A stretch of DNA of 64,000 nt from Natranaerobius thermophilus JW/NM-WN-LF (GTDB lineage: Bacteria; Bacillota; Natranaerobiia; Natranaerobiales; Natranaerobiaceae), in NCBI RefSeq assembly GCF_000020005.1, contig NC_010718.1, forward strand, positions 2,686,001 through 2,750,000, given 5' to 3'. The notes beneath the pieces were generated by a model. The model ran no database searches. It was not told where the DNA came from and saw only the letters and a program-made list of their open reading frames with translations. Shown piece after piece: positions 1 to 64,000 of this stretch (position 1 is its first letter; each line of letters starts with the position of its first letter). The position numbers were made by a program, and so were the translations under genes.

Positions 1-1023
1 TAAAGCATCGCCATCAGTGTTTACTACATTAAATGGAACGTCGTACTCGCCTGGTAATTCTTCAACAGCTTCAAAGTCAGCACGAGCTGTGTGATTCTCT
101 TGCTCAGCTCTTAGTCTATACTGATCTTCTACGTCAGGAGTGATTTCTACAGTAATTTTACCTTCTTCAGTTTCACCTGAAGCAGGATCGGCTATGTCTG
201 ATCCGAAAGGTACATCAGTGAATTCAAAGTCAACTTTTTCATCAGCTTCTTCTACTACGTCTCCGGCTTCATTAACTAAAGCAAAAGTGATTTCTGAATC
301 TTCGTCCACTACAAAAGTTTCTGGTTTTTCGTGAACTATAAGGTCAGCAACTTCGCTATCTTTTTCAAGACTGAAATCTACAGTCCTAATATCGTCAACT
401 TCTACATCTCCAGTTTTACTTTCATAACCTGTTTTGTCAGCTTCGTAATCATATTCGCCTTCTCTTAAGTCAATAGTTGCTTCACCGTCTTCGTCAGTTG
501 TAATTTGATCATCGTTAATGTCTATTTCTACACCTTCAAGAGCTTCGTCTTCTTCGTCAGTTATATCAAATGTAACAGTGTACTCAGTTGGGTCTATGAC
601 ATCGATAGTAGCTTTCTTTTCTTCAACTCCATCCACACCTTTAATTGCCATAGCTTCAACTGTAATTTCTAATTCTTCACCATCTTGTAATGTCAAGTCT
701 TCAAAAGTCATAACAACTTCATTGTCAGCAATTTTTTCTACACTTGTAAATTCTTCGTCATCAAGCTCTTCACCAAACTCCCAAGCCTCTGATGATCCAA
801 TGAAGTCTTCATTAAATTCATATTCCTCATCGATTTCTAATTCTACTTCTAGTTCGTCGTAATGTCTTTCAGGAATTTCATCTTCTTTTGCTTCAAGGTA
901 AACCGCCTCTGCTACTGAGTCACTTTCTCCATCATCGCTAGCGATAGCAATGCCGCTGAATAGAGTTAAAATCATGGCGAATGTTGTCATGAGTGATAAG
1001 GTCTTTTTAAGCGTGTTCGACAT
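1..1023 (-). CDS. Secreted acidic surface protein, C-terminus off the window
   Basis: The first ~28 residues form a signal peptide: MSNTLKKT, then a hydrophobic stretch ending GIAIAS, then an acidic mature start. The remainder is extremely rich in Asp and Glu. It contains an Ig-like or carboxypeptidase-regulatory-like beta-sandwich unit (pattern ..LEGVEIDIND..TTDEDGEATIDL.., roughly residues 175-225) followed by other Ig-like stretches. Start ATG at 1023 has AAGGAGGG about 10 nt upstream. The acidity suggests a halophile. An S-layer or adhesive surface protein is plausible, but no SLH or sorting motif is visible because the 3' end lies beyond base 1. Confidence 0.75.
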   Translation of the reverse strand, partial: MSNTLKKTLSLMTTFAMILTLFSGIAIASDDGESDSVAEAVYLEAKEDEIPERHYDELEVELEIDEEYEFNEDFIGSSEAWEFGEELDDEEFTSVEKIADNEVVMTFEDLTLQDGEELEITVEAMAIKGVDGVEEKKATIDVIDPTEYTVTFDITDEEDEALEGVEIDINDDQITTDEDGEATIDLREGEYDYEADKTGYESKTGDVEVDDIRTVDFSLEKDSEVADLIVHEKPETFVVDEDSEITFALVNEAGDVVEEADEKVDFEFTDVPFGSDIADPASGETEEGKITVEITPDVEDQYRLRAEQENHTARADFEAVEELPGEYDVPFNVVNTDGDAL

Positions 1024-1984
1024 GTAAACTTTCCCTCCTTTTGATTTTCCTTATGTTCCTTTAGAACATAAAGCTCTTCAGATCTAACAAGCAATTGGTC
1101 GACCAAAATCAATTGGCTTTGTGAAACGATTAAGCTTCCTTCTGACCTTCTCCCATTATCACCCCCTCTATAGGAGTATTTCAATATACTTATGCCGAGA
1201 TAGCTCGGCTGATACGCACTTTTATAAAGTTTTATGTATTTCTTAAATACATAAGAGAATTAAGCCAAAAGGCATTAACATTCGGAAATTACAGGAGGGA
1301 AAGATACACAGGTAACCGTCCACTGTTCAATCCAGTGGCCGCATGCGCCTTGTATCTAACCATCTAAAAACCTCCTATTCAGTTATCAAAGAACTATTAA
1401 GGTATTAGTCCGCCTTAAAGTTATTAAACATCCCCGTATTATGGAGATGCTACATTTCCTCTAACATAAAGTATTCTAGCTAAATTTTGAAAGTCCTGCA
1501 TAATTTTAATAAATACTTTATTAATATGGTAACTACTATATTTTTTGGTTTATCAGGAAAATCATTCCTACGTCCATTCAGACGTAAGCCCCTTGGAGAA
1601 TGTTCCATGTTTTTTAAAATTTTTCAAAGAAAATTTTAAATCGTTTTTGTTTATCTTTCACTTTACCTCTTGTATAGGGCTGCGATTCAGCGTTTATTTG
1701 CTACTTCTAATGCGAAAAAGTATCGTGCGGAAAGTTTATGTATGATTTCCATTATTTACTTAACTCTCTGCTTATTATTTATAATATACGCTACAATTTC
1801 TGTCAAGGGTTTTAGTGGTAAATTTCACTATGTTAAAAATCGCTATAACTGGCTAGATATTGTATTTTTTAGCAGGAGTCAATTGTTTTGCAGAGAATTT
1901 ATAGTTTGGAGGTTTTTTCCTATCAATGAATAAATTATCAATAATAGCTTATCTATAATAATTTAATAAATGGAGTTGATTATT
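1024..1984. other. Long intergenic region with structured leader of the surface-protein gene
   Basis: This is a 960-base gap between divergent genes. On the minus strand it can fold into several hairpins: 1443-1449 with 1429-1435 (one mismatch), 1413-1418 with 1397-1402, an outer stem 1351-1356/1303-1308 enclosing CCACTG/CAGTGG at 1333-1338/1320-1325, and GCCGAG/CTCGGC at 1194-1209. I could not match this to a riboswitch class. Towards the plus-strand gene there is TACGTC/GACGTA at 1569-1586 followed by a weak hairpin and a T-run near 1596-1620, but no convincing promoter. Confidence 0.4.
1289..1363 (-). CDS. Possible 24-aa leader peptide
   Basis: ATG at 1363 is preceded by AGGAGG about 8 nt upstream, the best ribosome binding site in this leader. 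It opens a 24-codon frame (MVRYKAHAAT...YLSLL) ending in TAA at 1289. The frame coincides with the stem-loop formed by 1303-1308 and 1351-1356, so translation could alter folding of the leader of the surface-protein gene. It may equally be a chance frame inside a structured RNA. Confidence 0.3.
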   Translation of the reverse strand: MVRYKAHAATGLNSGRLPVYLSLL

Positions 1985-3826
1985 ATGACTGCAAAATACA
2001 TAAAAAGAGGAATCCAGGTCCTAGTAGATATGTATCTGTTCAACCTGGCCTTTATCATGGCACTATTGTTTAGATTCGATGGTTTTGTCCCGGAAGAATA
2101 CTTGATTATGTATCAGGATAGTTTCTGGTGGATAACGGCAGTATTCATTCTCACTTGTATAGTCTTTCGGCTGTATCACAGATTGTGGTCTTATGCCAGT
2201 ATTCACGATGTGATAGTCCTGGGAACAGCCATCACCATCGGTTCCATTTCCGTTTATGCAGCTACTGTTGCTTTAGACATGATGTTTCCCAGAAGCATTT
2301 ATCTTATCTCCTTATTTTTGAACCTGGTATTTCTCGGAGGATATCGGCTGGGCTTTCGAGTCCTCAATATATATAAACGGTTTGGCTTGAGTCCTCTAAA
2401 AAAGCAAAAACCCAAAAATAGAAAAAACGTACTAATAGTAGGTGCTGGAGATGCCGGCAATATGGCTCTAAAGGAATTAAACCAACACCAGCTAGACCTC
2501 TCAGTAAATATTGTTGGTTTTTTGGATGATGACCAGGAAAAACAGGGTTGTCGTGTGAACGGAGTCAAAGTTCTAGGTTCTACCGATGAACTTGTTAAAA
2601 TCTCCAAGAAAAAAGATGTAGACGAAGTTGTAATTGCCATGCCTTCAGCTCCTCAACAGGTGATTCGCTATCTCATAAAAACTTGTAGCGATTATTCTAT
2701 TAAAACTAAGATTATACCCGCTGTTCATGACTTAATTTCTGGTAGGGTTTCTATCAATCATTTAAGAGAAGTAGAAATCGAAGACCTTTTGAAAAGGGAT
2801 CCCATCGAACTGGATATAAATCAAATTGCCGGTTATTTAACTAATAAAGTGGTCTTGGTTACAGGGGCCGGAGGCTCCATCGGTTCGGAACTCGTCAGGC
2901 AGATTGCCAACTTTAATCCTCAAACTATATTACTTTTAGGACACGGTGAAAACAGTATTTTCGAAATTTATAGAGAAATGGTAGAAAAATTTCCTAAAAA
3001 TAGATTGGTACCCATCATTGCCGATGTTAAAGACAGGGAAAAAATATTTCAAATCGCCAAAGATTACGAGCCCGATGTAGTATTTCACGCCGCCGCACAT
3101 AAACACGTGCCATTAATGGAACAAAATCCAGAAGAAGCCATTAAAAACAATATCTACGGCACAAAAAACCTGGTAGATGCAGCTCATCACCATAAATCCC
3201 AGCGCTTTGTATTGGTTTCCACAGATAAAGCCGTTAACCCCACTAGTGTCATGGGAGCTACTAAACGAGTTGCAGAACTAATCGTAGAAAACATGGCTCA
3301 AACAAGTGAAACCAAATATACAGCTGTCAGGTTTGGTAATGTCTTGGGAAGCAGAGGTAGTGTGATACCTCACTTTAAGGAACAGATCAGTAAAGGTGGG
3401 CCAGTCACAATTACCCACCCCGAAATGACAAGATACTTCATGACAATTCCTGAAGCTTCCCAGTTAGTCATAGAGGCCGGAGGAATGAGTAAAGGCGGAG
3501 AGATTTATGTACTAGATATGGGGCAACCGGTAAAAATTGTTGACCTGGCAAAAGATCTAATCAAATTGTCCGGGCTGGAGCCGGAAAAGGATATTAAATT
3601 AAGCTATACCGGAATAAGGCCTGGAGAAAAACTCTACGAAGAACTCCTGACAGAAAAGGAAAATGTCTCCAAGACAAAACATGACAAAATTTACATCACT
3701 GACAATACGGTTTCCGATACAAATGAAATGAAAAAAGAACTACATGCCATGGAGGAAATAATAGCTGCAGATTTAACTTTCTTAGAAAAACAGCTCCTAC
3801 AAGAATCGAAAACTGGAACTGAATAG
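1985..3826 (+). CDS. Membrane-bound EpsC/CapD/FlaA1-type nucleotide-sugar epimerase/dehydratase
   Basis: The N-terminus has four to five membrane segments (residues ~10-110). A Rossmann-like domain follows with GAGDAGN (~150), then an SDR domain with TGAGGSIGSE (~290). The usual catalytic Tyr-Lys pair is replaced by VMGATK (~421), typical of the WbpM/FlaA1 class of UDP-GlcNAc 4,6-dehydratases. It would make the deoxy-keto sugar precursor for bacillosamine-like or FucNAc-type residues. GGAG at 1972-1975 lies 9 nt before ATG 1985, so I prefer this start over the in-frame ATG at 1970. It faces away from the other polysaccharide genes. Confidence 0.9.
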   Translation: MTAKYIKRGIQVLVDMYLFNLAFIMALLFRFDGFVPEEYLIMYQDSFWWITAVFILTCIVFRLYHRLWSYASIHDVIVLGTAITIGSISVYAATVALDMMFPRSIYLISLFLNLVFLGGYRLGFRVLNIYKRFGLSPLKKQKPKNRKNVLIVGAGDAGNMALKELNQHQLDLSVNIVGFLDDDQEKQGCRVNGVKVLGSTDELVKISKKKDVDEVVIAMPSAPQQVIRYLIKTCSDYSIKTKIIPAVHDLISGRVSINHLREVEIEDLLKRDPIELDINQIAGYLTNKVVLVTGAGGSIGSELVRQIANFNPQTILLLGHGENSIFEIYREMVEKFPKNRLVPIIADVKDREKIFQIAKDYEPDVVFHAAAHKHVPLMEQNPEEAIKNNIYGTKNLVDAAHHHKSQRFVLVSTDKAVNPTSVMGATKRVAELIVENMAQTSETKYTAVRFGNVLGSRGSVIPHFKEQISKGGPVTITHPEMTRYFMTIPEASQLVIEAGGMSKGGEIYVLDMGQPVKIVDLAKDLIKLSGLEPEKDIKLSYTGIRPGEKLYEELLTEKENVSKTKHDKIYITDNTVSDTNEMKKELHAMEEIIAADLTFLEKQLLQESKTGTE

Positions 3827-3843
3827 GTAGGTAGTTGACAAAT

Positions 3844-3906
3844 AAAAAACCTAGAATTCTGGACCATGCCATACATAAGTTTTAGCAGTCCAGATTCTAG
3901 GTTTTT
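3844..3906. terminator. Bidirectional terminator between convergent genes
   Basis: Arms 3844-3864 and 3888-3906 pair over about 19 bp with a single bulge, around a 23-nt loop. A T-run follows on plus, and the A-run 5' of the left arm gives a U-tract on minus. It serves both the dehydratase gene and the radical SAM gene. The right arm is almost identical to the right arm of the hairpin at 5181-5230. Confidence 0.85.
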
Positions 3907-3940
3907 CTTATTTTAAATTTTGTACTAGCTTTTTGTTGGC

Positions 3941-5149
3941 TTAAGAATATTGCTTACAAAAAGCATTTATAAATGCTTTTTGTAAATCCTCATCGTATCC
4001 CAAGCAACTACAAGCGCCACATTGAGTTTGAATATTATCAAGAAGTTCCGGATTTTCTTGATATATCATTTGGAAAGCTTTGCCTATAGCCATATTTTCA
4101 ATTTCCATATACCTTGATAGTACTAATAAGGAGTGATAAACTTTTCTCGTTAATCCAAAACGCCCATCTGAACGTGGGTTATTAATACCATCTATTATTG
4201 ATACCAAGGATTCTTCATAAATATCACCTACAGGATAAGCATGATTCCCACATGTATAAACTATCCCATCACAATCTATAAATAAATCCCCATGGTGCTT
4301 TCCACCATCGTAGGCATTCTCTCTGGGAATGAAATGTGGGCATTCAATATCAAATAAATCTTCACCTTTTTTATTCTCTAAAATATCATCATCAAATTTC
4401 TCTGCATCTCCGATACTGGCTACATTTAAATGTCTTAAAAATACTTGTCCTTTTTCATTTTCATATACTTTACTATTAGTAGATTTTTCTTTTAAGTTCA
4501 TCCCCAACTTATTCATAACGTCTTCTACGATTTGATTTGTATATTCATCTAGTGAACCACTTGAAGTCGCCGTCACTCTCAGTTGATAGCCAATTGCATC
4601 TAAAGAGTGTTTTTTGCCATAGCCCTCATTTAAAAATTCATTAATCGCTCTTGATACAGCTTCTGTAGGAACAGCATTATATACATCTGAATAGACATTT
4701 TGAAGGGTTGTATGACTACTATCCACACTGAAATATACCCTAATAACACCGGCATCCTTTAATGATTTTACTATCTGTTTTGTATTCAGATTAAATAATC
4801 CAGCTCTATTAAGTATTTCCTGATTTTGTTTTTTATAATTACCATAAGCTCCTATAAGACCACCATTTGTTATAACCGTTGGAAGTAAACCCCTTTCAGA
4901 TGAGTAGTCAGACAATTTTAATAAATTCTCATACTCCATTAAAGGTTCACCGCCAGTCCAATAAACACCAATCATCCCAATATCAGAAGCTTCATCAATA
5001 AGTTGCTTTATTTTATCTACAGAAAGTTGTTCATTTACACCATCATTCCTATTTCTTGTTGTTTTATTAAGACAAATTGGACAGTCATTATTACATTTGG
5101 GGGTTAAAGCTATTTTCAGTTGTGCTGTAGGCTTAAACAGTTTAGTCAT
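3941..5149 (-). CDS. Radical SAM protein, probable SPASM-like type
   Basis: The signature CNNDCPIC (C-x3-C-x2-C, residues 19-26) binds the 4Fe-4S cluster and S-adenosylmethionine. GGEP (~66-69) is the usual SAM-contact motif. The C-terminal third adds further cysteines (CPHF..., CDGIVYTCGN, CGACSCLG) in a pattern like SPASM or twitch auxiliary clusters. Substrate unknown: no peptide precursor is visible next to it. The gene stands alone between two near-identical terminators (3844-3906 and 5181-5230) inside a polysaccharide region, so it may be an inserted cassette. GGTGGAG lies upstream of the ATG. Confidence 0.8.
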   Translation of the reverse strand: MTKLFKPTAQLKIALTPKCNNDCPICLNKTTRNRNDGVNEQLSVDKIKQLIDEASDIGMIGVYWTGGEPLMEYENLLKLSDYSSERGLLPTVITNGGLIGAYGNYKKQNQEILNRAGLFNLNTKQIVKSLKDAGVIRVYFSVDSSHTTLQNVYSDVYNAVPTEAVSRAINEFLNEGYGKKHSLDAIGYQLRVTATSSGSLDEYTNQIVEDVMNKLGMNLKEKSTNSKVYENEKGQVFLRHLNVASIGDAEKFDDDILENKKGEDLFDIECPHFIPRENAYDGGKHHGDLFIDCDGIVYTCGNHAYPVGDIYEESLVSIIDGINNPRSDGRFGLTRKVYHSLLVLSRYMEIENMAIGKAFQMIYQENPELLDNIQTQCGACSCLGYDEDLQKAFINAFCKQYS

Positions 5150-5180
5150 AGTATTATCAACTCCACCCTAGCTAAAAATT

Positions 5181-5230
5181 ACCTAGAATCATGGACCTTA
5201 TTAATAAATAAAGTCCAGATTCTAGGTTTT
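5181..5230. terminator. Terminator downstream of the Wzz-like operon
   Basis: Arms 5181-5197 and 5213-5227 pair with one bulged base, with an 11-15 nt AT-rich loop. On minus it is followed by AATTTTTA, so it terminates the leftward 10841-5275 operon just before the radical SAM gene. The segment AGTCCAGATTCTAGGTTTT is nearly the same as the right arm of the terminator at 3844-3906. Confidence 0.8.
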
Positions 5231-5274
5231 GTTCACACTAAAAGATTATAGTATTTAATCTCATATATAGCATA

Positions 5275-6843
5275 CTATTCTTTTTTATTTCTATCCGTTC
5301 TTGTCCAAAACTCGTGGAAGAAAGACCCGAAGACTCCGATCATGAGACCAAGGACAGCTCCCAGGGCCACATTCAACTGCAGGTTACCTCCTTCAGTTCC
5401 TGCAAAGGGCATCCTGGCATAGCTGATTCCTTCCCGGGCTCGTTCTTCATAGTATTCTTCCATCATATTATTGTGTATATTTACCAAGCGGTTTAAATCA
5501 GCTACTAATCGGGAAATATCCGTATCTACCTGCTCTTTAAGCTCTTCCAAGTCCATACCTGAGCCGGGATTATTTCCTTCATTGTCATCCTCTAAGTTAT
5601 CATTATTGTCTAAATTGTCAACTGAGTTATCCTCTACATCATCACTATTCTTAGCAGCCTTAGCAGCTTCCATCCGTTCAATATCTCTTTCCAAACGTTG
5701 GATTTCGTATTTTTTATCTATGGAATCATCGGCAGCTTCCAAGGAAACCTCTAACAGCTGGGGATAGAAGTTATCGGCATACAACTTATCGTAAATCTCT
5801 CCCAGTAGATCGTGATCCCCTTCTTCAATCACACTGGGGAACATGCTGGGAAGATCTCCCGTCCTCAACTGATCGGCATCTCCTAGAAGTTCTCTGACAT
5901 GATCGGCTTCTCTTTGTTTTTTCTCTTCTTCTCTTTCTAGTTCATCTATCATTTGACTGTATCTCGTTATGGCTCTTTCAGGGTCCTTTGAAAGAGCATT
6001 GGTCCTGATGGCAGCTGATATATCCTGATACTGAGTTTCTTCTAGGGATTCTAAATCCCTTAACAAGTCATGAAAGGACATTCCGTAAGTTGAAGAATAA
6101 AATTCATCTATGGGAGTTTCTGCAAATTCTTCCTCATCATCTGCTTCCTCAAGGAGTTCCTCTATATGATCTTGAAACATTCCTTGATATGAACGCAAAT
6201 TCCTGGCTATAAAAGGATAGTCCATATCTAAAAATTCTTCATGATCTTCCGTCAACCTAGGAAAGGGAGGTCTTTCGATAAATTCACTAGTATATTCCTG
6301 TTGATACACATCTATTACCCGGGAAATAATCTGTCTCTTGAGCTGTGTTGACATTTCGATATCTTCATGCTCATAGATGGTAAGTTGATATTGATGTGCC
6401 GGTTCTGTTTCTTCATCGTCATCATCTACGGGATAATACAGTTCTTCCACCTCTAATACCTCTCGGAGTTCACGAACTCCCAGATCATACCTGTCAAGCT
6501 CCAAATCTTCCACTACCCGGGACAAAACATAGGGAGATATAATATCTGAGGTGGAAAAAGCTTCTCCACTAGGGTATTCTCCCTGCTCTATTTCATCAAA
6601 TTCCATATCCAATATGGTTGCCACATAGGGCTCACGGATTAACAAAGTGAATATCCCTGCTAAAAAGACAGCTACGGCCATAATCCCTGCAATAAGCCAT
6701 TTGCGTTTTAGAAGGACTTCGATCAGTTCCCGCAGGTCTATCTCCTGCTCACCAAAGTCCTGATTTTCTTGGACGGTATGATCTTGTCTCTCTTGATTTT
6801 CTTGGCTTTGTTTTTGTTGATTGTTTTTATCCTGTTTTGTCAT
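5275..6843 (-). CDS. Wzz-like polysaccharide chain-length determinant (first of two)
   Basis: The architecture is that of a polysaccharide co-polymerase: a short cytoplasmic head rich in Gln/Glu, one membrane helix (~40-60), a long acidic extracellular domain with coiled-coil stretches, and a second helix close to the C-terminus (~490-512). The last residues (HEFWTRTDRNKKE) are cytoplasmic. No tyrosine kinase domain is fused. Start ATG 6843 has GGGGGAG 8 nt upstream, so it overlaps the preceding gene by 17 nt and is translationally coupled. It probably sets polymer length with the Wzy-like protein upstream. Confidence 0.75.
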   Translation of the reverse strand: MTKQDKNNQQKQSQENQERQDHTVQENQDFGEQEIDLRELIEVLLKRKWLIAGIMAVAVFLAGIFTLLIREPYVATILDMEFDEIEQGEYPSGEAFSTSDIISPYVLSRVVEDLELDRYDLGVRELREVLEVEELYYPVDDDDEETEPAHQYQLTIYEHEDIEMSTQLKRQIISRVIDVYQQEYTSEFIERPPFPRLTEDHEEFLDMDYPFIARNLRSYQGMFQDHIEELLEEADDEEEFAETPIDEFYSSTYGMSFHDLLRDLESLEETQYQDISAAIRTNALSKDPERAITRYSQMIDELEREEEKKQREADHVRELLGDADQLRTGDLPSMFPSVIEEGDHDLLGEIYDKLYADNFYPQLLEVSLEAADDSIDKKYEIQRLERDIERMEAAKAAKNSDDVEDNSVDNLDNNDNLEDDNEGNNPGSGMDLEELKEQVDTDISRLVADLNRLVNIHNNMMEEYYEERAREGISYARMPFAGTEGGNLQLNVALGAVLGLMIGVFGSFFHEFWTRTDRNKKE

Positions 6844-8191
6844 TGTCTTTCTCCCCCGTATCCATAAAGGCATCTTTTTGATTAGAAACCACTCGGCTAA
6901 TATCTCTCCGGTACTCTTTAACTATTGCCGCTCCCAGACCGGCAAAGGCTCCCATTACTCCAAACAATCCTAAATTTATAATTATACTTCTCACGCCCCG
7001 TTCTCTAGGGCCTTGAGTAATCTGCACCGTATCTTCACCGGCCAGTAACTCCCTTCTCATATCTTCAACGGCTTGTACATAATAATCCAAGTCCGATAAA
7101 ACTCCGTCGATTTCCTCATTTACTTCTTGCATGGCCTGTTCCGCTTCTTCTCCCTCGGCTATATCTCCGGCTTCAATGCCTTCCATAATGTCACGGTAGT
7201 ACTCCAAATCTACATTCAAGGCTTGGGCTTCTACCCCGGCATCTAGGGATCGTTCTAAAAGTTCCGGTATGTAATCCTGGCGAAGAAGGTCCTGGATAAT
7301 GTTTTCGCTATCTTCACCTTCCTCAATGTCATACTCCTCTTCCAGGTCAAATTCACCATCTTCTATCTGGCTCAGTAAATCTCTGGCATAGTCAGAGCGT
7401 TCCTCGTATTCCGCTATCTCTACTTCCAGATCCTCAACCAAGTTCTGATATCTTCTCAAAGTGACATCAGGATCTGTGGTGAGATTGTGCTCTTTTATAA
7501 TGGCCCTGATCTCGCCTATTTTAGTTTCTTTCAGGTCCTCAAGATGATAGGCCATATCGCTGAATGTATATCCATGTTCTTGAGATTGGAAACTGGGATT
7601 TCGCATTTCATAAACCTCTACGTTATCGGCTAACATATTTACCTGATGCTCTAAAACCATGGGGACAAAGGGATAATCATCTCTCAGTACCTCTTCCACA
7701 TCACTTTTAAAAGAATCTGATAAAGGATGTTCCATACCAAGTTCTATTCCATGGGCCTGTTCAAATTGATCCACTATGGCCTGTAACAGCTGATACTGTT
7801 CCTCCTGGCTTAGGTCAAGAGCTTCCCCGTCGATTATATTAATTCTATATTCATTGGGATGGAATTCATCTACTGCATCACTGGTTCTTCCTCGAAGTTC
7901 TTCAGGAATATAACCCTCAACCTCTAAATGGAGAAATAGCTCCCTTCTAGAAAGTTGATCATCCAATCCTGTTTCTTCAAGGGCTCCTTCAAGCACTTCA
8001 TCACTCAAGAAGTCATTTTTATCAAAACTGCTTCCATCGGGATATTCTCCTTGATGGATATTCTCAAACATGAGATTAGCAGTCACACTGCTATAACTGT
8101 CTCCAAGACTGTGAAAGTGATATCCCAGTCCCAGAAGAAGAAACACTATTATTATGGCTATAATTAATTTTAGTTGTCTAAATACCAGCAT
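6827..8191 (-). CDS. Wzz-like polysaccharide chain-length determinant (second of two)
   Basis: It has an N-terminal helix (residues ~7-25), a highly acidic exterior domain of about 370 residues with heptad-like helices, and a C-terminal helix (~405-425) followed by a basic tail. The layout matches its neighbour at 5275-6843 and both share the opening ...ANLMFE../..TILDMEFDEI.. pattern, so the pair probably arose by duplication. AAAGGTG precedes ATG 8191. Two co-polymerases in tandem may act as a hetero-oligomer. Confidence 0.7.
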   Translation of the reverse strand: MLVFRQLKLIIAIIIVFLLLGLGYHFHSLGDSYSSVTANLMFENIHQGEYPDGSSFDKNDFLSDEVLEGALEETGLDDQLSRRELFLHLEVEGYIPEELRGRTSDAVDEFHPNEYRINIIDGEALDLSQEEQYQLLQAIVDQFEQAHGIELGMEHPLSDSFKSDVEEVLRDDYPFVPMVLEHQVNMLADNVEVYEMRNPSFQSQEHGYTFSDMAYHLEDLKETKIGEIRAIIKEHNLTTDPDVTLRRYQNLVEDLEVEIAEYEERSDYARDLLSQIEDGEFDLEEEYDIEEGEDSENIIQDLLRQDYIPELLERSLDAGVEAQALNVDLEYYRDIMEGIEAGDIAEGEEAEQAMQEVNEEIDGVLSDLDYYVQAVEDMRRELLAGEDTVQITQGPRERGVRSIIINLGLFGVMGAFAGLGAAIVKEYRRDISRVVSNQKDAFMDTGEKDNDKTG

Positions 8192-8291
8192 CGCACTACA
8201 CCTTTCTTGTTTGGTTTAAATTGGTTTCCATACATCTATTCAACACGCATCGGGATTTTCCTTCCATTTAGGCCACATTTTGGGTGGTAAA

Positions 8292-10646
8292 CTAGTCTAA
8301 AAGCTCTTGCAACTCCTGGTATTGTTCTTGATACTCTTCATGGTCATCCTCATCCTCTTCCATTTCCGCTCTGACTTCTTCATAGCTCTCGTCATCTTCT
8401 AGCTCATGATACATTATCGCCATGTAGGGAAGTTTGTCCCCTGACCTGGACAATTCAATATACTCTTTGAAATCTAGAGCTCTTTCATATTCTTCTAAAA
8501 GCACATAAGCTTTAAAGATAAAGCTATCAAATTCATCTGTTTGATCTTTGTGCTCTAAGAATACATCTCTAAACTCTATCACTTCTTCTAAATAGTCCGT
8601 TCCTTCTTCCACATTACCATCCTGTAAGCTGTTTTCTCCTAGATTCAAAAGAGCTTCAGCATATAGCAAGTACCCATCTTTGTAATAGGGCTGGACTTGA
8701 GTACCTCTCTCTAAAAGTTCCAGACCTCTATCTATTTGATTTGCTCTGATTAACAGCTCACCAAGTTCTCTGTGAACAGCTCCTGATTCAGGATTGAGTT
8801 CATAACCTTGTTCAGCGGTTTCTACAGCTTTTTCAAGATATTGCATCTCCCCGGTATGTTGATACATTCCTTCATAGACCATTGCTAAATCAAAGTGAAA
8901 ATCAGAATTCAAGGTATCTCTAGTAATAGCCCTTTCTAAACTTGATATGGCTACATCTAGTTCACCTTCCTGTAAAGCTGCAGCACCGTGCCTACCATCT
9001 CGGTATCCGAAATACACCATGGTGGAATAAAACAACATAATAGCTGTAACTAAGAGCATCACATAGGGTGCAATATTATTAACCACTTCCAGCCTGGTCT
9101 CACCGGAGAATATCCCCTGTTTTTTCCTTGATTTTTTGGGCTTTTTCTTGGAAGCTGTTTTCTTAGAAACACTTTCATCTATATCCCCTACTCTGTTTCC
9201 AACCGCATCATTGTAATAAAAAGTCAATAAGCCGAATAAAGCCCAGAGATAAACTGCCACTGCCGGAAGAGACAGGTTAAAATCAATCATGCTGTGTCCA
9301 CCCAGGGCAAAAGCAGCTACAAATATCCCACTGGCAGGATAGTAGTTTTCCGGTTTCTTTCTCCATATCATGTAAAACTGATATATAAGGCCAACCCAGA
9401 TGGCACTAAAGATCAACATACCGGGAATACCTGTTTCCACACCAACTTGAAAGATATGACTGTGAACTTCCGTAGCCCAGTAATCCCGTTCCATATATCT
9501 GTGATAAAGGGGTTCCCATCCCCCTCCACCGGCACCAAGTATAGGACTGTCCTTTATCATGGCCCAGGCCGTTTCCATGAGTTCCCCTCTTGTGCCAAGA
9601 CCTGTTTCTCGAAAGTCTATGGCCTCTACCCTGCTTTGTACTTGTTCGGGCATGTAATCCATAGCTTTTTCATAATTTGTGGCACCATATATGGAAACAC
9701 TTAAAATTATAACTGCTAAAATACCAATAAAACCGTAGTGAACCGATTTATTGTTTAACTTGCCAATCCCCTCAAAGAAATAGGAAAAGACAAAGGTTAA
9801 AGCCATAGAAGCCAGAGTACCTAAAACCACATACAACCATCCAACTGCCACATCTTCCTGGATAGCATCCCATATAGGAATAGCAGTGATTAAAAAAACG
9901 ATCCCCGGAATCAGTGCATATATAAAAGCATTAATAAACCTTCTGAAATTTAGAACCCAAAACAGTAATAAAACTACAGGGAAAAACAACCATGCTCCCC
10001 GAGACATGGTAAATACAAAGGTTATGAGAATGAAATGAGCCGCTCCACCGAAGATTGATTTTATAAAGGATTGTTTTTCATCCATTACTCGTGATAAAGC
10101 TACAAAAAAACCGGCTGTTAAAAAGGAGGCAGCAGTATTGGGGTATTGAAGGCTGGTAAAAATTCTTCTACCCCACCTTCCCATGGCCCCGGGATATTCA
10201 AAAGTCTCAAAACCCGCTCCAAGTCCTACAAAGGATACTCCAACGGCAGCTACTACTAAAGCATACATTAACCACTGGATAGTTTTTTGTGTGGGAAGCC
10301 GAGAAACAATTAAATAAATCATAAAATAATTGGCTACTTTAAACAATTCCAGAACTGCCTCTCTAGGTGTTACTGCTCCAAAAATATTGATGAGATAAAT
10401 AAAACAAAAAGCCAATAATATAAAATCAACTGGAGATTGTAATAGTTTTTCTTTTCTAGTGGCTAAATTATAGACTAAGAAAATCCCAAAAAAGAGAAAG
10501 CTCAGAACATTATAAAAAAGTAGCTCCATATCAAAAAATAATCCCCGGTAAAATGGGGGATATACTAGCAAAATGGCAGTAACAAATAATAAAATATATA
10601 AGGCAATGTTATTTTTATCATTAGCTAAGGTTTTTTTAGGTCCCAT
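8292..10646 (-). CDS. O-antigen ligase/polymerase-like membrane protein with TPR tail
   Basis: About 12 hydrophobic helices fill residues 10-480, with the large extracytoplasmic loop typical of Wzy/WaaL proteins (loop motif ..GTRGELMETAW..ILGAGGGGWE.., ~345-375). After a basic linker (SKKTASKKKPKKSRKK) and one more helix, the C-terminal ~230 residues form TPR-like helical repeats ending in a very acidic tail. It likely polymerises or ligates repeat units outside the membrane. ATG 10646 has AGGTGG 7 nt upstream and is preferred over the in-frame GTGs at 10658/10655. Confidence 0.75.
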   Translation of the reverse strand: MGPKKTLANDKNNIALYILLFVTAILLVYPPFYRGLFFDMELLFYNVLSFLFFGIFLVYNLATRKEKLLQSPVDFILLAFCFIYLINIFGAVTPREAVLELFKVANYFMIYLIVSRLPTQKTIQWLMYALVVAAVGVSFVGLGAGFETFEYPGAMGRWGRRIFTSLQYPNTAASFLTAGFFVALSRVMDEKQSFIKSIFGGAAHFILITFVFTMSRGAWLFFPVVLLLFWVLNFRRFINAFIYALIPGIVFLITAIPIWDAIQEDVAVGWLYVVLGTLASMALTFVFSYFFEGIGKLNNKSVHYGFIGILAVIILSVSIYGATNYEKAMDYMPEQVQSRVEAIDFRETGLGTRGELMETAWAMIKDSPILGAGGGGWEPLYHRYMERDYWATEVHSHIFQVGVETGIPGMLIFSAIWVGLIYQFYMIWRKKPENYYPASGIFVAAFALGGHSMIDFNLSLPAVAVYLWALFGLLTFYYNDAVGNRVGDIDESVSKKTASKKKPKKSRKKQGIFSGETRLEVVNNIAPYVMLLVTAIMLFYSTMVYFGYRDGRHGAAALQEGELDVAISSLERAITRDTLNSDFHFDLAMVYEGMYQHTGEMQYLEKAVETAEQGYELNPESGAVHRELGELLIRANQIDRGLELLERGTQVQPYYKDGYLLYAEALLNLGENSLQDGNVEEGTDYLEEVIEFRDVFLEHKDQTDEFDSFIFKAYVLLEEYERALDFKEYIELSRSGDKLPYMAIMYHELEDDESYEEVRAEMEEDEDDHEEYQEQYQELQELLD

Positions 10647-10658
10647 AATTTTCACCAC

Positions 10659-10841
10659 CTAAGACGCCTGAATAACTCTATAAGAAGAATATATCAATAA
10701 GCTAGAAACTAAAGCCAGGCCTCCTACTACTGTAACAGGATAATTATGTAAGTTGTAAATACCAACATATAATAATAGCCCCATTAATAGAAAAATAATT
10801 ACATTTATAATTGCAAATTTTAACTTATTAAATATTTCCAA
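10659..10841 (-). CDS. Small two-helix membrane protein
   Basis: TTG at 10841 sits behind GGAGGTG at a good distance and gives a 60-aa protein (MEIFNKLKF...). Two hydrophobic helices are joined by a short NLHNYPV turn. It directly precedes the Wzy-like gene and is the first gene of the leftward operon. Function unknown; it could be an accessory subunit of the polymerisation machinery. Confidence 0.55.
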   Translation of the reverse strand: MEIFNKLKFAIINVIIFLLMGLLLYVGIYNLHNYPVTVVGGLALVSSLLIYSSYRVIQAS

Positions 10842-11095
10842 GATATCACCTCCAAATACTGCAGCATAAATTTGGCATAAAAAATCCAATAATGTTCAGT
10901 ATGCTATGACATATCTAACTACCAATTATTATAAATTCTTCTAAAACAGACAATTTCCTCCCTGCTAATCAAAATTATCCAAGATTTTCATTTAAAACAG
11001 TTAAAAAAGTTGAAATCATTACAAAATAATTATTGCTAAAACCTCTATGTAAAATAGTTAGAAAAATAATAAGAAAAGGAACTTATTATTTTTTC

Positions 11096-11767
11096 TCAAT
11101 TATTTTCTATGACTTTTTGTAATTTTTTCATTTTCTGTTTAGCATTAATATTATTACTATCACAATATTCTTTCATCCAGGTCTTTTCAGCTTCATCATA
11201 AGGGCTTGTCCAAAACCTTCTTATAAAAGCCTTCACCTTTGATTCAATGTCAATATTCAAACATGATACCTCACAGACCAAATTAAAATGACTTAATAAG
11301 TTTTCAGCAGTTAATTTTCCATCCAAATAATCAATGAATAAAAGTTCATAAAAAGCCAGGGGAATAACATCCGATTCTGCTTCTCTCATTAATGTATAAT
11401 GTGGCCCTTTCTCTTTAATATCATCAGTGACTAAGCAAATACAACCTAGAATTTTTGCCAAAGAAATAGCATAAATTTCACCTAAATCACAATCGTCAAA
11501 AATAATTCTATAGTCTCGAACAAGATTGTCAAATAATTTAAACAACCCATTGTCACGAATATATTTATCATCTATCATTTCTATCCTACCTTGTTTACAA
11601 TCCTGATCGAATAAAGACAAAATTTCATCATCTGCATGTCGTTCTAATTCATGTGTTCTAATAAATTCATAAATAACAACATTTTTAAATCTTTTAAATA
11701 AAACACTCTGCATGTCAGCTTTGTATAAATGGATGATCACGTTTGTATCGAGTGACGCCTGCATCAT
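11096..11767 (-). CDS. PIN-like domain protein, putative RNase of an XRE-ImmA-PIN module
   Basis: The N-terminus SLDTNVIIHLYK carries the first PIN aspartate. DDCDLGEIYAISLA (~residue 90) and LVTDDIKEK (~110) supply further acidic residues for a metal-dependent RNase site. The C-terminal third is helical and unassigned. Its start (ATG 11767/11764, GGAGG upstream) overlaps the stop of the ImmA/IrrE gene, so the two are coupled. By family analogy it would be the toxin or effector, with XRE plus ImmA as control, but this is inferred. Confidence 0.65.
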   Translation of the reverse strand: MMQASLDTNVIIHLYKADMQSVLFKRFKNVVIYEFIRTHELERHADDEILSLFDQDCKQGRIEMIDDKYIRDNGLFKLFDNLVRDYRIIFDDCDLGEIYAISLAKILGCICLVTDDIKEKGPHYTLMREAESDVIPLAFYELLFIDYLDGKLTAENLLSHFNLVCEVSCLNIDIESKVKAFIRRFWTSPYDEAEKTWMKEYCDSNNINAKQKMKKLQKVIENN

Positions 11768-12582
11768 TCCATCCTCCCAATTAGATCATCTAGTTCTTCT
11801 TTTTCCTTTTCTTGTAGTTGTTCTTGTTCATCAACGAAAACTAGATCGTCTAAGTTTACTTTCACATAACTCAAAGCTTTTCTGGCGCTTTCCTCAGATA
11901 TGAGTTTATTATGATAATTAGTAATCACCCATTCTAAAAATTCATCAGGGATTTTAATTTTTTCAGCTGCTTTACACAAGTCACTATTCCCACTAATAGC
12001 GGTTAATAATCTGGTAGCCGTCTTTTCTGCTTTTTCCGAATATAATTTATTTAACAGTGACTCGTTTAGTATACCTAAAAATTTCAGTCTATATAAAACC
12101 ATGTCATAACTTACATTAAAAGTCGTTTGGATCCGTGCAATATCCCAACCAGTCCATAAGTGGGGAGGTTTATCATTAAGTACCAATTTCATAAATTTAT
12201 TGACCTTATCATCGGGCATCAAAAGACAGGCCGCAAAATAATTAGCTTCTGTTTCAGACTCATATCTTTCTTCTAAATCATTATCTTTTATCATCGTTAT
12301 CCCGTGCTCTGATAAGTGAAGTTTTTGATGTCCCAGTTCATGTGCAGCAGTGAAGATTTCTCGCGACAAAATACTTGAAGAATTTGTAAATATAATCTTA
12401 TCCGTATCCTTTACTAAAGAAAATCCGAGCAAAGCATATTTCCCAATGGGATATCTAATAACTTTAACTCCAAGTTTTTCTAATGCATCAAAAATATTTT
12501 CAAATCCATAATCTGTCACATTGCTTTCATTTCTTACATTGTCAACTAATTTTTCTATCTCAAGTCTTCTACTTTTGTCCAT
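11764..12582 (-). CDS. ImmA/IrrE family metallopeptidase
   Basis: The zinc-peptidase motif HELGHQKLH (HExxH, ~residue 82) lies after an N-terminal helical region. EANYFAACLLMP (~113) supplies the downstream Glu that is characteristic of the family. Such proteases cleave or derepress XRE-type regulators; the partner here is the XRE protein at 12569-12925, which it overlaps. ATG 12582 is about 9 nt after AGAGG; in-frame starts at 12588 and 12591 sit too close to it. Confidence 0.85.
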   Translation of the reverse strand: MDKSRRLEIEKLVDNVRNESNVTDYGFENIFDALEKLGVKVIRYPIGKYALLGFSLVKDTDKIIFTNSSSILSREIFTAAHELGHQKLHLSEHGITMIKDNDLEERYESETEANYFAACLLMPDDKVNKFMKLVLNDKPPHLWTGWDIARIQTTFNVSYDMVLYRLKFLGILNESLLNKLYSEKAEKTATRLLTAISGNSDLCKAAEKIKIPDEFLEWVITNYHNKLISEESARKALSYVKVNLDDLVFVDEQEQLQEKEKEELDDLIGRME

Positions 12583-12925
12583 TATCATCAACCTCTTTCA
12601 AACTGTTATACAACCTCCTGTGGGCATAAAAAGTATTGATCATGTCATTTATAAAATTAAATTGATCATCAGCATAATTAGCCCCATTCACTCTGTACAT
12701 AGGCTGACTATTTTCCTCGTCTTCAATAACACTAGTTATTTCACGGGGAGAAATTTGTAAGATCCGCGCTATATCTAATATATTAGAATAAGATATATCT
12801 ACTAAACCTTTCTCAATTCTAGCAATTTTCTGCCTAGAACAGTTCATTTTGAACGCAATCTCTTCTTGAGTTTTACCCGCTGACTCTCGCAAGACTCTAA
12901 TTTGCTCACCTAGTATTCCATTCAA
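12569..12925 (-). CDS. XRE-family helix-turn-helix regulator
   Basis: A classic HTH lies at residues ~6-60 (IRVLRESAGKTQEEIAF, then SRQKIARIEKG), followed by a short acidic linker. TTG 12925 is 8 nt behind AAGGAGG; the upstream GTG at 12934 would overlap that site. It is first in a three-gene coupled operon with ImmA/IrrE and PIN proteins and probably represses the promoter at 12948-12975. Confidence 0.85.
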   Translation of the reverse strand: MNGILGEQIRVLRESAGKTQEEIAFKMNCSRQKIARIEKGLVDISYSNILDIARILQISPREITSVIEDEENSQPMYRVNGANYADDQFNFINDMINTFYAHRRLYNSLKEVDDNGQK

Positions 12926-12947
12926 TAGACCCACCTCCTTTGACTAT

Positions 12948-12975
12948 ATTATACTTCATTGTATACTAAAGTCAA
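12948..12975 (-). promoter_or_regulatory. SigA-type promoter of the XRE-ImmA-PIN operon
   Basis: On the minus strand TTGACT (12975-12970) and TATAAT (12953-12948) are separated by 16 nt, about 20 nt ahead of the TTG start. The spacer contains GTATAC, a possible half of a regulator site. Confidence 0.65.
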
Positions 12976-13098
12976 CATTTTTGTTACAAATATGCAACAT
13001 TTATCAGTTATTTTACCAAGTCCAGTGAGGTCTATTCAAATTGATGTTTTATTTTTGTAACTTACCCGAGCCTTTGGCTCAAAGCTACTTATCATCAA

Positions 13099-16000
13099 TC
13101 ACTTTATAAGGTATCCTACATATTCCCCTTCCTTTTTAAACATATTGTATAAGCCGCAACTGTCATCGAAATCGTCAACATATTGTTGTAATAACGAGTA
13201 AATATTTAAATAAGTCTCCTTCACATTGTTATTTTCATTATCTAACCATAGAAGTGCAGTACCGCACCAGCATAGGGTTTCAATAGAGTTCTTCCATTTC
13301 TCATATTTCCGAGTTTTAATAAATGGTCTAATTAATACTCTTTTAGACTGATTTATTAATGTATTCAATACACCCTCAAGTTCAGATGCTTTCTGTGGTG
13401 AAATTTCACAAAAGCAAAGAATGACATTGTAAGTAAAAACACTGTCAACGGGAGGATAGTATTTATCACCATCTTCTAAGTGCGTACTTATCTTTTCTTT
13501 CAACACTTTAATAATATAATCTCCGACCATCTCCGCTGACACTTTATTAGACTCAACTAGTTGCTTCAAAACATCACATAAATCTTTGGAATAGCTTCCC
13601 TCGATAGGTCCAGAAAATTTCTTCATAATTAAACGAAATTCAGTGTTATCTTCAAATTCTTCCGGCCAAAGTTCAACAGTTTTCTTCTTAATATGTTCCA
13701 TTGTATCATTAAGTGGTGAACCATCATTTTTTTGATTTCTAAGTACCTGACACTCATACGCTACCCAAGCTAAAGAATGTACTTTTTCCATAGGTTCTTT
13801 TAAACAATCCAAATAATAAAGAGCTTCAACCCACTCATTGCCATAATCGCTCAATTTTCTTTGACCCTCAACTATATAACTACTAATAGCTGCTGCAGAA
13901 AGTGCCCTGATGACATCTGCTTCTGCTTGTAACCCGATCCTTAAAAAACGGAAATCATTACGAATCATGTCAGCAGATAATTTAGTCGATAACTCATTCA
14001 AACAATTTGAAATTACTATATAACAAGGTGCTAAATCAACTGTTGGTACCGTCCCTTCTTTTTCTTTTGCCTTCTCTATAACACGAGTTAAAACATCAAT
14101 GGCTTCTTCGGGGTTATAGCTTAACAAATATTCAAATGCCATGCTTACCGAATAAATAGAGTGATACCTTCCGAAATGGTATTCAAGCATTGATTTTGCA
14201 AATTCACCCATATTAGTAAAAGGTAAAAAAGAATTCCTAGCTATACTAATATTCTCATTATTACATTTCAAATTTTGTACCCCAATGGGAAATTCTCTTT
14301 CTATAGATTCTAGAATACAAGATTTAGTTACCTTTGTTAACGCCTCTCTATAATCTAACTCATTTAACCAGTTAAATATTTTCTCTCTATCATTATCGGA
14401 TATTCTTACCACCCAGTTAGCTATCCCACACCAGAGCTTTAATGCTTTATCTTTATCATAGTTCAAATAATAATATATATTTTTACCTAACCTTTCAAAT
14501 TGTTTACATCTAATTTGTTCCTTTTCAGCTATCTGAAGTTTATAGTCATCCCCAATTTGATCAAGAGGAATTTCTTTAGAATCGAAAAGTACTTTGGTTA
14601 ATTCGAGGAACCCGGGAAATTCCTCAACACCATTTTCACTTACTTTCTTTCCCCTTGTACTCGCGGAATCTTTTTTCTGCGGCCATAAAAGCTTAACTTC
14701 AACTTTAGGGATTCCCTCAGCCTCACATTGGTTAAAAAGTTTTAAATAATACTCTACTATGTCATGGCTGACATTATCCGGAACGGGAACTGCTACCGAT
14801 GGATGGTTTTTAGCTACGCCGCTCAGTGAATTGGAAAGCAGATATACCTGTTCTAACTGATTCTCACTAAACAAAATTACAAATCGATCATGAAATATCT
14901 GATCTGTACCCCTGTTCTTTCTAAATAGGCCATGTACCTCAACATTTGGAGGAAGCATTGGTTCCGCTTGTTTGCAACCGTTTATTATGTTATCTTCAAT
15001 ATTACTGTCGCGAAACCCAATATCAGTCATTACTTTATATGTTATATCACTATATTTTGCAAGGGCCAAGAACTTAGATACAGCTTCATCATCAAAATAT
15101 GGATCAATTATAATAACCTCTTTAGTCTTGTGTTTACCGATTATATCTTGAAACCACTTAACAAAACTATTTTCATCTTGCCAGCCTTTTGAAAAAAACT
15201 GAGCTTTTGATTTCTCAGGAAAATAATATCTAAATAGCCGATTAAGTTCGCTTCCAGCAGGTACCCAAGGGTCTTTATCAAACCCACCAATTTGAAAATT
15301 TTCTCTACTAATCCTTTCAACCTTTTTGTTAACCTTTTGACCTCCACTCTTTTTCTCAAGTTTTTTAGTCCACTTGTCTTCTAGTTTTCCCCTCAAACCT
15401 ATTAACCCCATATCAAAGCTCAAAGAACGCATAAGTGGTACTCTATATTCGTATAAAAGTTTAATGGGTTGGTTATCAATTTCACTAGCATCCCAAACTG
15501 TGACTTCAATATCACTACAAGGTTCATTAATAGGAAAAGTTATCTCTTGAGCAGTTTCTGCACATTTTACAAATTTTAACTGGTCCCCAATAATTACTTG
15601 ACCGTTTCGTGTCCTACACCTTAGATAAACATTATTTTTGAATTTACCCGGTCTGATATTAACTTTAACACCAGTTAAGCAATAACCTTCACTTTCTTTG
15701 ATCACCTTTGTGGTTAACGGCTTAACATCTTTACTACTTACGAAGGGATATGAAAATACCTCAAAATTACCGAGTCTTTTAATATCCGGCCCAGGAATTT
15801 TGAAGGAAAATTCTTCCTTCAGGGTATCTTTAATAAATTCCATCACGTCGTACTGTTCATACCCACCATCATCAAAGTCGATCACTTTTTCTTTTTCAAT
15901 ATTTATAATGGATTCACAAATCACTGGATTACTGGCGAGAGAAGCTATAGGTTCTAATTTATAATAATTAACCGATTCCTTATTTTCTAAAAATACGGGC

Positions 16001-16359
16001 GGTCTGTGCCTATAATCTTTTGTTTTCAGGTGTAAACCTTTAAGTTCTTCTGTTAGTTTCTTATCAAGTTCAATTTCTAGCTCGCCTGCTATAGTTTGAA
16101 GGTTTTTACCTTCTTCCATCTTATCTAAAAAAATCTTTAACTTATCTCCCGTTAAAAAGCAAGTCAAACGATTAACTTGTAATTTCCCTGGCCCGTTATT
16201 TGATATTGTGTAGTTAAACAATTTGTCCTTTGGTACTTCTCCGTTAATTGGGTATCCTAGACCATACAGCAATTTTGAATAACCGTTAACATGTTCTACA
16301 AGAGATATTATATATACAGAAAAGAGTTCACTATCTTTCACATATTCCCACCTATCCAT
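13099..16359 (-). CDS. Large protein with phospholipase D-like domain, putative defence protein
   Basis: The 1086-aa protein has a beta-rich N-terminal half of unclear family. A PLD-like segment follows (~395-510): VIIIDPYFDDEAVSKFL, then HDRFVILFSE and YLLSNSLSGV, resembling the HxK/Asn arrangement of PLD nucleases but with Arg in place of Lys. The C-terminal ~500 residues are alpha-helical, repeat-like. The overall plan recalls proteins annotated VPA1262-like, from memory only. It stands between an XRE-ImmA-PIN operon and membrane genes in a decayed island, so a defence role is likely but unproven. GGAGAAAATT precedes the ATG. Confidence 0.55.
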   Translation of the reverse strand: MDRWEYVKDSELFSVYIISLVEHVNGYSKLLYGLGYPINGEVPKDKLFNYTISNNGPGKLQVNRLTCFLTGDKLKIFLDKMEEGKNLQTIAGELEIELDKKLTEELKGLHLKTKDYRHRPPVFLENKESVNYYKLEPIASLASNPVICESIINIEKEKVIDFDDGGYEQYDVMEFIKDTLKEEFSFKIPGPDIKRLGNFEVFSYPFVSSKDVKPLTTKVIKESEGYCLTGVKVNIRPGKFKNNVYLRCRTRNGQVIIGDQLKFVKCAETAQEITFPINEPCSDIEVTVWDASEIDNQPIKLLYEYRVPLMRSLSFDMGLIGLRGKLEDKWTKKLEKKSGGQKVNKKVERISRENFQIGGFDKDPWVPAGSELNRLFRYYFPEKSKAQFFSKGWQDENSFVKWFQDIIGKHKTKEVIIIDPYFDDEAVSKFLALAKYSDITYKVMTDIGFRDSNIEDNIINGCKQAEPMLPPNVEVHGLFRKNRGTDQIFHDRFVILFSENQLEQVYLLSNSLSGVAKNHPSVAVPVPDNVSHDIVEYYLKLFNQCEAEGIPKVEVKLLWPQKKDSASTRGKKVSENGVEEFPGFLELTKVLFDSKEIPLDQIGDDYKLQIAEKEQIRCKQFERLGKNIYYYLNYDKDKALKLWCGIANWVVRISDNDREKIFNWLNELDYREALTKVTKSCILESIEREFPIGVQNLKCNNENISIARNSFLPFTNMGEFAKSMLEYHFGRYHSIYSVSMAFEYLLSYNPEEAIDVLTRVIEKAKEKEGTVPTVDLAPCYIVISNCLNELSTKLSADMIRNDFRFLRIGLQAEADVIRALSAAAISSYIVEGQRKLSDYGNEWVEALYYLDCLKEPMEKVHSLAWVAYECQVLRNQKNDGSPLNDTMEHIKKKTVELWPEEFEDNTEFRLIMKKFSGPIEGSYSKDLCDVLKQLVESNKVSAEMVGDYIIKVLKEKISTHLEDGDKYYPPVDSVFTYNVILCFCEISPQKASELEGVLNTLINQSKRVLIRPFIKTRKYEKWKNSIETLCWCGTALLWLDNENNNVKETYLNIYSLLQQYVDDFDDSCGLYNMFKKEGEYVGYLIK

Positions 16360-16467
16360 AATTTTCTCCTTTCAAACAGGTTAATGTTATCTACATTTAA
16401 AAAAGATAGTCCCATTATCCAAGATTATACTCGCACTTCAACATCAATTCTAAGTTTTACATTAAAA

Positions 16468-16782
16468 TCAGGCATCGGAAAATCCATGATCTTCGTCCAT
16501 CTCTTGGTATAATCCTGCAGCTAATGCAGTAATACGCTGTGTTGAATAGCTTGTACCAATCGATTGCTACCTAGTCTCGTCCAGCCCGAAAGATTTAACT
16601 CCTGTAGTACTCACAAAAACTTTTGATTTGAAAGCTAGTTTTTCTTCATCAAGAACCCATTTGGGCAGATCCCCAGATCCACCTGGTTCAACACGTTGAT
16701 TATCAACTTCGCTTTCAGCAAAAAATTCAATGGGTAACCTTTCATTATCTTTAATTAAATAATCCCTCGTATCATACCATTA
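16468..16782 (-). pseudogene. Remnant of an S8 (subtilisin-like) peptidase gene
   Basis: One minus-strand frame reads ..NERLPIEFFAESEVDNQR, then GGSGDLPKWVL.. (the N-terminal signature of the large S8 peptidases often paired with an AAA ATPase). It passes a single TAG and continues IGTSYSTQRITALAAG, which carries the catalytic GTSxS serine block. The Asp/His catalytic part between the two is missing, so this is an internal deletion plus nonsense mutation. No start codon or ribosome binding site is apparent. Confidence 0.6.
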
Positions 16783-16945
16783 ATTTGGAAACTTCCCGTA
16801 CTTTTCGTAGTGAGTAGGAGAAATTCTCATTTACTTCTTTGTGTGTTACACCGTGGGAAGCATAATCGAATATCTTTCTAATGTTCTTAGCAAATTCGCT
16901 CTCAAATTTAGTCACATTCTTTCCTAAAGGAGCAATCCAGTTTGT
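16772..16945 (-). pseudogene. Fragment resembling the start of a DegT-type aminotransferase
   Basis: The frame TNWIAPLGKNVTKFESEFAK closely matches residues ~29-48 of the intact DegT aminotransferase at 27985-29094 (TNWIAPLGNNVNEFEQEFAE). After that the sequence diverges (..IFDYASHGVTHKEVNENFSY..) and ends in TGA at 16772. It looks like a recombined scrap rather than a gene. Confidence 0.45.
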
Positions 16946-16973
16946 GGAAAGTCTCTGTCCTTAACACTGGTTC

Positions 16974-17786
16974 TTAATAACTAAGTACTTTCTCAATTCG
17001 TTTGTTTATGCAATTTTTCAACTCATTCATTTGACTAAATATTGCCGTTCTTCTAGATATATATCTAGCCCATTCTTTTGAATCTTTAATTCGAGACAGT
17101 TTTGTGTAGATAGTGTCTATGTTTTTACCATACCCTTTTGTATTATTGTCTTTTTCAAATTTCTTGAGCAGTTGATCTTTTGATATATTAATTTCAATGG
17201 AATTTTCATGTAGTAGCTCCACATCAGAATTGTTAATTACAATATTTGCAACTTCTTTAAGTATTTTATTCGGAACATCTTCATATTCTATTGATTCATT
17301 AAACTCATCTCCAGATCTGTATATAGTAACCTTTAGTTCATCATAAAGATTATTCAAAATATAATCTTGTACAGCATTACACAAACCCTCAATTTCATCA
17401 CAATATTCAAGTTTGCTCTCAATTTGTTTTAACCTGTGTTTAGTAAAGGTGTCAACCATGTCCCAATTACTTTTCATTTCAGAGATACTCTTTTTTAGTT
17501 TATTAAGGTGGTCAACATTCAATACTGAAACAATCTTTTTGTAAAATGAAAGGTTAGCAAGGAATAAGTCATCGTTCCTTTCCTCCTCTCTTTTTCTTTG
17601 ATCTATTCTCATAACTTCATACACGCCATAGACTCCTATTATGGAACCAAAATAACTTGCATAAAAGCCAATCCAATCATTATTAGTTTCTACTTCCCAG
17701 ATCAAATTCATTTCCATTATTAATGCAACAAAAAATGGAATAGCAATAGCTAATGCCACCAATTTAATCCTCGCCCTACTATTCAT
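16974..17786 (-). CDS. Two-helix membrane protein of unknown function
   Basis: Residues ~8-26 and ~42-60 are hydrophobic helices joined by a loop containing NNDWIGFYASYFGS. The remaining ~200 residues are charged and helical, with coiled-coil character (QRKREEERNDD), and probably cytoplasmic. GGGGTGA lies just before ATG 17786. It follows another coiled-coil membrane gene (17846-18754) at about 60 nt and may work with it. I do not recognise the family. Effector or sensor subunits of membrane-acting defence systems have this shape, but that is only a resemblance. Confidence 0.55.
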   Translation of the reverse strand: MNSRARIKLVALAIAIPFFVALIMEMNLIWEVETNNDWIGFYASYFGSIIGVYGVYEVMRIDQRKREEERNDDLFLANLSFYKKIVSVLNVDHLNKLKKSISEMKSNWDMVDTFTKHRLKQIESKLEYCDEIEGLCNAVQDYILNNLYDELKVTIYRSGDEFNESIEYEDVPNKILKEVANIVINNSDVELLHENSIEINISKDQLLKKFEKDNNTKGYGKNIDTIYTKLSRIKDSKEWARYISRRTAIFSQMNELKNCINKRIEKVLSY

Positions 17787-17845
17787 TACTTCACCCCAAT
17801 AAAATATTTATTTCAAATTCTTAATCCTTATTTTACAAATTTCGT

Positions 17846-18754
17846 TCATTCAATCATATCGTCCTTCTTAGTTAACCTATACATTGAAAATCCTAAATAC
17901 GAAAATAGCACTACTAATTCACTTATAAATAACGCTATCAATAATATTCTAATAGCCGAATCATCATAATATCCTATCGGATATGGTAATAAGAAACTTG
18001 GAATTATTATCCCAACTATGCAAGCGTATATAAGTACTGCCAGTCCACCCCATAATCCAGAAATTTTTCCATAACCCATTAGCATATCTTGTTCTGCATT
18101 CATTAATGCTTCTAGTACTTTAATGTCTTCTTCAAGTTGTTTCACTTTTCGAACATTGGCATTATATTCTTGAGAGGAAAGTATCGGCTTGAAATAACCA
18201 ATGTCAGAAATAGAACTAAGGACGTCAACATTTAAAATGCCCGGTTGTTTTTGGGGTATATGACGTAAAATTATATCATATATTAACTCATACCAGCTTC
18301 TGTCTCTATCTTCATCAATTTTGATTTTATTATCACGAATAAACTCATTAAAATCAGTTGGAAGTACATAATTGTCATCTGTAGACTTAATTTTATCCTT
18401 AATGAATTGAGAGATTTCTAAAATTCTATCTATGGTAGATTCAATCACGTCTCTATTTAAATTAATACTCTGCTCTTCTTCTAAAATGTCCTCCAACGAT
18501 TTTTTGTTGAAAAGTATATCTTCTGCATAATGTTGAACAAAATCATCAATATCCTCTTCTTCCACTACCTGCTTTGCAGATTCAAGCATCTCTTTTTTTA
18601 TATTTAATTCTTTATCAATTTCCCTTATTTTCTTCTGAATTGAATTCTTTTCACCGGATAATGTAATAACCCTGCTTACCAAGAATCCGCCAATAATCGC
18701 AACTAATGCAGCAGTCGAAGTTATTATTGTTGAGATTAGTAAACTTAAATCCAA
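17846..18754 (-). CDS. Coiled-coil membrane protein of unknown function
   Basis: The start is TTG 18754 behind GAGGTGAT; upstream in-frame codons lack a ribosome binding site. One helix (~5-25) is followed by a long coiled coil (residues ~30-60), a central helical domain, a second short coiled coil, then two C-terminal helices (~235-290). The topology puts the coiled coils in the cytoplasm. No catalytic motif is visible. Paired with the gene at 16974. Confidence 0.55.
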   Translation of the reverse strand: MDLSLLISTIITSTAALVAIIGGFLVSRVITLSGEKNSIQKKIREIDKELNIKKEMLESAKQVVEEEDIDDFVQHYAEDILFNKKSLEDILEEEQSINLNRDVIESTIDRILEISQFIKDKIKSTDDNYVLPTDFNEFIRDNKIKIDEDRDRSWYELIYDIILRHIPQKQPGILNVDVLSSISDIGYFKPILSSQEYNANVRKVKQLEEDIKVLEALMNAEQDMLMGYGKISGLWGGLAVLIYACIVGIIIPSFLLPYPIGYYDDSAIRILLIALFISELVVLFSYLGFSMYRLTKKDDMIE

Positions 18755-18859
18755 TGATATCACCTCTGAATACTCACTTACCCGGGCCAATATGATTTTC
18801 CATCGTCACCCATTACTCTCCCACATAACCACCATACCTATAGTAGCTTAACACGATAT

Positions 18860-18897
18860 CATTCAATTTTGCCATATACTAAATTGAATGGTATAAT
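18860..18897 (+). promoter_or_regulatory. Promoter with overlapping perfect 10-bp inverted repeat
   Basis: TTGCCA (18869-18874) and TATAAT (18892-18897) are spaced 17 nt. The -35 box and spacer are covered by the inverted repeat CATTCAATTT (18860-18869) / AAATTGAATG (18881-18890), a likely repressor site. It drives the small transcript with the 42-aa peptide. Confidence 0.65.
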
Positions 18898-18904
18898 GTA
18901 TTTG

Positions 18905-19185
18905 CTCCGCCCCGGCGCATGGCAACATGCGTACTCTTACTAGGGTTGGGCAGCCCGACGGGAGTTGGTACTGTCTTTTTGTAACTTGACGGTACTAGTA
19001 AGAGTTGTTGAGGTGGGGATGCGTATGAATAAATCAATAATTGCTAAGATTTCTATGTTGATTATATTATTGTTTTTTAATAGTACCTTCTCCACCTTCG
19101 ACATGAGGGTAATCACTTCTCACAGTGCTTATTCCTTAGTTGCAAATTACTAACCCAGCCAAATTAAATTCTTTGGTTTTTTTCA
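18905..19185 (+). ncRNA. Predicted ~280-nt structured transcript carrying a small peptide gene
   Basis: Downstream of the promoter come CGCATG/CATGCG (18918-18933), an 11-bp perfect repeat ACTCTTACTAG (18935-18945) / CTAGTAAGAGT (~19004-19014), and two inner hairpins GTTGGG/CCCGAC and GTACTGTC/GACGGTAC. The last can form only if the long stem opens. The ribosome binding site AGGTGG lies next to the long stem. CCAAA/TTTGG followed by seven T near 19161-19183 looks like the terminator. I recognise no known RNA family. Confidence 0.45.
19025..19153 (+). CDS. 42-aa hydrophobic peptide
   Basis: ATG 19025 is 8 nt after AGGTGG. The peptide starts MNKSIIAKISMLIILLFFNS, a basic end followed by a ~14-residue hydrophobic run, then a polar tail ending SLVANY. 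It could be a secreted signal peptide precursor or a membrane-active (type I toxin-like) peptide; there is no cysteine. The long 5' leader with mutually exclusive stems suggests controlled translation. Family not recognised. Confidence 0.45.
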   Translation: MNKSIIAKISMLIILLFFNSTFSTFDMRVITSHSAYSLVANY

Positions 19186-19258
19186 AGCAAATAATTCTTT
19201 TTTATTGGACTTTCATTTACTTCCCAAGCTATAGCATAATTGTACTTCTTTAATAACT

Positions 19259-20251
19259 TTAGTCCCAATAAGGGTATTGTCTAATTAAATACCCATTGTT
19301 ATCCTGTTTATTTTTCTTCAAACTTCCAATTTCTTCATACAATGAATTTTTCATTTTCCCCATCATTTTAACCATTTTATCATTTCTGCCTTTCGGATTT
19401 CCTTCTGACAGATATAGTTGAATAATCCAATCAAGTTTATCCGGTTCACTGTTTTTATATTTATCAATTAGGTAATCAAAAATTTCAGCCTGTAAGTCTA
19501 AAGCATCATATACTAATTCATAATAACTTTTTTCAACGTGAAATGTTTCGAAGTTCTCACCTTGAACAGTCGCAATACCTTCAAATACTTTTGTAAATGC
19601 AAAAACAGAAAACAAAACAGGTTCTAAAAGGAGATTTTGTTTATCATAGATGAAATGTGTACCATTAAAATAATGCTTCATCGTTCCAAAATTACTGTGT
19701 GTAAATTCACATAAATACGAGTAAAAATAATAATAGTAGTTTTCATCTTTACCCTGCTTTACTTTACTAGGTCCTTTCCTCTCTGCGACTAAGTTACTGT
19801 TTTGATCTATTACTTTATTTCTTTTCAGTGAAAAGTAGTCTGTAATCACCCCTATAGGGCTTCTTATGAATTCTTCTATCAGTTCTTCTCTATTTTGATC
19901 GTCATCAATTTTATCTCTAAAATATCTACTAAATAAATGGCCTTCAAAGATACTTCTTACCAGCATCATTATATCTTCATCAAAATGATAATCTTGCTCA
20001 TTCAATAGTGCTCTGATTGCATGTAGTGTTTTTGTACTTTTAGAAAACACGAAGTAATCAAAGTCATTAAACAGTTTAGCACTATATAATAATTCAGAAG
20101 GGATATTGTTATCGGTATAAACAAATGTCATTATATCTAATAATCCATCAGGAACGCTGTATTTTTCACAAAACTTTCGTGATTTATCTAAGTATCTATT
20201 CATAATCTTTCTTAGTTTACCTCTATATTCCAATTCTTGATTTCGATCCAT
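19259..20251 (-). CDS. Hypothetical helical protein, DUF5677-like
   Basis: The 330-aa soluble protein is mostly alpha-helical. The stretch IMMLVRSIFEGHLFSRYF (~residue 95) and the later YLCEFTHSNFG resemble the conserved helices of DUF5677-type proteins, where the motif is ..R.L.E......Y.... with a later H. I cannot assign a reaction. The start ATG 20251 follows AGGGAGAG. It is a single gene in the accessory island. Confidence 0.45.
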   Translation of the reverse strand: MDRNQELEYRGKLRKIMNRYLDKSRKFCEKYSVPDGLLDIMTFVYTDNNIPSELLYSAKLFNDFDYFVFSKSTKTLHAIRALLNEQDYHFDEDIMMLVRSIFEGHLFSRYFRDKIDDDQNREELIEEFIRSPIGVITDYFSLKRNKVIDQNSNLVAERKGPSKVKQGKDENYYYYFYSYLCEFTHSNFGTMKHYFNGTHFIYDKQNLLLEPVLFSVFAFTKVFEGIATVQGENFETFHVEKSYYELVYDALDLQAEIFDYLIDKYKNSEPDKLDWIIQLYLSEGNPKGRNDKMVKMMGKMKNSLYEEIGSLKKNKQDNNGYLIRQYPYWD

Positions 20252-20384
20252 TTATAAACTCTCCCTACATCCCCCAAATTATCACTTATACAAGCAGGAA
20301 ACATTCCTCAATAATAGTGTCTTAACCTATTTGTATAGTTTGAAGCTAGGGGTACAAACTAATAAAAAAGTGGTTGGTGATAAT

Positions 20385-20678
20385 ATGCATCATGTAGTAG
20401 CTGTCTTACAACTATTCAATATATTAGGTAGTTGGTTCTGGAACTTATTGTCCAACTTTCACATAGTGTGTATATTTATTGTTTTTGTTAACTTAATTGA
20501 TCGATTAGAAAATAATTTTTTTAGAGCTTTTGATGCATTGGAGCTTTTCTCAATTTTTTACATTATAATTTGGTACTACTTAAAAAAACGAAGAAATAAG
20601 ACAAAATACGCTACGCCTGATATCAATATTAAAAATAAAAACACAGTCAAAGTAATCAATAATGACAAAGAAAATTAA
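20385..20678 (+). CDS. Small membrane protein, unknown
   Basis: ATG 20385 follows GGTTGGTG. The 97-aa product has two hydrophobic segments (~25-40 and ~57-70), then a basic, Asn/Lys-rich tail (KKRRNKTKYA..IKNKNTVKVINNDKEN). It is one of the few rightward genes in this island. No family recognised. Confidence 0.4.
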   Translation: MHHVVAVLQLFNILGSWFWNLLSNFHIVCIFIVFVNLIDRLENNFFRAFDALELFSIFYIIIWYYLKKRRNKTKYATPDINIKNKNTVKVINNDKEN

Positions 20679-20722
20679 TAGGTATGTTTTAAACCCCCAA
20701 TCCAAATCTTTATTTAGCTCTT

Positions 20723-20875
20723 TTACTCACTTCCCCAAATTTCCAAACCTTTAACAGTTCCGGATTTATTTTTCAACCAAATTATAGCACCATTCATGTT
20801 GCACCAATCAATATGCTCCTTTAAAGGCAAGTAGGAGCTACTCCAAATTTTAGAACCACTACTATAACCTATTGG
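20723..20875 (-). pseudogene. Unassigned C-terminal gene fragment
   Basis: An open stretch without a start reads ..SSGSKIWSSSYLPLKEH, then IDWCNMNGAIIWLKNKSG, ending ..LEIWGSE and TAA. It looks like the last ~48 residues of a protein but I cannot name it. It directly abuts the AbiH remnant. Confidence 0.3.
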
Positions 20876-21257
20876 ATATCTATCCCATCCTTCAACGCCT
20901 TACAAAAAACATGCCCTGGATAATACAATCTTCCCGAACTAAGATCAATGAGTTGACTAACATCGGATCCGGTTGAAATATTCTTCTCATTAATACCCAT
21001 CATAGTTACAAATTTTTTGATCCTGTCTTGATCCCCATCACTGTGCCAGCTGATTTTCCAAAGTATTTCCCTCGAATCTTTATTAGCATCGATTACCTTC
21101 CTAAAGTATGGATGATCCACTGGAGATAAAGAATGGCCAATCACTACTATCTCTTTTAAATCTTTAAGTGAATCAAAAAATGTTTCGTTATCAGCTATGA
21201 TTTCTTTAGTTTTCTTGGCGGAATCAGTAAAATATCCTTCAATCTTTCCGAAAGCTT
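20869..21257 (-). pseudogene. Remnant of an AbiH-type abortive infection gene
   Basis: The frame contains VVIGHSLSPVDHPYFRKV, matching the conserved GHSLxxVDxPYF block near the C-terminus of AbiH proteins, followed by ILWKISWHSDGDQDRIKKF. Upstream it continues ..FGKIEGYFTDSAKKTKEI.. without a start, and the N-terminal two thirds are absent. The stop is at 20869. Fragmentary bases up to about 21480 show only scattered short frames. Confidence 0.6.
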
Positions 21258-21495
21258 GATCTGCGGCATTTCATATTTACATGATTACAATCATAAACTA
21301 TCCATTTTTGCTTTTCAACCCTACATCTGAAACTGCTCAAACACAAAGTCGCTCTGTCGGTTCTACTTCATCAATCCCAGCAAAAACATCAACTACGTCA
21401 AGGAGTTCTCTATGAGATATAGAATATATTAATAAATAATTCATATCTAAAATTAGTATGGAGGGTGTTATTAATAACTCGTGATAAGGAAAAAT

Positions 21496-21810
21496 TTATT
21501 TTTCCATAAGCTGCAATAAATCCTCTATCTCCTCATACCCTTGATCATTAAATACATACTTCCTTACCTCTCCATCGACTGTAGCTGTGATAAGTCCCAT
21601 CACTTGACCTGCATTTTTCTGAAATGTCATGGGAAGCTCTCCAAAGAACTTTGATCCGAATGATGAGTTTATGAAGTCTTGATTGTTAAGGTGGATCGTC
21701 CTTATAAAGTTTAGAATATTAACTTTCACTTGGTCATCAAGACTCATATCTTTGATTTTCATTAACCTCTTTATTTCCACTTCTGAATATTTCACCGGGA
21801 ATTCCCCCAT
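21496..21810 (-). CDS. Hypothetical 104-aa protein, possibly a remnant
   Basis: The frame MGEFPVKYSEVEIKRLMKI... to ..EEIEDLLQLMEK is coherent in composition but has no good ribosome binding site. It lies directly downstream of a pRiA4b ORF-3-like fragment within a decayed stretch. No motif recognised. It may be a surviving end of a larger gene. Confidence 0.35.
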   Translation of the reverse strand: MGEFPVKYSEVEIKRLMKIKDMSLDDQVKVNILNFIRTIHLNNQDFINSSFGSKFFGELPMTFQKNAGQVMGLITATVDGEVRKYVFNDQGYEEIEDLLQLMEK

Positions 21811-21838
21811 TTCTATTTCCGATACTTATCATCAATCA

Positions 21839-21960
21839 CTAGTTATCGCCAAAGTCATAATTATATCTGATTTCCTTGTGCTTCTCCAGATATTCATCTA
21901 TCTTGATACCGGTAGGTTTACGCACTTCTATTTGCAGCCTTTCTTGATACGTTTCATTTT
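21839..21960 (-). pseudogene. Fragment of a pRiA4b ORF-3-like (IS1096 TnpR-like) protein
   Basis: The minus frame ETYQERLQIEVRKPTGIKID ends with IRYNYDFGDN followed by TAG. The YxYDFGD motif is the hallmark of this family, whose members normally continue with W and about 60 more residues. Both ends are missing. Confidence 0.45.
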
Positions 21961-22124
21961 CCCCACCATCTCTAACTCTTTATCATCTTTTCTGTTTTAG
22001 TTCCTTTCAAATAAAGATAGTTGAATTATCCAGCGAAATCGCAAGAATTTTTAGATATTTATATTTCTTCTTATATTAGTCAAAAAGCAATTGCTTTTCA
22101 TTTAAACCCCAGCTTGTCCACTAG

Positions 22125-22572
22125 TTAGCTAACATTTAGCAAGTTCCAATTTTCATAGCTTGGTTGATTGTCGTCATCACTCTTTCTAATGTAATCTATT
22201 ACTGACTCATTAATTTCTAAACCTTTGACATTGCTGTAATTTATTATTATGGTTTGGTTAATGTTTTTTGTATTTGTAGTATATTCGTAGGAAGATGTAT
22301 TACCAAATGTTACCGCATATTCACCGGTGATATATTCAATATCAAATGATTCTTCTTTTTCATAAAGATCGTATTTTTTAAACAAACTATCTAAAAAAGG
22401 ACCGACTTGTTGGAAAGAATTGAAATAACTTTCCATTCTCTTATTTCTATCTTCTATAGATCTAGAATAATCAAATAGCTCTTTTGCAATATCCAAGCAT
22501 TCTGCAATCTTATCTTGATATTTAAAATTTAACTTGTTAAATAATTTAAGATATGATTTTTTTCCTGTATTA
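22125..22572 (-). pseudogene. Disrupted homologue of the unknown gene at 57885-58550
   Basis: The frame reads KSYLKLFNKLNFKYQDKIAE, then RMESYFNSFQQVGPFLDS. It aligns with FRSYFSLFIQLDYTRMQEIQ and RLEEYFESFEQVGPFLKH of the intact protein at 57885. The C-terminal parts also share an ENWN motif. The 5' end is cut off at the RE side of the IS200/IS605 element (about 22580), and no N-terminal part is recognisable beyond 24140. No start codon remains. Confidence 0.65.
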
Positions 22573-22584
22573 TAAAAAGCGTGA

Positions 22585-22760
22585 ACCTCTCATGAGTCAC
22601 GAGTTTCTAGTATCGCTACTAGAATTTCCTGCTTCTCAGACCGGCCTTGTTGCACCGTATTCTCCACAGGCGTTAATTCGGATAGTTCCTACCCTACATT
22701 TATTGTTAGGCTAACTTTCTAAGTCCTTCTTGAAGAATATTTTTACTAGAATTTACGTCC
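22585..22760 (-). ncRNA. Predicted omega-RNA (TnpB guide scaffold) at the tnpB 3' end
   Basis: In this family the guide RNA overlaps the end of tnpB and runs through the right end, with the guide coming from flanking DNA. Here the 3' UTR is about 120 nt and folds into stems including the perfect 8-bp hairpin at 22605-22624, ending near TTCAC at 22583. The guide would read into 22582 and below. Predicted by analogy only. Confidence 0.4.
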
Positions 22761-23830
22761 CTATCATGATGGGTTCCACAGTTATCACAAGCCCATTCTC
22801 TAATTAAAAGATATTTAACTTCTGTGTTTTTTACTCTACAACTAGAACATAGTTGACTTGATGGGAAAAACCTACCTATTTTAATGTAAGTTCTAGAATA
22901 CCAGTTAGCTTTATATTCTAGTTGTCTGACAAATTCTGACCAAGATGCATCTGATATTGATTTGGCTAGTTTAGAATTCTTAGTCATACCACTTACATTT
23001 AAGTCTTCACTGACTATAACTTGGTTTTCGTTTATAATCTGTGAAGACAATTTATGTAAGAAGTCTTTTCTGGCATCTAAAATCTTCTCGTGAAGCCTTG
23101 CAATTTTAATTCTCATCTTGTTTCTATTGTTACTGCCTTTTTGCTTCTTGGATAGTTGTATTTGCAGTTTGGCTAATTTCCGTTCGTATTTGGATAGATT
23201 TTTAGGATTAGATATCTTATTTCCATCGCTATCGATTAGAAAATCACTAATACCCAGGTCAAAACCTATATTCTTGTTCACCCTGGGTAACTCTGCTATC
23301 TCTGTATCAACAAGAATACTTACAAAGTATCTGCCACTGGGGTTTTTAGATATTGTTGCAGACTTTATTTTTCCGTCAAATTCCCTATGTACTTTAGCTT
23401 CTACCCACTTCAGTTTAGGTAATTTGATTCTCTTTTCAGAAAAATTAACTTCTATATTGTTGTTTGTGAAATTGGTTGTATAGCTGAATTTATTAATGTG
23501 CTTACTCTTGAATTTAGGAAATCCAGCCTGTTTATTTCCTTGTTTTACTCGTCTAAAGAAATTTTGAAAAGCAGTATCAAGATTGTAAATAGAATTAGTC
23601 AAGGCGAACTTATCTACTTCTTTAAGCCATACAAGTTCTTTCTTTAGTTCTCTATTTAGATGGTTGTTGCAATCTATTTTAGACAAAGATTCTTGCCTAT
23701 CTTCATACAGTTTTATTTTCTTGGCTAAATAGTAGTTATAGACAAATCTAACACACCCAAAAGCTTTTGCTAATTGTTCTTTCTGTATTTCATTTGGGTA
23801 TAGTCGATACTTATATGCCTTTAACAGGAT
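22706..23830 (-). CDS. tnpB: TnpB, RNA-guided RuvC-type nuclease of IS200/IS605
   Basis: From [13 protein letters not shown] near the N-terminus the protein follows the TnpB plan. It has [12 protein letters not shown] (RuvC Asp), [10 protein letters not shown] (RuvC Glu), a CxxC..CxxC zinc ribbon (CSSC and CDNC), and [12 protein letters not shown] (final Asp). All catalytic residues are present. The length (~374 aa) is normal only if translation starts at an ATC/CTG near 23830-23825 behind GAGGCG; the first in-frame ATG is at 23686 and would remove the conserved N-terminus. TnpB retains its element by guided cutting. Confidence 0.85.
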
Positions 23831-23845
23831 AGTTCGCCTCGCTTT

Positions 23846-24004
23846 CTATTTGATTTTTTTACTTTTTATATAATCTGTTATCTGCTCTTGCGTATTTTCT
23901 GGTACTGTAGCTTTTATATATGTTGATAAATTTTGATAATTCGCTTTTCGTTTGTGCTTTGACAGAATGTGAACATGGTTTTTATCATAGTTCCACACAA
24001 ATAA
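23846..24004 (-). pseudogene. Remnant of tnpA (Y1/HUH transposase)
   Basis: A 52-codon frame just upstream of tnpB has NHVHIL, matching the HUH motif, and EQITDYIKSKK near its end, like the catalytic-Tyr helix of IS200/IS605 TnpA. The N-terminal half is missing and the distance from HUH to Tyr (about 35) is too short for an active enzyme (about 60). The element is therefore probably not self-mobile. Confidence 0.5.
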
Positions 24005-24174
24005 CCTTTGTTGGGGCTATATCTATATTATACCACATATCGAACATAAGTTCTATTATTTTTTGGGAGACGAAGTTTTGTTTTATACAGTATATGTCGC
24101 CACTAACTCATGACTGAAGTCACGAGAGTGCGTAGCGACTATTTCAAGTAGTTATTACCAACCTTACCCTTCTA

Positions 24175-24600
24175 TCTGAAACAAGCCCACCCCCCGTATT
24201 TCTTCAACAATATCATTAATTGGTTTTACTCTCAGCTCTTCATGTTCTATGATTTTATTTTTTGGCGATTTTAGTGTCTTGTCTACATCATCCATATTGA
24301 TAACCCACTCATCAACTATCCTCTGGTTAAAACAATCCTTGATATCATCATAAAGTTCTTCCGGATATAATTTGCAAGAAATAGATATTACATCAGTTGT
24401 TATATACGAGTCTTCCTCTGTCTTTAATAAACCTTGGTAAAAATCAATTACTTCTTTTCTCGATACCTATTCATTGATAACAAGGTTTTTTATCAGATAT
24501 TAAATCTCCCATAAACCTTTCTAAATGTTTCCCCGGAAGTTTCAATATATCTATAAATAACGGGAAAAATTCTGTCACTCTAAATTGCGCTAATAATAAA
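24175..24600 (-). pseudogene. Frameshifted remnant of a DUF1186-like gene
   Basis: Two adjacent frames give ..RVTEFFPLFIDILKLPGKHL.. and, after a shift near 24470, ..RKEVIDFYQGLLKTEEDSYI, then YPEELYDDIKDCFNQRIVDE. The latter pattern resembles DUF1186-type proteins. No start is present and the reading frame is broken, so it is inactive. Confidence 0.45.
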
Positions 24601-24647
24601 AAAAATAGATATAAGCGATATAGTATGGTTCTTTCTTAATAGCTATC

Positions 24648-24672
24648 AAAAGCCCCATCTTAAGTGGGGTTT
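24648..24672. terminator. Terminator downstream of the HTH-ImmA/DUF4411 pair
   Basis: CCCCA (24653-24657) pairs with TGGGG (24665-24669) around TCTTAAG. A run of T follows on plus, and CTTTTGAT on minus. Confidence 0.55.
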
Positions 24673-24739
24673 ATACATTTCTTGTTATTTTAAAATTTAA
24701 TTAAGTCATGTTTATTAATAAAACAATGATCTTATTAAC

Positions 24740-25204
24740 TCAAAATGACCAACGTTGATGTCTGATCATTTCTAAAACATTAACACATTCAATATTATAA
24801 AAGTCACATATATTTGGAATTTTTAACTGCTTTGCATTTGGCCCAACTCTTTTTTCACCTGTAATCACATATGCTTCACAATTATAAGCAAGAGCAACAA
24901 CATACGGATCTGCCCAGACACCAGTATAGCTTGTCTCAGGTAAAAATTTTGGATGTCTATTAACTATATCCGAAACTATAATTTGGATATCATAGTCAGA
25001 AGAAATAAACATAGACTTCCTATTTTTTGCCCACTCATATAAATCATCTCCACCTCTATCAAGCTCATGTAATACTTCTTCTGGTGCAAATAAAGTATTA
25101 TTATCAATTAATATATCAATATTTTCCCATAAACTAGCAAATACATCCGGTGGATAATCTCTGCGCCAACAATGAATTAAAGAGCTTGTATCTATACAAT
25201 ACAA
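24740..25204 (-). CDS. DUF4411 PIN-like protein, putative toxin
   Basis: Three PIN-type acidic blocks are visible: CIDTSSLIHCW at the start, WADPYVVALAYN (~100) and YVITGEKR (~115). The pattern YPPDVFASLW is typical of DUF4411. A 154-aa single-domain RNase-like fold is expected. TTG 25204 follows GGGAGGGAAA, about 25 nt after the upstream HTH-ImmA gene, forming a two-gene toxin-antitoxin-like operon. Toxicity is inferred from family context. Confidence 0.75.
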   Translation of the reverse strand: MYCIDTSSLIHCWRRDYPPDVFASLWENIDILIDNNTLFAPEEVLHELDRGGDDLYEWAKNRKSMFISSDYDIQIIVSDIVNRHPKFLPETSYTGVWADPYVVALAYNCEAYVITGEKRVGPNAKQLKIPNICDFYNIECVNVLEMIRHQRWSF

Positions 25205-25228
25205 GAAGTTTCCCTCCCAAACAGGCAG

Positions 25229-26365
25229 TTATTTATATAATTGGGATTCTACTTTCGGTAAATGGTTAATTTTAAAGTTCCCCAAATAATTGGATACATC
25301 TCTAAGGCTTATAATATCATCACGATAAGCAGAAATTATCAGGTCAGTATATAGCTTTCCATTATCTCTAACAACTTTTTTTGCAGGTAGCAAAAAACCT
25401 TGACTTTTAGATTTTTTATAAGTTTCAAGATATTCTTCTCGTTTTTTTTGATAAAAGTTTTTGGTTATTTTATTTAAAATCAATAATCTCCTCAATATTA
25501 CTTCAACACTAACCATATAACGATTGGCTAAATATTCTAACTGAAATGGATCTCTATAATCGGTAATACTGTCTAAATCATTTTTTAATACTTGTTTAGG
25601 AACAAGTATTTCTCCTGCAACCTTATTGCAAAATACTTCAAAATCATTACTATCATTATCATCTAAATCACAAATCCCACTTTGACCAATCACTATGTGA
25701 ACTAATTCATGCATTAAAGTGAAAATTCTCCCACGTGGGGAATCTTTACTATTAATTAAAATAATTGGTAAAAATTGTTCACTTATAGAAAGTCCCCTCA
25801 TTTCAGCTAAATCTAATTCCCCAGTTTGAAATATCAAAATATTTTGCTTTTCAAGTAGATCTATCCAGGAATTCAAAGCAGTGTAATGATCTTTCCAAGA
25901 AAATTGATCATCTATAGAAATACCTAACTGTTCTCTTATTTTCAAAGCTAATTCAGTAGTAGAAATCTTGCTGTCAATTTCAAATTTAAATTCAGGGCAA
26001 GATTTACCTAAATAATGTAAAAGTTCAATATAAGTTTCTCGCCTTTCAAAAGCACGTCTGATTTGTAAAGACATCTGAGGCGTTCTTTCTAAATTTTCAT
26101 CTGGTAATTGTCTATAGTCAGGTAAATCTGGTTTAGTAGCATCAGGAGCATCCTTTAAATAAAAGAATGCAGAAGGTCGCTTGTATAATTTAGCAATTAA
26201 TCTTAATTGCCTTAATGTAGGCATTTTCTGACCAGCTTCCCACTGAATTAATTTTTGAGAATTTATCCCAATCTTTCTTGCAGCTTCATCAATATCATAA
26301 TTCATTTCTTCTCTAGCCCATTTAAGAATTTCTGGATTAATATAAGCTTTATTTTTACTGGCCAT
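25229..26365 (-). CDS. Fused XRE helix-turn-helix and ImmA/IrrE peptidase
   Basis: Residues ~8-62 form an HTH (MNYDIDEAARKIGINSQKLI, then QWEAGQKMPTLRQL). Residues ~190-290 form the peptidase with HELVHIVIG (HExxH, ~218) and FCNKVAGEILVP supplying the later Glu/Asn region. Length (378 aa) suits the COG2856-type antitoxin fusion. It is coupled to the DUF4411 gene downstream. Compared with the operon at 11096-12925, regulator and protease are fused here. Confidence 0.85.
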   Translation of the reverse strand: MASKNKAYINPEILKWAREEMNYDIDEAARKIGINSQKLIQWEAGQKMPTLRQLRLIAKLYKRPSAFFYLKDAPDATKPDLPDYRQLPDENLERTPQMSLQIRRAFERRETYIELLHYLGKSCPEFKFEIDSKISTTELALKIREQLGISIDDQFSWKDHYTALNSWIDLLEKQNILIFQTGELDLAEMRGLSISEQFLPIILINSKDSPRGRIFTLMHELVHIVIGQSGICDLDDNDSNDFEVFCNKVAGEILVPKQVLKNDLDSITDYRDPFQLEYLANRYMVSVEVILRRLLILNKITKNFYQKKREEYLETYKKSKSQGFLLPAKKVVRDNGKLYTDLIISAYRDDIISLRDVSNYLGNFKINHLPKVESQLYK

Positions 26366-26494
26366 AAAATCTCACCTTCTTCCTATAATCATTTAACTTA
26401 GGTATTCCCATTATATCATAGTTTGATTTCATTTGGACGTTTATTAATAACGATTTAGCCCATTCATGCCTCATGTTCTGGATGCTTTTCATCA

Positions 26495-27091
26495 CTATAG
26501 ACTTCCATGAACTTCCGCCCTCAACTTATCAAATTCTTTAAACACCATATCACCCACATTTTCTGCAGTAAGCTGGATTAAATCTTTCTTAGTGAACAAG
26601 ACCCTATTTAAATTTTTATAGTTCTTCTTAAGATAAGGCGCTGGTTCAGAGATAAAATAAGAGTGGTGATTTTCTAGTTCTGTTATTTCAAAATCGTGCC
26701 CATATTTTTCAGCGTGAATTGGCCGGAAGAACATCCAATGGTCACTCACTGAATAGCTGCTACCCCAGTCATGTATATCATCAAACTCATATTTTGCCAA
26801 ATATATCGAAGGTTCTCCTATTAGATAAATATTTAATCCAAAGATTGGCCCATCTTTCCAGCCATTCTCCAATTCTTGATCCTTTTGATATTGATACAAT
26901 TTAATAAAACTATTGACCAGCCAACCATTATAATCCCTGTCAGACTTATACCTTAAAAAATCTTTATCTGAAATAGGTATATAATTGAACTCCGATGAGA
27001 TAGTGTCACAGTAGCGCATCAACTTATCAATATTTTCATAAGTCTTTAACACAACTTCAAAAGCGTTGTTAATGTTATCACTCAAACTCAT
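26495..27091 (-). CDS. Unknown partner of a PD-(D/E)XK-like protein
   Basis: ATG 27091 follows GAGGAG and overlaps the upstream gene by about 14 nt, so the two are translationally coupled. The 198-aa soluble product is acidic with several Trp/Tyr-rich stretches (DYNGWLVNSFIKLYQYQ, HDWGSSYSVSDHWMFFRP). No catalytic motif is recognised. It might be an immunity or specificity subunit for the nuclease-like partner. Confidence 0.55.
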   Translation of the reverse strand: MSLSDNINNAFEVVLKTYENIDKLMRYCDTISSEFNYIPISDKDFLRYKSDRDYNGWLVNSFIKLYQYQKDQELENGWKDGPIFGLNIYLIGEPSIYLAKYEFDDIHDWGSSYSVSDHWMFFRPIHAEKYGHDFEITELENHHSYFISEPAPYLKKNYKNLNRVLFTKKDLIQLTAENVGDMVFKEFDKLRAEVHGSL

Positions 27092-27875
27092 AAAATTCTC
27101 CTCTCTTAATTGGAGTTTGAACATTAAAATTAATAGTAATACCTTCTCTAGTTGAAGCCCCTTTAAAATAATAATACATGCTTTCCTCAACTGTGTTGGC
27201 CTCAAACTCAAAGTTTCTAAATCTATTTAACCCTCTACCTTCCAGTAATAGATTTATGTCTGTCAATATTAATCTCTCAAATTCATTCAGTTCATCACTT
27301 ATCAATAATGCTTTTATGGTTTGGTTTATATTTTCCCAGGAAAGGCTAGCTATAGAAACTCCTTCCCTTAATATATTCCTTTGAATCACTTCTTCTACTG
27401 TTGAGTAGTGATACGGCTCCGGGGCTATAAAAAGCAACAGTGCTGATTGCTCAGAATCTTTAATACTATTTAAAATTCGACTTTGTCTCGCCAGTTGATT
27501 AATACTGATTTCTTCATGATCTTCATTATCATTACTTATATCATCATCTGAAGAGAGTCCACTTAAATACTTCACTTCGATGCCTATTTGTAAATGCTCA
27601 AATGACAGAAGAACATCTAACTCCCCAACTTCATCATGATAATACCAAAATTTAATACAATCATCCCAGTACTCAATATCAATACTTTCCAGAATTCTCC
27701 CAATATCATTAGCTTCTTTTTTTAGTATCTGCATTTCTGTAAGTATCTGCTTCATAGCCTTGGGAAAAGAAAGATAACGCAAACTGCCAAAAAAGTCACC
27801 CGTCAGCTTATCTTCAGACCTTTCATGTATATCCGAACCTCTCTTGTCAAGCTTCCCCTTTATCTCTGCTAACAT
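27078..27875 (-). CDS. Putative PD-(D/E)XK nuclease-superfamily protein
   Basis: GELDVLLSFEHLQIGIEVKY (~84-103) has the D-x(n)-ExK spacing and hydrophobic strands of a PD-(D/E)XK core. An N-terminal helix and a Gln on the following helix (INQLARQSRIL, ~125) also fit. The rest is helical. GGAGTTGG precedes ATG 27875. With the overlapping gene it forms a two-gene operon at the edge of the defence island. DNA cleavage is inferred from the motif only. Confidence 0.6.
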   Translation of the reverse strand: MLAEIKGKLDKRGSDIHERSEDKLTGDFFGSLRYLSFPKAMKQILTEMQILKKEANDIGRILESIDIEYWDDCIKFWYYHDEVGELDVLLSFEHLQIGIEVKYLSGLSSDDDISNDNEDHEEISINQLARQSRILNSIKDSEQSALLLFIAPEPYHYSTVEEVIQRNILREGVSIASLSWENINQTIKALLISDELNEFERLILTDINLLLEGRGLNRFRNFEFEANTVEESMYYYFKGASTREGITINFNVQTPIKRGEFYEFE

Positions 27876-27984
27876 TAAACCAACTCCAGATTAAATTCTT
27901 CCCCTGCCATAGCCCTTTAAACGCAAAACACCAACAAAAGGTTATGTTGTAATCACTTTATATGAAAAATAAATTAGATTAGCA

Positions 27985-29094
27985 TTACCACAATCCTTTA
28001 ATAATCTCTACCACCCTCTGCAAATCTTCATCTGTCATCTTGGTATCAGAAGGTAGGCAAACACCGTTCTTAAACAACCAATCTGAGACACCTTCTCCGA
28101 TAAAATCATACCCTTCATAGTAAGGCTGTAGGTGCATGGGTTTCCAAAGGGGTCTTGCTTCAATATTTTCATTTTCAAGGGCTTCTATAATATCTAAAGG
28201 TCTTACCTTACCAGTAGTCAGTATACAGGTTAGCCAACAATTAGGATCATTCCATTCATTGATAGGCATGAACTGAACACCAGGTAGATCACTTAATTCC
28301 TTTTTATAAAAGTCAAATATGTATTTTTTCTGTTCCACTCTCTTATCTAAAACCTTTAGTTGTCCTCTACCTATACCAGCTAAAACATTACTCAACCGGT
28401 AATTATAGCCCAATTCACTATGTTGGTAATGTCTTGCTTTATCTCTCGCCTGGCTGGCCCAAAATCTAGCCTTGTCAATTCTCTCTTCATTATCGGAAAC
28501 CAGCATACCTCCACCTGAGGTGGTGATAATCTTATTACCATTAAAAGAAAATACTCCATAATCACCTATAGTTCCAGTATGCTTGTCCTTGTAATAGCTT
28601 CCCAAGGATTCTGCTGCATCTTCTATTACAGGTACATTATACTTATTACATATTTCTAATATTCTATCCATATTAGCTGATAATCCATATAGATGTACTA
28701 CTATTACAGCTTTAGGGTTATATTGTTCAAAGGCCTGTTCTAAGGCCTTAGGACACATATTCCAGGTTTCATAGTCACTATCTATAAATACAGGTGTTGC
28801 ATTTTGATAGATTATAGGATTCGTTGAAGCCGCAAAAGTTAGGGATTGACAAAAAACAATATCACCCTCACCAACACCTGCAGCTTTCAGGGCTAAATGC
28901 ATAGCACTAGTGCCAGAAGAAAGTGCTACCGCTGATTTAGAATCTACTTTCTCCGCAAATTCCTGTTCAAATTCATTAACATTATTCCCTAAAGGTGCTA
29001 TCCAGTTAGTATCGAAGGCTTCCTTAACATATTCCATTTCATAACCTTCATTACTCATATGTGGGGATGACAGATGGATTTTTTTATGTGGCAA
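27985..29094 (-). CDS. DegT/DnrJ/EryC1/StrS sugar aminotransferase
   Basis: A PLP-dependent fold type I enzyme. SSGTSAMHLAL (~57) is the phosphate/PLP region, VIEDAAESLGS (~150) carries the PLP-stacking Asp, and FSFNGNKIITTSGGGM (~185) has the Schiff-base Lys. It transfers an amino group to a 4-keto nucleotide sugar, fitting the dehydratase gene at 1985 (4-amino-4,6-dideoxy sugar pathway). TTG 29094 lies 7 nt after AAGGAGG. It is the last gene of the long leftward operon. Confidence 0.9.
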   Translation of the reverse strand: MPHKKIHLSSPHMSNEGYEMEYVKEAFDTNWIAPLGNNVNEFEQEFAEKVDSKSAVALSSGTSAMHLALKAAGVGEGDIVFCQSLTFAASTNPIIYQNATPVFIDSDYETWNMCPKALEQAFEQYNPKAVIVVHLYGLSANMDRILEICNKYNVPVIEDAAESLGSYYKDKHTGTIGDYGVFSFNGNKIITTSGGGMLVSDNEERIDKARFWASQARDKARHYQHSELGYNYRLSNVLAGIGRGQLKVLDKRVEQKKYIFDFYKKELSDLPGVQFMPINEWNDPNCWLTCILTTGKVRPLDIIEALENENIEARPLWKPMHLQPYYEGYDFIGEGVSDWLFKNGVCLPSDTKMTDEDLQRVVEIIKGLW

Positions 29095-29154
29095 TTTAGG
29101 GCCTCCTTATGATTAGGCTTCCAATTTATACTTCTAATTAATATGTGAGATTTC

Positions 29155-30123
29155 TTACTTAATCAATTCACTTTCCTTTTTTATAGAAATAGTGTCGTGT
29201 TTCATCATATAGATACCTTCTTGATAATTACCGACACTTCTGTGATTCTTTATTCCTTCTAAGTTGTTTTTTATATATAGGGGATAGTTCTCTCCACATT
29301 CATAAGCTAAGAGATATCCTCCACTAAACCTAGGATTTACTTCTGAGATATAATACTCCCCATCTATTTTAAAAATGTCTATATCTATTGGTCCAATTAC
29401 CCCAAGTTTATATATGAAGTCTTCTACAAGTTCAAATAGTTTATCATCTTTAATTGATACTGCTTTATCGGTTTCTCCGGCTCTCATTTTAACTTTCTTC
29501 TTAGCAAATATCGACACTATTCCTTTAGAGATCAAGTCAACATACACATCAATGCCATATTCTTCACCATTTAAGTATTCTTGAATTATTAGGTCTTCTC
29601 TCTTGTTCATTAATACCTGTAAGTCCTCAAAATTATTAACTTGGTTAATTCCTATACTAGCACTTCCTTTTTGAGGTTTTATAAATACTGGTAATGATAC
29701 TTTGCCTTCTTGATAGTCTTGTTTAAAGTCTTCTAAATTACTATAAGTATTAGCACAATAATAACTATTTTCTTTTAAAAAATTATACATTTCAAGTTTA
29801 TCAAAACATATCTCTGTTACGTGATAGTCTGAAACAATAGGCAAAATATCATGATCTTTAAGCTTGTCCTTCTCATAAGCTAAAAGTGATAATTCCGGGT
29901 CTATTAATGAAATAATTCCTTTCAATTGTTCCTTTTTACAAATATCTATTAATATATCTAAGTAATTGTTATTGTTAATTCTAGGTACTATATAGCCCTC
30001 GGCAGTTTCATATAAAGCCGGAGCTACACTACTACAATCAGCAGTAACAACTTTATTGAAATTATCTCTAAAATATTTGGTTAGTTGTGTCCTTCTTCCT
30101 GCACTAGTTAAAAGTATAGTCAT
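29155..30123 (-). CDS. ATP-grasp ligase (CarB-like)
   Basis: The N-terminus MTILLTSAGRRTQLTKYF is the pre-ATP-grasp domain. PVFIKPQKGSASIGI (~170) and IIQEYLNGEEYGID (~195) are ATP-grasp lysine and hinge motifs, and ISEVNPRFSGGY (~275) carries the Mg-binding Glu/Asn. Such enzymes in capsule loci attach amino acids or other carboxylates to sugars. ATG 30123 follows GAGGGTG; the in-frame codon at 30141 has no site. Confidence 0.8.
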   Translation of the reverse strand: MTILLTSAGRRTQLTKYFRDNFNKVVTADCSSVAPALYETAEGYIVPRINNNNYLDILIDICKKEQLKGIISLIDPELSLLAYEKDKLKDHDILPIVSDYHVTEICFDKLEMYNFLKENSYYCANTYSNLEDFKQDYQEGKVSLPVFIKPQKGSASIGINQVNNFEDLQVLMNKREDLIIQEYLNGEEYGIDVYVDLISKGIVSIFAKKKVKMRAGETDKAVSIKDDKLFELVEDFIYKLGVIGPIDIDIFKIDGEYYISEVNPRFSGGYLLAYECGENYPLYIKNNLEGIKNHRSVGNYQEGIYMMKHDTISIKKESELIK

Positions 30124-30172
30124 AAATAAGTTCACCCTCATTTCAGATATAGAAGTATTATTTTTATCACAG

Positions 30173-30853
30173 TTATAAATTTATATCTTTCTGTTTTCTT
30201 ATCTCAGCTAAATTACCTTCAATTTGATTCGTGTTATCTGCTATATTGTCCCTCTTTAAAACTCTATATATTGTTTTTAAAATTATTTTCATGTCTCCAA
30301 AGAAAGTAATATTATATACATATTCTACGTCTTTTGATAATCTTTCTTCCCAATCTAAATAATTACGTCCACTAACCTGTGCCAAGCCTGTTATACCAGG
30401 TCTAACTTGATGTCTTTTTCGTTCTTCTTCTGTATAATAAGGTAAATAAGATGTCAATAAGGGACGTGGACCTACTAATGACATATCTCCTTTTATTACA
30501 TTGAATAGTTCTGGTAACTCATCTAATGAAGTTTTTCTTAAAAATTTACCTAATTTAGTTAAGCGGACATCATCAGGAAGTAATTTACCTTTTTCATCTT
30601 TTTCATTGGTCATAGTTCTAAATTTATATAAAGTGAAGATTCGCTCGTTTAAACCAGGTCGTTGTTGCTTAAAAAAAACTGGTGTTCCAATTTTTAATCT
30701 AACTAAAGCAACTATGAATATCAAAAATGGAGCAAACAAAATCAAAGCAATTATTGATAAAAGAAAATCTAAACTCCTTTTTATATATTTTCTATATAAA
30801 GGTTTTTTTGTTATTAATCTAAACAAAAAATTAAAATACTTTTTAAACCTCAT
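30173..30853 (-). CDS. Initiating undecaprenyl-phosphate sugar transferase (WcaJ/PglC class)
   Basis: After a basic N-terminus there is a membrane hairpin (~28-52). Then come PVFFKQQRPG, LYKFRTM, KTSLDELPELFNVIKGDMSL and VGPRPLL, the signature blocks of polyprenol-phosphate phosphoglycosyl transferases (catalytic Asp-Glu in LDELP). It starts the repeat unit on the lipid carrier, possibly with a bacillosamine-type sugar given the dehydratase and aminotransferase. AAGGGGG lies 7 nt before the ATG. IS3 copy 1 ends 25 nt upstream. Confidence 0.9.
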   Translation of the reverse strand: MRFKKYFNFLFRLITKKPLYRKYIKRSLDFLLSIIALILFAPFLIFIVALVRLKIGTPVFFKQQRPGLNERIFTLYKFRTMTNEKDEKGKLLPDDVRLTKLGKFLRKTSLDELPELFNVIKGDMSLVGPRPLLTSYLPYYTEEERKRHQVRPGITGLAQVSGRNYLDWEERLSKDVEYVYNITFFGDMKIILKTIYRVLKRDNIADNTNQIEGNLAEIRKQKDINL

Positions 30854-30917
30854 AATGACCCCCTTAAAGTTAGTCGTTGGACTTAGGTCAAAATTTTGGA
30901 CACCAAAAAGTTAAGTA

Positions 30918-31823
30918 TTAAGCAGATTGCTTTGCTAGATCCTCAACATGTTGAGGAGTTAAAAACTCCAAACTTCCATGGATTCTTGTTCTGTTGTACC
31001 AGCTCTCAATGAACCTAAATAGAGCAATTTCAGCCGATTTGAAGTCTAAGTACTTAACATGGTTAACTTCTTCCTTTTTCAAAGTAGCATGAAATGATTC
31101 GATATGTGCATTGTCATAAGGGCAGCCTTTTCTGCTAAATGATTGCTTGATCCCTTTGTACCTTAAAAAACGCTTAAAGTCATCGCTAGTGTACTGGGTA
31201 CCTAGATCACTATGTAGAATAAGTCCATTGCCAGGTTTCTGTGTATCATAAGCATTTTTAACAGCTTTAATAACTAAATCTGTTGTCATGGTCTTGCTAA
31301 AAGAGTATCCAACAATTTTATGGGTGTGTAAATCCATTACAGAGGCTAAGTAGCACCAGCCGTCTTTAACAGTATCAATGTATGTAATATCAGTAACCCA
31401 CTTTTGATTGACAAATGTAGTTGAAAAGTCTTGTTTTAGGAGATTCTCTCGTTCGACTACTTTTTCTCTACTAGGATAAGGCCGATATTTTTTCCTGACA
31501 ATTGATTTGATACCCTCTTTTCTCATTAATCGTTGGACTCTTTTTAAGCTGACTTTGTATCCTTTATTGATTAGCACAGCGTGGATCTTTGGTGCACCAT
31601 ATCGCTTTTTACTGTTTTTATGAATTTGAGTTATTTGATCTAATAGTTCTCTGTTTTCTTTGTCACGATTAGATTCAACTCGATTTATTGTTTCGTAATA
31701 AGTACTTCTCGGAAAGTCTAGAGCATCACAAATAGCTTTGATAGTATGCTCGTCCTTTTGTTCTTTTATAAATTTAGTAAGCTCTGTATTGTCTACTTTT
31801 TGGCGAATATGGTCATAGCCTTT
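30918..31823 (-). CDS. IS3 transposase OrfB (DDE integrase domain)
   Basis: It contains an IS3-type HTH_21 region (KRYGAPKIHA, KRVQRLMRKEGI) and a DDE core: WVTDITYI (D), HSDLGTQY (D), and NAHIESFHATLKKEE (E). It has no start codon of its own in the upper part. It is expressed as OrfAB by -1 slippage at A-AAA-AAG (31826-31820). Confidence 0.9.
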   Translation of the reverse strand, partial: KGYDHIRQKVDNTELTKFIKEQKDEHTIKAICDALDFPRSTYYETINRVESNRDKENRELLDQITQIHKNSKKRYGAPKIHAVLINKGYKVSLKRVQRLMRKEGIKSIVRKKYRPYPSREKVVERENLLKQDFSTTFVNQKWVTDITYIDTVKDGWCYLASVMDLHTHKIVGYSFSKTMTTDLVIKAVKNAYDTQKPGNGLILHSDLGTQYTSDDFKRFLRYKGIKQSFSRKGCPYDNAHIESFHATLKKEEVNHVKYLDFKSAEIALFRFIESWYNRTRIHGSLEFLTPQHVEDLAKQSA

Positions 31824-32059
31824 TTTAAGATTTCATTCTCCTCTTTCAAGCGAGCCATTTCTTTTTGCATTTCTTCCACATCTTTTGAAGTGGCTCCCTC
31901 ACTGCCAGATTGTTGGTTTGGAGAGAAATCTTTGATCCATTTATAAATAGTAACCTCTGTCACACCATATTCGCTAGACAAATCCTTCACAGAACTACCT
32001 GAATTATATAAATCTACAATTGTTCTTTTGAAGTCTTCATTATATCTCTTATTACTCAT
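31793..32059 (-). CDS. IS3 transposase OrfA (HTH)
   Basis: An 88-residue HTH protein: NEDFKRTIVDLYNSGSSVKD, then SEYGVTEVTIYKWIKDF, then a leucine-zipper-like coil. ATG 32059 is preceded by AAAGGA. The frame ends just after the slippery heptamer that links it to OrfB. Confidence 0.9.
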   Translation of the reverse strand: MSNKRYNEDFKRTIVDLYNSGSSVKDLSSEYGVTEVTIYKWIKDFSPNQQSGSEGATSKDVEEMQKEMARLKEENEILKKAMTIFAKK

Positions 32060-32126
32060 TACTGGACACATCCTTTCGTTATTAATATTGTAAGTGACTT
32101 AACCATGATGTGTCCAAGAATTTATA

Positions 32127-33440
32127 CTAACACCAGTGAATTAATTCATTTATTATATATTTACGCTTCCCTGAAGGTAAAAGAGGTATTTCAGATACAT
32201 AATTTACTTCAATATCTGCATCTTTACCCAATAAATTTCGTAAACGATTCATGAATCTCTCTTTATCTTCATAATCAAAAGAGTCCTGAATAATTAAATT
32301 AATAACATACTTTGTTGTACCCTTCTGTATAAATTGAAATTGTTGTATCGTATTTATGTCTCTAGTGATACTATTTATTAAAAAGGGCGTTACTTTATCC
32401 CCATTAGTATTCCTTATAATATCTATTACTCTACCCTCTACATTTTTTATCGTTTTAAGTCCGATATCACAGGAGCATTTTTCTTCAGTTTTTGGCAGTT
32501 TAACTATATCACCTGTGTCATATCTAATTAAAGGCATTGCATGAGAATAAAGGTCAGTTACAACTACTCGTCCTTTTTCGCCCGGTATACAAGGTTCATC
32601 TTTGTCTAGTTTTAAAACCTCAATAATATAACTCATCTTATTTAGGTGAAAATAGTCGCTTTGATTACCACATTCCTTTGCTATTACTCCTAATTCATAA
32701 GTAGAATAACGATTATAGATTTTACAACCAAAAACTGTTTCTATCAGTTCTCTGTCCATTAAAGGTTCTGATGTAGTGATAATGCTTTTTATGTTAAAAT
32801 CATTGGGACTATCTTTATGTTTCAGACAATATTCTGCTATTGACTTCATTGTGGATGGGTATCCAATAATACACTTGATGTTATTTCGCTTTAAGATATT
32901 TCTATATTTTTGTAATATACTTTCGTTAAGTGTATGTGGTGCTAAGTATATTTTATTTTGTATCTTAGATGTTAATTTATTTTTTCCTCTAACTCCTATA
33001 AAAGCATGTTTCATACCAACTTCAAATCCGGCCCAGCTATTAAAATATATTATTTCAGCTACTTGCCTTTGTTTTTTATTTTTTGTTTGATAAAACTCCA
33101 TTGGTGTTCCATAAGAGCCACTCGTTGTTACTGAAATTAAATTTTTTTCCTCGTATATTTTAGAAACAAAAGAGTCGTGATATTTTTTTAAAGTACTTTT
33201 CTGAATAATCGGGAAGTCATAGAAATTTACATTTTTAAACTTTTTATAAAATTCAGTTGTATTTATTGCATGATGAATTAACTGATGTAATTTTTTAGAT
33301 TGAAAATCTCTGATTTTATCAGTATTTTTGGCTAGAAGTTGAATTTCATCATAATGCTTTTTTATTGGGCAACCTTTTGTCTTATCTAAAAGCCAGAACC
33401 CTTTATTACGAACTTTTTCAAAAAAATTAATACAAATCAC
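32127..33440 (-). CDS. CapK/PaaK-like adenylate-forming enzyme
   Basis: An AMP-binding (phenylacetate-CoA ligase-like) protein: SVTTSGSYGTPMEFYQ (~107) is the P-loop-like motif, YSTYELGVIAKECG (~240) and MPLIRYDTGDIVKLP (~300) are the A5/A7-type blocks. CapK-type members sit in capsule loci and may activate an acyl group for transfer to a sugar. Its last two codons and stop (TGG TGT TAG) come from IS3 copy 1. Without the IS the frame would read ..ELIHD and TAA, so function is probably kept. The start (GTG 33440) is uncertain. Confidence 0.8.
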   Translation of the reverse strand: MICINFFEKVRNKGFWLLDKTKGCPIKKHYDEIQLLAKNTDKIRDFQSKKLHQLIHHAINTTEFYKKFKNVNFYDFPIIQKSTLKKYHDSFVSKIYEEKNLISVTTSGSYGTPMEFYQTKNKKQRQVAEIIYFNSWAGFEVGMKHAFIGVRGKNKLTSKIQNKIYLAPHTLNESILQKYRNILKRNNIKCIIGYPSTMKSIAEYCLKHKDSPNDFNIKSIITTSEPLMDRELIETVFGCKIYNRYSTYELGVIAKECGNQSDYFHLNKMSYIIEVLKLDKDEPCIPGEKGRVVVTDLYSHAMPLIRYDTGDIVKLPKTEEKCSCDIGLKTIKNVEGRVIDIIRNTNGDKVTPFLINSITRDINTIQQFQFIQKGTTKYVINLIIQDSFDYEDKERFMNRLRNLLGKDADIEVNYVSEIPLLPSGKRKYIINELIHWC

Positions 33441-33505
33441 CTACCTTAGCTCATCTCTCGCATCAAAATCTTTAACATTTAACAATATTACCTAACAGGA
33501 CCTGA

Positions 33506-35533
33506 TCATTTATATATCCTTGTTTCAATTATTTCAATTGGTTTAGTTGATTTGATCTCATAAACTAATTGGTAACAAGGTATCCTTTCACCATAATATA
33601 GTGATCTCCAACCTTTGGGGATTTCTTCATTAGCATAGTATAAATTGAAATCTCCTCTGGTCAAGCTATTAATTTGCATTGTAAGGGCTTCTTCTTGATT
33701 TACATTTAATTTGAACTCATTGTCTCTAATTTTATCTACGCTTGTCCCTACATTCCAATTCAATTTAACTCTTAATTTATCCTCTTTCCGGTTTTCAATC
33801 TTATCCTTTATTAGCAAGTAGTTATCATAAAATTCAATTTCTCTAGTATGAGTATTATTATAGCCGTCATGATAACCTGAGAAAAACATATCACTTTTAT
33901 TATCACTATTATTTTGCTCATCGAATTGTCTAACATATCCATTAGGCCAATCTATTGTCAAAAACCTTGGTCCATTTTTGGTTTGATTTTTTTCATCTAT
34001 TGTAATGGTATTATGATTTTGTGTTGCTTTAAAATAACCCTTAAATTTATCTTCTGGATTATAACTATATGATCCTATATCACATAAAACATTAACTCCA
34101 TTGTACCAAAAATCAAAATGCAGCATATCGGCAGGTCCAGCAGTTTTTTTGTGTATACCACATTTTATCATTCCAAAGCCAAAATTGTTTCTTAGAATGT
34201 GATAACCTCCGATTTTAAAACTATTAGTTTTTCTTTCAATCAAAGTCTTATCAGCATTTTTAACTGCATCATCGCCACAAAACCATAGCATTTCCTCTTC
34301 ATGTTTACCTTCATCATATAATTTTTGTCCACTAATGATATAAAAAATAGAATTAAGTTGTGGTTTATAATTCAAATAATCACAAGAAGTCAAGGGAAAT
34401 ATTAGTGCTCCATCATTCGATCCATAATTAGGTAGTTGACCTGTTAATTCATCTTGCATCTGATATAACAGGTTAATGGATTTTTTTATTTTACTTGTTA
34501 ATTGGCTATTAAAAGTTATATTATTTCTTTGAGCTAGACAATAGCACCAAGAATAAGTTTGAAGCATTAATCTCTGATAGTTCACTGAGTTTTGAATATA
34601 ACTACCATCATCAAAAATTTGTTTTAAACCCTCTTGTTCTAAGTAAAGTTTTCCTTTATTTTTTAGCCTATTTGAGTCTCGAAAATAAGGGAATAGAACA
34701 CCAAAAGAAAATAAACCCGCGGCTTCGCTAATAGCATGATTATTTTGAACAGCTTTTCTTGCAAAGTTAATATTACCTTCTATTCTTAAAGCGCTAAGAT
34801 ATAAATTTTTAACCAACTTAAATATTCTTTCATTGGTGCTGTGTTTAGTGTCTAGAAAAATGTATAAACAAAATATCCAAGCATACATTCTAATGGCTAT
34901 TTCTTGACCACATTTCCAGTTAATGCCTATATTATAAGGATTATCTTCAATCCAGTTTTCTACTTGTTCCCAATATGCTAATGCATATTTTTCATCTTTT
35001 GTGATAGCATAAGCTCGAGCAAAGTAATAAAAATGAGGAAATCTAGAAGCTTCCCAGACATATTTAACATCTCCCGCACTGCTAGATAGTTCTTCAAGAT
35101 CTACCCAGTGTTTACTACTATCCCATTCATATTTAGTTACAGGATTTATATGCCAATTAATCGGATTTCCAAAATCCGCTTCCCATTTACTAAAACAAGG
35201 TATTTTCCCTTCAATTGCATTATCAGCAATATAAATAATATTTTCTCTTTCATCTTGAGTTAAACTTTGTATTAAAAATTCGCGATATTTATCCAAATCT
35301 TTATAACTAACAAAAAAACTTTTTAAATTTGTTCTTATTTGACTTACAAGAGCTGCTTTTGTGTTACTTGACAATCCCACAATTTTATCAAGCACTTCAT
35401 CATCAGACATTTCTCTAGTAGGGAAACTTTTTTTTAATATCCCAGTTTTTGTTTTAATCTCATATGTAAGTCTAAATAATGTCCAAGATAATCCTTTATT
35501 GTTTATGATTTTAAAAATATCTGTGATTTTCAT
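33506..35533 (-). CDS. Heparinase II/III-like polysaccharide lyase
   Basis: A 675-aa protein with an (alpha/alpha) toroid part (~90-390; WKCGQEIAIRMYAW and QNNHAISEAAGLFSFG hold the Asn/His region) and a C-terminal beta-sandwich (~440-670; DMLHFDFWYNGVNVLCDIGS, FKATQNHNTITID). No signal peptide is visible, so it may act in the cytoplasm or leave by another route. Uronate-containing polymers are its usual substrates, matching the two UDP-sugar dehydrogenases here. GGGGAAG precedes the ATG. Confidence 0.85.
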   Translation of the reverse strand: MKITDIFKIINNKGLSWTLFRLTYEIKTKTGILKKSFPTREMSDDEVLDKIVGLSSNTKAALVSQIRTNLKSFFVSYKDLDKYREFLIQSLTQDERENIIYIADNAIEGKIPCFSKWEADFGNPINWHINPVTKYEWDSSKHWVDLEELSSSAGDVKYVWEASRFPHFYYFARAYAITKDEKYALAYWEQVENWIEDNPYNIGINWKCGQEIAIRMYAWIFCLYIFLDTKHSTNERIFKLVKNLYLSALRIEGNINFARKAVQNNHAISEAAGLFSFGVLFPYFRDSNRLKNKGKLYLEQEGLKQIFDDGSYIQNSVNYQRLMLQTYSWCYCLAQRNNITFNSQLTSKIKKSINLLYQMQDELTGQLPNYGSNDGALIFPLTSCDYLNYKPQLNSIFYIISGQKLYDEGKHEEEMLWFCGDDAVKNADKTLIERKTNSFKIGGYHILRNNFGFGMIKCGIHKKTAGPADMLHFDFWYNGVNVLCDIGSYSYNPEDKFKGYFKATQNHNTITIDEKNQTKNGPRFLTIDWPNGYVRQFDEQNNSDNKSDMFFSGYHDGYNNTHTREIEFYDNYLLIKDKIENRKEDKLRVKLNWNVGTSVDKIRDNEFKLNVNQEEALTMQINSLTRGDFNLYYANEEIPKGWRSLYYGERIPCYQLVYEIKSTKPIEIIETRIYK

Positions 35534-35583
35534 ATAACTTCCCCAATCAAAGAAAGAATTTCTACTTTTTTCTTTATAAAATA

Positions 35584-36828
35584 TTAACTTTCTTCAATCA
35601 CTTCTAAAAATTGTCCTGATATTGTATTAACCGTATGATTTTTCTCAACATAATGTCTACCATTCTCACCATATTTAACACCTAAAGTATTAATATTTTT
35701 ATACAAGTTTACTATATTATCAGCTAAGTTTTTGGGATCGCCCGGTGGTATAGTAATACCTGCTTCAGCTTTTGAAATAATACTTCCTCTCACATTTGAA
35801 GCAAATATTATAGGTTTACTAGCTGCCATATAATCATAAAATTTATTTTTACTTATTCCATATTTAAAAACTTTTCTATCTTTCAAGCCGCAAAATAAAA
35901 CCTTAGATTTCTTTAAAATTAAGGGGACTAAATCTCTATCCACTTTATCGAACATTGTTACATTATTTAACTTATTTTGTTGAATTTCATTCTTCAATTT
36001 TTCTTTTTCACTTCCGCCACCTACAATAACTATCTTAATTTCCTCATATTTTTGTAAATGTTTGGCTGCCTCAACTAATGTTTCCAAACCTTCACTTTGA
36101 GATAGAGACCCTGTATATGTAATACAAAAATAATTATCTAAAATTTTCTTTAAATCCTGCGGTAAATTATGTTCGCTTTTTTGAAGGTTTCTATCAAAAT
36201 TCTTAATATCAATCCCATGAGGAATATTAACTACTTTATCTCTGTTAATTGCATATTTTTCTTCAATGTACTCATAAGCGTAAGGAGCAGTTGTGATAAT
36301 TTTATCTGCTAAATTATAATATTTACGCTCAAAGTACTCAAAGAAAGAAAAAACACCTTTTCGAGTTATACCTGAAAAGTCTTCGTACATACTGAGAGGC
36401 CATAAATCTCTAACTTCCACAACAAACTTGGCATTATATTTTCTACTTATTTTATACCCTGCACTCCAAGCAAGAGGATGAACAGAAGATGCAATAACAA
36501 CATCAGGATTTTTATAATACTCACGATACTTATAAGCTTTGTTCATATAATCTAAGTAATTTCTAAATCTATTTAAAGTGCTCCCAAATGGAGGTTTTGT
36601 TTTCAAATATATAAAATTAAAATATTGATTATAAGTTTCTATCTTAATCTCTTCATCATAATGATATCGATTTTTTGATTTACTATAGGAAGATGAAACT
36701 ATTGAAACATAATATTTCTTTGAAGATAAAAATTCCCCTAATTCGTAATGTCTAGCACCTCCACCGACATTCGGTGAACTTGCATGATGATTTAAAATGA
36801 GTATATGTTTGTTATTAGAACTTGTCAC
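35584..36828 (-). CDS. Family 4 glycosyltransferase (WbuB-like)
   Basis: GGGARHYELGEFL near the N-terminus and the C-terminal donor site with YTGSLSQSEGLETLVEA, IVIVGGGSEKEKL and YMAASKPIIFAS fit GT4 retaining transferases, specifically the WbuB/WcaI-like branch with a long insertion. It adds a sugar to the lipid-linked unit. GTG 36828 lies behind GGTGGTG; an in-frame GTG at 36840 has no site. Confidence 0.85.
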   Translation of the reverse strand: MTSSNNKHILILNHHASSPNVGGGARHYELGEFLSSKKYYVSIVSSSYSKSKNRYHYDEEIKIETYNQYFNFIYLKTKPPFGSTLNRFRNYLDYMNKAYKYREYYKNPDVVIASSVHPLAWSAGYKISRKYNAKFVVEVRDLWPLSMYEDFSGITRKGVFSFFEYFERKYYNLADKIITTAPYAYEYIEEKYAINRDKVVNIPHGIDIKNFDRNLQKSEHNLPQDLKKILDNYFCITYTGSLSQSEGLETLVEAAKHLQKYEEIKIVIVGGGSEKEKLKNEIQQNKLNNVTMFDKVDRDLVPLILKKSKVLFCGLKDRKVFKYGISKNKFYDYMAASKPIIFASNVRGSIISKAEAGITIPPGDPKNLADNIVNLYKNINTLGVKYGENGRHYVEKNHTVNTISGQFLEVIEES

Positions 36829-36849
36829 TAGCGTCACCACCTAACCTGT

Positions 36850-38106
36850 TTACATTCTTTTCCCTAGTACATCAACATAAAATCCACCATCGACCCAAGA
36901 ATTGTGATTCAGGCAGTTTTTAGTATCAAAAACTTGTTTTGTCCTCATAAGTTTCCCTAATTCATTTGGAGCTAAGAATTTAAATTCACTATGTTCAGCC
37001 AATACAACCACTATGTCACTATCTTTAAACGCTTCTTCTAAGTTTACCAATTCATGATCAAAGTTCCTTACTTGAGGGTCATATATTTTAACTTGAGCTA
37101 TCTCTTGTAGATTATTGATAATGTCCCTAGCAGGGGTTTCTCTTGTATCATCAACATTGCCTTTATATGATACACCTAACACTGTAACTTTTGGTTGAGT
37201 TAGATCGCTTAATTTCTCTTTTACTTTTTCCACTACAAAATCAGGCATCTCATTATTTATCTTTCTACTCAAACTAATTATCTGCGCTTTATCAGTTTTC
37301 TCTGTAATAAAATATGGATCTACAGGTAAGCAGTGCCCTCCTACACCCGGACCGGGCTGATGAATATTTACTCTTGGATGCATATTAGAAAGTTTAATAA
37401 CTTCTAAAGCATCAATATCAAGTTCATCAGAAATTTGACTGAGCTCATTAGCAAGAGCTATATTAACATCTCTGTAGACATTCTCCATTAGTTTAGCCAT
37501 TTCTGAAGAAGTTGCATCAGTCAATACAATCTCTCCTTGTACTATTTTCTCATAAATTTCTTTAGCTTTTTCAGATGATTTATTATTAATCCCACCTATA
37601 ATTCTATTGTTATTTACTAATTCATGCAATATATTTCCAGGAAGAACTCTCTCTGGACAGTGAGCAACAAATACATCATCCCCTACTTTTAAGTCTGTTT
37701 CTTCTAGCAAAGGCAGTAAAACATCTACTGTTGTTCTAGGGGGAACAGTAGACTCTAAGACTATTAAATTATCTTTTTGTAAATATGGAATAATTTCTTT
37801 CATCGCATCTTTAACGTAATCTAAATTCACAGTCTTATCACCATTTATAGGAGTAGGTACAGCAATAATAAAAGCATCTGCTTCTTCTGGTTTATTACTA
37901 GCTACCAGGTTTCCCGACTTCACTGAAGCATTAACCATTGTATTTAATCCTGGTTCTTCAATATGTATTTCTCCCTGATTTATCATATTAACAACACGAT
38001 GATTAACGTCAACGCCTAAGACTTGAAATCCATTAGTAGCTAACATGCTAGCGGTAGGAAGCCCAATATACCCGAGTCCCATTACACATATTTTATTTAT
38101 ACTCAC
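36850..38106 (-). CDS. UDP-N-acetyl-D-mannosaminuronate-type dehydrogenase
   Basis: VMGLGYIGLPTASMLA is the NAD Rossmann motif and GPGVGGHCLPVDPYFI (~255) contains the catalytic Cys. This PGVGGHCxPVDP form is typical of WecC/UDP-ManNAc or UDP-GlcNAc dehydrogenases rather than UDP-glucose dehydrogenase. The final domain (VTVLGVSYKGNVDDTRETP) is also canonical. It supplies an N-acetyl-hexosaminuronate. GTG 38106 follows AAGGAGATG. No epimerase gene (WecB) is seen in the window. Confidence 0.85.
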   Translation of the reverse strand: MSINKICVMGLGYIGLPTASMLATNGFQVLGVDVNHRVVNMINQGEIHIEEPGLNTMVNASVKSGNLVASNKPEEADAFIIAVPTPINGDKTVNLDYVKDAMKEIIPYLQKDNLIVLESTVPPRTTVDVLLPLLEETDLKVGDDVFVAHCPERVLPGNILHELVNNNRIIGGINNKSSEKAKEIYEKIVQGEIVLTDATSSEMAKLMENVYRDVNIALANELSQISDELDIDALEVIKLSNMHPRVNIHQPGPGVGGHCLPVDPYFITEKTDKAQIISLSRKINNEMPDFVVEKVKEKLSDLTQPKVTVLGVSYKGNVDDTRETPARDIINNLQEIAQVKIYDPQVRNFDHELVNLEEAFKDSDIVVVLAEHSEFKFLAPNELGKLMRTKQVFDTKNCLNHNSWVDGGFYVDVLGKRM

Positions 38107-38171
38107 TGTATCATCTCCTTATATATAACAATTGGTTCATTAAAATACTCACAGCTATTTATTACATAAGT

Positions 38172-39191
38172 TTATTTTAAATAATATTTAAAGCTAACTT
38201 GATCATAATTAGTCGCAAAAGGTGTGATCCACAGTTGATTGTCATTTTTTCTTTTAGCATTATAGGGGAAAAAAACTTGTCCATATTGAAAGTACTTGTA
38301 TGATAAAATGTCTTTCTTAAAAGTTTTGATCACTTCCCAATTTTCCCCATCTCTACTCATCCAAACTTTAACCTTACGAGTTTCATTAACTTCACTTGGT
38401 TCGCATGCTGTAGAAAAAAACAAATTATTATTTACAACCGTCCCATGAAAAACTGAACTATCCACTTTTACTAACTTTTCTAAATTATAATCTTTTTTAT
38501 CTAATCGGTAAATATAATTGTCCTCTAATGGTGTATCCGTACCATAATAAATATAATCTTGTGTAAATAATAATGTGACCGCTCTAAACTGCTGACCACC
38601 TTTTAAGACTGGTTGTACATCTTTAAAATCATTATTTGTGACCCAAATAGCCGCTTCATCACCACTATCTCCAGTAGTTACCCAAATATTACCAGTATAA
38701 GGGTCTTCAAATATACCATGGATATGTCTGATATTATTAAATACGTAAGTAACTTCCCATGTTTTACCAAAATCTGTGCTTTTATAAACTCTAACTGGGT
38801 CTCTATACTTATTTCCAAAGTATTCGCCATAATATAAATTACCATTTGATAAACAAACTTTTAAAGGTCTGCTTCCTCGTCCAGGTAGACTTTGTCTTGT
38901 TAAAACGCGCATATCAATAATATCAAAAACATATATTTCGTTCTTTAAAAACAAAATTATGTGATCATCTATTTTCAATAAATGATGGATGTCACACCTA
39001 AATAATCTTCTACTCCACCGATTTTTTATTTTAAATCTATCTTTAAAATTTAATTGTAAATTTAGTATTTTTTTCCAGTTCTGGCCATCATCTTTACTGA
39101 TGTACACATTATTGGCTTTCGTTGCTATTAATACAGAGTCATTGACGAAATGAACTCTTCCACTAAATTTTCTTGCTGGTTCTATGTTCAA
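38172..39191 (-). CDS. Beta-propeller protein with sialidase-like (BNR) repeats
   Basis: Repeating motifs of the type VYISKDDGQNWKKIL, VYKSTDFGKTWEVTYV and VWMSRDGENWEVIKTF are BNR/Asp-box repeats, indicating a six-bladed propeller. There is no signal peptide and I see no complete sialidase Arg triad, so it may bind or modify the polymer precursor rather than act as a sialidase. TTG 39191 directly follows the upstream TAA. Confidence 0.65.
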   Translation of the reverse strand: MNIEPARKFSGRVHFVNDSVLIATKANNVYISKDDGQNWKKILNLQLNFKDRFKIKNRWSRRLFRCDIHHLLKIDDHIILFLKNEIYVFDIIDMRVLTRQSLPGRGSRPLKVCLSNGNLYYGEYFGNKYRDPVRVYKSTDFGKTWEVTYVFNNIRHIHGIFEDPYTGNIWVTTGDSGDEAAIWVTNNDFKDVQPVLKGGQQFRAVTLLFTQDYIYYGTDTPLEDNYIYRLDKKDYNLEKLVKVDSSVFHGTVVNNNLFFSTACEPSEVNETRKVKVWMSRDGENWEVIKTFKKDILSYKYFQYGQVFFPYNAKRKNDNQLWITPFATNYDQVSFKYYLK

Positions 39192-40352
39192 TTATTCGAT
39201 CAGTCTCCTTTCTTTTAACTCATTTAATAAAGTTTCAACTCTACTTTCCCAGGAATGATTTTCTTTTATTTCTTTTTTTGCTTTAGAAGCTTTTTTCATT
39301 GCCTCTTGTGGTTCACTTAATACCTTTAAAATTTTATCCGCAAGCATTTCATAATCTCCTATATCAAATAAGTAACCATTTTTTTCATTATCAATCAATT
39401 TATTTGTATGAGGGGTTTGTGCAGCTATCACGGGTTTTCCAGTAGCTAAGTATTCGTAAAGCTTAATAGGAGATTGGAATTTATGCCAATAATCAGTAGT
39501 ATAGATCAATATATCTAAGAAACTATATACCTCTTCCATTTTTTCATAAGGCACAACTCCATGAAAAATAATATCGTTAACTTGTTGGGCCATTTCTTGA
39601 AGCTCTTTTTTATAAGAACCATCTCCATAGAAATGGAGCTTCAACCTATTATCTTTTCTTTTAGCTATTTTAAAAGCTTCTATTAAATATTCCAACCCGT
39701 AATTTGACTTAAGTTGACCAGCAAAACCAATATTTATCTCACATTTTTCATTTAAATCACTTCTATTTGAAATATTATCAAATTTATCTATACTAACTCC
39801 ATTAGGAAGTATTATTGTTTTTTTAGACAAAATGGGATTAATATTGTATAGATCATTATTGACAAGTTCAGATACAGGCAAAATTAAGTCAGAATATTTA
39901 AAGGCTCTACTTTCTATAAAACTAAAAAGTTTATTTTTTTGACTAGCAAAGCTATTTAATTCTATTACCAAAGGTATATCGTTTAAAGTTTTTTTGCATT
40001 TTCCAATCCAAGGGGAAAAACCTACTGAATATCTCATATAACAAAATTGTATTTTGTGTTTACTAATTATATTTTTTATTTTTTTAATAAGTTTTGGGAA
40101 CCACACCTGTCTAGCAAGTATGTTTCTACTATTACTTTTTTTATTTGGGCAAATATGGAAGAATATATTCTCCCCTTTAAAATAATCTGGAGGAAGTTCT
40201 TCAACCAAAACATGGACATTATAGTACTTAGATAAGCTTTTAATTATTCCGTAAGCATGCGTTATGTGTCCACCTATACCATTGTAATAAGAAAAGAATC
40301 TTGGTACCGGTAATATATATAAAACATGCGGTTTTTGTTCTTGAAATGACAT
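39192..40352 (-). CDS. Family 4 glycosyltransferase
   Basis: The N-terminal domain has GIGGHITHAYGIIKSL (acceptor side). The donor domain has IGFAGQLKSNYGLEYLIEAF, LHFYGDGSYKKEL and SPIKLYEYLATGKPVIAA, the Ex7E-like region of GT4. It probably adds one sugar of the repeat unit at the inner membrane face. CAGGGGG is upstream of the ATG. Confidence 0.85.
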   Translation of the reverse strand: MSFQEQKPHVLYILPVPRFFSYYNGIGGHITHAYGIIKSLSKYYNVHVLVEELPPDYFKGENIFFHICPNKKSNSRNILARQVWFPKLIKKIKNIISKHKIQFCYMRYSVGFSPWIGKCKKTLNDIPLVIELNSFASQKNKLFSFIESRAFKYSDLILPVSELVNNDLYNINPILSKKTIILPNGVSIDKFDNISNRSDLNEKCEINIGFAGQLKSNYGLEYLIEAFKIAKRKDNRLKLHFYGDGSYKKELQEMAQQVNDIIFHGVVPYEKMEEVYSFLDILIYTTDYWHKFQSPIKLYEYLATGKPVIAAQTPHTNKLIDNEKNGYLFDIGDYEMLADKILKVLSEPQEAMKKASKAKKEIKENHSWESRVETLLNELKERRLIE

Positions 40353-40403
40353 ATAATACCCCCTGAATTTTGTGGCTCCAGCAAATCATATAATTGATAC
40401 TGA

Positions 40404-41663
40404 TTAACTACTTATATATTTATTTTTATTAATTGCTAACAATACTCCTATAGCACCCCACCATAAAAAGGAATTTTGAAAAGTTCCTAACGGTGTATTA
40501 GGTTCCAACATAGAAATGATTATTCCGTTTGAAAATACTAATAACAAACTAAAGGTTAACATAAAATGATGGTCATATATTCCACCTTTATAGATAGTTA
40601 TACGTCTTAAAGTTTTAATACTTTTTATCATAGTATTCATCACAAAAATCAATAATAATAATAATTTTAAAAAACCTGATTCTATCCAAATACGAAGCCA
40701 AAGGTTATGAATTTGACTTGAGCTTTGCGAGTTGAACGTATAATTAAAACCATATCCCATTAAGGGATTATCAGTTAGTTCAGTAACAGCATTTTTATAC
40801 TGACTCATCCTACCTGAAGAAAAATCATCTAATGTCTCAAAGTCTAGAGTTAAACCATCCAACCTTTCAAATTGTAAATATTTATTTATATGCTCAATCA
40901 CATCCGGGTTTACAGTTAGCAATACTAAACTAACGGTAACTATTATTAGACCAAAGATAAATTTTTCGCGAAAATTACTATAATAAACTAGACTGATTAT
41001 TAATAAACAAATCATTGATGCTAATAACCCAGCCCTACCTCCTGAAAAAAATTGTGTACCCAAAATACTAAATAAAAATACAAATCCAGCAACCTTTTTT
41101 TGATTAAATTTTTTATAAGGTTTTATCAGTAGCATATATATAATCGGAATAAAAAAAGCTAGTCCATTAGAAAGAGCAGTACTTCTATAACTAAATCCAA
41201 TGTTCCAAAAAGGTCTTCCAGCAAATTCGTCAGGAGTATTAAAGTCAGGAAATCCTATTAAACTATTTAACAAAGGCAAAATAGCTAATAAAGCTACAAT
41301 CATAGCCCCTAATTTTAATATCTTTTCAATTTGTCCCCCATTATTGTAATATAGATAAAATGTCCAAATAGTGATAAAACCTAATGATAGGTCTAAGACA
41401 CTATTTACAGTTGCCATCAAATCAGATTTAAAACCAGTTATTAGAGTTAATATGATCAGTAATATATAACTAAAGAGCCCAAAAGTTTTTGTTGGTAAAA
41501 CGATTTTATTATTTACTAATGTGTAAGTCCATAAAATAATCATCCCGGTTGCTATTAAAGCAAGCTTAATTAATTCTAATATTTCAGGAGATATTCCAGG
41601 CAACCAATAAATAGTAGATAAAGATAAATATATGGTAATTATCCAACTGCCCAAAATAAACAT
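40404..41663 (-). CDS. O-antigen polymerase/ligase-like membrane protein (Wzy)
   Basis: About 11-12 membrane helices and a large loop near residues 260-310 with FSSGRMSQYKNAVTELTDNP, MGYGF and SQIHNLWLRIWIESG. The SGR..... NPLMGYG..H..W pattern is that of the Wzy_C/O-antigen ligase family. Distinct from the TPR-tailed relative at 8292-10646: this one lies within the glycosyltransferase operon and would polymerise its repeat unit. Confidence 0.85.
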   Translation of the reverse strand: MFILGSWIITIYLSLSTIYWLPGISPEILELIKLALIATGMIILWTYTLVNNKIVLPTKTFGLFSYILLIILTLITGFKSDLMATVNSVLDLSLGFITIWTFYLYYNNGGQIEKILKLGAMIVALLAILPLLNSLIGFPDFNTPDEFAGRPFWNIGFSYRSTALSNGLAFFIPIIYMLLIKPYKKFNQKKVAGFVFLFSILGTQFFSGGRAGLLASMICLLIISLVYYSNFREKFIFGLIIVTVSLVLLTVNPDVIEHINKYLQFERLDGLTLDFETLDDFSSGRMSQYKNAVTELTDNPLMGYGFNYTFNSQSSSQIHNLWLRIWIESGFLKLLLLLIFVMNTMIKSIKTLRRITIYKGGIYDHHFMLTFSLLLVFSNGIIISMLEPNTPLGTFQNSFLWWGAIGVLLAINKNKYISS

Positions 41664-41674
41664 TATTTACACCC

Positions 41675-43498
41675 TCAATTATTAGTCATTTCTTGCCACT
41701 TTCCAAAAGTCAATAACAAAGCTAAAATTTCATAGTTATTTTTTTTATAATTTATATGATCATGAAATAAATTTTTTAAAGTTTTCTTATCAAATAGTTC
41801 ATCATCTAATTTCGTAATGGTATTATAAACGCTCATTTGGAATTTCTTATTATCTCTTAACAGTTGTCCTCTATTAGGCCACGAATGATTAGTATAGTAC
41901 TTATTATATCTTTTTAATTTTAGTTTGTGGTAAGATTTATAAAAAATCGATACTAAGAATTCAAAATAAGGATTACAATAAACTGGCATACCATAGTTAG
42001 AAGTTGGAATCCTGGTTAGTTCTTTCGATAGATACTTCAATGACTTTCTTAAAATATGTCCATTAGCCCTAAATTCAACAGGTACTGTCAATAAAAAATC
42101 AATCAGTTCAGTATCATCTAATAGTCTATGATCAATATATTCGTCCAAACATAATTGATTTAGATAAGCTGGATTACGATTATTATAAAATATAAAATCA
42201 GTTGCCAAATTAACATTTATATTTTCTGAAAAAATGTCAGCTAAGCTTTTTTCAAGATTGTCTTGAAATTCTAGTTTATTAAACCCTTTAAAGACTTCAT
42301 AATTATTCAATTTAACACCATATTTGTAAATAATAAACTCTAGAATATCGCTATTTGTATCTAATAAATATGGTGTTTTAATTTTATTTTGTAAGTTATA
42401 GTAAAAAAACTTAGAGCCCTGCCATAATTGTTCTATAAGTCCCCCTGTAAAAACAACATCAACGTTAGATTTCAATTTATTAGTATAATTCAAAAAATGT
42501 GCATGATCAAACCTATACATTCCTTCACCTATTTCAACTGCTTTTTCTAATATATTAATATAATACTCTTTGTTTCTTTGCAAAAAATAAAACTCCATAT
42601 CTTGTGAGTCTGCTACCTTATTCGATATTTCCACTTCTTTGTTATAAAAATCTCCTATCGTGAAGCCATATTTTATTTTATTTTTATGATCTCCTGCTAA
42701 AATTGCTCTAGAATCCAATCCGCCACTTAATAGGATACCTTTTTTGTTTTTGTCACTAGTTCTGCGTTCCATTGCTTTTACTAATTTACCAGACAATATT
42801 TTCACATACTCATCTTCTGAACGATGTACTATGTTATGAGATATTTCCCAGTATTTTCTTTTCGTAATGTATCCTTTATGGTCAATAATTAAATACTCTG
42901 CGTTTCCCAATGAATATATATCTTTATAATAAGTTTTATCACCAAAAATTTTCTGAAAACCAAAAAAGTCATATATAGCAGACATATTATATTTTTTGTC
43001 ACTAAAATTTAATAACGGCTTAATTCTGCTACTAAAAGCTACTAAATTATCTTTTTTACAAAAAAACATCGGTTTATATGCAAATCTATCGTTAACTATT
43101 ATCAGCTTTTTTTCGAAAAAATCATATATTATTAAATTAAATGAACCATTTAATTTAATAAAACTACCTTCTCCGTATTCCTCAAAAAGATGTAGACAAT
43201 ATTCAGCATCATTATCGAACTTAAATTTATGACCTTTTTGGATTAAATTTTTTTTCTCATTGTGATAACCAAAAACTTCACCAATCATAAAAATACATTT
43301 AGTACCATCCTCATTAAAAATTGGCTGCTCTTCACTATTAATCACCCCATGATGTACTCGAACAACCCCTAAATTTTCATGAGACCAGCATTCCATAAAA
43401 CTAGCATTGGGAACATTTATATCTTTTTTTAAATGTCGTAATTTAGACTTTAAATTTTCATACTTGTCCATATAGTATAAGCCTATTAACTTACTCAT
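41675..43498 (-). CDS. Asparagine synthase-like protein lacking the glutaminase cysteine
   Basis: The C-terminal domain has the PP-loop GILLSGGLDSRAILAG (~248), which binds ATP and adenylates a carboxylate. The N-terminal Ntn-like domain begins MSKLIGLYYMDKY with no Cys after the initiator Met, so glutamine hydrolysis is not expected. In capsule loci AsnB-like proteins may amidate uronic acids or transfer an amino acid to sugar. The two UDP-uronate pathways nearby fit. GGAGG precedes the ATG. Confidence 0.8.
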   Translation of the reverse strand: MSKLIGLYYMDKYENLKSKLRHLKKDINVPNASFMECWSHENLGVVRVHHGVINSEEQPIFNEDGTKCIFMIGEVFGYHNEKKNLIQKGHKFKFDNDAEYCLHLFEEYGEGSFIKLNGSFNLIIYDFFEKKLIIVNDRFAYKPMFFCKKDNLVAFSSRIKPLLNFSDKKYNMSAIYDFFGFQKIFGDKTYYKDIYSLGNAEYLIIDHKGYITKRKYWEISHNIVHRSEDEYVKILSGKLVKAMERRTSDKNKKGILLSGGLDSRAILAGDHKNKIKYGFTIGDFYNKEVEISNKVADSQDMEFYFLQRNKEYYINILEKAVEIGEGMYRFDHAHFLNYTNKLKSNVDVVFTGGLIEQLWQGSKFFYYNLQNKIKTPYLLDTNSDILEFIIYKYGVKLNNYEVFKGFNKLEFQDNLEKSLADIFSENINVNLATDFIFYNNRNPAYLNQLCLDEYIDHRLLDDTELIDFLLTVPVEFRANGHILRKSLKYLSKELTRIPTSNYGMPVYCNPYFEFLVSIFYKSYHKLKLKRYNKYYTNHSWPNRGQLLRDNKKFQMSVYNTITKLDDELFDKKTLKNLFHDHINYKKNNYEILALLLTFGKWQEMTNN

Positions 43499-43501
43499 TA
43501 T

Positions 43502-45049
43502 TTATCCTCCAGAAAAAAGTTTATCTTTTACAATTCGGAAAAAGTATTCTATTTCTTTGCATTTAAAAATATATCCCAGCAATGTATAGATAGCTCCACC
43601 AATTGTAATTAAAAGTAGTAATATAAACCAATCTAAAACTGTCCACTGTCCCCAAAGAGGTTCCTTGATACTATTTAAAACATACACAAAAACACCCATA
43701 ATACTAGACATTATTACTATTTTAAATATATTCTTACAGTTTGAGGTAATGTTAGAGACATTATTTTGTAAAGTTTTAAATAATAAAAACACAGCAATAA
43801 AGTTTGATATAGTGGTCGCTAAAGCTATCCCATTATGTTCCATAAAACTTATTAAAACATAATTCAAAAAAACATTTAATGTTATAGCAACAAATGATAT
43901 TTTAGACAATTTCATTGTCAAATTCACACTAGTAAAAGTTCTTTCAAATAAGTTTTTCAGTCCCAAACTAACAATACTAGGTGCATAAAATAGTAACGCA
44001 GACGAAGTTAAAGCGACAGCTTGAGTGTCAAATGCTCCCCTTTTAAATAAAACTTCTACAATTTCAAACCTTAATATGATTAAACCAACCATGATTGGCG
44101 TTAACAAAAATATGGCTAAATTAAAAGCTTGGGTAAAGTAATTTGAAAAACTTTTCATATTTTTATTTGCTATACTTTCACTTAACCTTGGGAAAAAAAC
44201 TGTAGCAATCGGAGTAGCAATTATTCCAATAGGTAGCAATCTTAATCTTTTTGCATAATTCAAAGCAGAAATACTGCCCTCCGCCAAAGTTGATGCAAAC
44301 ACACGATCGATCACAATCTTCAGCTCAACACTCATCACAGACAATATCAGTGGAAATGCTAACAAAAAAGCTTCTTTAACTCCTGAGTGCAAACTAAAGT
44401 TAATATTATTTATATCAAGTATTGATTTAACTCCCGGAAGTTGAACTAAAAACTGAAAACACAATGCTAGTACAATTATCATAACTGAAGCTTCTAAACC
44501 ATGCCTATCCCCTATAAATATCAAACCAATTATTATTACAAGATTAAAAGGGATACTTTTAATGGCTGGATAAAAGAAACTATTATAAGAATGAAGCATC
44601 CCAGATAACAAAGCTGAAATCGCAAAAAATATTATTCCAGGGGATACTATTTTAATAGCTTTTACCGTCTGATTAAAATATTGTTCTTCAAAGCCAGGAA
44701 CTAATATTTTTGTTAACCACGGCGCTCCAAAATAAACAAATAATGTAATCAAGAAAGCAAAGCCAAATACTACAGTAAAAATACTAACAAAAAAATCTCG
44801 AACTTCTCTGTTACCATAATTAGTATATAGTTTAGCTTTGACAGGAACGATTGTTCGAGCAAAAACAGAAAAAGCAATACCAAATAAACTCATTGGAATC
44901 ATAAGTGCTATTAAAAAAATATCGGCATCTGCACTTGCCCCAAACGTAGATGCAATAGCCACTTCCCTTCCGAGTCCAAAAAATTTTGAGATCATAGCAA
45001 TTATACTTATCATGGACAATGATTTGATTACTGTTCGATTACCATCCAT
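43502..45049 (-). CDS. MurJ/Wzx-like lipid-linked oligosaccharide flippase
   Basis: Fourteen predicted helices. The opening ISKFFGLGREVAIASTFGAS and the LALMIPMSLFGIAFSVFARTIVP segment are typical of the MurJ (MviN) branch of the MOP superfamily, including conserved Arg residues. In this position it most likely flips the lipid-linked repeat unit; as a MurJ relative it might also move lipid II. AGGAAATTAGA precedes the ATG. Confidence 0.85.
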   Translation of the reverse strand: MDGNRTVIKSLSMISIIAMISKFFGLGREVAIASTFGASADADIFLIALMIPMSLFGIAFSVFARTIVPVKAKLYTNYGNREVRDFFVSIFTVVFGFAFLITLFVYFGAPWLTKILVPGFEEQYFNQTVKAIKIVSPGIIFFAISALLSGMLHSYNSFFYPAIKSIPFNLVIIIGLIFIGDRHGLEASVMIIVLALCFQFLVQLPGVKSILDINNINFSLHSGVKEAFLLAFPLILSVMSVELKIVIDRVFASTLAEGSISALNYAKRLRLLPIGIIATPIATVFFPRLSESIANKNMKSFSNYFTQAFNLAIFLLTPIMVGLIILRFEIVEVLFKRGAFDTQAVALTSSALLFYAPSIVSLGLKNLFERTFTSVNLTMKLSKISFVAITLNVFLNYVLISFMEHNGIALATTISNFIAVFLLFKTLQNNVSNITSNCKNIFKIVIMSSIMGVFVYVLNSIKEPLWGQWTVLDWFILLLLITIGGAIYTLLGYIFKCKEIEYFFRIVKDKLFSGG

Positions 45050-45194
45050 TCTAATTTCCTTTCTACTTTTTTACCATACTTGCTTTAGAAACATCTCAAT
45101 AAATCGAAACTTTTTTTGAATCAAACTAACTACGTTAACTAGTAAAAAATATTTTAAACTACTCTTTTCAATTATAACTTATATAAAACTAATT

Positions 45195-46241
45195 CTAAGT
45201 TTTCCATAATTCTTCCCAGCCCATATCGCAAAAACAAGGACCCGTTAGTGCTTCTGAAAATTTTATCCCTGGATGACCTGCATTCCATTCAAGGACTTTT
45301 ACTTCACCATAGTTAGTAATAATAGTGTCCCAACCTATTATAGTAAAATGTGGTATTTTAGCATGTAATTCTTCGCATGCTTTCACTGCCTTACTGAAGT
45401 TTGGAATTTTTTTATTATTAAACTCAAATTTTGAATCAGGATGCTCACTATGCCGTTTCCAGTTAGAATCCAATCCATGGCTTCCTAATGTACCTTTGTC
45501 GTCAACTATTGGAATTTTAACTGCATTCTCGCTTTTAACCAGGCGTGAATTCTGCCTCTCTACCCTCAAAAAAGAAGCTCTCGCTTTCATTCTATGGTCA
45601 GTGCCTTTAACAGTAGTAATTCTAATTGTAGCCACTTTTCCTGTTATTATTTTATCGAACCAATCTGCTTGTCTAACTGATTCTTGTATAACGCAATCAC
45701 CAAGATTAGATATATCCAATAAATTAAAGTTATCTTTATCGATCCTTGTCACCCCTTTTCCTTGACTTGTACCATCCTTTTTAAGATAGTATTCTTTTGC
45801 ATATTTAAGAATCTGCTCTTTTACATATTTTACATCAATCAAATTGAAATTCTCATCATACCAAGTGTTATCGATAAAATAAAATTTATCTGGTATCAAG
45901 TTTGTATCAATAATTTTTTTCGATAAAGTCTTTATATTAGCAATCCTGCCAATTTGTTTGTTGATTTTTGGAGCAACTATATATCCAAAATAATTATCAG
46001 GAATCCATCCCTCTAAAAAATTCTCTCTATACGCTGTATACACATATAACCAAGGAGCATACATGTTTGATCCTAAGACTTCCCTTGCATACTCTCTAAT
46101 TTGGGATTTTTGTTTTTTTGATAATTTAAATCCTGTATCCTTCTCTATACATTTTAAAGCCTTTAGAGCTCTTTTCTTATGCTTTCGGTTATAGCCTATA
46201 AATCGTAGTCTTTCATAGACATCTTTAATTAGTTTTTCCAA
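45195..46241 (-). CDS. Sugar-transfer-associated ATP-grasp protein
   Basis: The helical N-terminal part is followed by an ATP-grasp core: YYLKKDGTSQGKGVTRI (~150) as the Lys/Gly loop, DCVIQESVRQADWFDKI (~180), IGWDTIITNYGEVKVLEWNA (~310) for metal binding. Members of this group lie in capsule clusters and are thought to ligate a carboxylate to a sugar or peptide. TTG 46241 follows GGAGG. Confidence 0.7.
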   Translation of the reverse strand: MEKLIKDVYERLRFIGYNRKHKKRALKALKCIEKDTGFKLSKKQKSQIREYAREVLGSNMYAPWLYVYTAYRENFLEGWIPDNYFGYIVAPKINKQIGRIANIKTLSKKIIDTNLIPDKFYFIDNTWYDENFNLIDVKYVKEQILKYAKEYYLKKDGTSQGKGVTRIDKDNFNLLDISNLGDCVIQESVRQADWFDKIITGKVATIRITTVKGTDHRMKARASFLRVERQNSRLVKSENAVKIPIVDDKGTLGSHGLDSNWKRHSEHPDSKFEFNNKKIPNFSKAVKACEELHAKIPHFTIIGWDTIITNYGEVKVLEWNAGHPGIKFSEALTGPCFCDMGWEELWKT

Positions 46242-46327
46242 AATAAAACCTCCATTTCGACATGGTAAAGAGGCAATTCATACAAATCATATGTTAAATC
46301 CCACGTTATAATTTATATAGATCCTTT

Positions 46328-47611
46328 TTAAATACATATGTATCTAAAACCTTGTTCTTGTAAATAAGTAACATCTAAGAAATTTCTGCCATCAATTATA
46401 ATTGCTTGATTCATTTTAATTGAGATGTCCTTCCACTCAATTTCTATAAATTCATTCCATTCTGTAAGCAAAGCCACAGCGTCTACACCTTTTGCTACCT
46501 CTTCAGAAACAGAACAATACACAACATCACCAGGAAGTACTTTTCTAGCATTTTCCATGGCCTTTGGGTCATAAGCTTTAACATTGGCACCAGCCTCCAA
46601 TAGTTTTGGGATAATCTTTAATGCTGGTGACTCTCTTATATCATCGGTGTTTGGTTTGAATGCAAGTCCTAATATCCCTATTGTCTTTCCTTCTAAGTCA
46701 CCTAGTACTTCTTTCAATTTATCAACTACAATCAGCTTTTGTTTTTCATTCACTTCTTCAGCAGCTTTAACTATCTTTAGATTATAATCCACTTCTTCAG
46801 CTTTATTAATTAATGCTTTAGTGTCTTTCGGGAAACAACTACCTCCGTAACCTATACCTGCATTTAAGAATTTATCACTTATTCTATGATCAAGGCCCAT
46901 TCCTTTAGCTACTTCCTCTACATTGGCCCCAACTCGTTCACAAATATTAGCCATTTCGTTAATAAAAGATATCTTAGTAGCTAAGAAAGCATTAGAGGCA
47001 TATTTAATCATCTCAGAGCTTTCTGTAGTAGTCATAACAAATTCAGTATCAAAGTCTTTATATAAGTCCTTGATAGTTTGTCCAGCTTGTTCATCACGGT
47101 AACCTATTACTATTCGATCAGGATTCATTGTATCATATATTGCAGATCCTTCTCTCAGGAATTCAGGGCTGGAAACCACTGAAAAATCTTGATCAGTATT
47201 TTGGGATATACTATCTTCGATTTCTTTGTTGGTTCCCACTGGTACTGTGCTCTTAGTTACTATTATTTTATAATCATTCATTGCTTTAGCTATTGTTTTA
47301 GATGCTTCGTATATAAAAGATAAATCAGCTGAACCATCATCTCTAGATGGTGTTCCTACAGCTATAAATATGATATCTGTATTTTGGACTGCACTTTCTA
47401 AGTTGGTAGTAAACTGCAACCTATCAGCTTTCGTATTTTTATGTATTAGATCTTCCATTCCCGGTTCATATATAGGAGACTTTCCATTTTTTAATGTATT
47501 TATCTTTTCTTCGTCGATGTCAACACATGTGACTTGGTTACCCATATCAGATAGACAAACTCCTGTTGACAAACCCACATACCCTGTACCAATGACAGAT
47601 ATTTTATACAT
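46328..47611 (-). CDS. ugd: UDP-glucose 6-dehydrogenase
   Basis: VIGTGYVGLSTGVCLSDMGN is the NAD site, IKYASNAFLATKISFINE the central helix, and GIGYGGSCFPKDTKALI (~258) contains the catalytic Cys in the GGSCFPKD form typical of UDP-glucose dehydrogenase. It oxidises UDP-glucose, made by the GalU encoded just upstream, to UDP-glucuronate. ATG 47611 follows GAAGGTG. Confidence 0.92.
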   Translation of the reverse strand: MYKISVIGTGYVGLSTGVCLSDMGNQVTCVDIDEEKINTLKNGKSPIYEPGMEDLIHKNTKADRLQFTTNLESAVQNTDIIFIAVGTPSRDDGSADLSFIYEASKTIAKAMNDYKIIVTKSTVPVGTNKEIEDSISQNTDQDFSVVSSPEFLREGSAIYDTMNPDRIVIGYRDEQAGQTIKDLYKDFDTEFVMTTTESSEMIKYASNAFLATKISFINEMANICERVGANVEEVAKGMGLDHRISDKFLNAGIGYGGSCFPKDTKALINKAEEVDYNLKIVKAAEEVNEKQKLIVVDKLKEVLGDLEGKTIGILGLAFKPNTDDIRESPALKIIPKLLEAGANVKAYDPKAMENARKVLPGDVVYCSVSEEVAKGVDAVALLTEWNEFIEIEWKDISIKMNQAIIIDGRNFLDVTYLQEQGFRYICI

Positions 47612-47631
47612 TATACTCACCTTCACTTAAA

Positions 47632-48510
47632 TTATATTTGACCAAACCTAGACTTCAAGTATTCCTTAAATTCATCTTTAACATCTTCTCGCTCCAAGGC
47701 AAATTCTACCGTTGTCTTTAAATATCCTAACAAATCTCCAGCATCATATCTAGTTCCTTTAAAAGGATAGGCGTAGACCTTTTCTACCTTGGCAAGATCA
47801 TTTAAAGCATCAGTCAACTGAATTTCCCCTCCGCTTCCAGGGCCAGTTTTTTCAAGGTAGTCAAAAATTGTAGGACTGATAACATACCTTCCCATAATAG
47901 CTAACCTGGAAGGTGCTTTCTCTACCGGAGGTTTTTCAATTAATTGATTTACCTGATAAGCTCCTTTAGAAACTTCAGCACCGTTTTCTACTATACCATA
48001 ACGGCTTACATCTTGTTCAGGCACTTCCTGTACTCCTATGACACTAGCATCTTCCTGTTCATATAAATCTATCATCTGTTTCAAGCAGGGGGCTCCCCCA
48101 CCATTTCTGACTATGTCATCACCGAGTAAAACACCAAAAGGTTCATTTCCGATGAACTTCTTAGCACAAAGCACTGCATGTCCAAGTCCTAAGGGTTCTT
48201 TCTGTCTTATGTAATGGATATCTATTTCATTAGTCTCTCTTACTTTTTCTAGTAGATCTTGTTTCCCTTTTTCCTCTAAGGTTTCTTCCAACTCTATAGC
48301 TCTATCGAAGTGATCTTCTATGGCACGCTTACCCCTACCAGTGATGATTAATATGTCTTCTACTCCAGATTCCACAGCTTCTTCTATAATATACTGAATT
48401 GTCGGTTTATCTAGTATAGGAAGCATCTCTTTGGGTTGGGCTTTGGTAGCAGGTAAAAACCTAGTTCCGAGACCCGCTGCCGGAATCACCGCTTTTCTTA
48501 CTTTTGTCAT
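47632..48510 (-). CDS. galU: UTP-glucose-1-phosphate uridylyltransferase
   Basis: The N-terminus [20 protein letters not shown] is the nucleotidyltransferase signature; [28 protein letters not shown] and GVLLGDDI are further GalU blocks; length 292 aa is normal. It makes UDP-glucose for Ugd. It is the promoter-proximal gene of the long leftward operon; AAAGGAGG lies 9 nt before the ATG. A terminator-like hairpin precedes it at 48560-48610. Confidence 0.95.
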
Positions 48511-48559
48511 TGATCTCGGCCTCCTTTAAAACTGTTGCAAGTGCGCAACATACGTATAT

Positions 48560-48610
48560 AAAAAAGGTTAGCCCTTTTTACACCGCTTCTGATTGTAAAA
48601 GAAGCTAACC
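48560..48610 (-). terminator. Leader terminator (attenuator candidate) upstream of galU
   Basis: On the minus strand GGTTAGC (48610-48604) pairs with GCTAACC (48572-48566), followed at once by six T. It lies about 55 nt before the galU start, inside the presumed leader of a ~20-kb operon, so processive antitermination or attenuation is likely. No antiterminator stem was identified. Confidence 0.6.
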
Positions 48611-48850
48611 ATTTTAATTTCTTACTAAATTATGTCATTAGCAAATATTCGAGGTGGGGTTCCAAAATCCTTCCTGTTTGGGTAATTTTTTCTTAAATTT
48701 ATTTATCCATTATTTTCTAGTTTAACGATATCCAAGGCAGGTTAGGTCAGCTTGAATATTGAATACAATTTTAGTCTCATAAAAACTTTTATTAAAATCC
48801 ATTTATCGGGTTTGTATGTGACTTTACATCCGATAGAGGAGGCCTGTACT

Positions 48851-49102
48851 ATGAAACAACATTTTCATCTAATGAGTTTCTTTGAAGGCTATGTCAGAAA
48901 CTACCGCAGGTTAAATATTCACTGCGAAGCAAACAGATCCTTATTTACACAAAAGGAACTGGATTACTGGGCGCGTTTAGGAGAAATGCTGGGTTTCTTT
49001 CCTTTCGTTGAGGATACTAAACCTAATCTTGTTAATGATGGCAAGTCAAATCCTATGGATCTTTCCTGGTGGAAGTGGGATAAGAGAAAAGATCGTCCTT
49101 AA
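48851..49102 (+). CDS. Small conserved-looking hypothetical protein
   Basis: ATG 48851 follows GAGGAGG at 8 nt. The 83-aa product MKQHFHLMSFFEGYVRNYRR ... ends ..SWWKWDKRKDRP and is aromatic- and Arg-rich. No domain recognised. It points away from galU across a shared intergenic region. Confidence 0.5.
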   Translation: MKQHFHLMSFFEGYVRNYRRLNIHCEANRSLFTQKELDYWARLGEMLGFFPFVEDTKPNLVNDGKSNPMDLSWWKWDKRKDRP

Positions 49103-49125
49103 CGCTCACAAAAAACTTCTTAATG

Positions 49126-49590
49126 TCACAATATATGTATCCTATTTATCAACATTTCCCCTAATTCTGAAGAATATGAAGCTTGATAAAACTCAAAATC
49201 ATCTCTACCATAAAATTTGCATTTATCTTCGATTATCTTTATTATCCTGATTTTATCTTCAATGGAAGTTCTCATCCCGAAAATAATCGCTTCAAGATCC
49301 TCAAAATTATATGTTAATTTTCGGTACTTGGGTTCTTCAAAAGAGTTAAGAGGACTTGCCAAAATCAAACGATGCTCTTTTTCATAATCCCAGTCTTTAA
49401 GTTTAAAAAGGTAGCTTTTTTCGAATTCCTCCCAGTAACGAGTGCGCCATTTTTCTATCTCATTTAGATGATCAGCACATTTGCTTTGTTTCCCTTCTTC
49501 ATCCGTGTACCATTGTTCATTGAGCTGCTTTATTGGGAGTCGTCCAAGGGACCTAAAAAAATCTATGGCAGGAAACTGACTTTCTCGATT
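49126..49590 (-). pseudogene. 5'-truncated DUF2971-like gene
   Basis: One open frame runs from about 49590 to the stop at 49126: ..DHLNEIEKWRTRYWEEFEKS, LFKLKDWDYEKEHRLIL, YRKLTYNFEDLEAIIFGMRT. The W.YE.E.R motif and the following IIFG segment fit the C-terminal half of DUF2971 proteins. The N-terminal half and any start are missing. Confidence 0.5.
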
Positions 49591-49871
49591 AATTTTTCAA
49601 AACCAGAAATTATCTTAACAAATAAATTCGATTAATTGTATTTAAGTACCTCTAAATATTGCAAATTTTGAATATATATAGAATAGAACACCACGTTAGC
49701 AGGAGGTAGGTTAATTCACTCATAAACTCTCTTTGTCGATAGTAAGCAGTTTTATAATTTGCTAAAAAGATTTAGCGCAAACTGCCCAACTTGGGTGGTT
49801 TTTATATAATATGCGTATTTTCGGGAAAGATAAATTACAGAAATCAATGTATAGTATAATATAATAAAAGT

Positions 49872-49935
49872 AATAACGGTGTATAGTTTCGGCTTACACT
49901 TAAGAGGGCTGGATGCGTCTGGCTCTCTTTTTAAT
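49872..49935 (+). ncRNA. Possible small RNA ending in a terminator hairpin
   Basis: TATAATATAAT at about 49854-49864 could be a -10 region. It is followed by GTGTA/TACAC and then AAGAGGGC (49902-49909) pairing with GCTCTCTT (49922-49929), with a T5 tail. Only structure supports it; the -35 is weak. Confidence 0.25.
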
Positions 49936-49982
49936 TGGTTTAGTCAAAGTTGAATGCTTATGCCCATGCCAGGCACACCATC

Positions 49983-50012
49983 AAAAATAGCGCCGAGATC
50001 ATTCGGCGCTTA
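49983..50012 (-). terminator. Terminator of the 60-aa gene
   Basis: AGCGCCGA (49989-49996) and TCGGCGCT (50003-50010) pair perfectly with a 6-nt loop. On minus TATTTTT follows. Confidence 0.75.
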
Positions 50013-50058
50013 AGTTATTATTTATATTAATATTCGAATATTTTAACTTCTAATTCTA

Positions 50059-50241
50059 TTAGTCTTTTGAGCGACGTAATATTTGTTTTAATTTATCTTC
50101 ACCTCGTCTCTCATTTTCAGGTGAAACTAAATCTCTATTTATTTTAATACTTTTAGCAGGATTAGCCATCATTTTCTCAAAAGACTTTACAGTTTTCTTA
50201 CTATTTAATTTAAAATCTTTATTAAAAGATGATGTCGCCAT
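50059..50241 (-). CDS. Small basic protein, antitoxin-like
   Basis: ATG 50241 (MATSSFNKDFKLNSKKTVKS...) follows GGAGGGTTTAAA, giving 60 aa ending LKQILRRSKD. The basic, mostly helical composition and the TSSFNKDF opening recall small antitoxins that precede acetyltransferase toxins, but no toxin gene is adjacent. It could be an orphan. Confidence 0.45.
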   Translation of the reverse strand: MATSSFNKDFKLNSKKTVKSFEKMMANPAKSIKINRDLVSPENERRGEDKLKQILRRSKD

Positions 50242-50374
50242 TTTAAACCCTCCTCTCTCTAAATCCATTAAAACCATATGTCCCTTCTACTAATATATTA
50301 TACCATAGGCATAGGTGATTGAATGATAGGCTTAATAATCACTCGAACGTGTCAGAGAAACTGATAAATTATGA

Positions 50375-50530
50375 TCAGGGTGCTTTAATTCGACTGTTTG
50401 TAGATTGTGGTATAGACCCACGACCTATATCTGAAGAAGTAATCACTTCATAATCCTTTTGAGGTCTATAATTATTAGGAATAGCATTTCTAAAATGGTC
50501 TACCAATTCTTTTGCAAAAGCATCGTAATT
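50375..50530 (-). pseudogene. In-frame coding remnant after the ImmA/IrrE stop
   Basis: Directly after the TAA of the ImmA gene the same frame stays open for 51 codons (NYDAFAKELVDHFRNAIPNN, then YRPQKDYEVITSSDIGRGSI) and ends in TGA at 50375. It has no own start. Either the protease once had a C-terminal extension or a downstream gene was fused or lost its start. Confidence 0.4.
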
Positions 50531-51418
50531 TTAATTATCATCGTTTTCCCCCTCATTGAAAAAAGTTTCAAACTCAATCAAGTCATCTTTCGAAACGTTG
50601 ATCTCATAGCCAAAATTTTCGGGTTTTTTATCAAATAGATTTAATAGATTACTGAGCTGGTCTTCATCAATAATGTTATCTTCAAAATTTCTCAATATAA
50701 TTTCAATGTTATTGGGAGAAGTGCCTTTGCTTTGGGTTAGTGTATTTAATTTAGTAAATACTTCTTTGTTGATGGCAGTACCTATACTACCATATTCTCC
50801 GTTAAAATCTCGTTCATTAATGTGATTATATAAATTATCAAATTGAGTAGTAGAAATGGCCTCTATTTCTTTTAACCTTCTAACAATTGATCTGTATGGA
50901 AGCCACCAAATACAGTGAAGCCTAGCGATAAAACGCAACAGTGTTTTTTGTTTAACTTTACTTAAATCATAGGTTTCAAATTCGTCAACAATAATACTTT
51001 CCAGTTTATCTTCGGGTAATAAGAATTCTGCCGCAAACCTATTGGCATTTATTTCAGTTAAATCGTTTTGTTCTTCAGTTAATCTACTTAGATGAGATCC
51101 TGTTTTAGTTATATAATGATATAGTTCGTGAGCAACAGCAAAAATTTGCTTATCATAATAATCTGCTGTATTTAAACCAATAAAGGATAACTCTTTCCAT
51201 GCGTTTGTTAAATGAATAAGAACTGCTGAAAATGCAGGTTTATCTCCATCGGGTTTAATAGGATACTCCAATAAAGCAATTTCTAGTTTATCGAGTATTG
51301 TAAAAATTTCATTGGCAATAGGAGATTCTTTAGTAAAACCAAGTTCTAATCTCAAGTTATTTGCATAATCCTGTATTTTTTTTATTTCCTCTTTCTTGGG
51401 TTGATCAAAGTTATACAT
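50531..51418 (-). CDS. ImmA/IrrE family metallopeptidase (third locus)
   Basis: The zinc motif is VAHELYHYI (HExxH, ~96) and the later ANRFAAEFLLPE (~130) has the usual third-ligand region. The C-terminal ~120 residues are helical. It overlaps the XRE gene stop by 8 nt and should regulate or be regulated by it. No PIN partner follows; instead the frame reopens after the stop codon. Confidence 0.85.
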   Translation of the reverse strand: MYNFDQPKKEEIKKIQDYANNLRLELGFTKESPIANEIFTILDKLEIALLEYPIKPDGDKPAFSAVLIHLTNAWKELSFIGLNTADYYDKQIFAVAHELYHYITKTGSHLSRLTEEQNDLTEINANRFAAEFLLPEDKLESIIVDEFETYDLSKVKQKTLLRFIARLHCIWWLPYRSIVRRLKEIEAISTTQFDNLYNHINERDFNGEYGSIGTAINKEVFTKLNTLTQSKGTSPNNIEIILRNFEDNIIDEDQLSNLLNLFDKKPENFGYEINVSKDDLIEFETFFNEGENDDN

Positions 51419-51761
51419 TTTTGAACTTACTCCTTAGTACTTTTTGTTGTCTAAGAGAAAGCATCATAGTAATAAGAGTTTCTACCCCTTCAATTTCGTT
51501 TTCTCCTAAGGCTTCTCTTCGCATAGCAGTGAAAGAACTAGTTTCGTCGGATTCAACTAGTAAATCAGTAATTTCAAATTCAAGTGCATCTGCTAATTTC
51601 TCAAGTTGATTAATTGAAGGAATAAAGTCTTGTTTTTCAATTCTTCCTATCATCACTCTATTTATCCCAGTTTGCTCACTTAGTTCTTCCTGAGTCAGAT
51701 TATTTTCATTTCTTTTGAACTTAACAGTTTCAGCTAACTTTTCAGTTGATAGTTTTTTCAT
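51411..51761 (-). CDS. XRE-family helix-turn-helix regulator (third locus)
   Basis: The HTH occupies residues ~5-60 (VKFKRNENNLTQEELSEQTG, then NRVMIGRIEKQDFIPS). ATG 51761 is 9 nt after AAAGGAGG; the in-frame codon at 51779 has no site. It likely binds the CACAAAAG/CTTTTGTG palindrome at 51822-51849, between it and the divergent small gene at 51924. Confidence 0.85.
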   Translation of the reverse strand: MKKLSTEKLAETVKFKRNENNLTQEELSEQTGINRVMIGRIEKQDFIPSINQLEKLADALEFEITDLLVESDETSSFTAMRREALGENEIEGVETLITMMLSLRQQKVLRSKFKNV

Positions 51762-51805
51762 GCTTGGGCCTCCTTTCATTAGATAATATGCCCAACTGTA
51801 AGTTA

Positions 51806-51849
51806 ATGATACTAAAAATTACACAAAAGGTCAATTAATATCTTTTGTG
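51806..51849 (-). promoter_or_regulatory. Promoter and operator of the third XRE-ImmA locus
   Basis: TTGACC (51834-51829) and TATCAT (51811-51806) are spaced 17 nt. The perfect 8-bp inverted repeat CACAAAAG (51822-51829) / CTTTTGTG (51842-51849) straddles the -35 box, as expected for autorepression. Confidence 0.6.
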
Positions 51850-51923
51850 AAGCGGAAATAAGTTTATTATGATATTTATAGTTACATAATTTTTGAAAGA
51901 GGGACAGAAGGAAGGTGAAAAAA

Positions 51924-52064
51924 TTGCTAGAAGAAATAATTAAAAACATGCTTAAAGAAGGATATGGTATACAAGAAATTATTAAAATAACTGGATATTC
52001 TAGAAGCGAAATTAAAGCAATTAATGACAGTTTTGAAACATATTTTTATGTGATAGGGGAATAA
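51924..52064 (+). CDS. 46-aa small protein with HTH-like helix pair
   Basis: TTG 51924 is about 7 nt after AAGGAAGGTG. The product (LEEIIKNMLKEGYGIQEIIK, then ITGYSRSEIKAIND) resembles the two-helix DNA-recognition unit of small resolvase-like HTHs. It diverges from the XRE-ImmA pair across their shared operator, so it may be co-regulated. Confidence 0.45.
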   Translation: MLEEIIKNMLKEGYGIQEIIKITGYSRSEIKAINDSFETYFYVIGE

Positions 52065-52130
52065 TTTATTTGAATAAGAGTAAGAAAATACAATTGAATT
52101 AAATCCAAATAACGTAGATTTGCTGATCTA

Positions 52131-52172
52131 TACAAAAGAGCCGTATATGGATTGTGATACGGCTCTTTTGTA
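52131..52172. terminator. Bidirectional terminator
   Basis: Perfect 16-bp arms TACAAAAGAGCCGTAT (52131-52146) and its complement (52157-52172) with a 10-nt loop. They separate the rightward small gene from the leftward amidase operon. Confidence 0.85.
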
Positions 52173-52183
52173 TTAACACCTTT

Positions 52184-52891
52184 CTATTTTGTTTTTAACT
52201 TTTGTGCCACCCTCTCAATCAAGAAAGCCGCATACTGCCCTTTAATTGTCTCACCCTTTCGGGCATGTTGGTCCCAGTACTCAGGTGAATTGATGATACC
52301 CGCTTCAGTTAGGATCTGGATAGATCTCTTAAGATTATTGGTTTCGGGTTCAACTTCACTTTGGGAGTTTAGCTTTCCAGATGCATCCTCACTGTGTGAA
52401 TTCTGCTTTCTGAGTGCTAATACATCATCTTTAAGCTCATACCACAGGGCCCAGTTGTCCCGGCTCATAGTCCCAGGACAGATCTTTCTGCTGACATCGT
52501 AGTGTCTTACTATCTTGTTATGGGGGATGGTGTACTTTTCTGCCAGGTATGCAGTCAGTTTTATGGTCTGTTCTACTGCTTTGGCATAGTTCCCATCGGA
52601 GTTGATGCATATCTCTATCCCTATGGAATTACTATTGGTAATTCCGTACCGCCCCCTGCCGTCACCGCAGTGCCAGGAGGCGTGATGATCTTCTACCAGC
52701 TGCAAGATCTGGGTATCGTCCACAAAATAATGGGCCGAGGCACTTCTGTTACCGGCATTGAAGTAGTGGTAATGGGCTTTGGCATCGGCGCCCGGCCGGG
52801 AGTTTCCGGTATCGTGGATCACCAGGTACGAAATGGTTTGATTCTGTCTACTGGAGTAGTTGTAGTCTATAAGTTTCTGATTGATCTGCAC
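52184..52891 (-). CDS. N-acetylmuramoyl-L-alanine amidase (Amidase_2)
   Basis: YLVIHDTGN (~25) gives the first Zn His, SAHYFVDD and HASWHCGDGRG the middle region, and VRHYDVSRKICPG (~130) the second His and the Cys/Asp ligand site. Length 235 aa with a helical C-terminal tail. No signal peptide is visible, like many phage-type endolysins. It cleaves the amide between MurNAc and L-Ala. GTG 52891 follows GGGGAAGAG. Gene order after YvrJ matches common DUF1659/DUF2922/YvrJ cassettes. Confidence 0.85.
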   Translation of the reverse strand: MQINQKLIDYNYSSRQNQTISYLVIHDTGNSRPGADAKAHYHYFNAGNRSASAHYFVDDTQILQLVEDHHASWHCGDGRGRYGITNSNSIGIEICINSDGNYAKAVEQTIKLTAYLAEKYTIPHNKIVRHYDVSRKICPGTMSRDNWALWYELKDDVLALRKQNSHSEDASGKLNSQSEVEPETNNLKRSIQILTEAGIINSPEYWDQHARKGETIKGQYAAFLIERVAQKLKTK

Positions 52892-52930
52892 CTCTTCCCC
52901 TCCCTACTATCACCTTATTATCTCTATTCT

Positions 52931-53095
52931 CTATGGTTTTCCCATGAGCTTTCCCCGTTCCAGTTCGATGACCCGGCTTAGCTCTGTAATACTCCCGGTG
53001 AGTTCTGTGAGTTTCGCCTCTACCCGTACCAGGAGATAGATACTGACAGCTATGGGGAAACCGACATTGCCAACTAGGGAAGTAAGCTCTTCCAT
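52931..53095 (-). CDS. YvrJ family protein
   Basis: A 54-aa frame MEELTSLVGNVGFPIAVSIY, LLVRVEAKLTELTGSITELS, ending MGKP. One N-terminal helix with the GFPIAVSxYLLxRxE signature of YvrJ proteins, then a coiled-coil tail; this resembles holin-like or phage-derived small membrane proteins. GGAGTTAACA precedes ATG 53095. It lies between a ComK-like gene and the amidase. Confidence 0.85.
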   Translation of the reverse strand: MEELTSLVGNVGFPIAVSIYLLVRVEAKLTELTGSITELSRVIELERGKLMGKP

Positions 53096-53120
53096 TGTTA
53101 ACTCCCTCCTCTCTTAAAGT

Positions 53121-53654
53121 TTAAAAATCAAAGATGTTTTCATTGAACTCTTTTAGTACTTGGTATCCATGGGTTATATGGGTTATGAGATCTTGATACT
53201 TGGTGAGACTGTTCATGGTATCACCGTTTTTAAAGATAAGGACAGACTTGTTTTTGTCAGCTTCTAAGGGGCGAATGTCTTTAAGATCCTCCGGGTTTAT
53301 CCTGGCCATGGCCCCGTCATCCTTTCCTATGGGCTTACGGTACTTTATTTGAACCATTACATCATTTTCCGTCAGGGGTATGGGAATACCCTGCTTTCTG
53401 TTGATAACCTGGCCGTACTTTTTCACCAGCTCCTCTTGATGATAACCCATATCGCTTATCAGCTTTGCCACAGTACTGCGGTATGACTTTTTGAAAAACG
53501 TTTTTTGACCATTTTTAAATACAACTTTAGTGATGTTTCCGTGGTCTTCCAGGTACTCAGGGACTATGGCCCTGAGATTATGGATAACAATCCTATTAAA
53601 GTAGTACTCCCTGCTGGTTATTAGATCCTCAGTTGAACCGGTCAATTCATCCAA
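53121..53654 (-). CDS. ComK-like protein (downstream copy)
   Basis: The C-terminal part follows the ComK pattern: GIPIPLTENDVMVQIKYRKP, then DGAMARINPEDLKDIRP, then KSVLIFKNGDTMNSLTKYQD. That is the two-strand/helix block that binds DNA in the competence regulator ComK. The N-terminal HNLRAIVPEYLEDHGNITKV is shared with the gene at 54563-55414. A TTG start at 53654 or 53645 is behind GGAGG. Function as a competence activator is inferred from family only. Confidence 0.6.
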   Translation of the reverse strand: MDELTGSTEDLITSREYYFNRIVIHNLRAIVPEYLEDHGNITKVVFKNGQKTFFKKSYRSTVAKLISDMGYHQEELVKKYGQVINRKQGIPIPLTENDVMVQIKYRKPIGKDDGAMARINPEDLKDIRPLEADKNKSVLIFKNGDTMNSLTKYQDLITHITHGYQVLKEFNENIFDF

Positions 53655-53733
53655 GACCTCCTTATCTTTAGTTGAGTTCTGTTAAGTTATATGAAACTAC
53701 CCGGGGCGGTAATCCCCGACCCGGGTTTGTTTC

Positions 53734-53955
53734 CTAATACTCCACTACAGTGTTGACTTCTCTGGTAACTATCCTGGCTGCTGCCTTGCTCTTAAGTTCT
53801 CCACCCGGTGTGACAAAGACTCCTGATGCTAGGATTTCATCCATAACTCCATCTACTTCTTCTTCGGTGATGTCTTCTCTTGGGTCGTAGATTGTCAGGG
53901 TGAAGTTTCCATCATTAGCATTTTTGAATATCATCTGTAGATACTCTCTAACCAC
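53734..53955 (-). CDS. DUF2922 domain protein
   Basis: The 73-aa product matches DUF2922: LQMIFKNANDGNFTLTIYDP, REDITEEEVDGVMDEILASG, and the tail ..KSKAAARIVTREVNTVVEY. GTG 53955 has an ideal GGAGGTGATAACAA before it. Role unknown; almost always encoded next to DUF1659. Confidence 0.9.
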   Translation of the reverse strand: MVREYLQMIFKNANDGNFTLTIYDPREDITEEEVDGVMDEILASGVFVTPGGELKSKAAARIVTREVNTVVEY

Positions 53956-54087
53956 TTGTTATCACCTCCTGCTGTTTCCGGCCCCGGCCGGTTTAGTTTG
54001 TTCTTGAGCTTTCTTATAGTGCCTTGGCTATCTTTGAGCTTGAGTTGAACTTCTTTGAACTCGGGCTAGTCTTTTTTGTAATTAGGA

Positions 54088-54315
54088 TTAGTCTTCTTTA
54101 ACTAGCTCTTTGTGGTCTATTCTGTTGACATTGAATACCTGGTGCTTTTGTAGGCTCATCATTTTTTCCCCTATGTCGTAGATTTCTTCATCCGTTGCGT
54201 TTGGCGTAATTCGCCCAAAACTTCTGGTTCTGAATACTGGCTTACCCTCATCGTCGTTTCCTATAACCAACCTGAACTGTACTCTGGTCGGTCCCTTTAA
54301 CCCTAAAACTGGCAT
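54088..54315 (-). CDS. DUF1659 domain protein
   Basis: From ATG 54315 (behind AGAGGTG) the 75-aa product reads MPVLGLKGPTRVQFRLVIGN, DDEGKPVFRTRSFGRITPNA, TDEEIYDIGEKMMSLQKHQV. The ATDEEIYD..LxxLQ motif defines DUF1659. An upstream in-frame start at 54453 would add an unrelated, site-less extension. Probably co-expressed with DUF2922. Confidence 0.9.
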   Translation of the reverse strand: MPVLGLKGPTRVQFRLVIGNDDEGKPVFRTRSFGRITPNATDEEIYDIGEKMMSLQKHQVFNVNRIDHKELVKED

Positions 54316-54562
54316 CTGATTCACCTCTTTCCCGGTTTGGATTCCCTCGGGGCCCCTTGGGTGAGTTAAGTATACTATGGTATTGGGAATGAGGGTAATG
54401 TGGACTAAGCCGGAACTCGTGGCTTTTTGCGGGATTTTTGTGAAACTTGTCACTTTTTATGGTAGTTTAATGAAATCTCGAAGCTTTTTACGGGAAGTAA
54501 GCTAAAACTCCCACAATTGAAGAAAATTTTATGAAATTGATAGCATGCCTATTGCCAGGGCA

Positions 54563-55414
54563 TTAGTGGATGATCAAATTATTCACCAGGTCCCGAATGG
54601 CATAGATCACCGAGATGGAATCGGGCTCCTTCCCCAAATCTTCCCCCTTTCCCACCTCACCCTTCAGATGGTTTGAACCCTGAAGTTCTTCCTGAAGATC
54701 TCTCTGATTATGGGTGAAATCATCCCCGGGCCAGATAAAGTTTTCGTGAGCATAGTCAGAAAAGTGGCCGTGATCTGCTTTAAATGGAGTGTTGGAAGTA
54801 TTGGGATATAATCTTTGATTATAATTGTACAAAATTAAGTATCCATCTATAATGTTGTTTTTGACTGTTTCAAGCTGCTGAAAGACTTGCAACTGCCAAC
54901 CGCTTTCAAAGGTGATTATGGTGGTGTTACCTTCCCTTTGTAGGGCTGTGATGTGCTGACAGCTGATGCTGCCCATGGCTCCGTCTTTAGAGCTTTTTAA
55001 GGTGTCCCTGGTTTTTGCTTGTATTAGGATGGTATTTTTGTTCATTGGCACGGGTACTTTGTTGGGACTTCTGAGCATTTTCCCATAGCATGCTTTCAAA
55101 CTCTTCCAGGATTGGCAGTTAAATTTTAGGAGCTTGTCCATAGCTGTTCTGTAGGAAATGTGTAATACTTCCCGATGAATAGGGTGACTGATCTTATCAG
55201 GCATGTGTTCCTGATTGGAGCTGTCACCTTTATCATGCTTCTTATTCTTATCATTCTTGGAAGTTTTGTAAATCATGGTGGTACCATTAGTTCCGTTTTT
55301 TAGGTATTCTGGTAAGACTGCCATCAATGTGTCAATTTTCTTACAACTCAAGTTCAACTTGTCCTGCCTTTGGTTATTAAAGTTTTGATTGTGTTTGTAA
55401 CTCCCTTTTCTCAT
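54563..55414 (-). CDS. ComK-like protein with C-terminal extension (upstream copy)
   Basis: It shares AVLPEYLKNG, KVPVPMNKNTILIQAKTR, DGAMGSISCQHITALQ and TIITFESGWQLQVFQQ with the copy at 53121, the same ComK-type pattern. It carries an extra Lys/Asp-rich insert (~55-75) and a ~75-residue acidic C-terminal extension absent from the other copy. GGAGAGAAGGGTAG precedes the ATG. It is the first gene of the operon and lies just after the group II intron. Confidence 0.6.
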   Translation of the reverse strand: MRKGSYKHNQNFNNQRQDKLNLSCKKIDTLMAVLPEYLKNGTNGTTMIYKTSKNDKNKKHDKGDSSNQEHMPDKISHPIHREVLHISYRTAMDKLLKFNCQSWKSLKACYGKMLRSPNKVPVPMNKNTILIQAKTRDTLKSSKDGAMGSISCQHITALQREGNTTIITFESGWQLQVFQQLETVKNNIIDGYLILYNYNQRLYPNTSNTPFKADHGHFSDYAHENFIWPGDDFTHNQRDLQEELQGSNHLKGEVGKGEDLGKEPDSISVIYAIRDLVNNLIIH

Positions 55415-55437
55415 CTACCCTTCTCTCCTTTACAATA

Positions 55438-57538
55438 ATCGAGTAGGTAGAAGCCACAGTAATTAGCTGTGGCTTCGTTCCTCTCACAGAACCGTGCTTA
55501 CGGGCCACGTACACGGCTCCTAGTAGACCTCGATCACTTTCTAAAGTGATGCAAAATACCAACTTGATAGGTACTAATATTAATTAGACCTATCTCGTCA
55601 AACCACTTATTGGGTAGTGCTAAACTTATGAGAGGACTTGATGAGTTTCTCCATTTATTCATGGAGATTTTCTCAAATTCCCCTTTGTAGCCTTTTCTGC
55701 GAAGAGTTTTGTGTAGTTGTTTCCAACTTTTCCATTCTCGCATTTTCTTCATCCTAAGTCTTCTTCTAATCCATTTCATTAAGTTCTCAAATTGTTTCTT
55801 ACAATTGGCTATTCGGAAGTAATTTGCCCATCCTCTTAATACTGGATTTAGCTCTTTTATGATTTCGGATAGATTTCTACCATGATTTCTTGGTGTAAGA
55901 GTTCTGACTTTTTCTTTGAATTTCTGTATCTTTTCAGGCTGGATGGATATGTTTTGACTCCTTATGATAACTCCTAGGTAGGGAACACCTTTGCGGTCAT
56001 TTGTTATGTGAGTTTTCTCTTTATTAACTGTTAGTTTTAATTCGTCTTCTAATATTTCAGTAGCTATATCTTTATATCTTTTCGCTTGTCTTGGTGTGTA
56101 GGCGAATATTAAAATATCATCGGCATATCTTACTATTCGGATATTGCGACTCTTCATTTCTTTATCAAATCTGTCTAGGTAAATGTTGGTTAGTAGTGGT
56201 GAAATCACTCCACCTTGAGGGCTCCCTATTTCTGTGTCTTCTATGGCTCCATCTTCCATTACTCCGGACTTCAAAAATTTCTTTATTAATTTGAGAACAC
56301 TTCCATCACTAACTTTCTTGGCTACTTCTTCGATAATCAACTCATGGTTTAATTTATCAAAGCATTTAGATAGGTCCATATCTACTACATGTCTTAGATT
56401 GTATTTATTAATGAACTGTTCTGATTTAGCTATTGCTTTGTGACATGAGCGATTAGGCCTGTATCCGTAGCTTGACGGGTGGAAGTCTGGATCAAAAATC
56501 GGTTGAAGTATATTTAACGTTGCTTGTTGGACTACCCTGTCTTTTACGGTTGGAATCCCTAATGGGCGAGTACTTCCATCTGGTTTGGGTATCTTAACTC
56601 GCCTCACAGGTTGTGGTTTGTATGCGCCAATTTTAAGGTCATGATGAAGGGTTTCCAGATTTTCTTCTAGGTTGGAGCCATAAGCCTCCACGGTTACCTG
56701 GTCTATGCCGGGTTTACCTTTGTTAGCTCTGACCCTGCGGTAGGCGTCTTCTAGATTGTTTTTGGAATAAATCTTGTCTATTAAACTGTACCATTTCTTC
56801 ATCAATTGCACCTTCTTTCGCTGTGTGCCTTCCCTCTTTCTACACTTTTAGTTGTGGTTTCTTTGAACGTGCTTAACGGTGTCTCTAGCTCTTTGGCAAT
56901 CTTACCTATCAGGGTACGCTCTACTTCCACTAGGCGGACGGTAAAGCAAGTAAGCTCGTCACCACCTGACTTTCCGTTCCCTTTAGCATTTCAGCTTCAG
57001 TTTTCTTCCTACCTAAAGTGTCTACTCGAGTTCTTGCTACACTCTTTGGTCTACTTTCACCCCTTCACACTACATAATTCCCTTTCGGTCATTATGCACC
57101 ACTACAACCAGGTGTAGTGTCCTTTCGGTTTTATCCTCCAGACTGTTACCAGCTTTCTTTGGCCGAAAGTTCTTCACTACTACGGGTTCATCTGCCTCCT
57201 GCACTGCTTTAGTTAAAACTCATGTTTCCACTTGTCTTAACTTTACTTGTCGTCACAAGACAATACAGGTATCTCCCCGGTTAAGTCTGCTTGCCTGAAT
57301 TTGAACGCATCCGTCCTAACCTTTTAGGTTATCCAGCTTTCGGGCTTTCCCATAATTTGCAAGGTTACCCACCTAAAAGGCCATCCTCGGTTTGTTCTCA
57401 CTATGTTCCAAATTCCCCCTTCAGCTTCCTTCAGACTCCACCGTCACCGGTGACGCCCTTGCCTTATGGTTGTCTTCCTGCTGGTTAGGTGACAGGGTTT
57501 CTTTCAACCCATCGGCGCGGCAGGCATGCCGGGCAAAC
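55438..57538 (-). mobile_element. Group II intron with maturase ORF
   Basis: On minus the intron begins near 57538 (GTTTG..) and ends near 55438 (..CTACTCGAT). Domain V is at 55519-55489 (GAGCCGTG...CACGGTTC, with an AGC triad) and domain VI follows (GAAGCCACAG/CTGTGGCTTC stem, 55475-55451). About 0.7 kb of structured RNA (domains I-III) precedes the maturase ORF, which lies in domain IV. It inserted between a terminator-like hairpin (57541-57572) and the ComK-like gene. Exact ends are estimates. Confidence 0.85.
55534..56811 (-). CDS. ltrA: Group II intron reverse transcriptase/maturase
   Basis: The protein has all RT blocks: RRVKIPKPDGSTRPLGIPTV (RT1-2), YGYRPNRSCHKAI (RT3), DMDLSKCFDKLNH, GSPQGGVISPLLTNIYLD, and the catalytic RYADDILIF (YADD). 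The X/maturase domain follows (ELNPVLRGWANYFRIANCKK, GIIM type). There is no HNH endonuclease domain. Length 425 aa is typical. The stop at 55534 lies just before domain V. Confidence 0.92.
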   Translation of the reverse strand: MQLMKKWYSLIDKIYSKNNLEDAYRRVRANKGKPGIDQVTVEAYGSNLEENLETLHHDLKIGAYKPQPVRRVKIPKPDGSTRPLGIPTVKDRVVQQATLNILQPIFDPDFHPSSYGYRPNRSCHKAIAKSEQFINKYNLRHVVDMDLSKCFDKLNHELIIEEVAKKVSDGSVLKLIKKFLKSGVMEDGAIEDTEIGSPQGGVISPLLTNIYLDRFDKEMKSRNIRIVRYADDILIFAYTPRQAKRYKDIATEILEDELKLTVNKEKTHITNDRKGVPYLGVIIRSQNISIQPEKIQKFKEKVRTLTPRNHGRNLSEIIKELNPVLRGWANYFRIANCKKQFENLMKWIRRRLRMKKMREWKSWKQLHKTLRRKGYKGEFEKISMNKWRNSSSPLISLALPNKWFDEIGLINISTYQVGILHHFRK

Positions 57539-57540
57539 AA

Positions 57541-57572
57541 ATAACCCGGGAGGGAAGACCCCCCGGGGCATT
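57541..57572 (-). terminator. Terminator-like hairpin at the intron 5' exon
   Basis: On minus CCCCGGGGGG and CCCTCCCGGGTT pair around TCTT, followed by ATTTGTTT, where the intron begins. It may be the leader attenuator of the ComK-like operon or a terminator targeted by the intron. Confidence 0.6.
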
Positions 57573-57884
57573 CCTGTTAGAAAGAGCTGCAGCGAGTATA
57601 TCTTTATTTTGTTTTGAGAAAAGCCTGAGACCTCAGTGGAAAATATTTCATGTATGTTTATAATTATTTTATACTTTTTCCAGGGAAAAGGGAATTTTAA
57701 TTTAAACTTTCTGATCAATATCATTCTCAATACATAAACTTGCATAATATGAAAATAAATACTATTATTTTAGAATTAGGCAGGATAAATATTCTAAATA
57801 AAGAATATTTAAAAATACAAACAACTACAAGAATGTATAAAGTACTTATATGTTTGGAATCCTAATTGTGGAGGAGGGACTATT
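57573..57884. other. Intergenic region between divergent units
   Basis: No gene is convincing here. It contains CCTGAGACCTCAG near 57624, a short palindrome, and an AT-rich stretch likely to hold the promoters of the rightward cassette and of the leftward ComK-like operon; I could not fix either promoter. Confidence 0.4.
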
Positions 57885-58550
57885 ATGTGGAGAACTTCTC
57901 ATTTCTATAAAGATGTAGTACAGTCATTAGAAAATGCAGTTGAGCTCGTCACAGACTTCTATTATAACTTTTTGCTACAAGAATTAAGACAATATATAAA
58001 TGAAAAATATTTAACTGATTACCAGCAATTCGAACAGATAGTTGTAGATCTAGAAAATTTTGATTTTGATGATGCAGCATTAGTTAAAACATTTCGCGAA
58101 GTTGGATTTAGATCTTACTTTTCTTTATTCATACAATTAGACTATACGCGAATGCAAGAGATACAAGAATGTATAAATAAAGCTAAAAAGTTTTTTAAAT
58201 CTGTACACCAAATAGATAATAAAGACGAACGCTTAGAAGAGTATTTTGAATCTTTTGAACAAGTTGGGCCATTCTTAAAACACAAACTAAATCAAAAAGA
58301 ATTAATAAAGACGAAAATGTTAGAATATGTCAACATTGAGAATACAACAAGTAAGTCACAAATAAAACAAAAGTTCGAGTATTCAGAAAACTTTAATAGC
58401 AGTAGGCACGAAAAGGAATATTTTGATTTATGGCCAGATGTATTAACAAAACAAACTAAAAGTATGAACACCGTTAGATTTAAAGTTGACAGAGATGAAA
58501 ATTGGAACATATCAGCTGATTTAAATGAAGTGGACAAGCCTGCCATTTAA
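57885..58550 (+). CDS. Unknown protein, first gene of SecB-like/nuclease-like cassette
   Basis: ATG 57885 follows GGAGGAGGG. The 221-aa product is soluble, helical and acidic, with motifs FREVGFRSYFSLFIQLDY (~82), RLEEYFESFEQVGPFLKH (~118) and a C-terminal RDENWNISADLNEVDK. A disrupted homologue lies at 22125-22572 with the same YF.SF.QVGPFL and ENWN motifs, so this is a mobile, accessory family. I do not recognise it. It is separated from the SecB-like gene by only 15 nt and from its own promoter region by no other gene. Confidence 0.6.
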   Translation: MWRTSHFYKDVVQSLENAVELVTDFYYNFLLQELRQYINEKYLTDYQQFEQIVVDLENFDFDDAALVKTFREVGFRSYFSLFIQLDYTRMQEIQECINKAKKFFKSVHQIDNKDERLEEYFESFEQVGPFLKHKLNQKELIKTKMLEYVNIENTTSKSQIKQKFEYSENFNSSRHEKEYFDLWPDVLTKQTKSMNTVRFKVDRDENWNISADLNEVDKPAI

Positions 58551-58565
58551 GTTAGGGGGATTAAA

Positions 58566-59006
58566 ATGAGTGAAAAAAACCACGGCAGTGAAAGCGCTTA
58601 TCAAGATTTTATAGAGGCGGTTAAATTAAACGACATTATTACGAGGAAAATCAAATTAGAAAGTTATATTGATTTTACCGATCAAGATTATAGTGGTAAA
58701 CTAAATTTTAATTTACCAGAAGCAGATTATAAAATATATGATAAACAAAGTTTCAAGTATATTATTGAGGTTGATATTGAAGGAGAACTTGACAATAGTG
58801 AAGATAGAGCTTTTGTAATCGAAATGATATTTGAAATTGATTACACTTTGGATGGTGAATTGGAAGTAGATGAAGAGTATGTTAGTAAATTCTCAAAAAA
58901 TGCTATTTTTAATACTTGGCCTTACATAAGAGAGACAATTGACAATTTATCCTATAGAATGGGAGTAAGTCTTCCCAGATTGCCTCTTTTAAAATCTAAT
59001 TTTTAG
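58566..59006 (+). CDS. SecB-like chaperone
   Basis: The fold signature is clear at the C-terminus: FSKNAIFNTWPYIRETIDNL followed by SYRMGVSLPRLPL, like the ..FPYIRExIxxLxxRxGxPxLxLxP end of SecB. Upstream, alternating hydrophobic strands (FKYIIEVDIEGELD..FVIEMIFEIDYTL) give the SecB beta-sheet. Length 146 aa is right. Gram-positive bacteria normally lack the export SecB; solitary SecB-like proteins often act as chaperones of toxin-antitoxin or defence modules. GGGGGATTAAA precedes the ATG. Confidence 0.75.
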   Translation: MSEKNHGSESAYQDFIEAVKLNDIITRKIKLESYIDFTDQDYSGKLNFNLPEADYKIYDKQSFKYIIEVDIEGELDNSEDRAFVIEMIFEIDYTLDGELEVDEEYVSKFSKNAIFNTWPYIRETIDNLSYRMGVSLPRLPLLKSNF

Positions 59007-59018
59007 GGGGATGGGAGT

Positions 59019-59687
59019 TTGTTATGCTTTGTAAATGTTCAACCTAACGACATCGAACAAGAAGTTTACGATTTAGCAAACCAAGCTCTCCAATGTAAAG
59101 ATGATTTTAAGGTAATAACCGACGTTATATACTTCGCGAGTAACCAAACAAAATTCAATGAAATTATTGGAGATATGAAAAATGAGGTTGAAGACAGTAC
59201 AATTAATGTAATAGAAGAGTTCTATGATACTACTGACATAGGTAATCGTAGAGGAGATTTTGTAGAAATTTTGGTTTCTAATGGGCTAAAAAGGTCTGGA
59301 TATTCAAAAGAAAAGGATTGCGTACCTTATTATAACTGTGAAGAAATAAAAGTTTATTATAATGGCAAAAAACTTAAAAATAATATCGATATTGCTTTTT
59401 GGAAAACTGATGAAGCGGAACTTTTTGAATGTAAATCAAAGTTACAATCTTTTTTAAAAAGAGGGAGAAACGCACGTGATAAGGTCATATATTTGAATGA
59501 AATTAGTATTAGGCTAGAACAGATACTTTTAAGTGTTAATACATACCTAGTTGATTTATCAGAAAACGATTTTATTTTTAATAAATATTTATCTAATAAT
59601 TTACTAGAAGAATATAAAAACAGGAATAATTGTGAAATTAAGTTAACTCATGGTGTTAGTATAAATTCTTGGACACATCATGGTTAA
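59019..59687 (+). CDS. Putative PD-(D/E)XK protein, C-terminus replaced by IS3 sequence
   Basis: NNIDIAFWKTDEAELFECKS (~124-143) has the D-x(n)-ExK-type core of restriction-like nucleases. The N-terminal helical region (NQALQCKDDFKVITDVIYFA) is unassigned. TTG 59019 is behind AGGGGG. The last 12 codons and stop lie inside IS3 copy 2. Removing the IS and one TCA restores the frame ..IKLTHINKTKLSDFIFNG and TAG at 60952-60954, so the lost tail is only about 14 residues. Third gene of the cassette. Confidence 0.55.
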   Translation: MLCFVNVQPNDIEQEVYDLANQALQCKDDFKVITDVIYFASNQTKFNEIIGDMKNEVEDSTINVIEEFYDTTDIGNRRGDFVEILVSNGLKRSGYSKEKDCVPYYNCEEIKVYYNGKKLKNNIDIAFWKTDEAELFECKSKLQSFLKRGRNARDKVIYLNEISIRLEQILLSVNTYLVDLSENDFIFNKYLSNNLLEEYKNRNNCEIKLTHGVSINSWTHHG

Positions 59688-59726
59688 GTCACTTACAATA
59701 TTAATAACGAAAGGATGTGTCCAGTA

Positions 59727-59993
59727 ATGAGTAATAAGAGATATAATGAAGACTTCAAAAGAACAATTGTAGATTTATATAATTCAGGTAGTTCTGTGAA
59801 GGATTTGTCTAGCGAATATGGTGTGACAGAGGTTACTATTTATAAATGGATCAAAGATTTCTCTCCAAACCAACAATCTGGCAGTGAGGGAGCCACTTCA
59901 AAAGATGTGGAAGAAATGCAAAAAGAAATGGCTCGCTTGAAAGAGGAGAATGAAATCTTAAAAAAGGCTATGACCATATTCGCCAAAAAGTAG
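59727..59993 (+). CDS. IS3 transposase OrfA (HTH), copy 2
   Basis: Same product as the copy-1 OrfA. ATG 59727 follows AAAGGA. An HTH is followed by a coiled coil (EEMQKEMARLKEENEILKKA), and the frame ends in TAG after the slippery heptamer at 59960-59966. Confidence 0.9.
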   Translation: MSNKRYNEDFKRTIVDLYNSGSSVKDLSSEYGVTEVTIYKWIKDFSPNQQSGSEGATSKDVEEMQKEMARLKEENEILKKAMTIFAKK

Positions 59994-60868
59994 ACAATAC
60001 AGAGCTTACTGAATTTATAAAAGAACAAAAGGACGAGCATACTATCAAAGCTATTTGTGATGCTCTAGACTTTCCGAGAAGTACTTATTACGAAACAATA
60101 AATCGAGTTGAATCTAATCGTGACAAAGAAAACAGAGAACTATTAGATCAAATAACTCAAATTCATAAAAACAGTAAAAAGCGATATGGTGCACCAAAGA
60201 TCCACGCTGTGCTAATCAATAAAGGATACAAAGTCAGCTTAAAAAGAGTCCAACGATTAATGAGAAAAGAGGGTATCAAATCAATTGTCAGGAAAAAATA
60301 TCGGCCTTATCCTAGTAGAGAAAAAGTAGTCGAACGAGAGAATCTCCTAAAACAAGACTTTTCAACTACATTTGTCAATCAAAAGTGGGTTACTGATATT
60401 ACATACATTGATACTGTTAAAGACGGCTGGTGCTACTTAGCCTCTGTAATGGATTTACACACCCATAAAATTGTTGGATACTCTTTTAGCAAGACCATGA
60501 CAACAGATTTAGTTATTAAAGCTGTTAAAAATGCTTATGATACACAGAAACCTGGCAATGGACTTATTCTACATAGTGATCTAGGTACCCAGTACACTAG
60601 CGATGACTTTAAGCGTTTTTTAAGGTACAAAGGGATCAAGCAATCATTTAGCAGAAAAGGCTGCCCTTATGACAATGCACATATCGAATCATTTCATGCT
60701 ACTTTGAAAAAGGAAGAAGTTAACCATGTTAAGTACTTAGACTTCAAATCGGCTGAAATTGCTCTATTTAGGTTCATTGAGAGCTGGTACAACAGAACAA
60801 GAATCCATGGAAGTTTGGAGTTTTTAACTCCTCAACATGTTGAGGATCTAGCAAAGCAATCTGCTTAA
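59963..60868 (+). CDS. IS3 transposase OrfB (DDE integrase), copy 2
   Basis: Reached by -1 slippage on A-AAA-AAG at 59960-59966. DDE residues lie in WVTDITYI, HSDLGTQY and NAHIESFHATLK. The product matches copy 1 throughout, so both copies are recent. Confidence 0.9.
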   Translation, partial: KGYDHIRQKVDNTELTEFIKEQKDEHTIKAICDALDFPRSTYYETINRVESNRDKENRELLDQITQIHKNSKKRYGAPKIHAVLINKGYKVSLKRVQRLMRKEGIKSIVRKKYRPYPSREKVVERENLLKQDFSTTFVNQKWVTDITYIDTVKDGWCYLASVMDLHTHKIVGYSFSKTMTTDLVIKAVKNAYDTQKPGNGLILHSDLGTQYTSDDFKRFLRYKGIKQSFSRKGCPYDNAHIESFHATLKKEEVNHVKYLDFKSAEIALFRFIESWYNRTRIHGSLEFLTPQHVEDLAKQSA

Positions 60869-61005
60869 TACTTAACTTTTTGGTGTCCAAAATTTTGACC
60901 TAAGTCCATCATATTAATAAAACTAAATTATCAGATTTCATTTTTAATGGTTAGTTAACTTAACAAGAAAGCTCTTGTAAAATAAAATTAACCTTGTTCG
61001 ATAAT

Positions 61006-61053
61006 AAAAATAAGGGATCTCTGACCCGATATCTCAGGAGATCCCTTATTTAT
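61006..61053. terminator. Bidirectional terminator
   Basis: AAATAAGGGATCTC (61008-61021) pairs with GAGATCCCTTATTT (61038-61051) over 14 perfect bp. It ends the SEC-C gene on minus and anything reading rightwards from IS3 copy 2. Confidence 0.85.
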
Positions 61054-61073
61054 TGTTGCTATCTTAATTTCTA

Positions 61074-61793
61074 TTAGTCCAAACAACATTTTTTGTACTT
61101 TTTACCGCTTCCGCAGGGGCAAGGTTCATTTCTACCTATTTTTTTGCCAACCCTTCTTGGCTTATTTTTTTGGTTGGAAATATACCTCTTTTGGGATTTT
61201 CCTTTCTTTTGATGCAGCTCACTGGGGGTGTGTCCATTATGTTCCCACAACCTAGTGTTATTAGAAAGATCTATCACAAGCTGCATGACTTCGTGAGCTT
61301 GTTCTTCACTGTCAAATTCCACCCCTCTATTGTTAAATTCCTCAAAGACCTTGTTTAATGAAAACCCGAACTGGCAAATAACCTGAATATCTTCACACAA
61401 ACCTTCAGCTGCAGCCTTGTCCCCATCAAAAATATTTTCCGTCAAATAGTTTAATAGGGCTTTATATTCTTTATTAACCTCAAAATAGGTATCGTTTTTA
61501 TACTTTAATAGCTCTTTCTTCGGTGGAATGTAGAACGGTTTACCTATGCGTTGATTTAATTGATATTCAAACTCATCAAATTCTATCAGTGACTCGGAGA
61601 CGAAATAGTCTTCGTGTATTTCAACAAAACTATTATCAAGCTCTTCAGGGGGCTCTTCCATTAATGAGTCAATTATATCTGTGTTTATTTGATCATTGTT
61701 TTGCATATTATAAATTTCTATCACTTTATCCTTATGAACAAGACCGTATAAATTGGTCAGAGATATAATGTAGTCTAAAACTAGCTGATTCAT
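61074..61793 (-). CDS. SEC-C motif protein
   Basis: The C-terminus GRNEPCPCGSGKKYKKCC is the zinc-binding SEC-C motif (CxCxGxGxKYKKCC), as in SecA tails and many stand-alone proteins. The upstream ~215 residues are helical with no catalytic motif. The SEC-C tail may bind ribosome or SecB-type partners; a SecB-like gene is about 2 kb away, though not in one operon. ATG 61793 follows GAGAGGTG. Confidence 0.8.
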   Translation of the reverse strand: MNQLVLDYIISLTNLYGLVHKDKVIEIYNMQNNDQINTDIIDSLMEEPPEELDNSFVEIHEDYFVSESLIEFDEFEYQLNQRIGKPFYIPPKKELLKYKNDTYFEVNKEYKALLNYLTENIFDGDKAAAEGLCEDIQVICQFGFSLNKVFEEFNNRGVEFDSEEQAHEVMQLVIDLSNNTRLWEHNGHTPSELHQKKGKSQKRYISNQKNKPRRVGKKIGRNEPCPCGSGKKYKKCCLD

Positions 61794-61842
61794 ATTTTCA
61801 CCTCTCAATTATCTAATAGTTTTTTGGTCACGGAATATGAAT

Positions 61843-62093
61843 TTAAGATTCATCAACACAAAACATCCCCGCGCTGAAACAATATAAAATCATAATAAAT
61901 TCCATGTATTTCTTTAGCAAACTTTTTAAATCCGAAAGGTTTTCTGTTAAAATCCGATAAACCGTTTCTTTTTCTATTTCTAAATAATCGTGAACTAATA
62001 CATTTCTCATACCAATTATCCTGATAAATAAATCTTTCTCTTTATCATTGATATAACTATTATCATACAGGATGACTGGTATATCCCGATTCC
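61843..62093 (-). pseudogene. 3' remnant of a HepT toxin gene
   Basis: The frame downstream of MntA reads ..NDKEKDLFIRIIGMRNVLVH, then DYLEIEKETVYRILTENLSD. RNVLVHDY is the HEPN catalytic RxxxxHxY motif of HepT. The N-terminal half (first helices, about 60 residues) and a start codon are missing, so toxin activity is doubtful. Confidence 0.65.
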
Positions 62094-62495
62094 CTATTCA
62101 CCATTCATAATCCTCTCCTTTAAATACTTCCTTTGAACTTCCAGATATGGTTTGAAGTCGAGATATTGGCGAATCACAAGGGAAAAGTAACTGTGTACAT
62201 CGAAATCGTCATCTGCATAGAGAATTTTGTTATGTTTTATCACTTCATACCTACCTACAATTGACATGTCATTTAGTATTGCAAGATCGACATTGTCATA
62301 GCCAAGTTCAACTAATCCTGCCAATAATTCTATCTTTTTGTCATGATTATTGGTACCATCTTTTAAAAGTACAGCAATGTCTATATCGCTCATACTATTA
62401 TTTCTTCCTACCGCACAGGAACCAAATAGATATGCAGCTTTTATTTCACCGAATTGGGAAAAATAAGTACTCAGGTCATCAAAAAGTTTAGTCAT
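62094..62495 (-). CDS. MntA-type minimal nucleotidyltransferase antitoxin
   Basis: YLFGSCAVGRNNSMSDIDIA has the GSx(10)DxD motif of minimal nucleotidyltransferases, and DNVDLAILND gives the third Asp. MntA neutralises HepT by AMPylating its HEPN site, and the remnant HepT follows at once. ATG 62495 is 10 nt after AAAGGTGTG; the in-frame starts to 62570 have none. It is probably an orphan antitoxin. Confidence 0.8.
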   Translation of the reverse strand: MTKLFDDLSTYFSQFGEIKAAYLFGSCAVGRNNSMSDIDIAVLLKDGTNNHDKKIELLAGLVELGYDNVDLAILNDMSIVGRYEVIKHNKILYADDDFDVHSYFSLVIRQYLDFKPYLEVQRKYLKERIMNGE

Positions 62496-62859
62496 ACCAT
62501 CACACCTTTGACTATTTCGTTTTATAACCTCTAGATTAAGTATACCAAAAATAATTCCAAATATCATCAAAGCGCATTTCGTGTTGAATTGTTTTATTAT
62601 ACCTTTATTTATTCAGTACAAATTGATTAAGATTAAACATTTATATTTTAATGCCATATACACATAAGTTGGATGTATATTTTGCATAGTTCTATGTTTA
62701 ACTGAGAATTCCTTTCATCCCAGAATAAAGTAGCAATTTAGGAAAATTTAGTTATTGGAACTACTTTATAGGATTCTATTCGTCATAAAATTTTAAGAGT
62801 ATTATTAGCTTAATTTTAGAGGTTAGACTATATATCAATAATCAGGAGGTGGCTTTAGA

Positions 62860-64000
62860 TTGAAAGTCTTAGTACTTTTATTGGGTCTACTGTTGTCTGT
62901 TACAGCCCTTGGCAGTCCATCAGCACTGGCCGAAGAGGTTTCAGAAGACCTCAATCTAACTGAAGAAGAAGCAATCGAAATAGCAGAAAATATTCACCCC
63001 CTAACCGAAGAACTTAACTTAGAACGAAGCGATTACCTTGAAAGACAGGGGATATGGTACTTAAACTATCAATCTGACCCGTATGAAGAAAAGCACTATA
63101 CCCTATCCTTTAATATTTGCGATGAAGATGAAGTAATAGATACTATATCATTTATACACGAGACTACCCAGAAGATGAGCTTGATTATATCAGCCGGGAT
63201 GAAGGTGAGGACATAGCAAAAGAATTTTTAAGAGATATGGGATACGACCTAGAAGAACAAGAAAATTTTGAATTACAGCCAGGAGAACTTCAAGTATCTG
63301 AAAGTCCAGAACATTATATCTCAGATATCAGCCACAGGTACGAATACAGTCAAACAGTTCATGGTTATGAAACAGACAATCACATTTCAGTAGGTGTTAG
63401 TGCCAGGACCGGTCATGTATCAGGACTCAACAATAATTATGATCCCGATCTAGAGTTTGAAGAACCTGAAAAAGTTCTAGATGAAGAGAGAGCAGAAGAG
63501 CTATTCATTGAAGCCGGAGGAACAATGGCTTATAGAACAGATGCCGATAATGAAGAATTTATCCTTACCTATTCCCCCATTGTAGGGCGTGAAGTAAAAG
63601 TTGACGGAAAAACCGGGGATTATCTAACTGAAGATGGTGAAGTCTTAGACCTTGATGAAGTTCAAGATAAAAGGACGGAAATAGATCTGGATATGGGTGC
63701 CCCTTCCCCTGACAAACTGGATGAGCCCATAGACAGGCGTGAAGATAGGGATAGAATCGAGGATAAAGTGAAAGAAGTGGTAGATTCCCTTTTCGAGGTT
63801 GAAGGTGAACTGTCTAATTCTGGAGGCAGTAGTACTAGATCCCGGGGGAATGTTACCTTTGAACATGTAAGACATGACTATGATGTAGATGATCCCAGGA
63901 TAGAGTTGAGTGTAGGTTTTGAAACAGAATACGGTTATCTGTATGAAATCCGGGTTAACTCTAGAGGGGATGATCCCCTGGTGGCCTTAGGTGGAGAAGA
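62860..64000 (+). pseudogene. Secreted YcdB/PepSY-like protein with a frameshift, runs off the window
   Basis: TTG 62860 follows GGAGGTGG. A signal peptide (KVLVLLLGLLLSVTALGS..ALA) leads to a YcdB/YcdC-like region (LTEEEAIEIAENIHPLTEEL). The first frame stops at 63214-63216. From about 63150 the adjacent frame continues as a coherent acidic protein (YTRDYPEDELDYISRDEGED..., VGVSARTGHVSGLNNNYD, YSPIVGREVKVDGKTGDYL) to the window edge. A one-base loss in the T-run at 63149-63151 would explain it. It is either a pseudogene or a base-call error. Confidence 0.7.

What the first reader, a model, noticed from the sequence alone, without database searches (positions are those of the whole stretch)
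18860..19185. Operator-controlled, structured transcript encoding a 42-aa hydrophobic peptide
A near-consensus promoter (TTGCCA-17-TATAAT) is overlaid by a perfect 10-bp inverted repeat. The ~110-nt leader holds an 11-bp perfect stem that competes with an 8-bp hairpin and ends beside the ribosome binding site. The peptide has a basic start, a short membrane-spanning run and a polar tail, followed by a terminator. This is a complete small unit between membrane-protein genes in a defence island. It could be a type I-like toxin, a signalling peptide, or an RNA sensor.
Basis: partly seen in the sequence, partly recalled or inferred. Interest (0 to 1): 0.62.

Follow-up and report, generated by a model that had tools for sequence, protein, structure and literature searches.

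The report
Self-silenced mRNA for a tiny peptide
A short, apparently complete gene in a heat- and salt-loving bacterium has a very strong promoter and makes an RNA predicted to hide its own ribosome-binding site twice in succession, a layout resembling the guarded messages of bacterial membrane toxins, although no partner antitoxin and no relatives were found.

Summary
The unit at 18,851-19,185 is real. It has the only 11/12-consensus promoter with an extended -10 in the 64 kb, a 31-bp palindrome over it, and a GC-rich leader (54% against 34%) that is the most stable 120-nt fold of the window. A 42-codon ORF with a strong Shine-Dalgarno (SD) and a U-tract terminator follow. Two corrections: the 11-bp stem and 8-bp hairpin are nested and stacked, not competing; the right-hand neighbour is a DUF5677 protein, not evidently a membrane protein. 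New finding: the SD is predicted to be sequestered twice in sequence, first by the transcript's 5' end, then by six C-ending codons inside the ORF in a 14-bp helix (0/163 sampled genes reach so low an accessibility; 22/5000 synonymous recodings pair as well). This is the anti-SD layout of type I toxin mRNAs such as aapA3. It works like a type I toxin mRNA, but membership is not shown: no antisense RNA is evident, toxicity is untested, and no homologue was found in 398 genomes of the phylum, other collections, or Rfam. The structure therefore lacks covariation support. Riboswitch, secreted-peptide and non-coding RNA readings remain open.

The parts
18851..18899 (.). inverted repeat (10-bp perfect arms 18860-18869/18881-18890, 16/19 extended), candidate operator over the -35 and spacer
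18869..18897 (+). sigma-A-type promoter TTGCCA-17-TATAAT with extended TG; transcription start inferred at about G18904
   Evidence: start site inferred
18904..19020 (+). GC-rich structured 5' leader: P1, GNRA-capped P2, 11-bp P3 carrying hairpins P3a and P3b
18905..18911 (+). anti-SD 1 (CTCCGCC), pairs with GGTGGGG 19012-19018 in the nascent transcript
18915..18932 (+). P2 hairpin, up to 7 bp closed by a GCAA (GNRA) tetraloop
18933..19005 (+). P3, 11-bp perfect stem (18933-18943/18995-19005), enclosing P3a (about 18945-18959) and P3b (about 18968-18995)
19010..19018 (+). Shine-Dalgarno GAGGTGGGG
   Evidence: accessibility
19025..19153 (+). 42-aa ORF MNKSIIAKISMLIILLFFNSTFSTFDMRVITSHSAYSLVANY (in-frame ATG also at 19019)
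   Evidence: single helix predicted
19086..19102 (+). anti-SD 2 inside the ORF (within codons ACC TTC TCC ACC TTC GAC, six C-ending codons), about 14-bp pairing with the SD region
19158..19182 (+). intrinsic terminator (7-bp hairpin then T7)

Best explanation
An orphan mRNA for a small membrane-active peptide whose translation is kept off by its own RNA fold, working like a type I toxin mRNA. A strong promoter, probably held by a repressor dimer on the 31-bp palindrome (inferred), makes a ~282-nt monocistronic RNA. While RNA polymerase is still in the ORF, the 5' end (anti-SD 1) closes the leader and covers the SD. Once codons 21-26 emerge, anti-SD 2 replaces it in a 14-bp helix, leaving a finished transcript predicted to be nearly untranslatable (predicted from energies). 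Translation would need an event that opens P1 before anti-SD 2 is made, or processing or a trans factor (inferred). The 42-aa peptide, basic N-terminus plus hydrophobic run, would insert in or cross the membrane and be harmful when overproduced (inferred).
For: SD partner switches from the 5' end (about 0.8-0.87 paired, transcript ends 19022-19086) to the ORF (0.99-1.0 from 19102) at 37 and 53 C. SD:ORF duplex -21.5 kcal/mol: 22/5000 synonymous recodings and 52/5000 dinucleotide shuffles reach it; best of 42 window ORFs is -17.0. Final SD accessibility 0.005: 0/163 SD-bearing genes at or below 0.01, mean 0.42. Anti-SD 2 is a run of six C-ending codons, expected 0.0012 times per 42 codons. Promoter, palindrome, leader stability and terminator as. 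Published parallels: aapA3 has an upstream and an in-ORF anti-SD formed sequentially during transcription, and a non-translatable primary transcript is called a hallmark of type I loci (PMC6733600); dinQ pairs an operator-overlaid promoter and a ~330-nt transcript with a small toxic single-TM peptide (PMC3567139).
Against: No homologue of leader, peptide or either adjacent gene, so no covariation or selection test. No convincing antisense promoter; minus-strand hits are about 9/12, near chance. No antisense partner longer than 14 nt in the window. 8/163 ordinary genes have SD accessibility as low over all stages. Minimum-energy models ignore kinetics, tertiary contacts, ~3.5 M salt and translating ribosomes. 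The hydrophobic run is short, signal-peptide-like. Toxicity is unknown.
Confidence: 0.4

Rival explanations
1. A translational riboswitch or salt/temperature sensor. The leader is a junction aptamer (P2, P3 with P3a/P3b) closed by P1, which contains the SD; ligand or conditions set P1 and hence production of a small membrane protein.
For: P1 closes a multibranch, GNRA-capped, GC-rich fold and contains the SD; comparably stable windows of the sample include a tRNA and a guanidine-I riboswitch with its terminator.
Against: No Rfam match in the leader even at E <= 10; no second copy in its genome or in 398 genomes; the in-ORF anti-SD would lock the SD whatever the aptamer does; predicted SD pairing hardly differs between 37 and 53 C.
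Confidence: 0.2
2. A secreted small peptide (signal or bacteriocin-like): signal peptide MNKSIIAKISMLIILLFFNSTFS and a ~19-residue released tail, under a repressor.
For: Basic n-region, roughly 10-residue h-region, polar c-region with a plausible cleavage after FNSTFS (sequence; 11-residue hydropathy windows are highest from residue 5 to 9).
Against: No family match; no exporter, peptide receptor or modification gene recognised among the neighbours scanned; does not explain the double SD sequestration.
Confidence: 0.15
3. A structured non-coding RNA; the ORF is incidental, and the SD:ORF helix is just one of its helices.
For: Whole transcript folds at z -4.4; the C-ending codon run suggests RNA rather than coding selection; an SD that is almost never accessible.
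Against: A strong SD spaced correctly before ATG and 42 open codons with an N-terminal hydrophobic run ending just before the terminator; outside the anti-SD the codons are mostly the genome's usual AT-ending ones.
Confidence: 0.15
4. A decaying or chance sequence with no current function.
For: No relatives at all; lies among island genes that themselves lack relatives.
Against: Best promoter of the window, intact terminator and ORF, and exceptional stability at one site.
Confidence: 0.1

Closest known systems
aapA3/IsoA3 (Helicobacter pylori type I toxin-antitoxin)
   Same: Upstream anti-SD 1 and in-ORF anti-SD 2 that are mutually exclusive and form in order during transcription; small toxic peptide (PMC6733600).
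   Different: Here no third, 3'-end anti-SD was found; the in-ORF pairing is itself the final state; no antisense RNA found; no sequence similarity recognised.
dinQ/agrB and tisB/istR-1 (Escherichia coli SOS-controlled type I toxins)
   Same: Operator overlapping the promoter, structured mRNA, single-helix hydrophobic peptide, own terminator, ~300-nt RNA (PMC3567139; tisB details partly from memory).
   Different: The palindrome is not a GAAC-N4-GTTC LexA box; no antisense gene recognised; no sequence similarity recognised.
Translational-OFF riboswitch leaders
   Same: Closing stem P1 contains the SD beneath a junction fold.
   Different: No Rfam class matches; no second copy known.

Membership tests
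Type I toxin-antitoxin system | Antisense RNA antitoxin with its own promoter | tested here: inconclusive
   Minus-strand promoters only about 9/12; no complementary stretch longer than 14 nt elsewhere in the window; read-through from the DUF5677 gene possible but untested.
Type I toxin-antitoxin system | Non-translatable primary transcript with sequestered SD | tested here: met
   By prediction only.
Type I toxin-antitoxin system | Small (under 60 aa) hydrophobic, usually single-helix peptide | tested here: met
   42 aa, hydropathy, one predicted helix 3-41 (single-sequence model, so weak).
Type I toxin-antitoxin system | Peptide toxic when overproduced, relieved by the RNA | not testable with these tools
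   Needs expression.
aapA-type toxin family | Sequence homology of peptide or RNA | tested here: not met
   No Pfam, NCBIfam, PHROG or PADLOC match; no Rfam match in the leader. No direct alignment with AapA was made.
LexA-controlled (tisB/dinQ-like) toxins | LexA box in the promoter | tested here: not met
   No Gram-positive-type GAAC-N4-GTTC site within one mismatch at 18850-18900.
Known riboswitch classes | Match to a curated aptamer model | tested here: not met
Any structured RNA family | Covariation of paired positions across homologues | tested here: inconclusive
   No homologue found: weak CM hits L023-L026 were judged chance (L023 lies inside a rex-like gene).

The most novel reading that the evidence does not exclude
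A previously undescribed, lineage-restricted class of repressor-controlled type I-like toxin whose finished mRNA is locked by an anti-SD written inside its own coding sequence, so the decision to translate must be taken while the RNA is still being made.
Probability: 0.2. Interest if true: 0.65.

Novelty: new variant of a known kind. Interest (0 to 1): 0.42.

Why it matters
Type I toxins are hard to find because their peptides are short and share little sequence. Here the RNA design itself (successive anti-SDs, a codon run that serves pairing) points to one in a halophilic thermophile, and gives a test that needs no homologues. If the lock holds at 53 C and about 3.5 M Na+, it also shows such control at extremes.

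Tried and rejected
Rfam at gathering and at E <= 10: nothing in the unit but a chance TarA hit. BLASTN of the unit in 101 genomes: only matches of about 16-41 bases. Plasmid and phage collections: none. tblastn-confirmed scans of viral and GTDB contigs: none. Single-sequence covariance model in its own genome and 398 of the phylum: only itself plus marginal hits, rejected on alignment and context. Peptide hits L029-L035: those examined lie across from other genes or contain stops. A 17-base core pattern in viral contigs gave three loci without the structure. Using the neighbours to find syntenic copies failed because they are orphans too. LexA box: absent. Antisense or trans partner within the window: none.

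Full report
Setting. The window lies on a 3,165,557-bp contig of a 3.19-Mb, three-contig genome. Its size fits Natranaerobius thermophilus, an identification made from memory. The unit fills a 468-bp gap (18791-19258) between two minus-strand genes: a gene with hydrophobic segments at 17846-18790, whose start is probably near 18757 (GAGGTG...TTG), and a DUF5677 gene at 19259-20251. The unit itself runs on the plus strand.

What is there. The promoter TTGCCA-17-TATAAT with an extended -10 TG is the only one of that quality on either strand in 64 kb. A palindrome CATTCAATTT-N11-AAATTGAATG overlies the -35 and the spacer; its half-sites lie 21 bp apart, two helical turns, which suits a repressor dimer (inference). 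With 9-bp arms and a 9-15 bp gap it occurs once in the genome, so if it is an operator it is a private one, or its other sites are degenerate. Inverted repeats as good as this occur three times per 64 kb, so its place on the best promoter is suggestive rather than proof.

The leader. 18904-19020 is 54% GC in a 34% GC window. It forms the most stable 120-nt window of both strands (-50.0 kcal/mol), followed by windows within or next to the group II intron region. In 400 kb of the same genome only 8 of 26,520 windows reach -50; those inspected were a tRNA with terminator, a guanidine-I riboswitch with terminator, hairpins or long inverted repeats, and one probable coding stretch. The fold is P1 (18905-18911 with the SD), P2 with a GCAA tetraloop, and an 11-bp P3 that carries P3a and P3b. 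It stacks directly on P3 and does not compete with it.

The double lock. Folding growing transcripts shows the SD pairing with the 5' end as soon as the whole SD is made (about 0.8-0.87 at ends 19022-19086), then switching completely to ORF bases 19086-19102 once they appear (0.99-1.0), at both 37 and 53 C. The final helix is about 14 bp with one bulge. Controls: 22 of 5000 synonymous recodings and 52 of 5000 dinucleotide shuffles of the ORF pair as well, and the best of 42 other window ORFs reaches -17.0 against -21.5 kcal/mol. Among 163 SD-bearing genes of the genome none has a final SD accessibility at or below 0.01 (this unit 0.005; mean 0.42), although 8 are as low when the maximum over stages is taken. 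The pairing codons ACC TTC TCC ACC TTC GAC form a run of six C-ending codons; 3 such runs occur in 91,099 codons of longer ORFs, giving an expectation of 0.0012 in an ORF this short. These tests overlap and were chosen after seeing the fold, so they should not be multiplied together.

The peptide. MNKSIIAKISMLIILLFFNSTFSTFDMRVITSHSAYSLVANY has no family match and no credible homologue. A single-sequence model is one long helix, which is weak evidence for such a short hydrophobic chain. It could be a membrane helix or a signal peptide.

Conservation. Nothing related was found in 101 genomes by BLASTN, in 398 genomes of the phylum by covariance model and by protein search, in GTDB contigs and viral contigs through the longer reading frame, or in plasmid and phage records. 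The two adjacent genes also lack relatives in the phylum sample. Only one genome of its family and one of its order were available beside its own, so the absence says as much about sampling as about the unit. The covariance model came from one sequence and the large search used strict filters; it excludes close relatives only.

Interpretation. Anti-SD pairing that forms in order, first upstream and then inside the ORF, is the arrangement supported by genetics for aapA3, and a non-translatable primary transcript is called a major hallmark of type I loci there (PMC6733600). An operator over the promoter and a ~330-nt RNA for a small membrane peptide recall dinQ, described as similar to tisB (PMC3567139). 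So it works like a type I toxin mRNA. [quoted passage not shown] Shown: sequence elements and their rarity. Predicted: the folds and the order of pairing. Inferred: repression at the palindrome, the trigger, membrane action and toxicity.

Unresolved. What releases the lock is not apparent. In aapA3 3'-end trimming activates the mRNA (PMC6733600); here trimming away anti-SD 2 would remove part of the ORF. A release acting on P1 during transcription, with the first ribosome then holding anti-SD 2 open, is the simplest proposal and makes a clear prediction for probing of nested transcripts.

Noticed in passing
L059:16444-16546 (minus strand), genome contig C2 about 3,016,444-3,016,546: Guanidine-I riboswitch just below the Rfam gathering score (61.1 against 63), followed by a long terminator-like hairpin.
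   Followed up: partly
window 55438-57453 (minus): Group II intron (Rfam RF02001 and RF00029); further group II D1-D4 matches in L049 and L059.
   Followed up: no
window 20869-21144 (minus): C-terminal fragment resembling AbiH, probably a truncated abortive-infection gene.
   Followed up: no
window 11096-12934 (minus): HTH + IrrE/M78 peptidase pair resembling PADLOC PDC-M69A/B (also capH/capP-like), followed by a 223-aa ORF without a family.
   Followed up: partly
window 24740-26365 (minus): HTH-IrrE/M78 protein next to a DUF4411 protein, a probable toxin-antitoxin-like pair.
   Followed up: no
window 19019 and 19025: Two in-frame ATGs six bases apart (MRMNKS... or MNKS...); the upstream one adjoins the SD-containing strand of P1.
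   Followed up: no
window 18927-18933 and 19019-19025: The 3' arm of P2 (ATGCGTA) is repeated at the start codon (ATGCGTA), so the P2 5' arm could alternatively pair with the start region.
   Followed up: no
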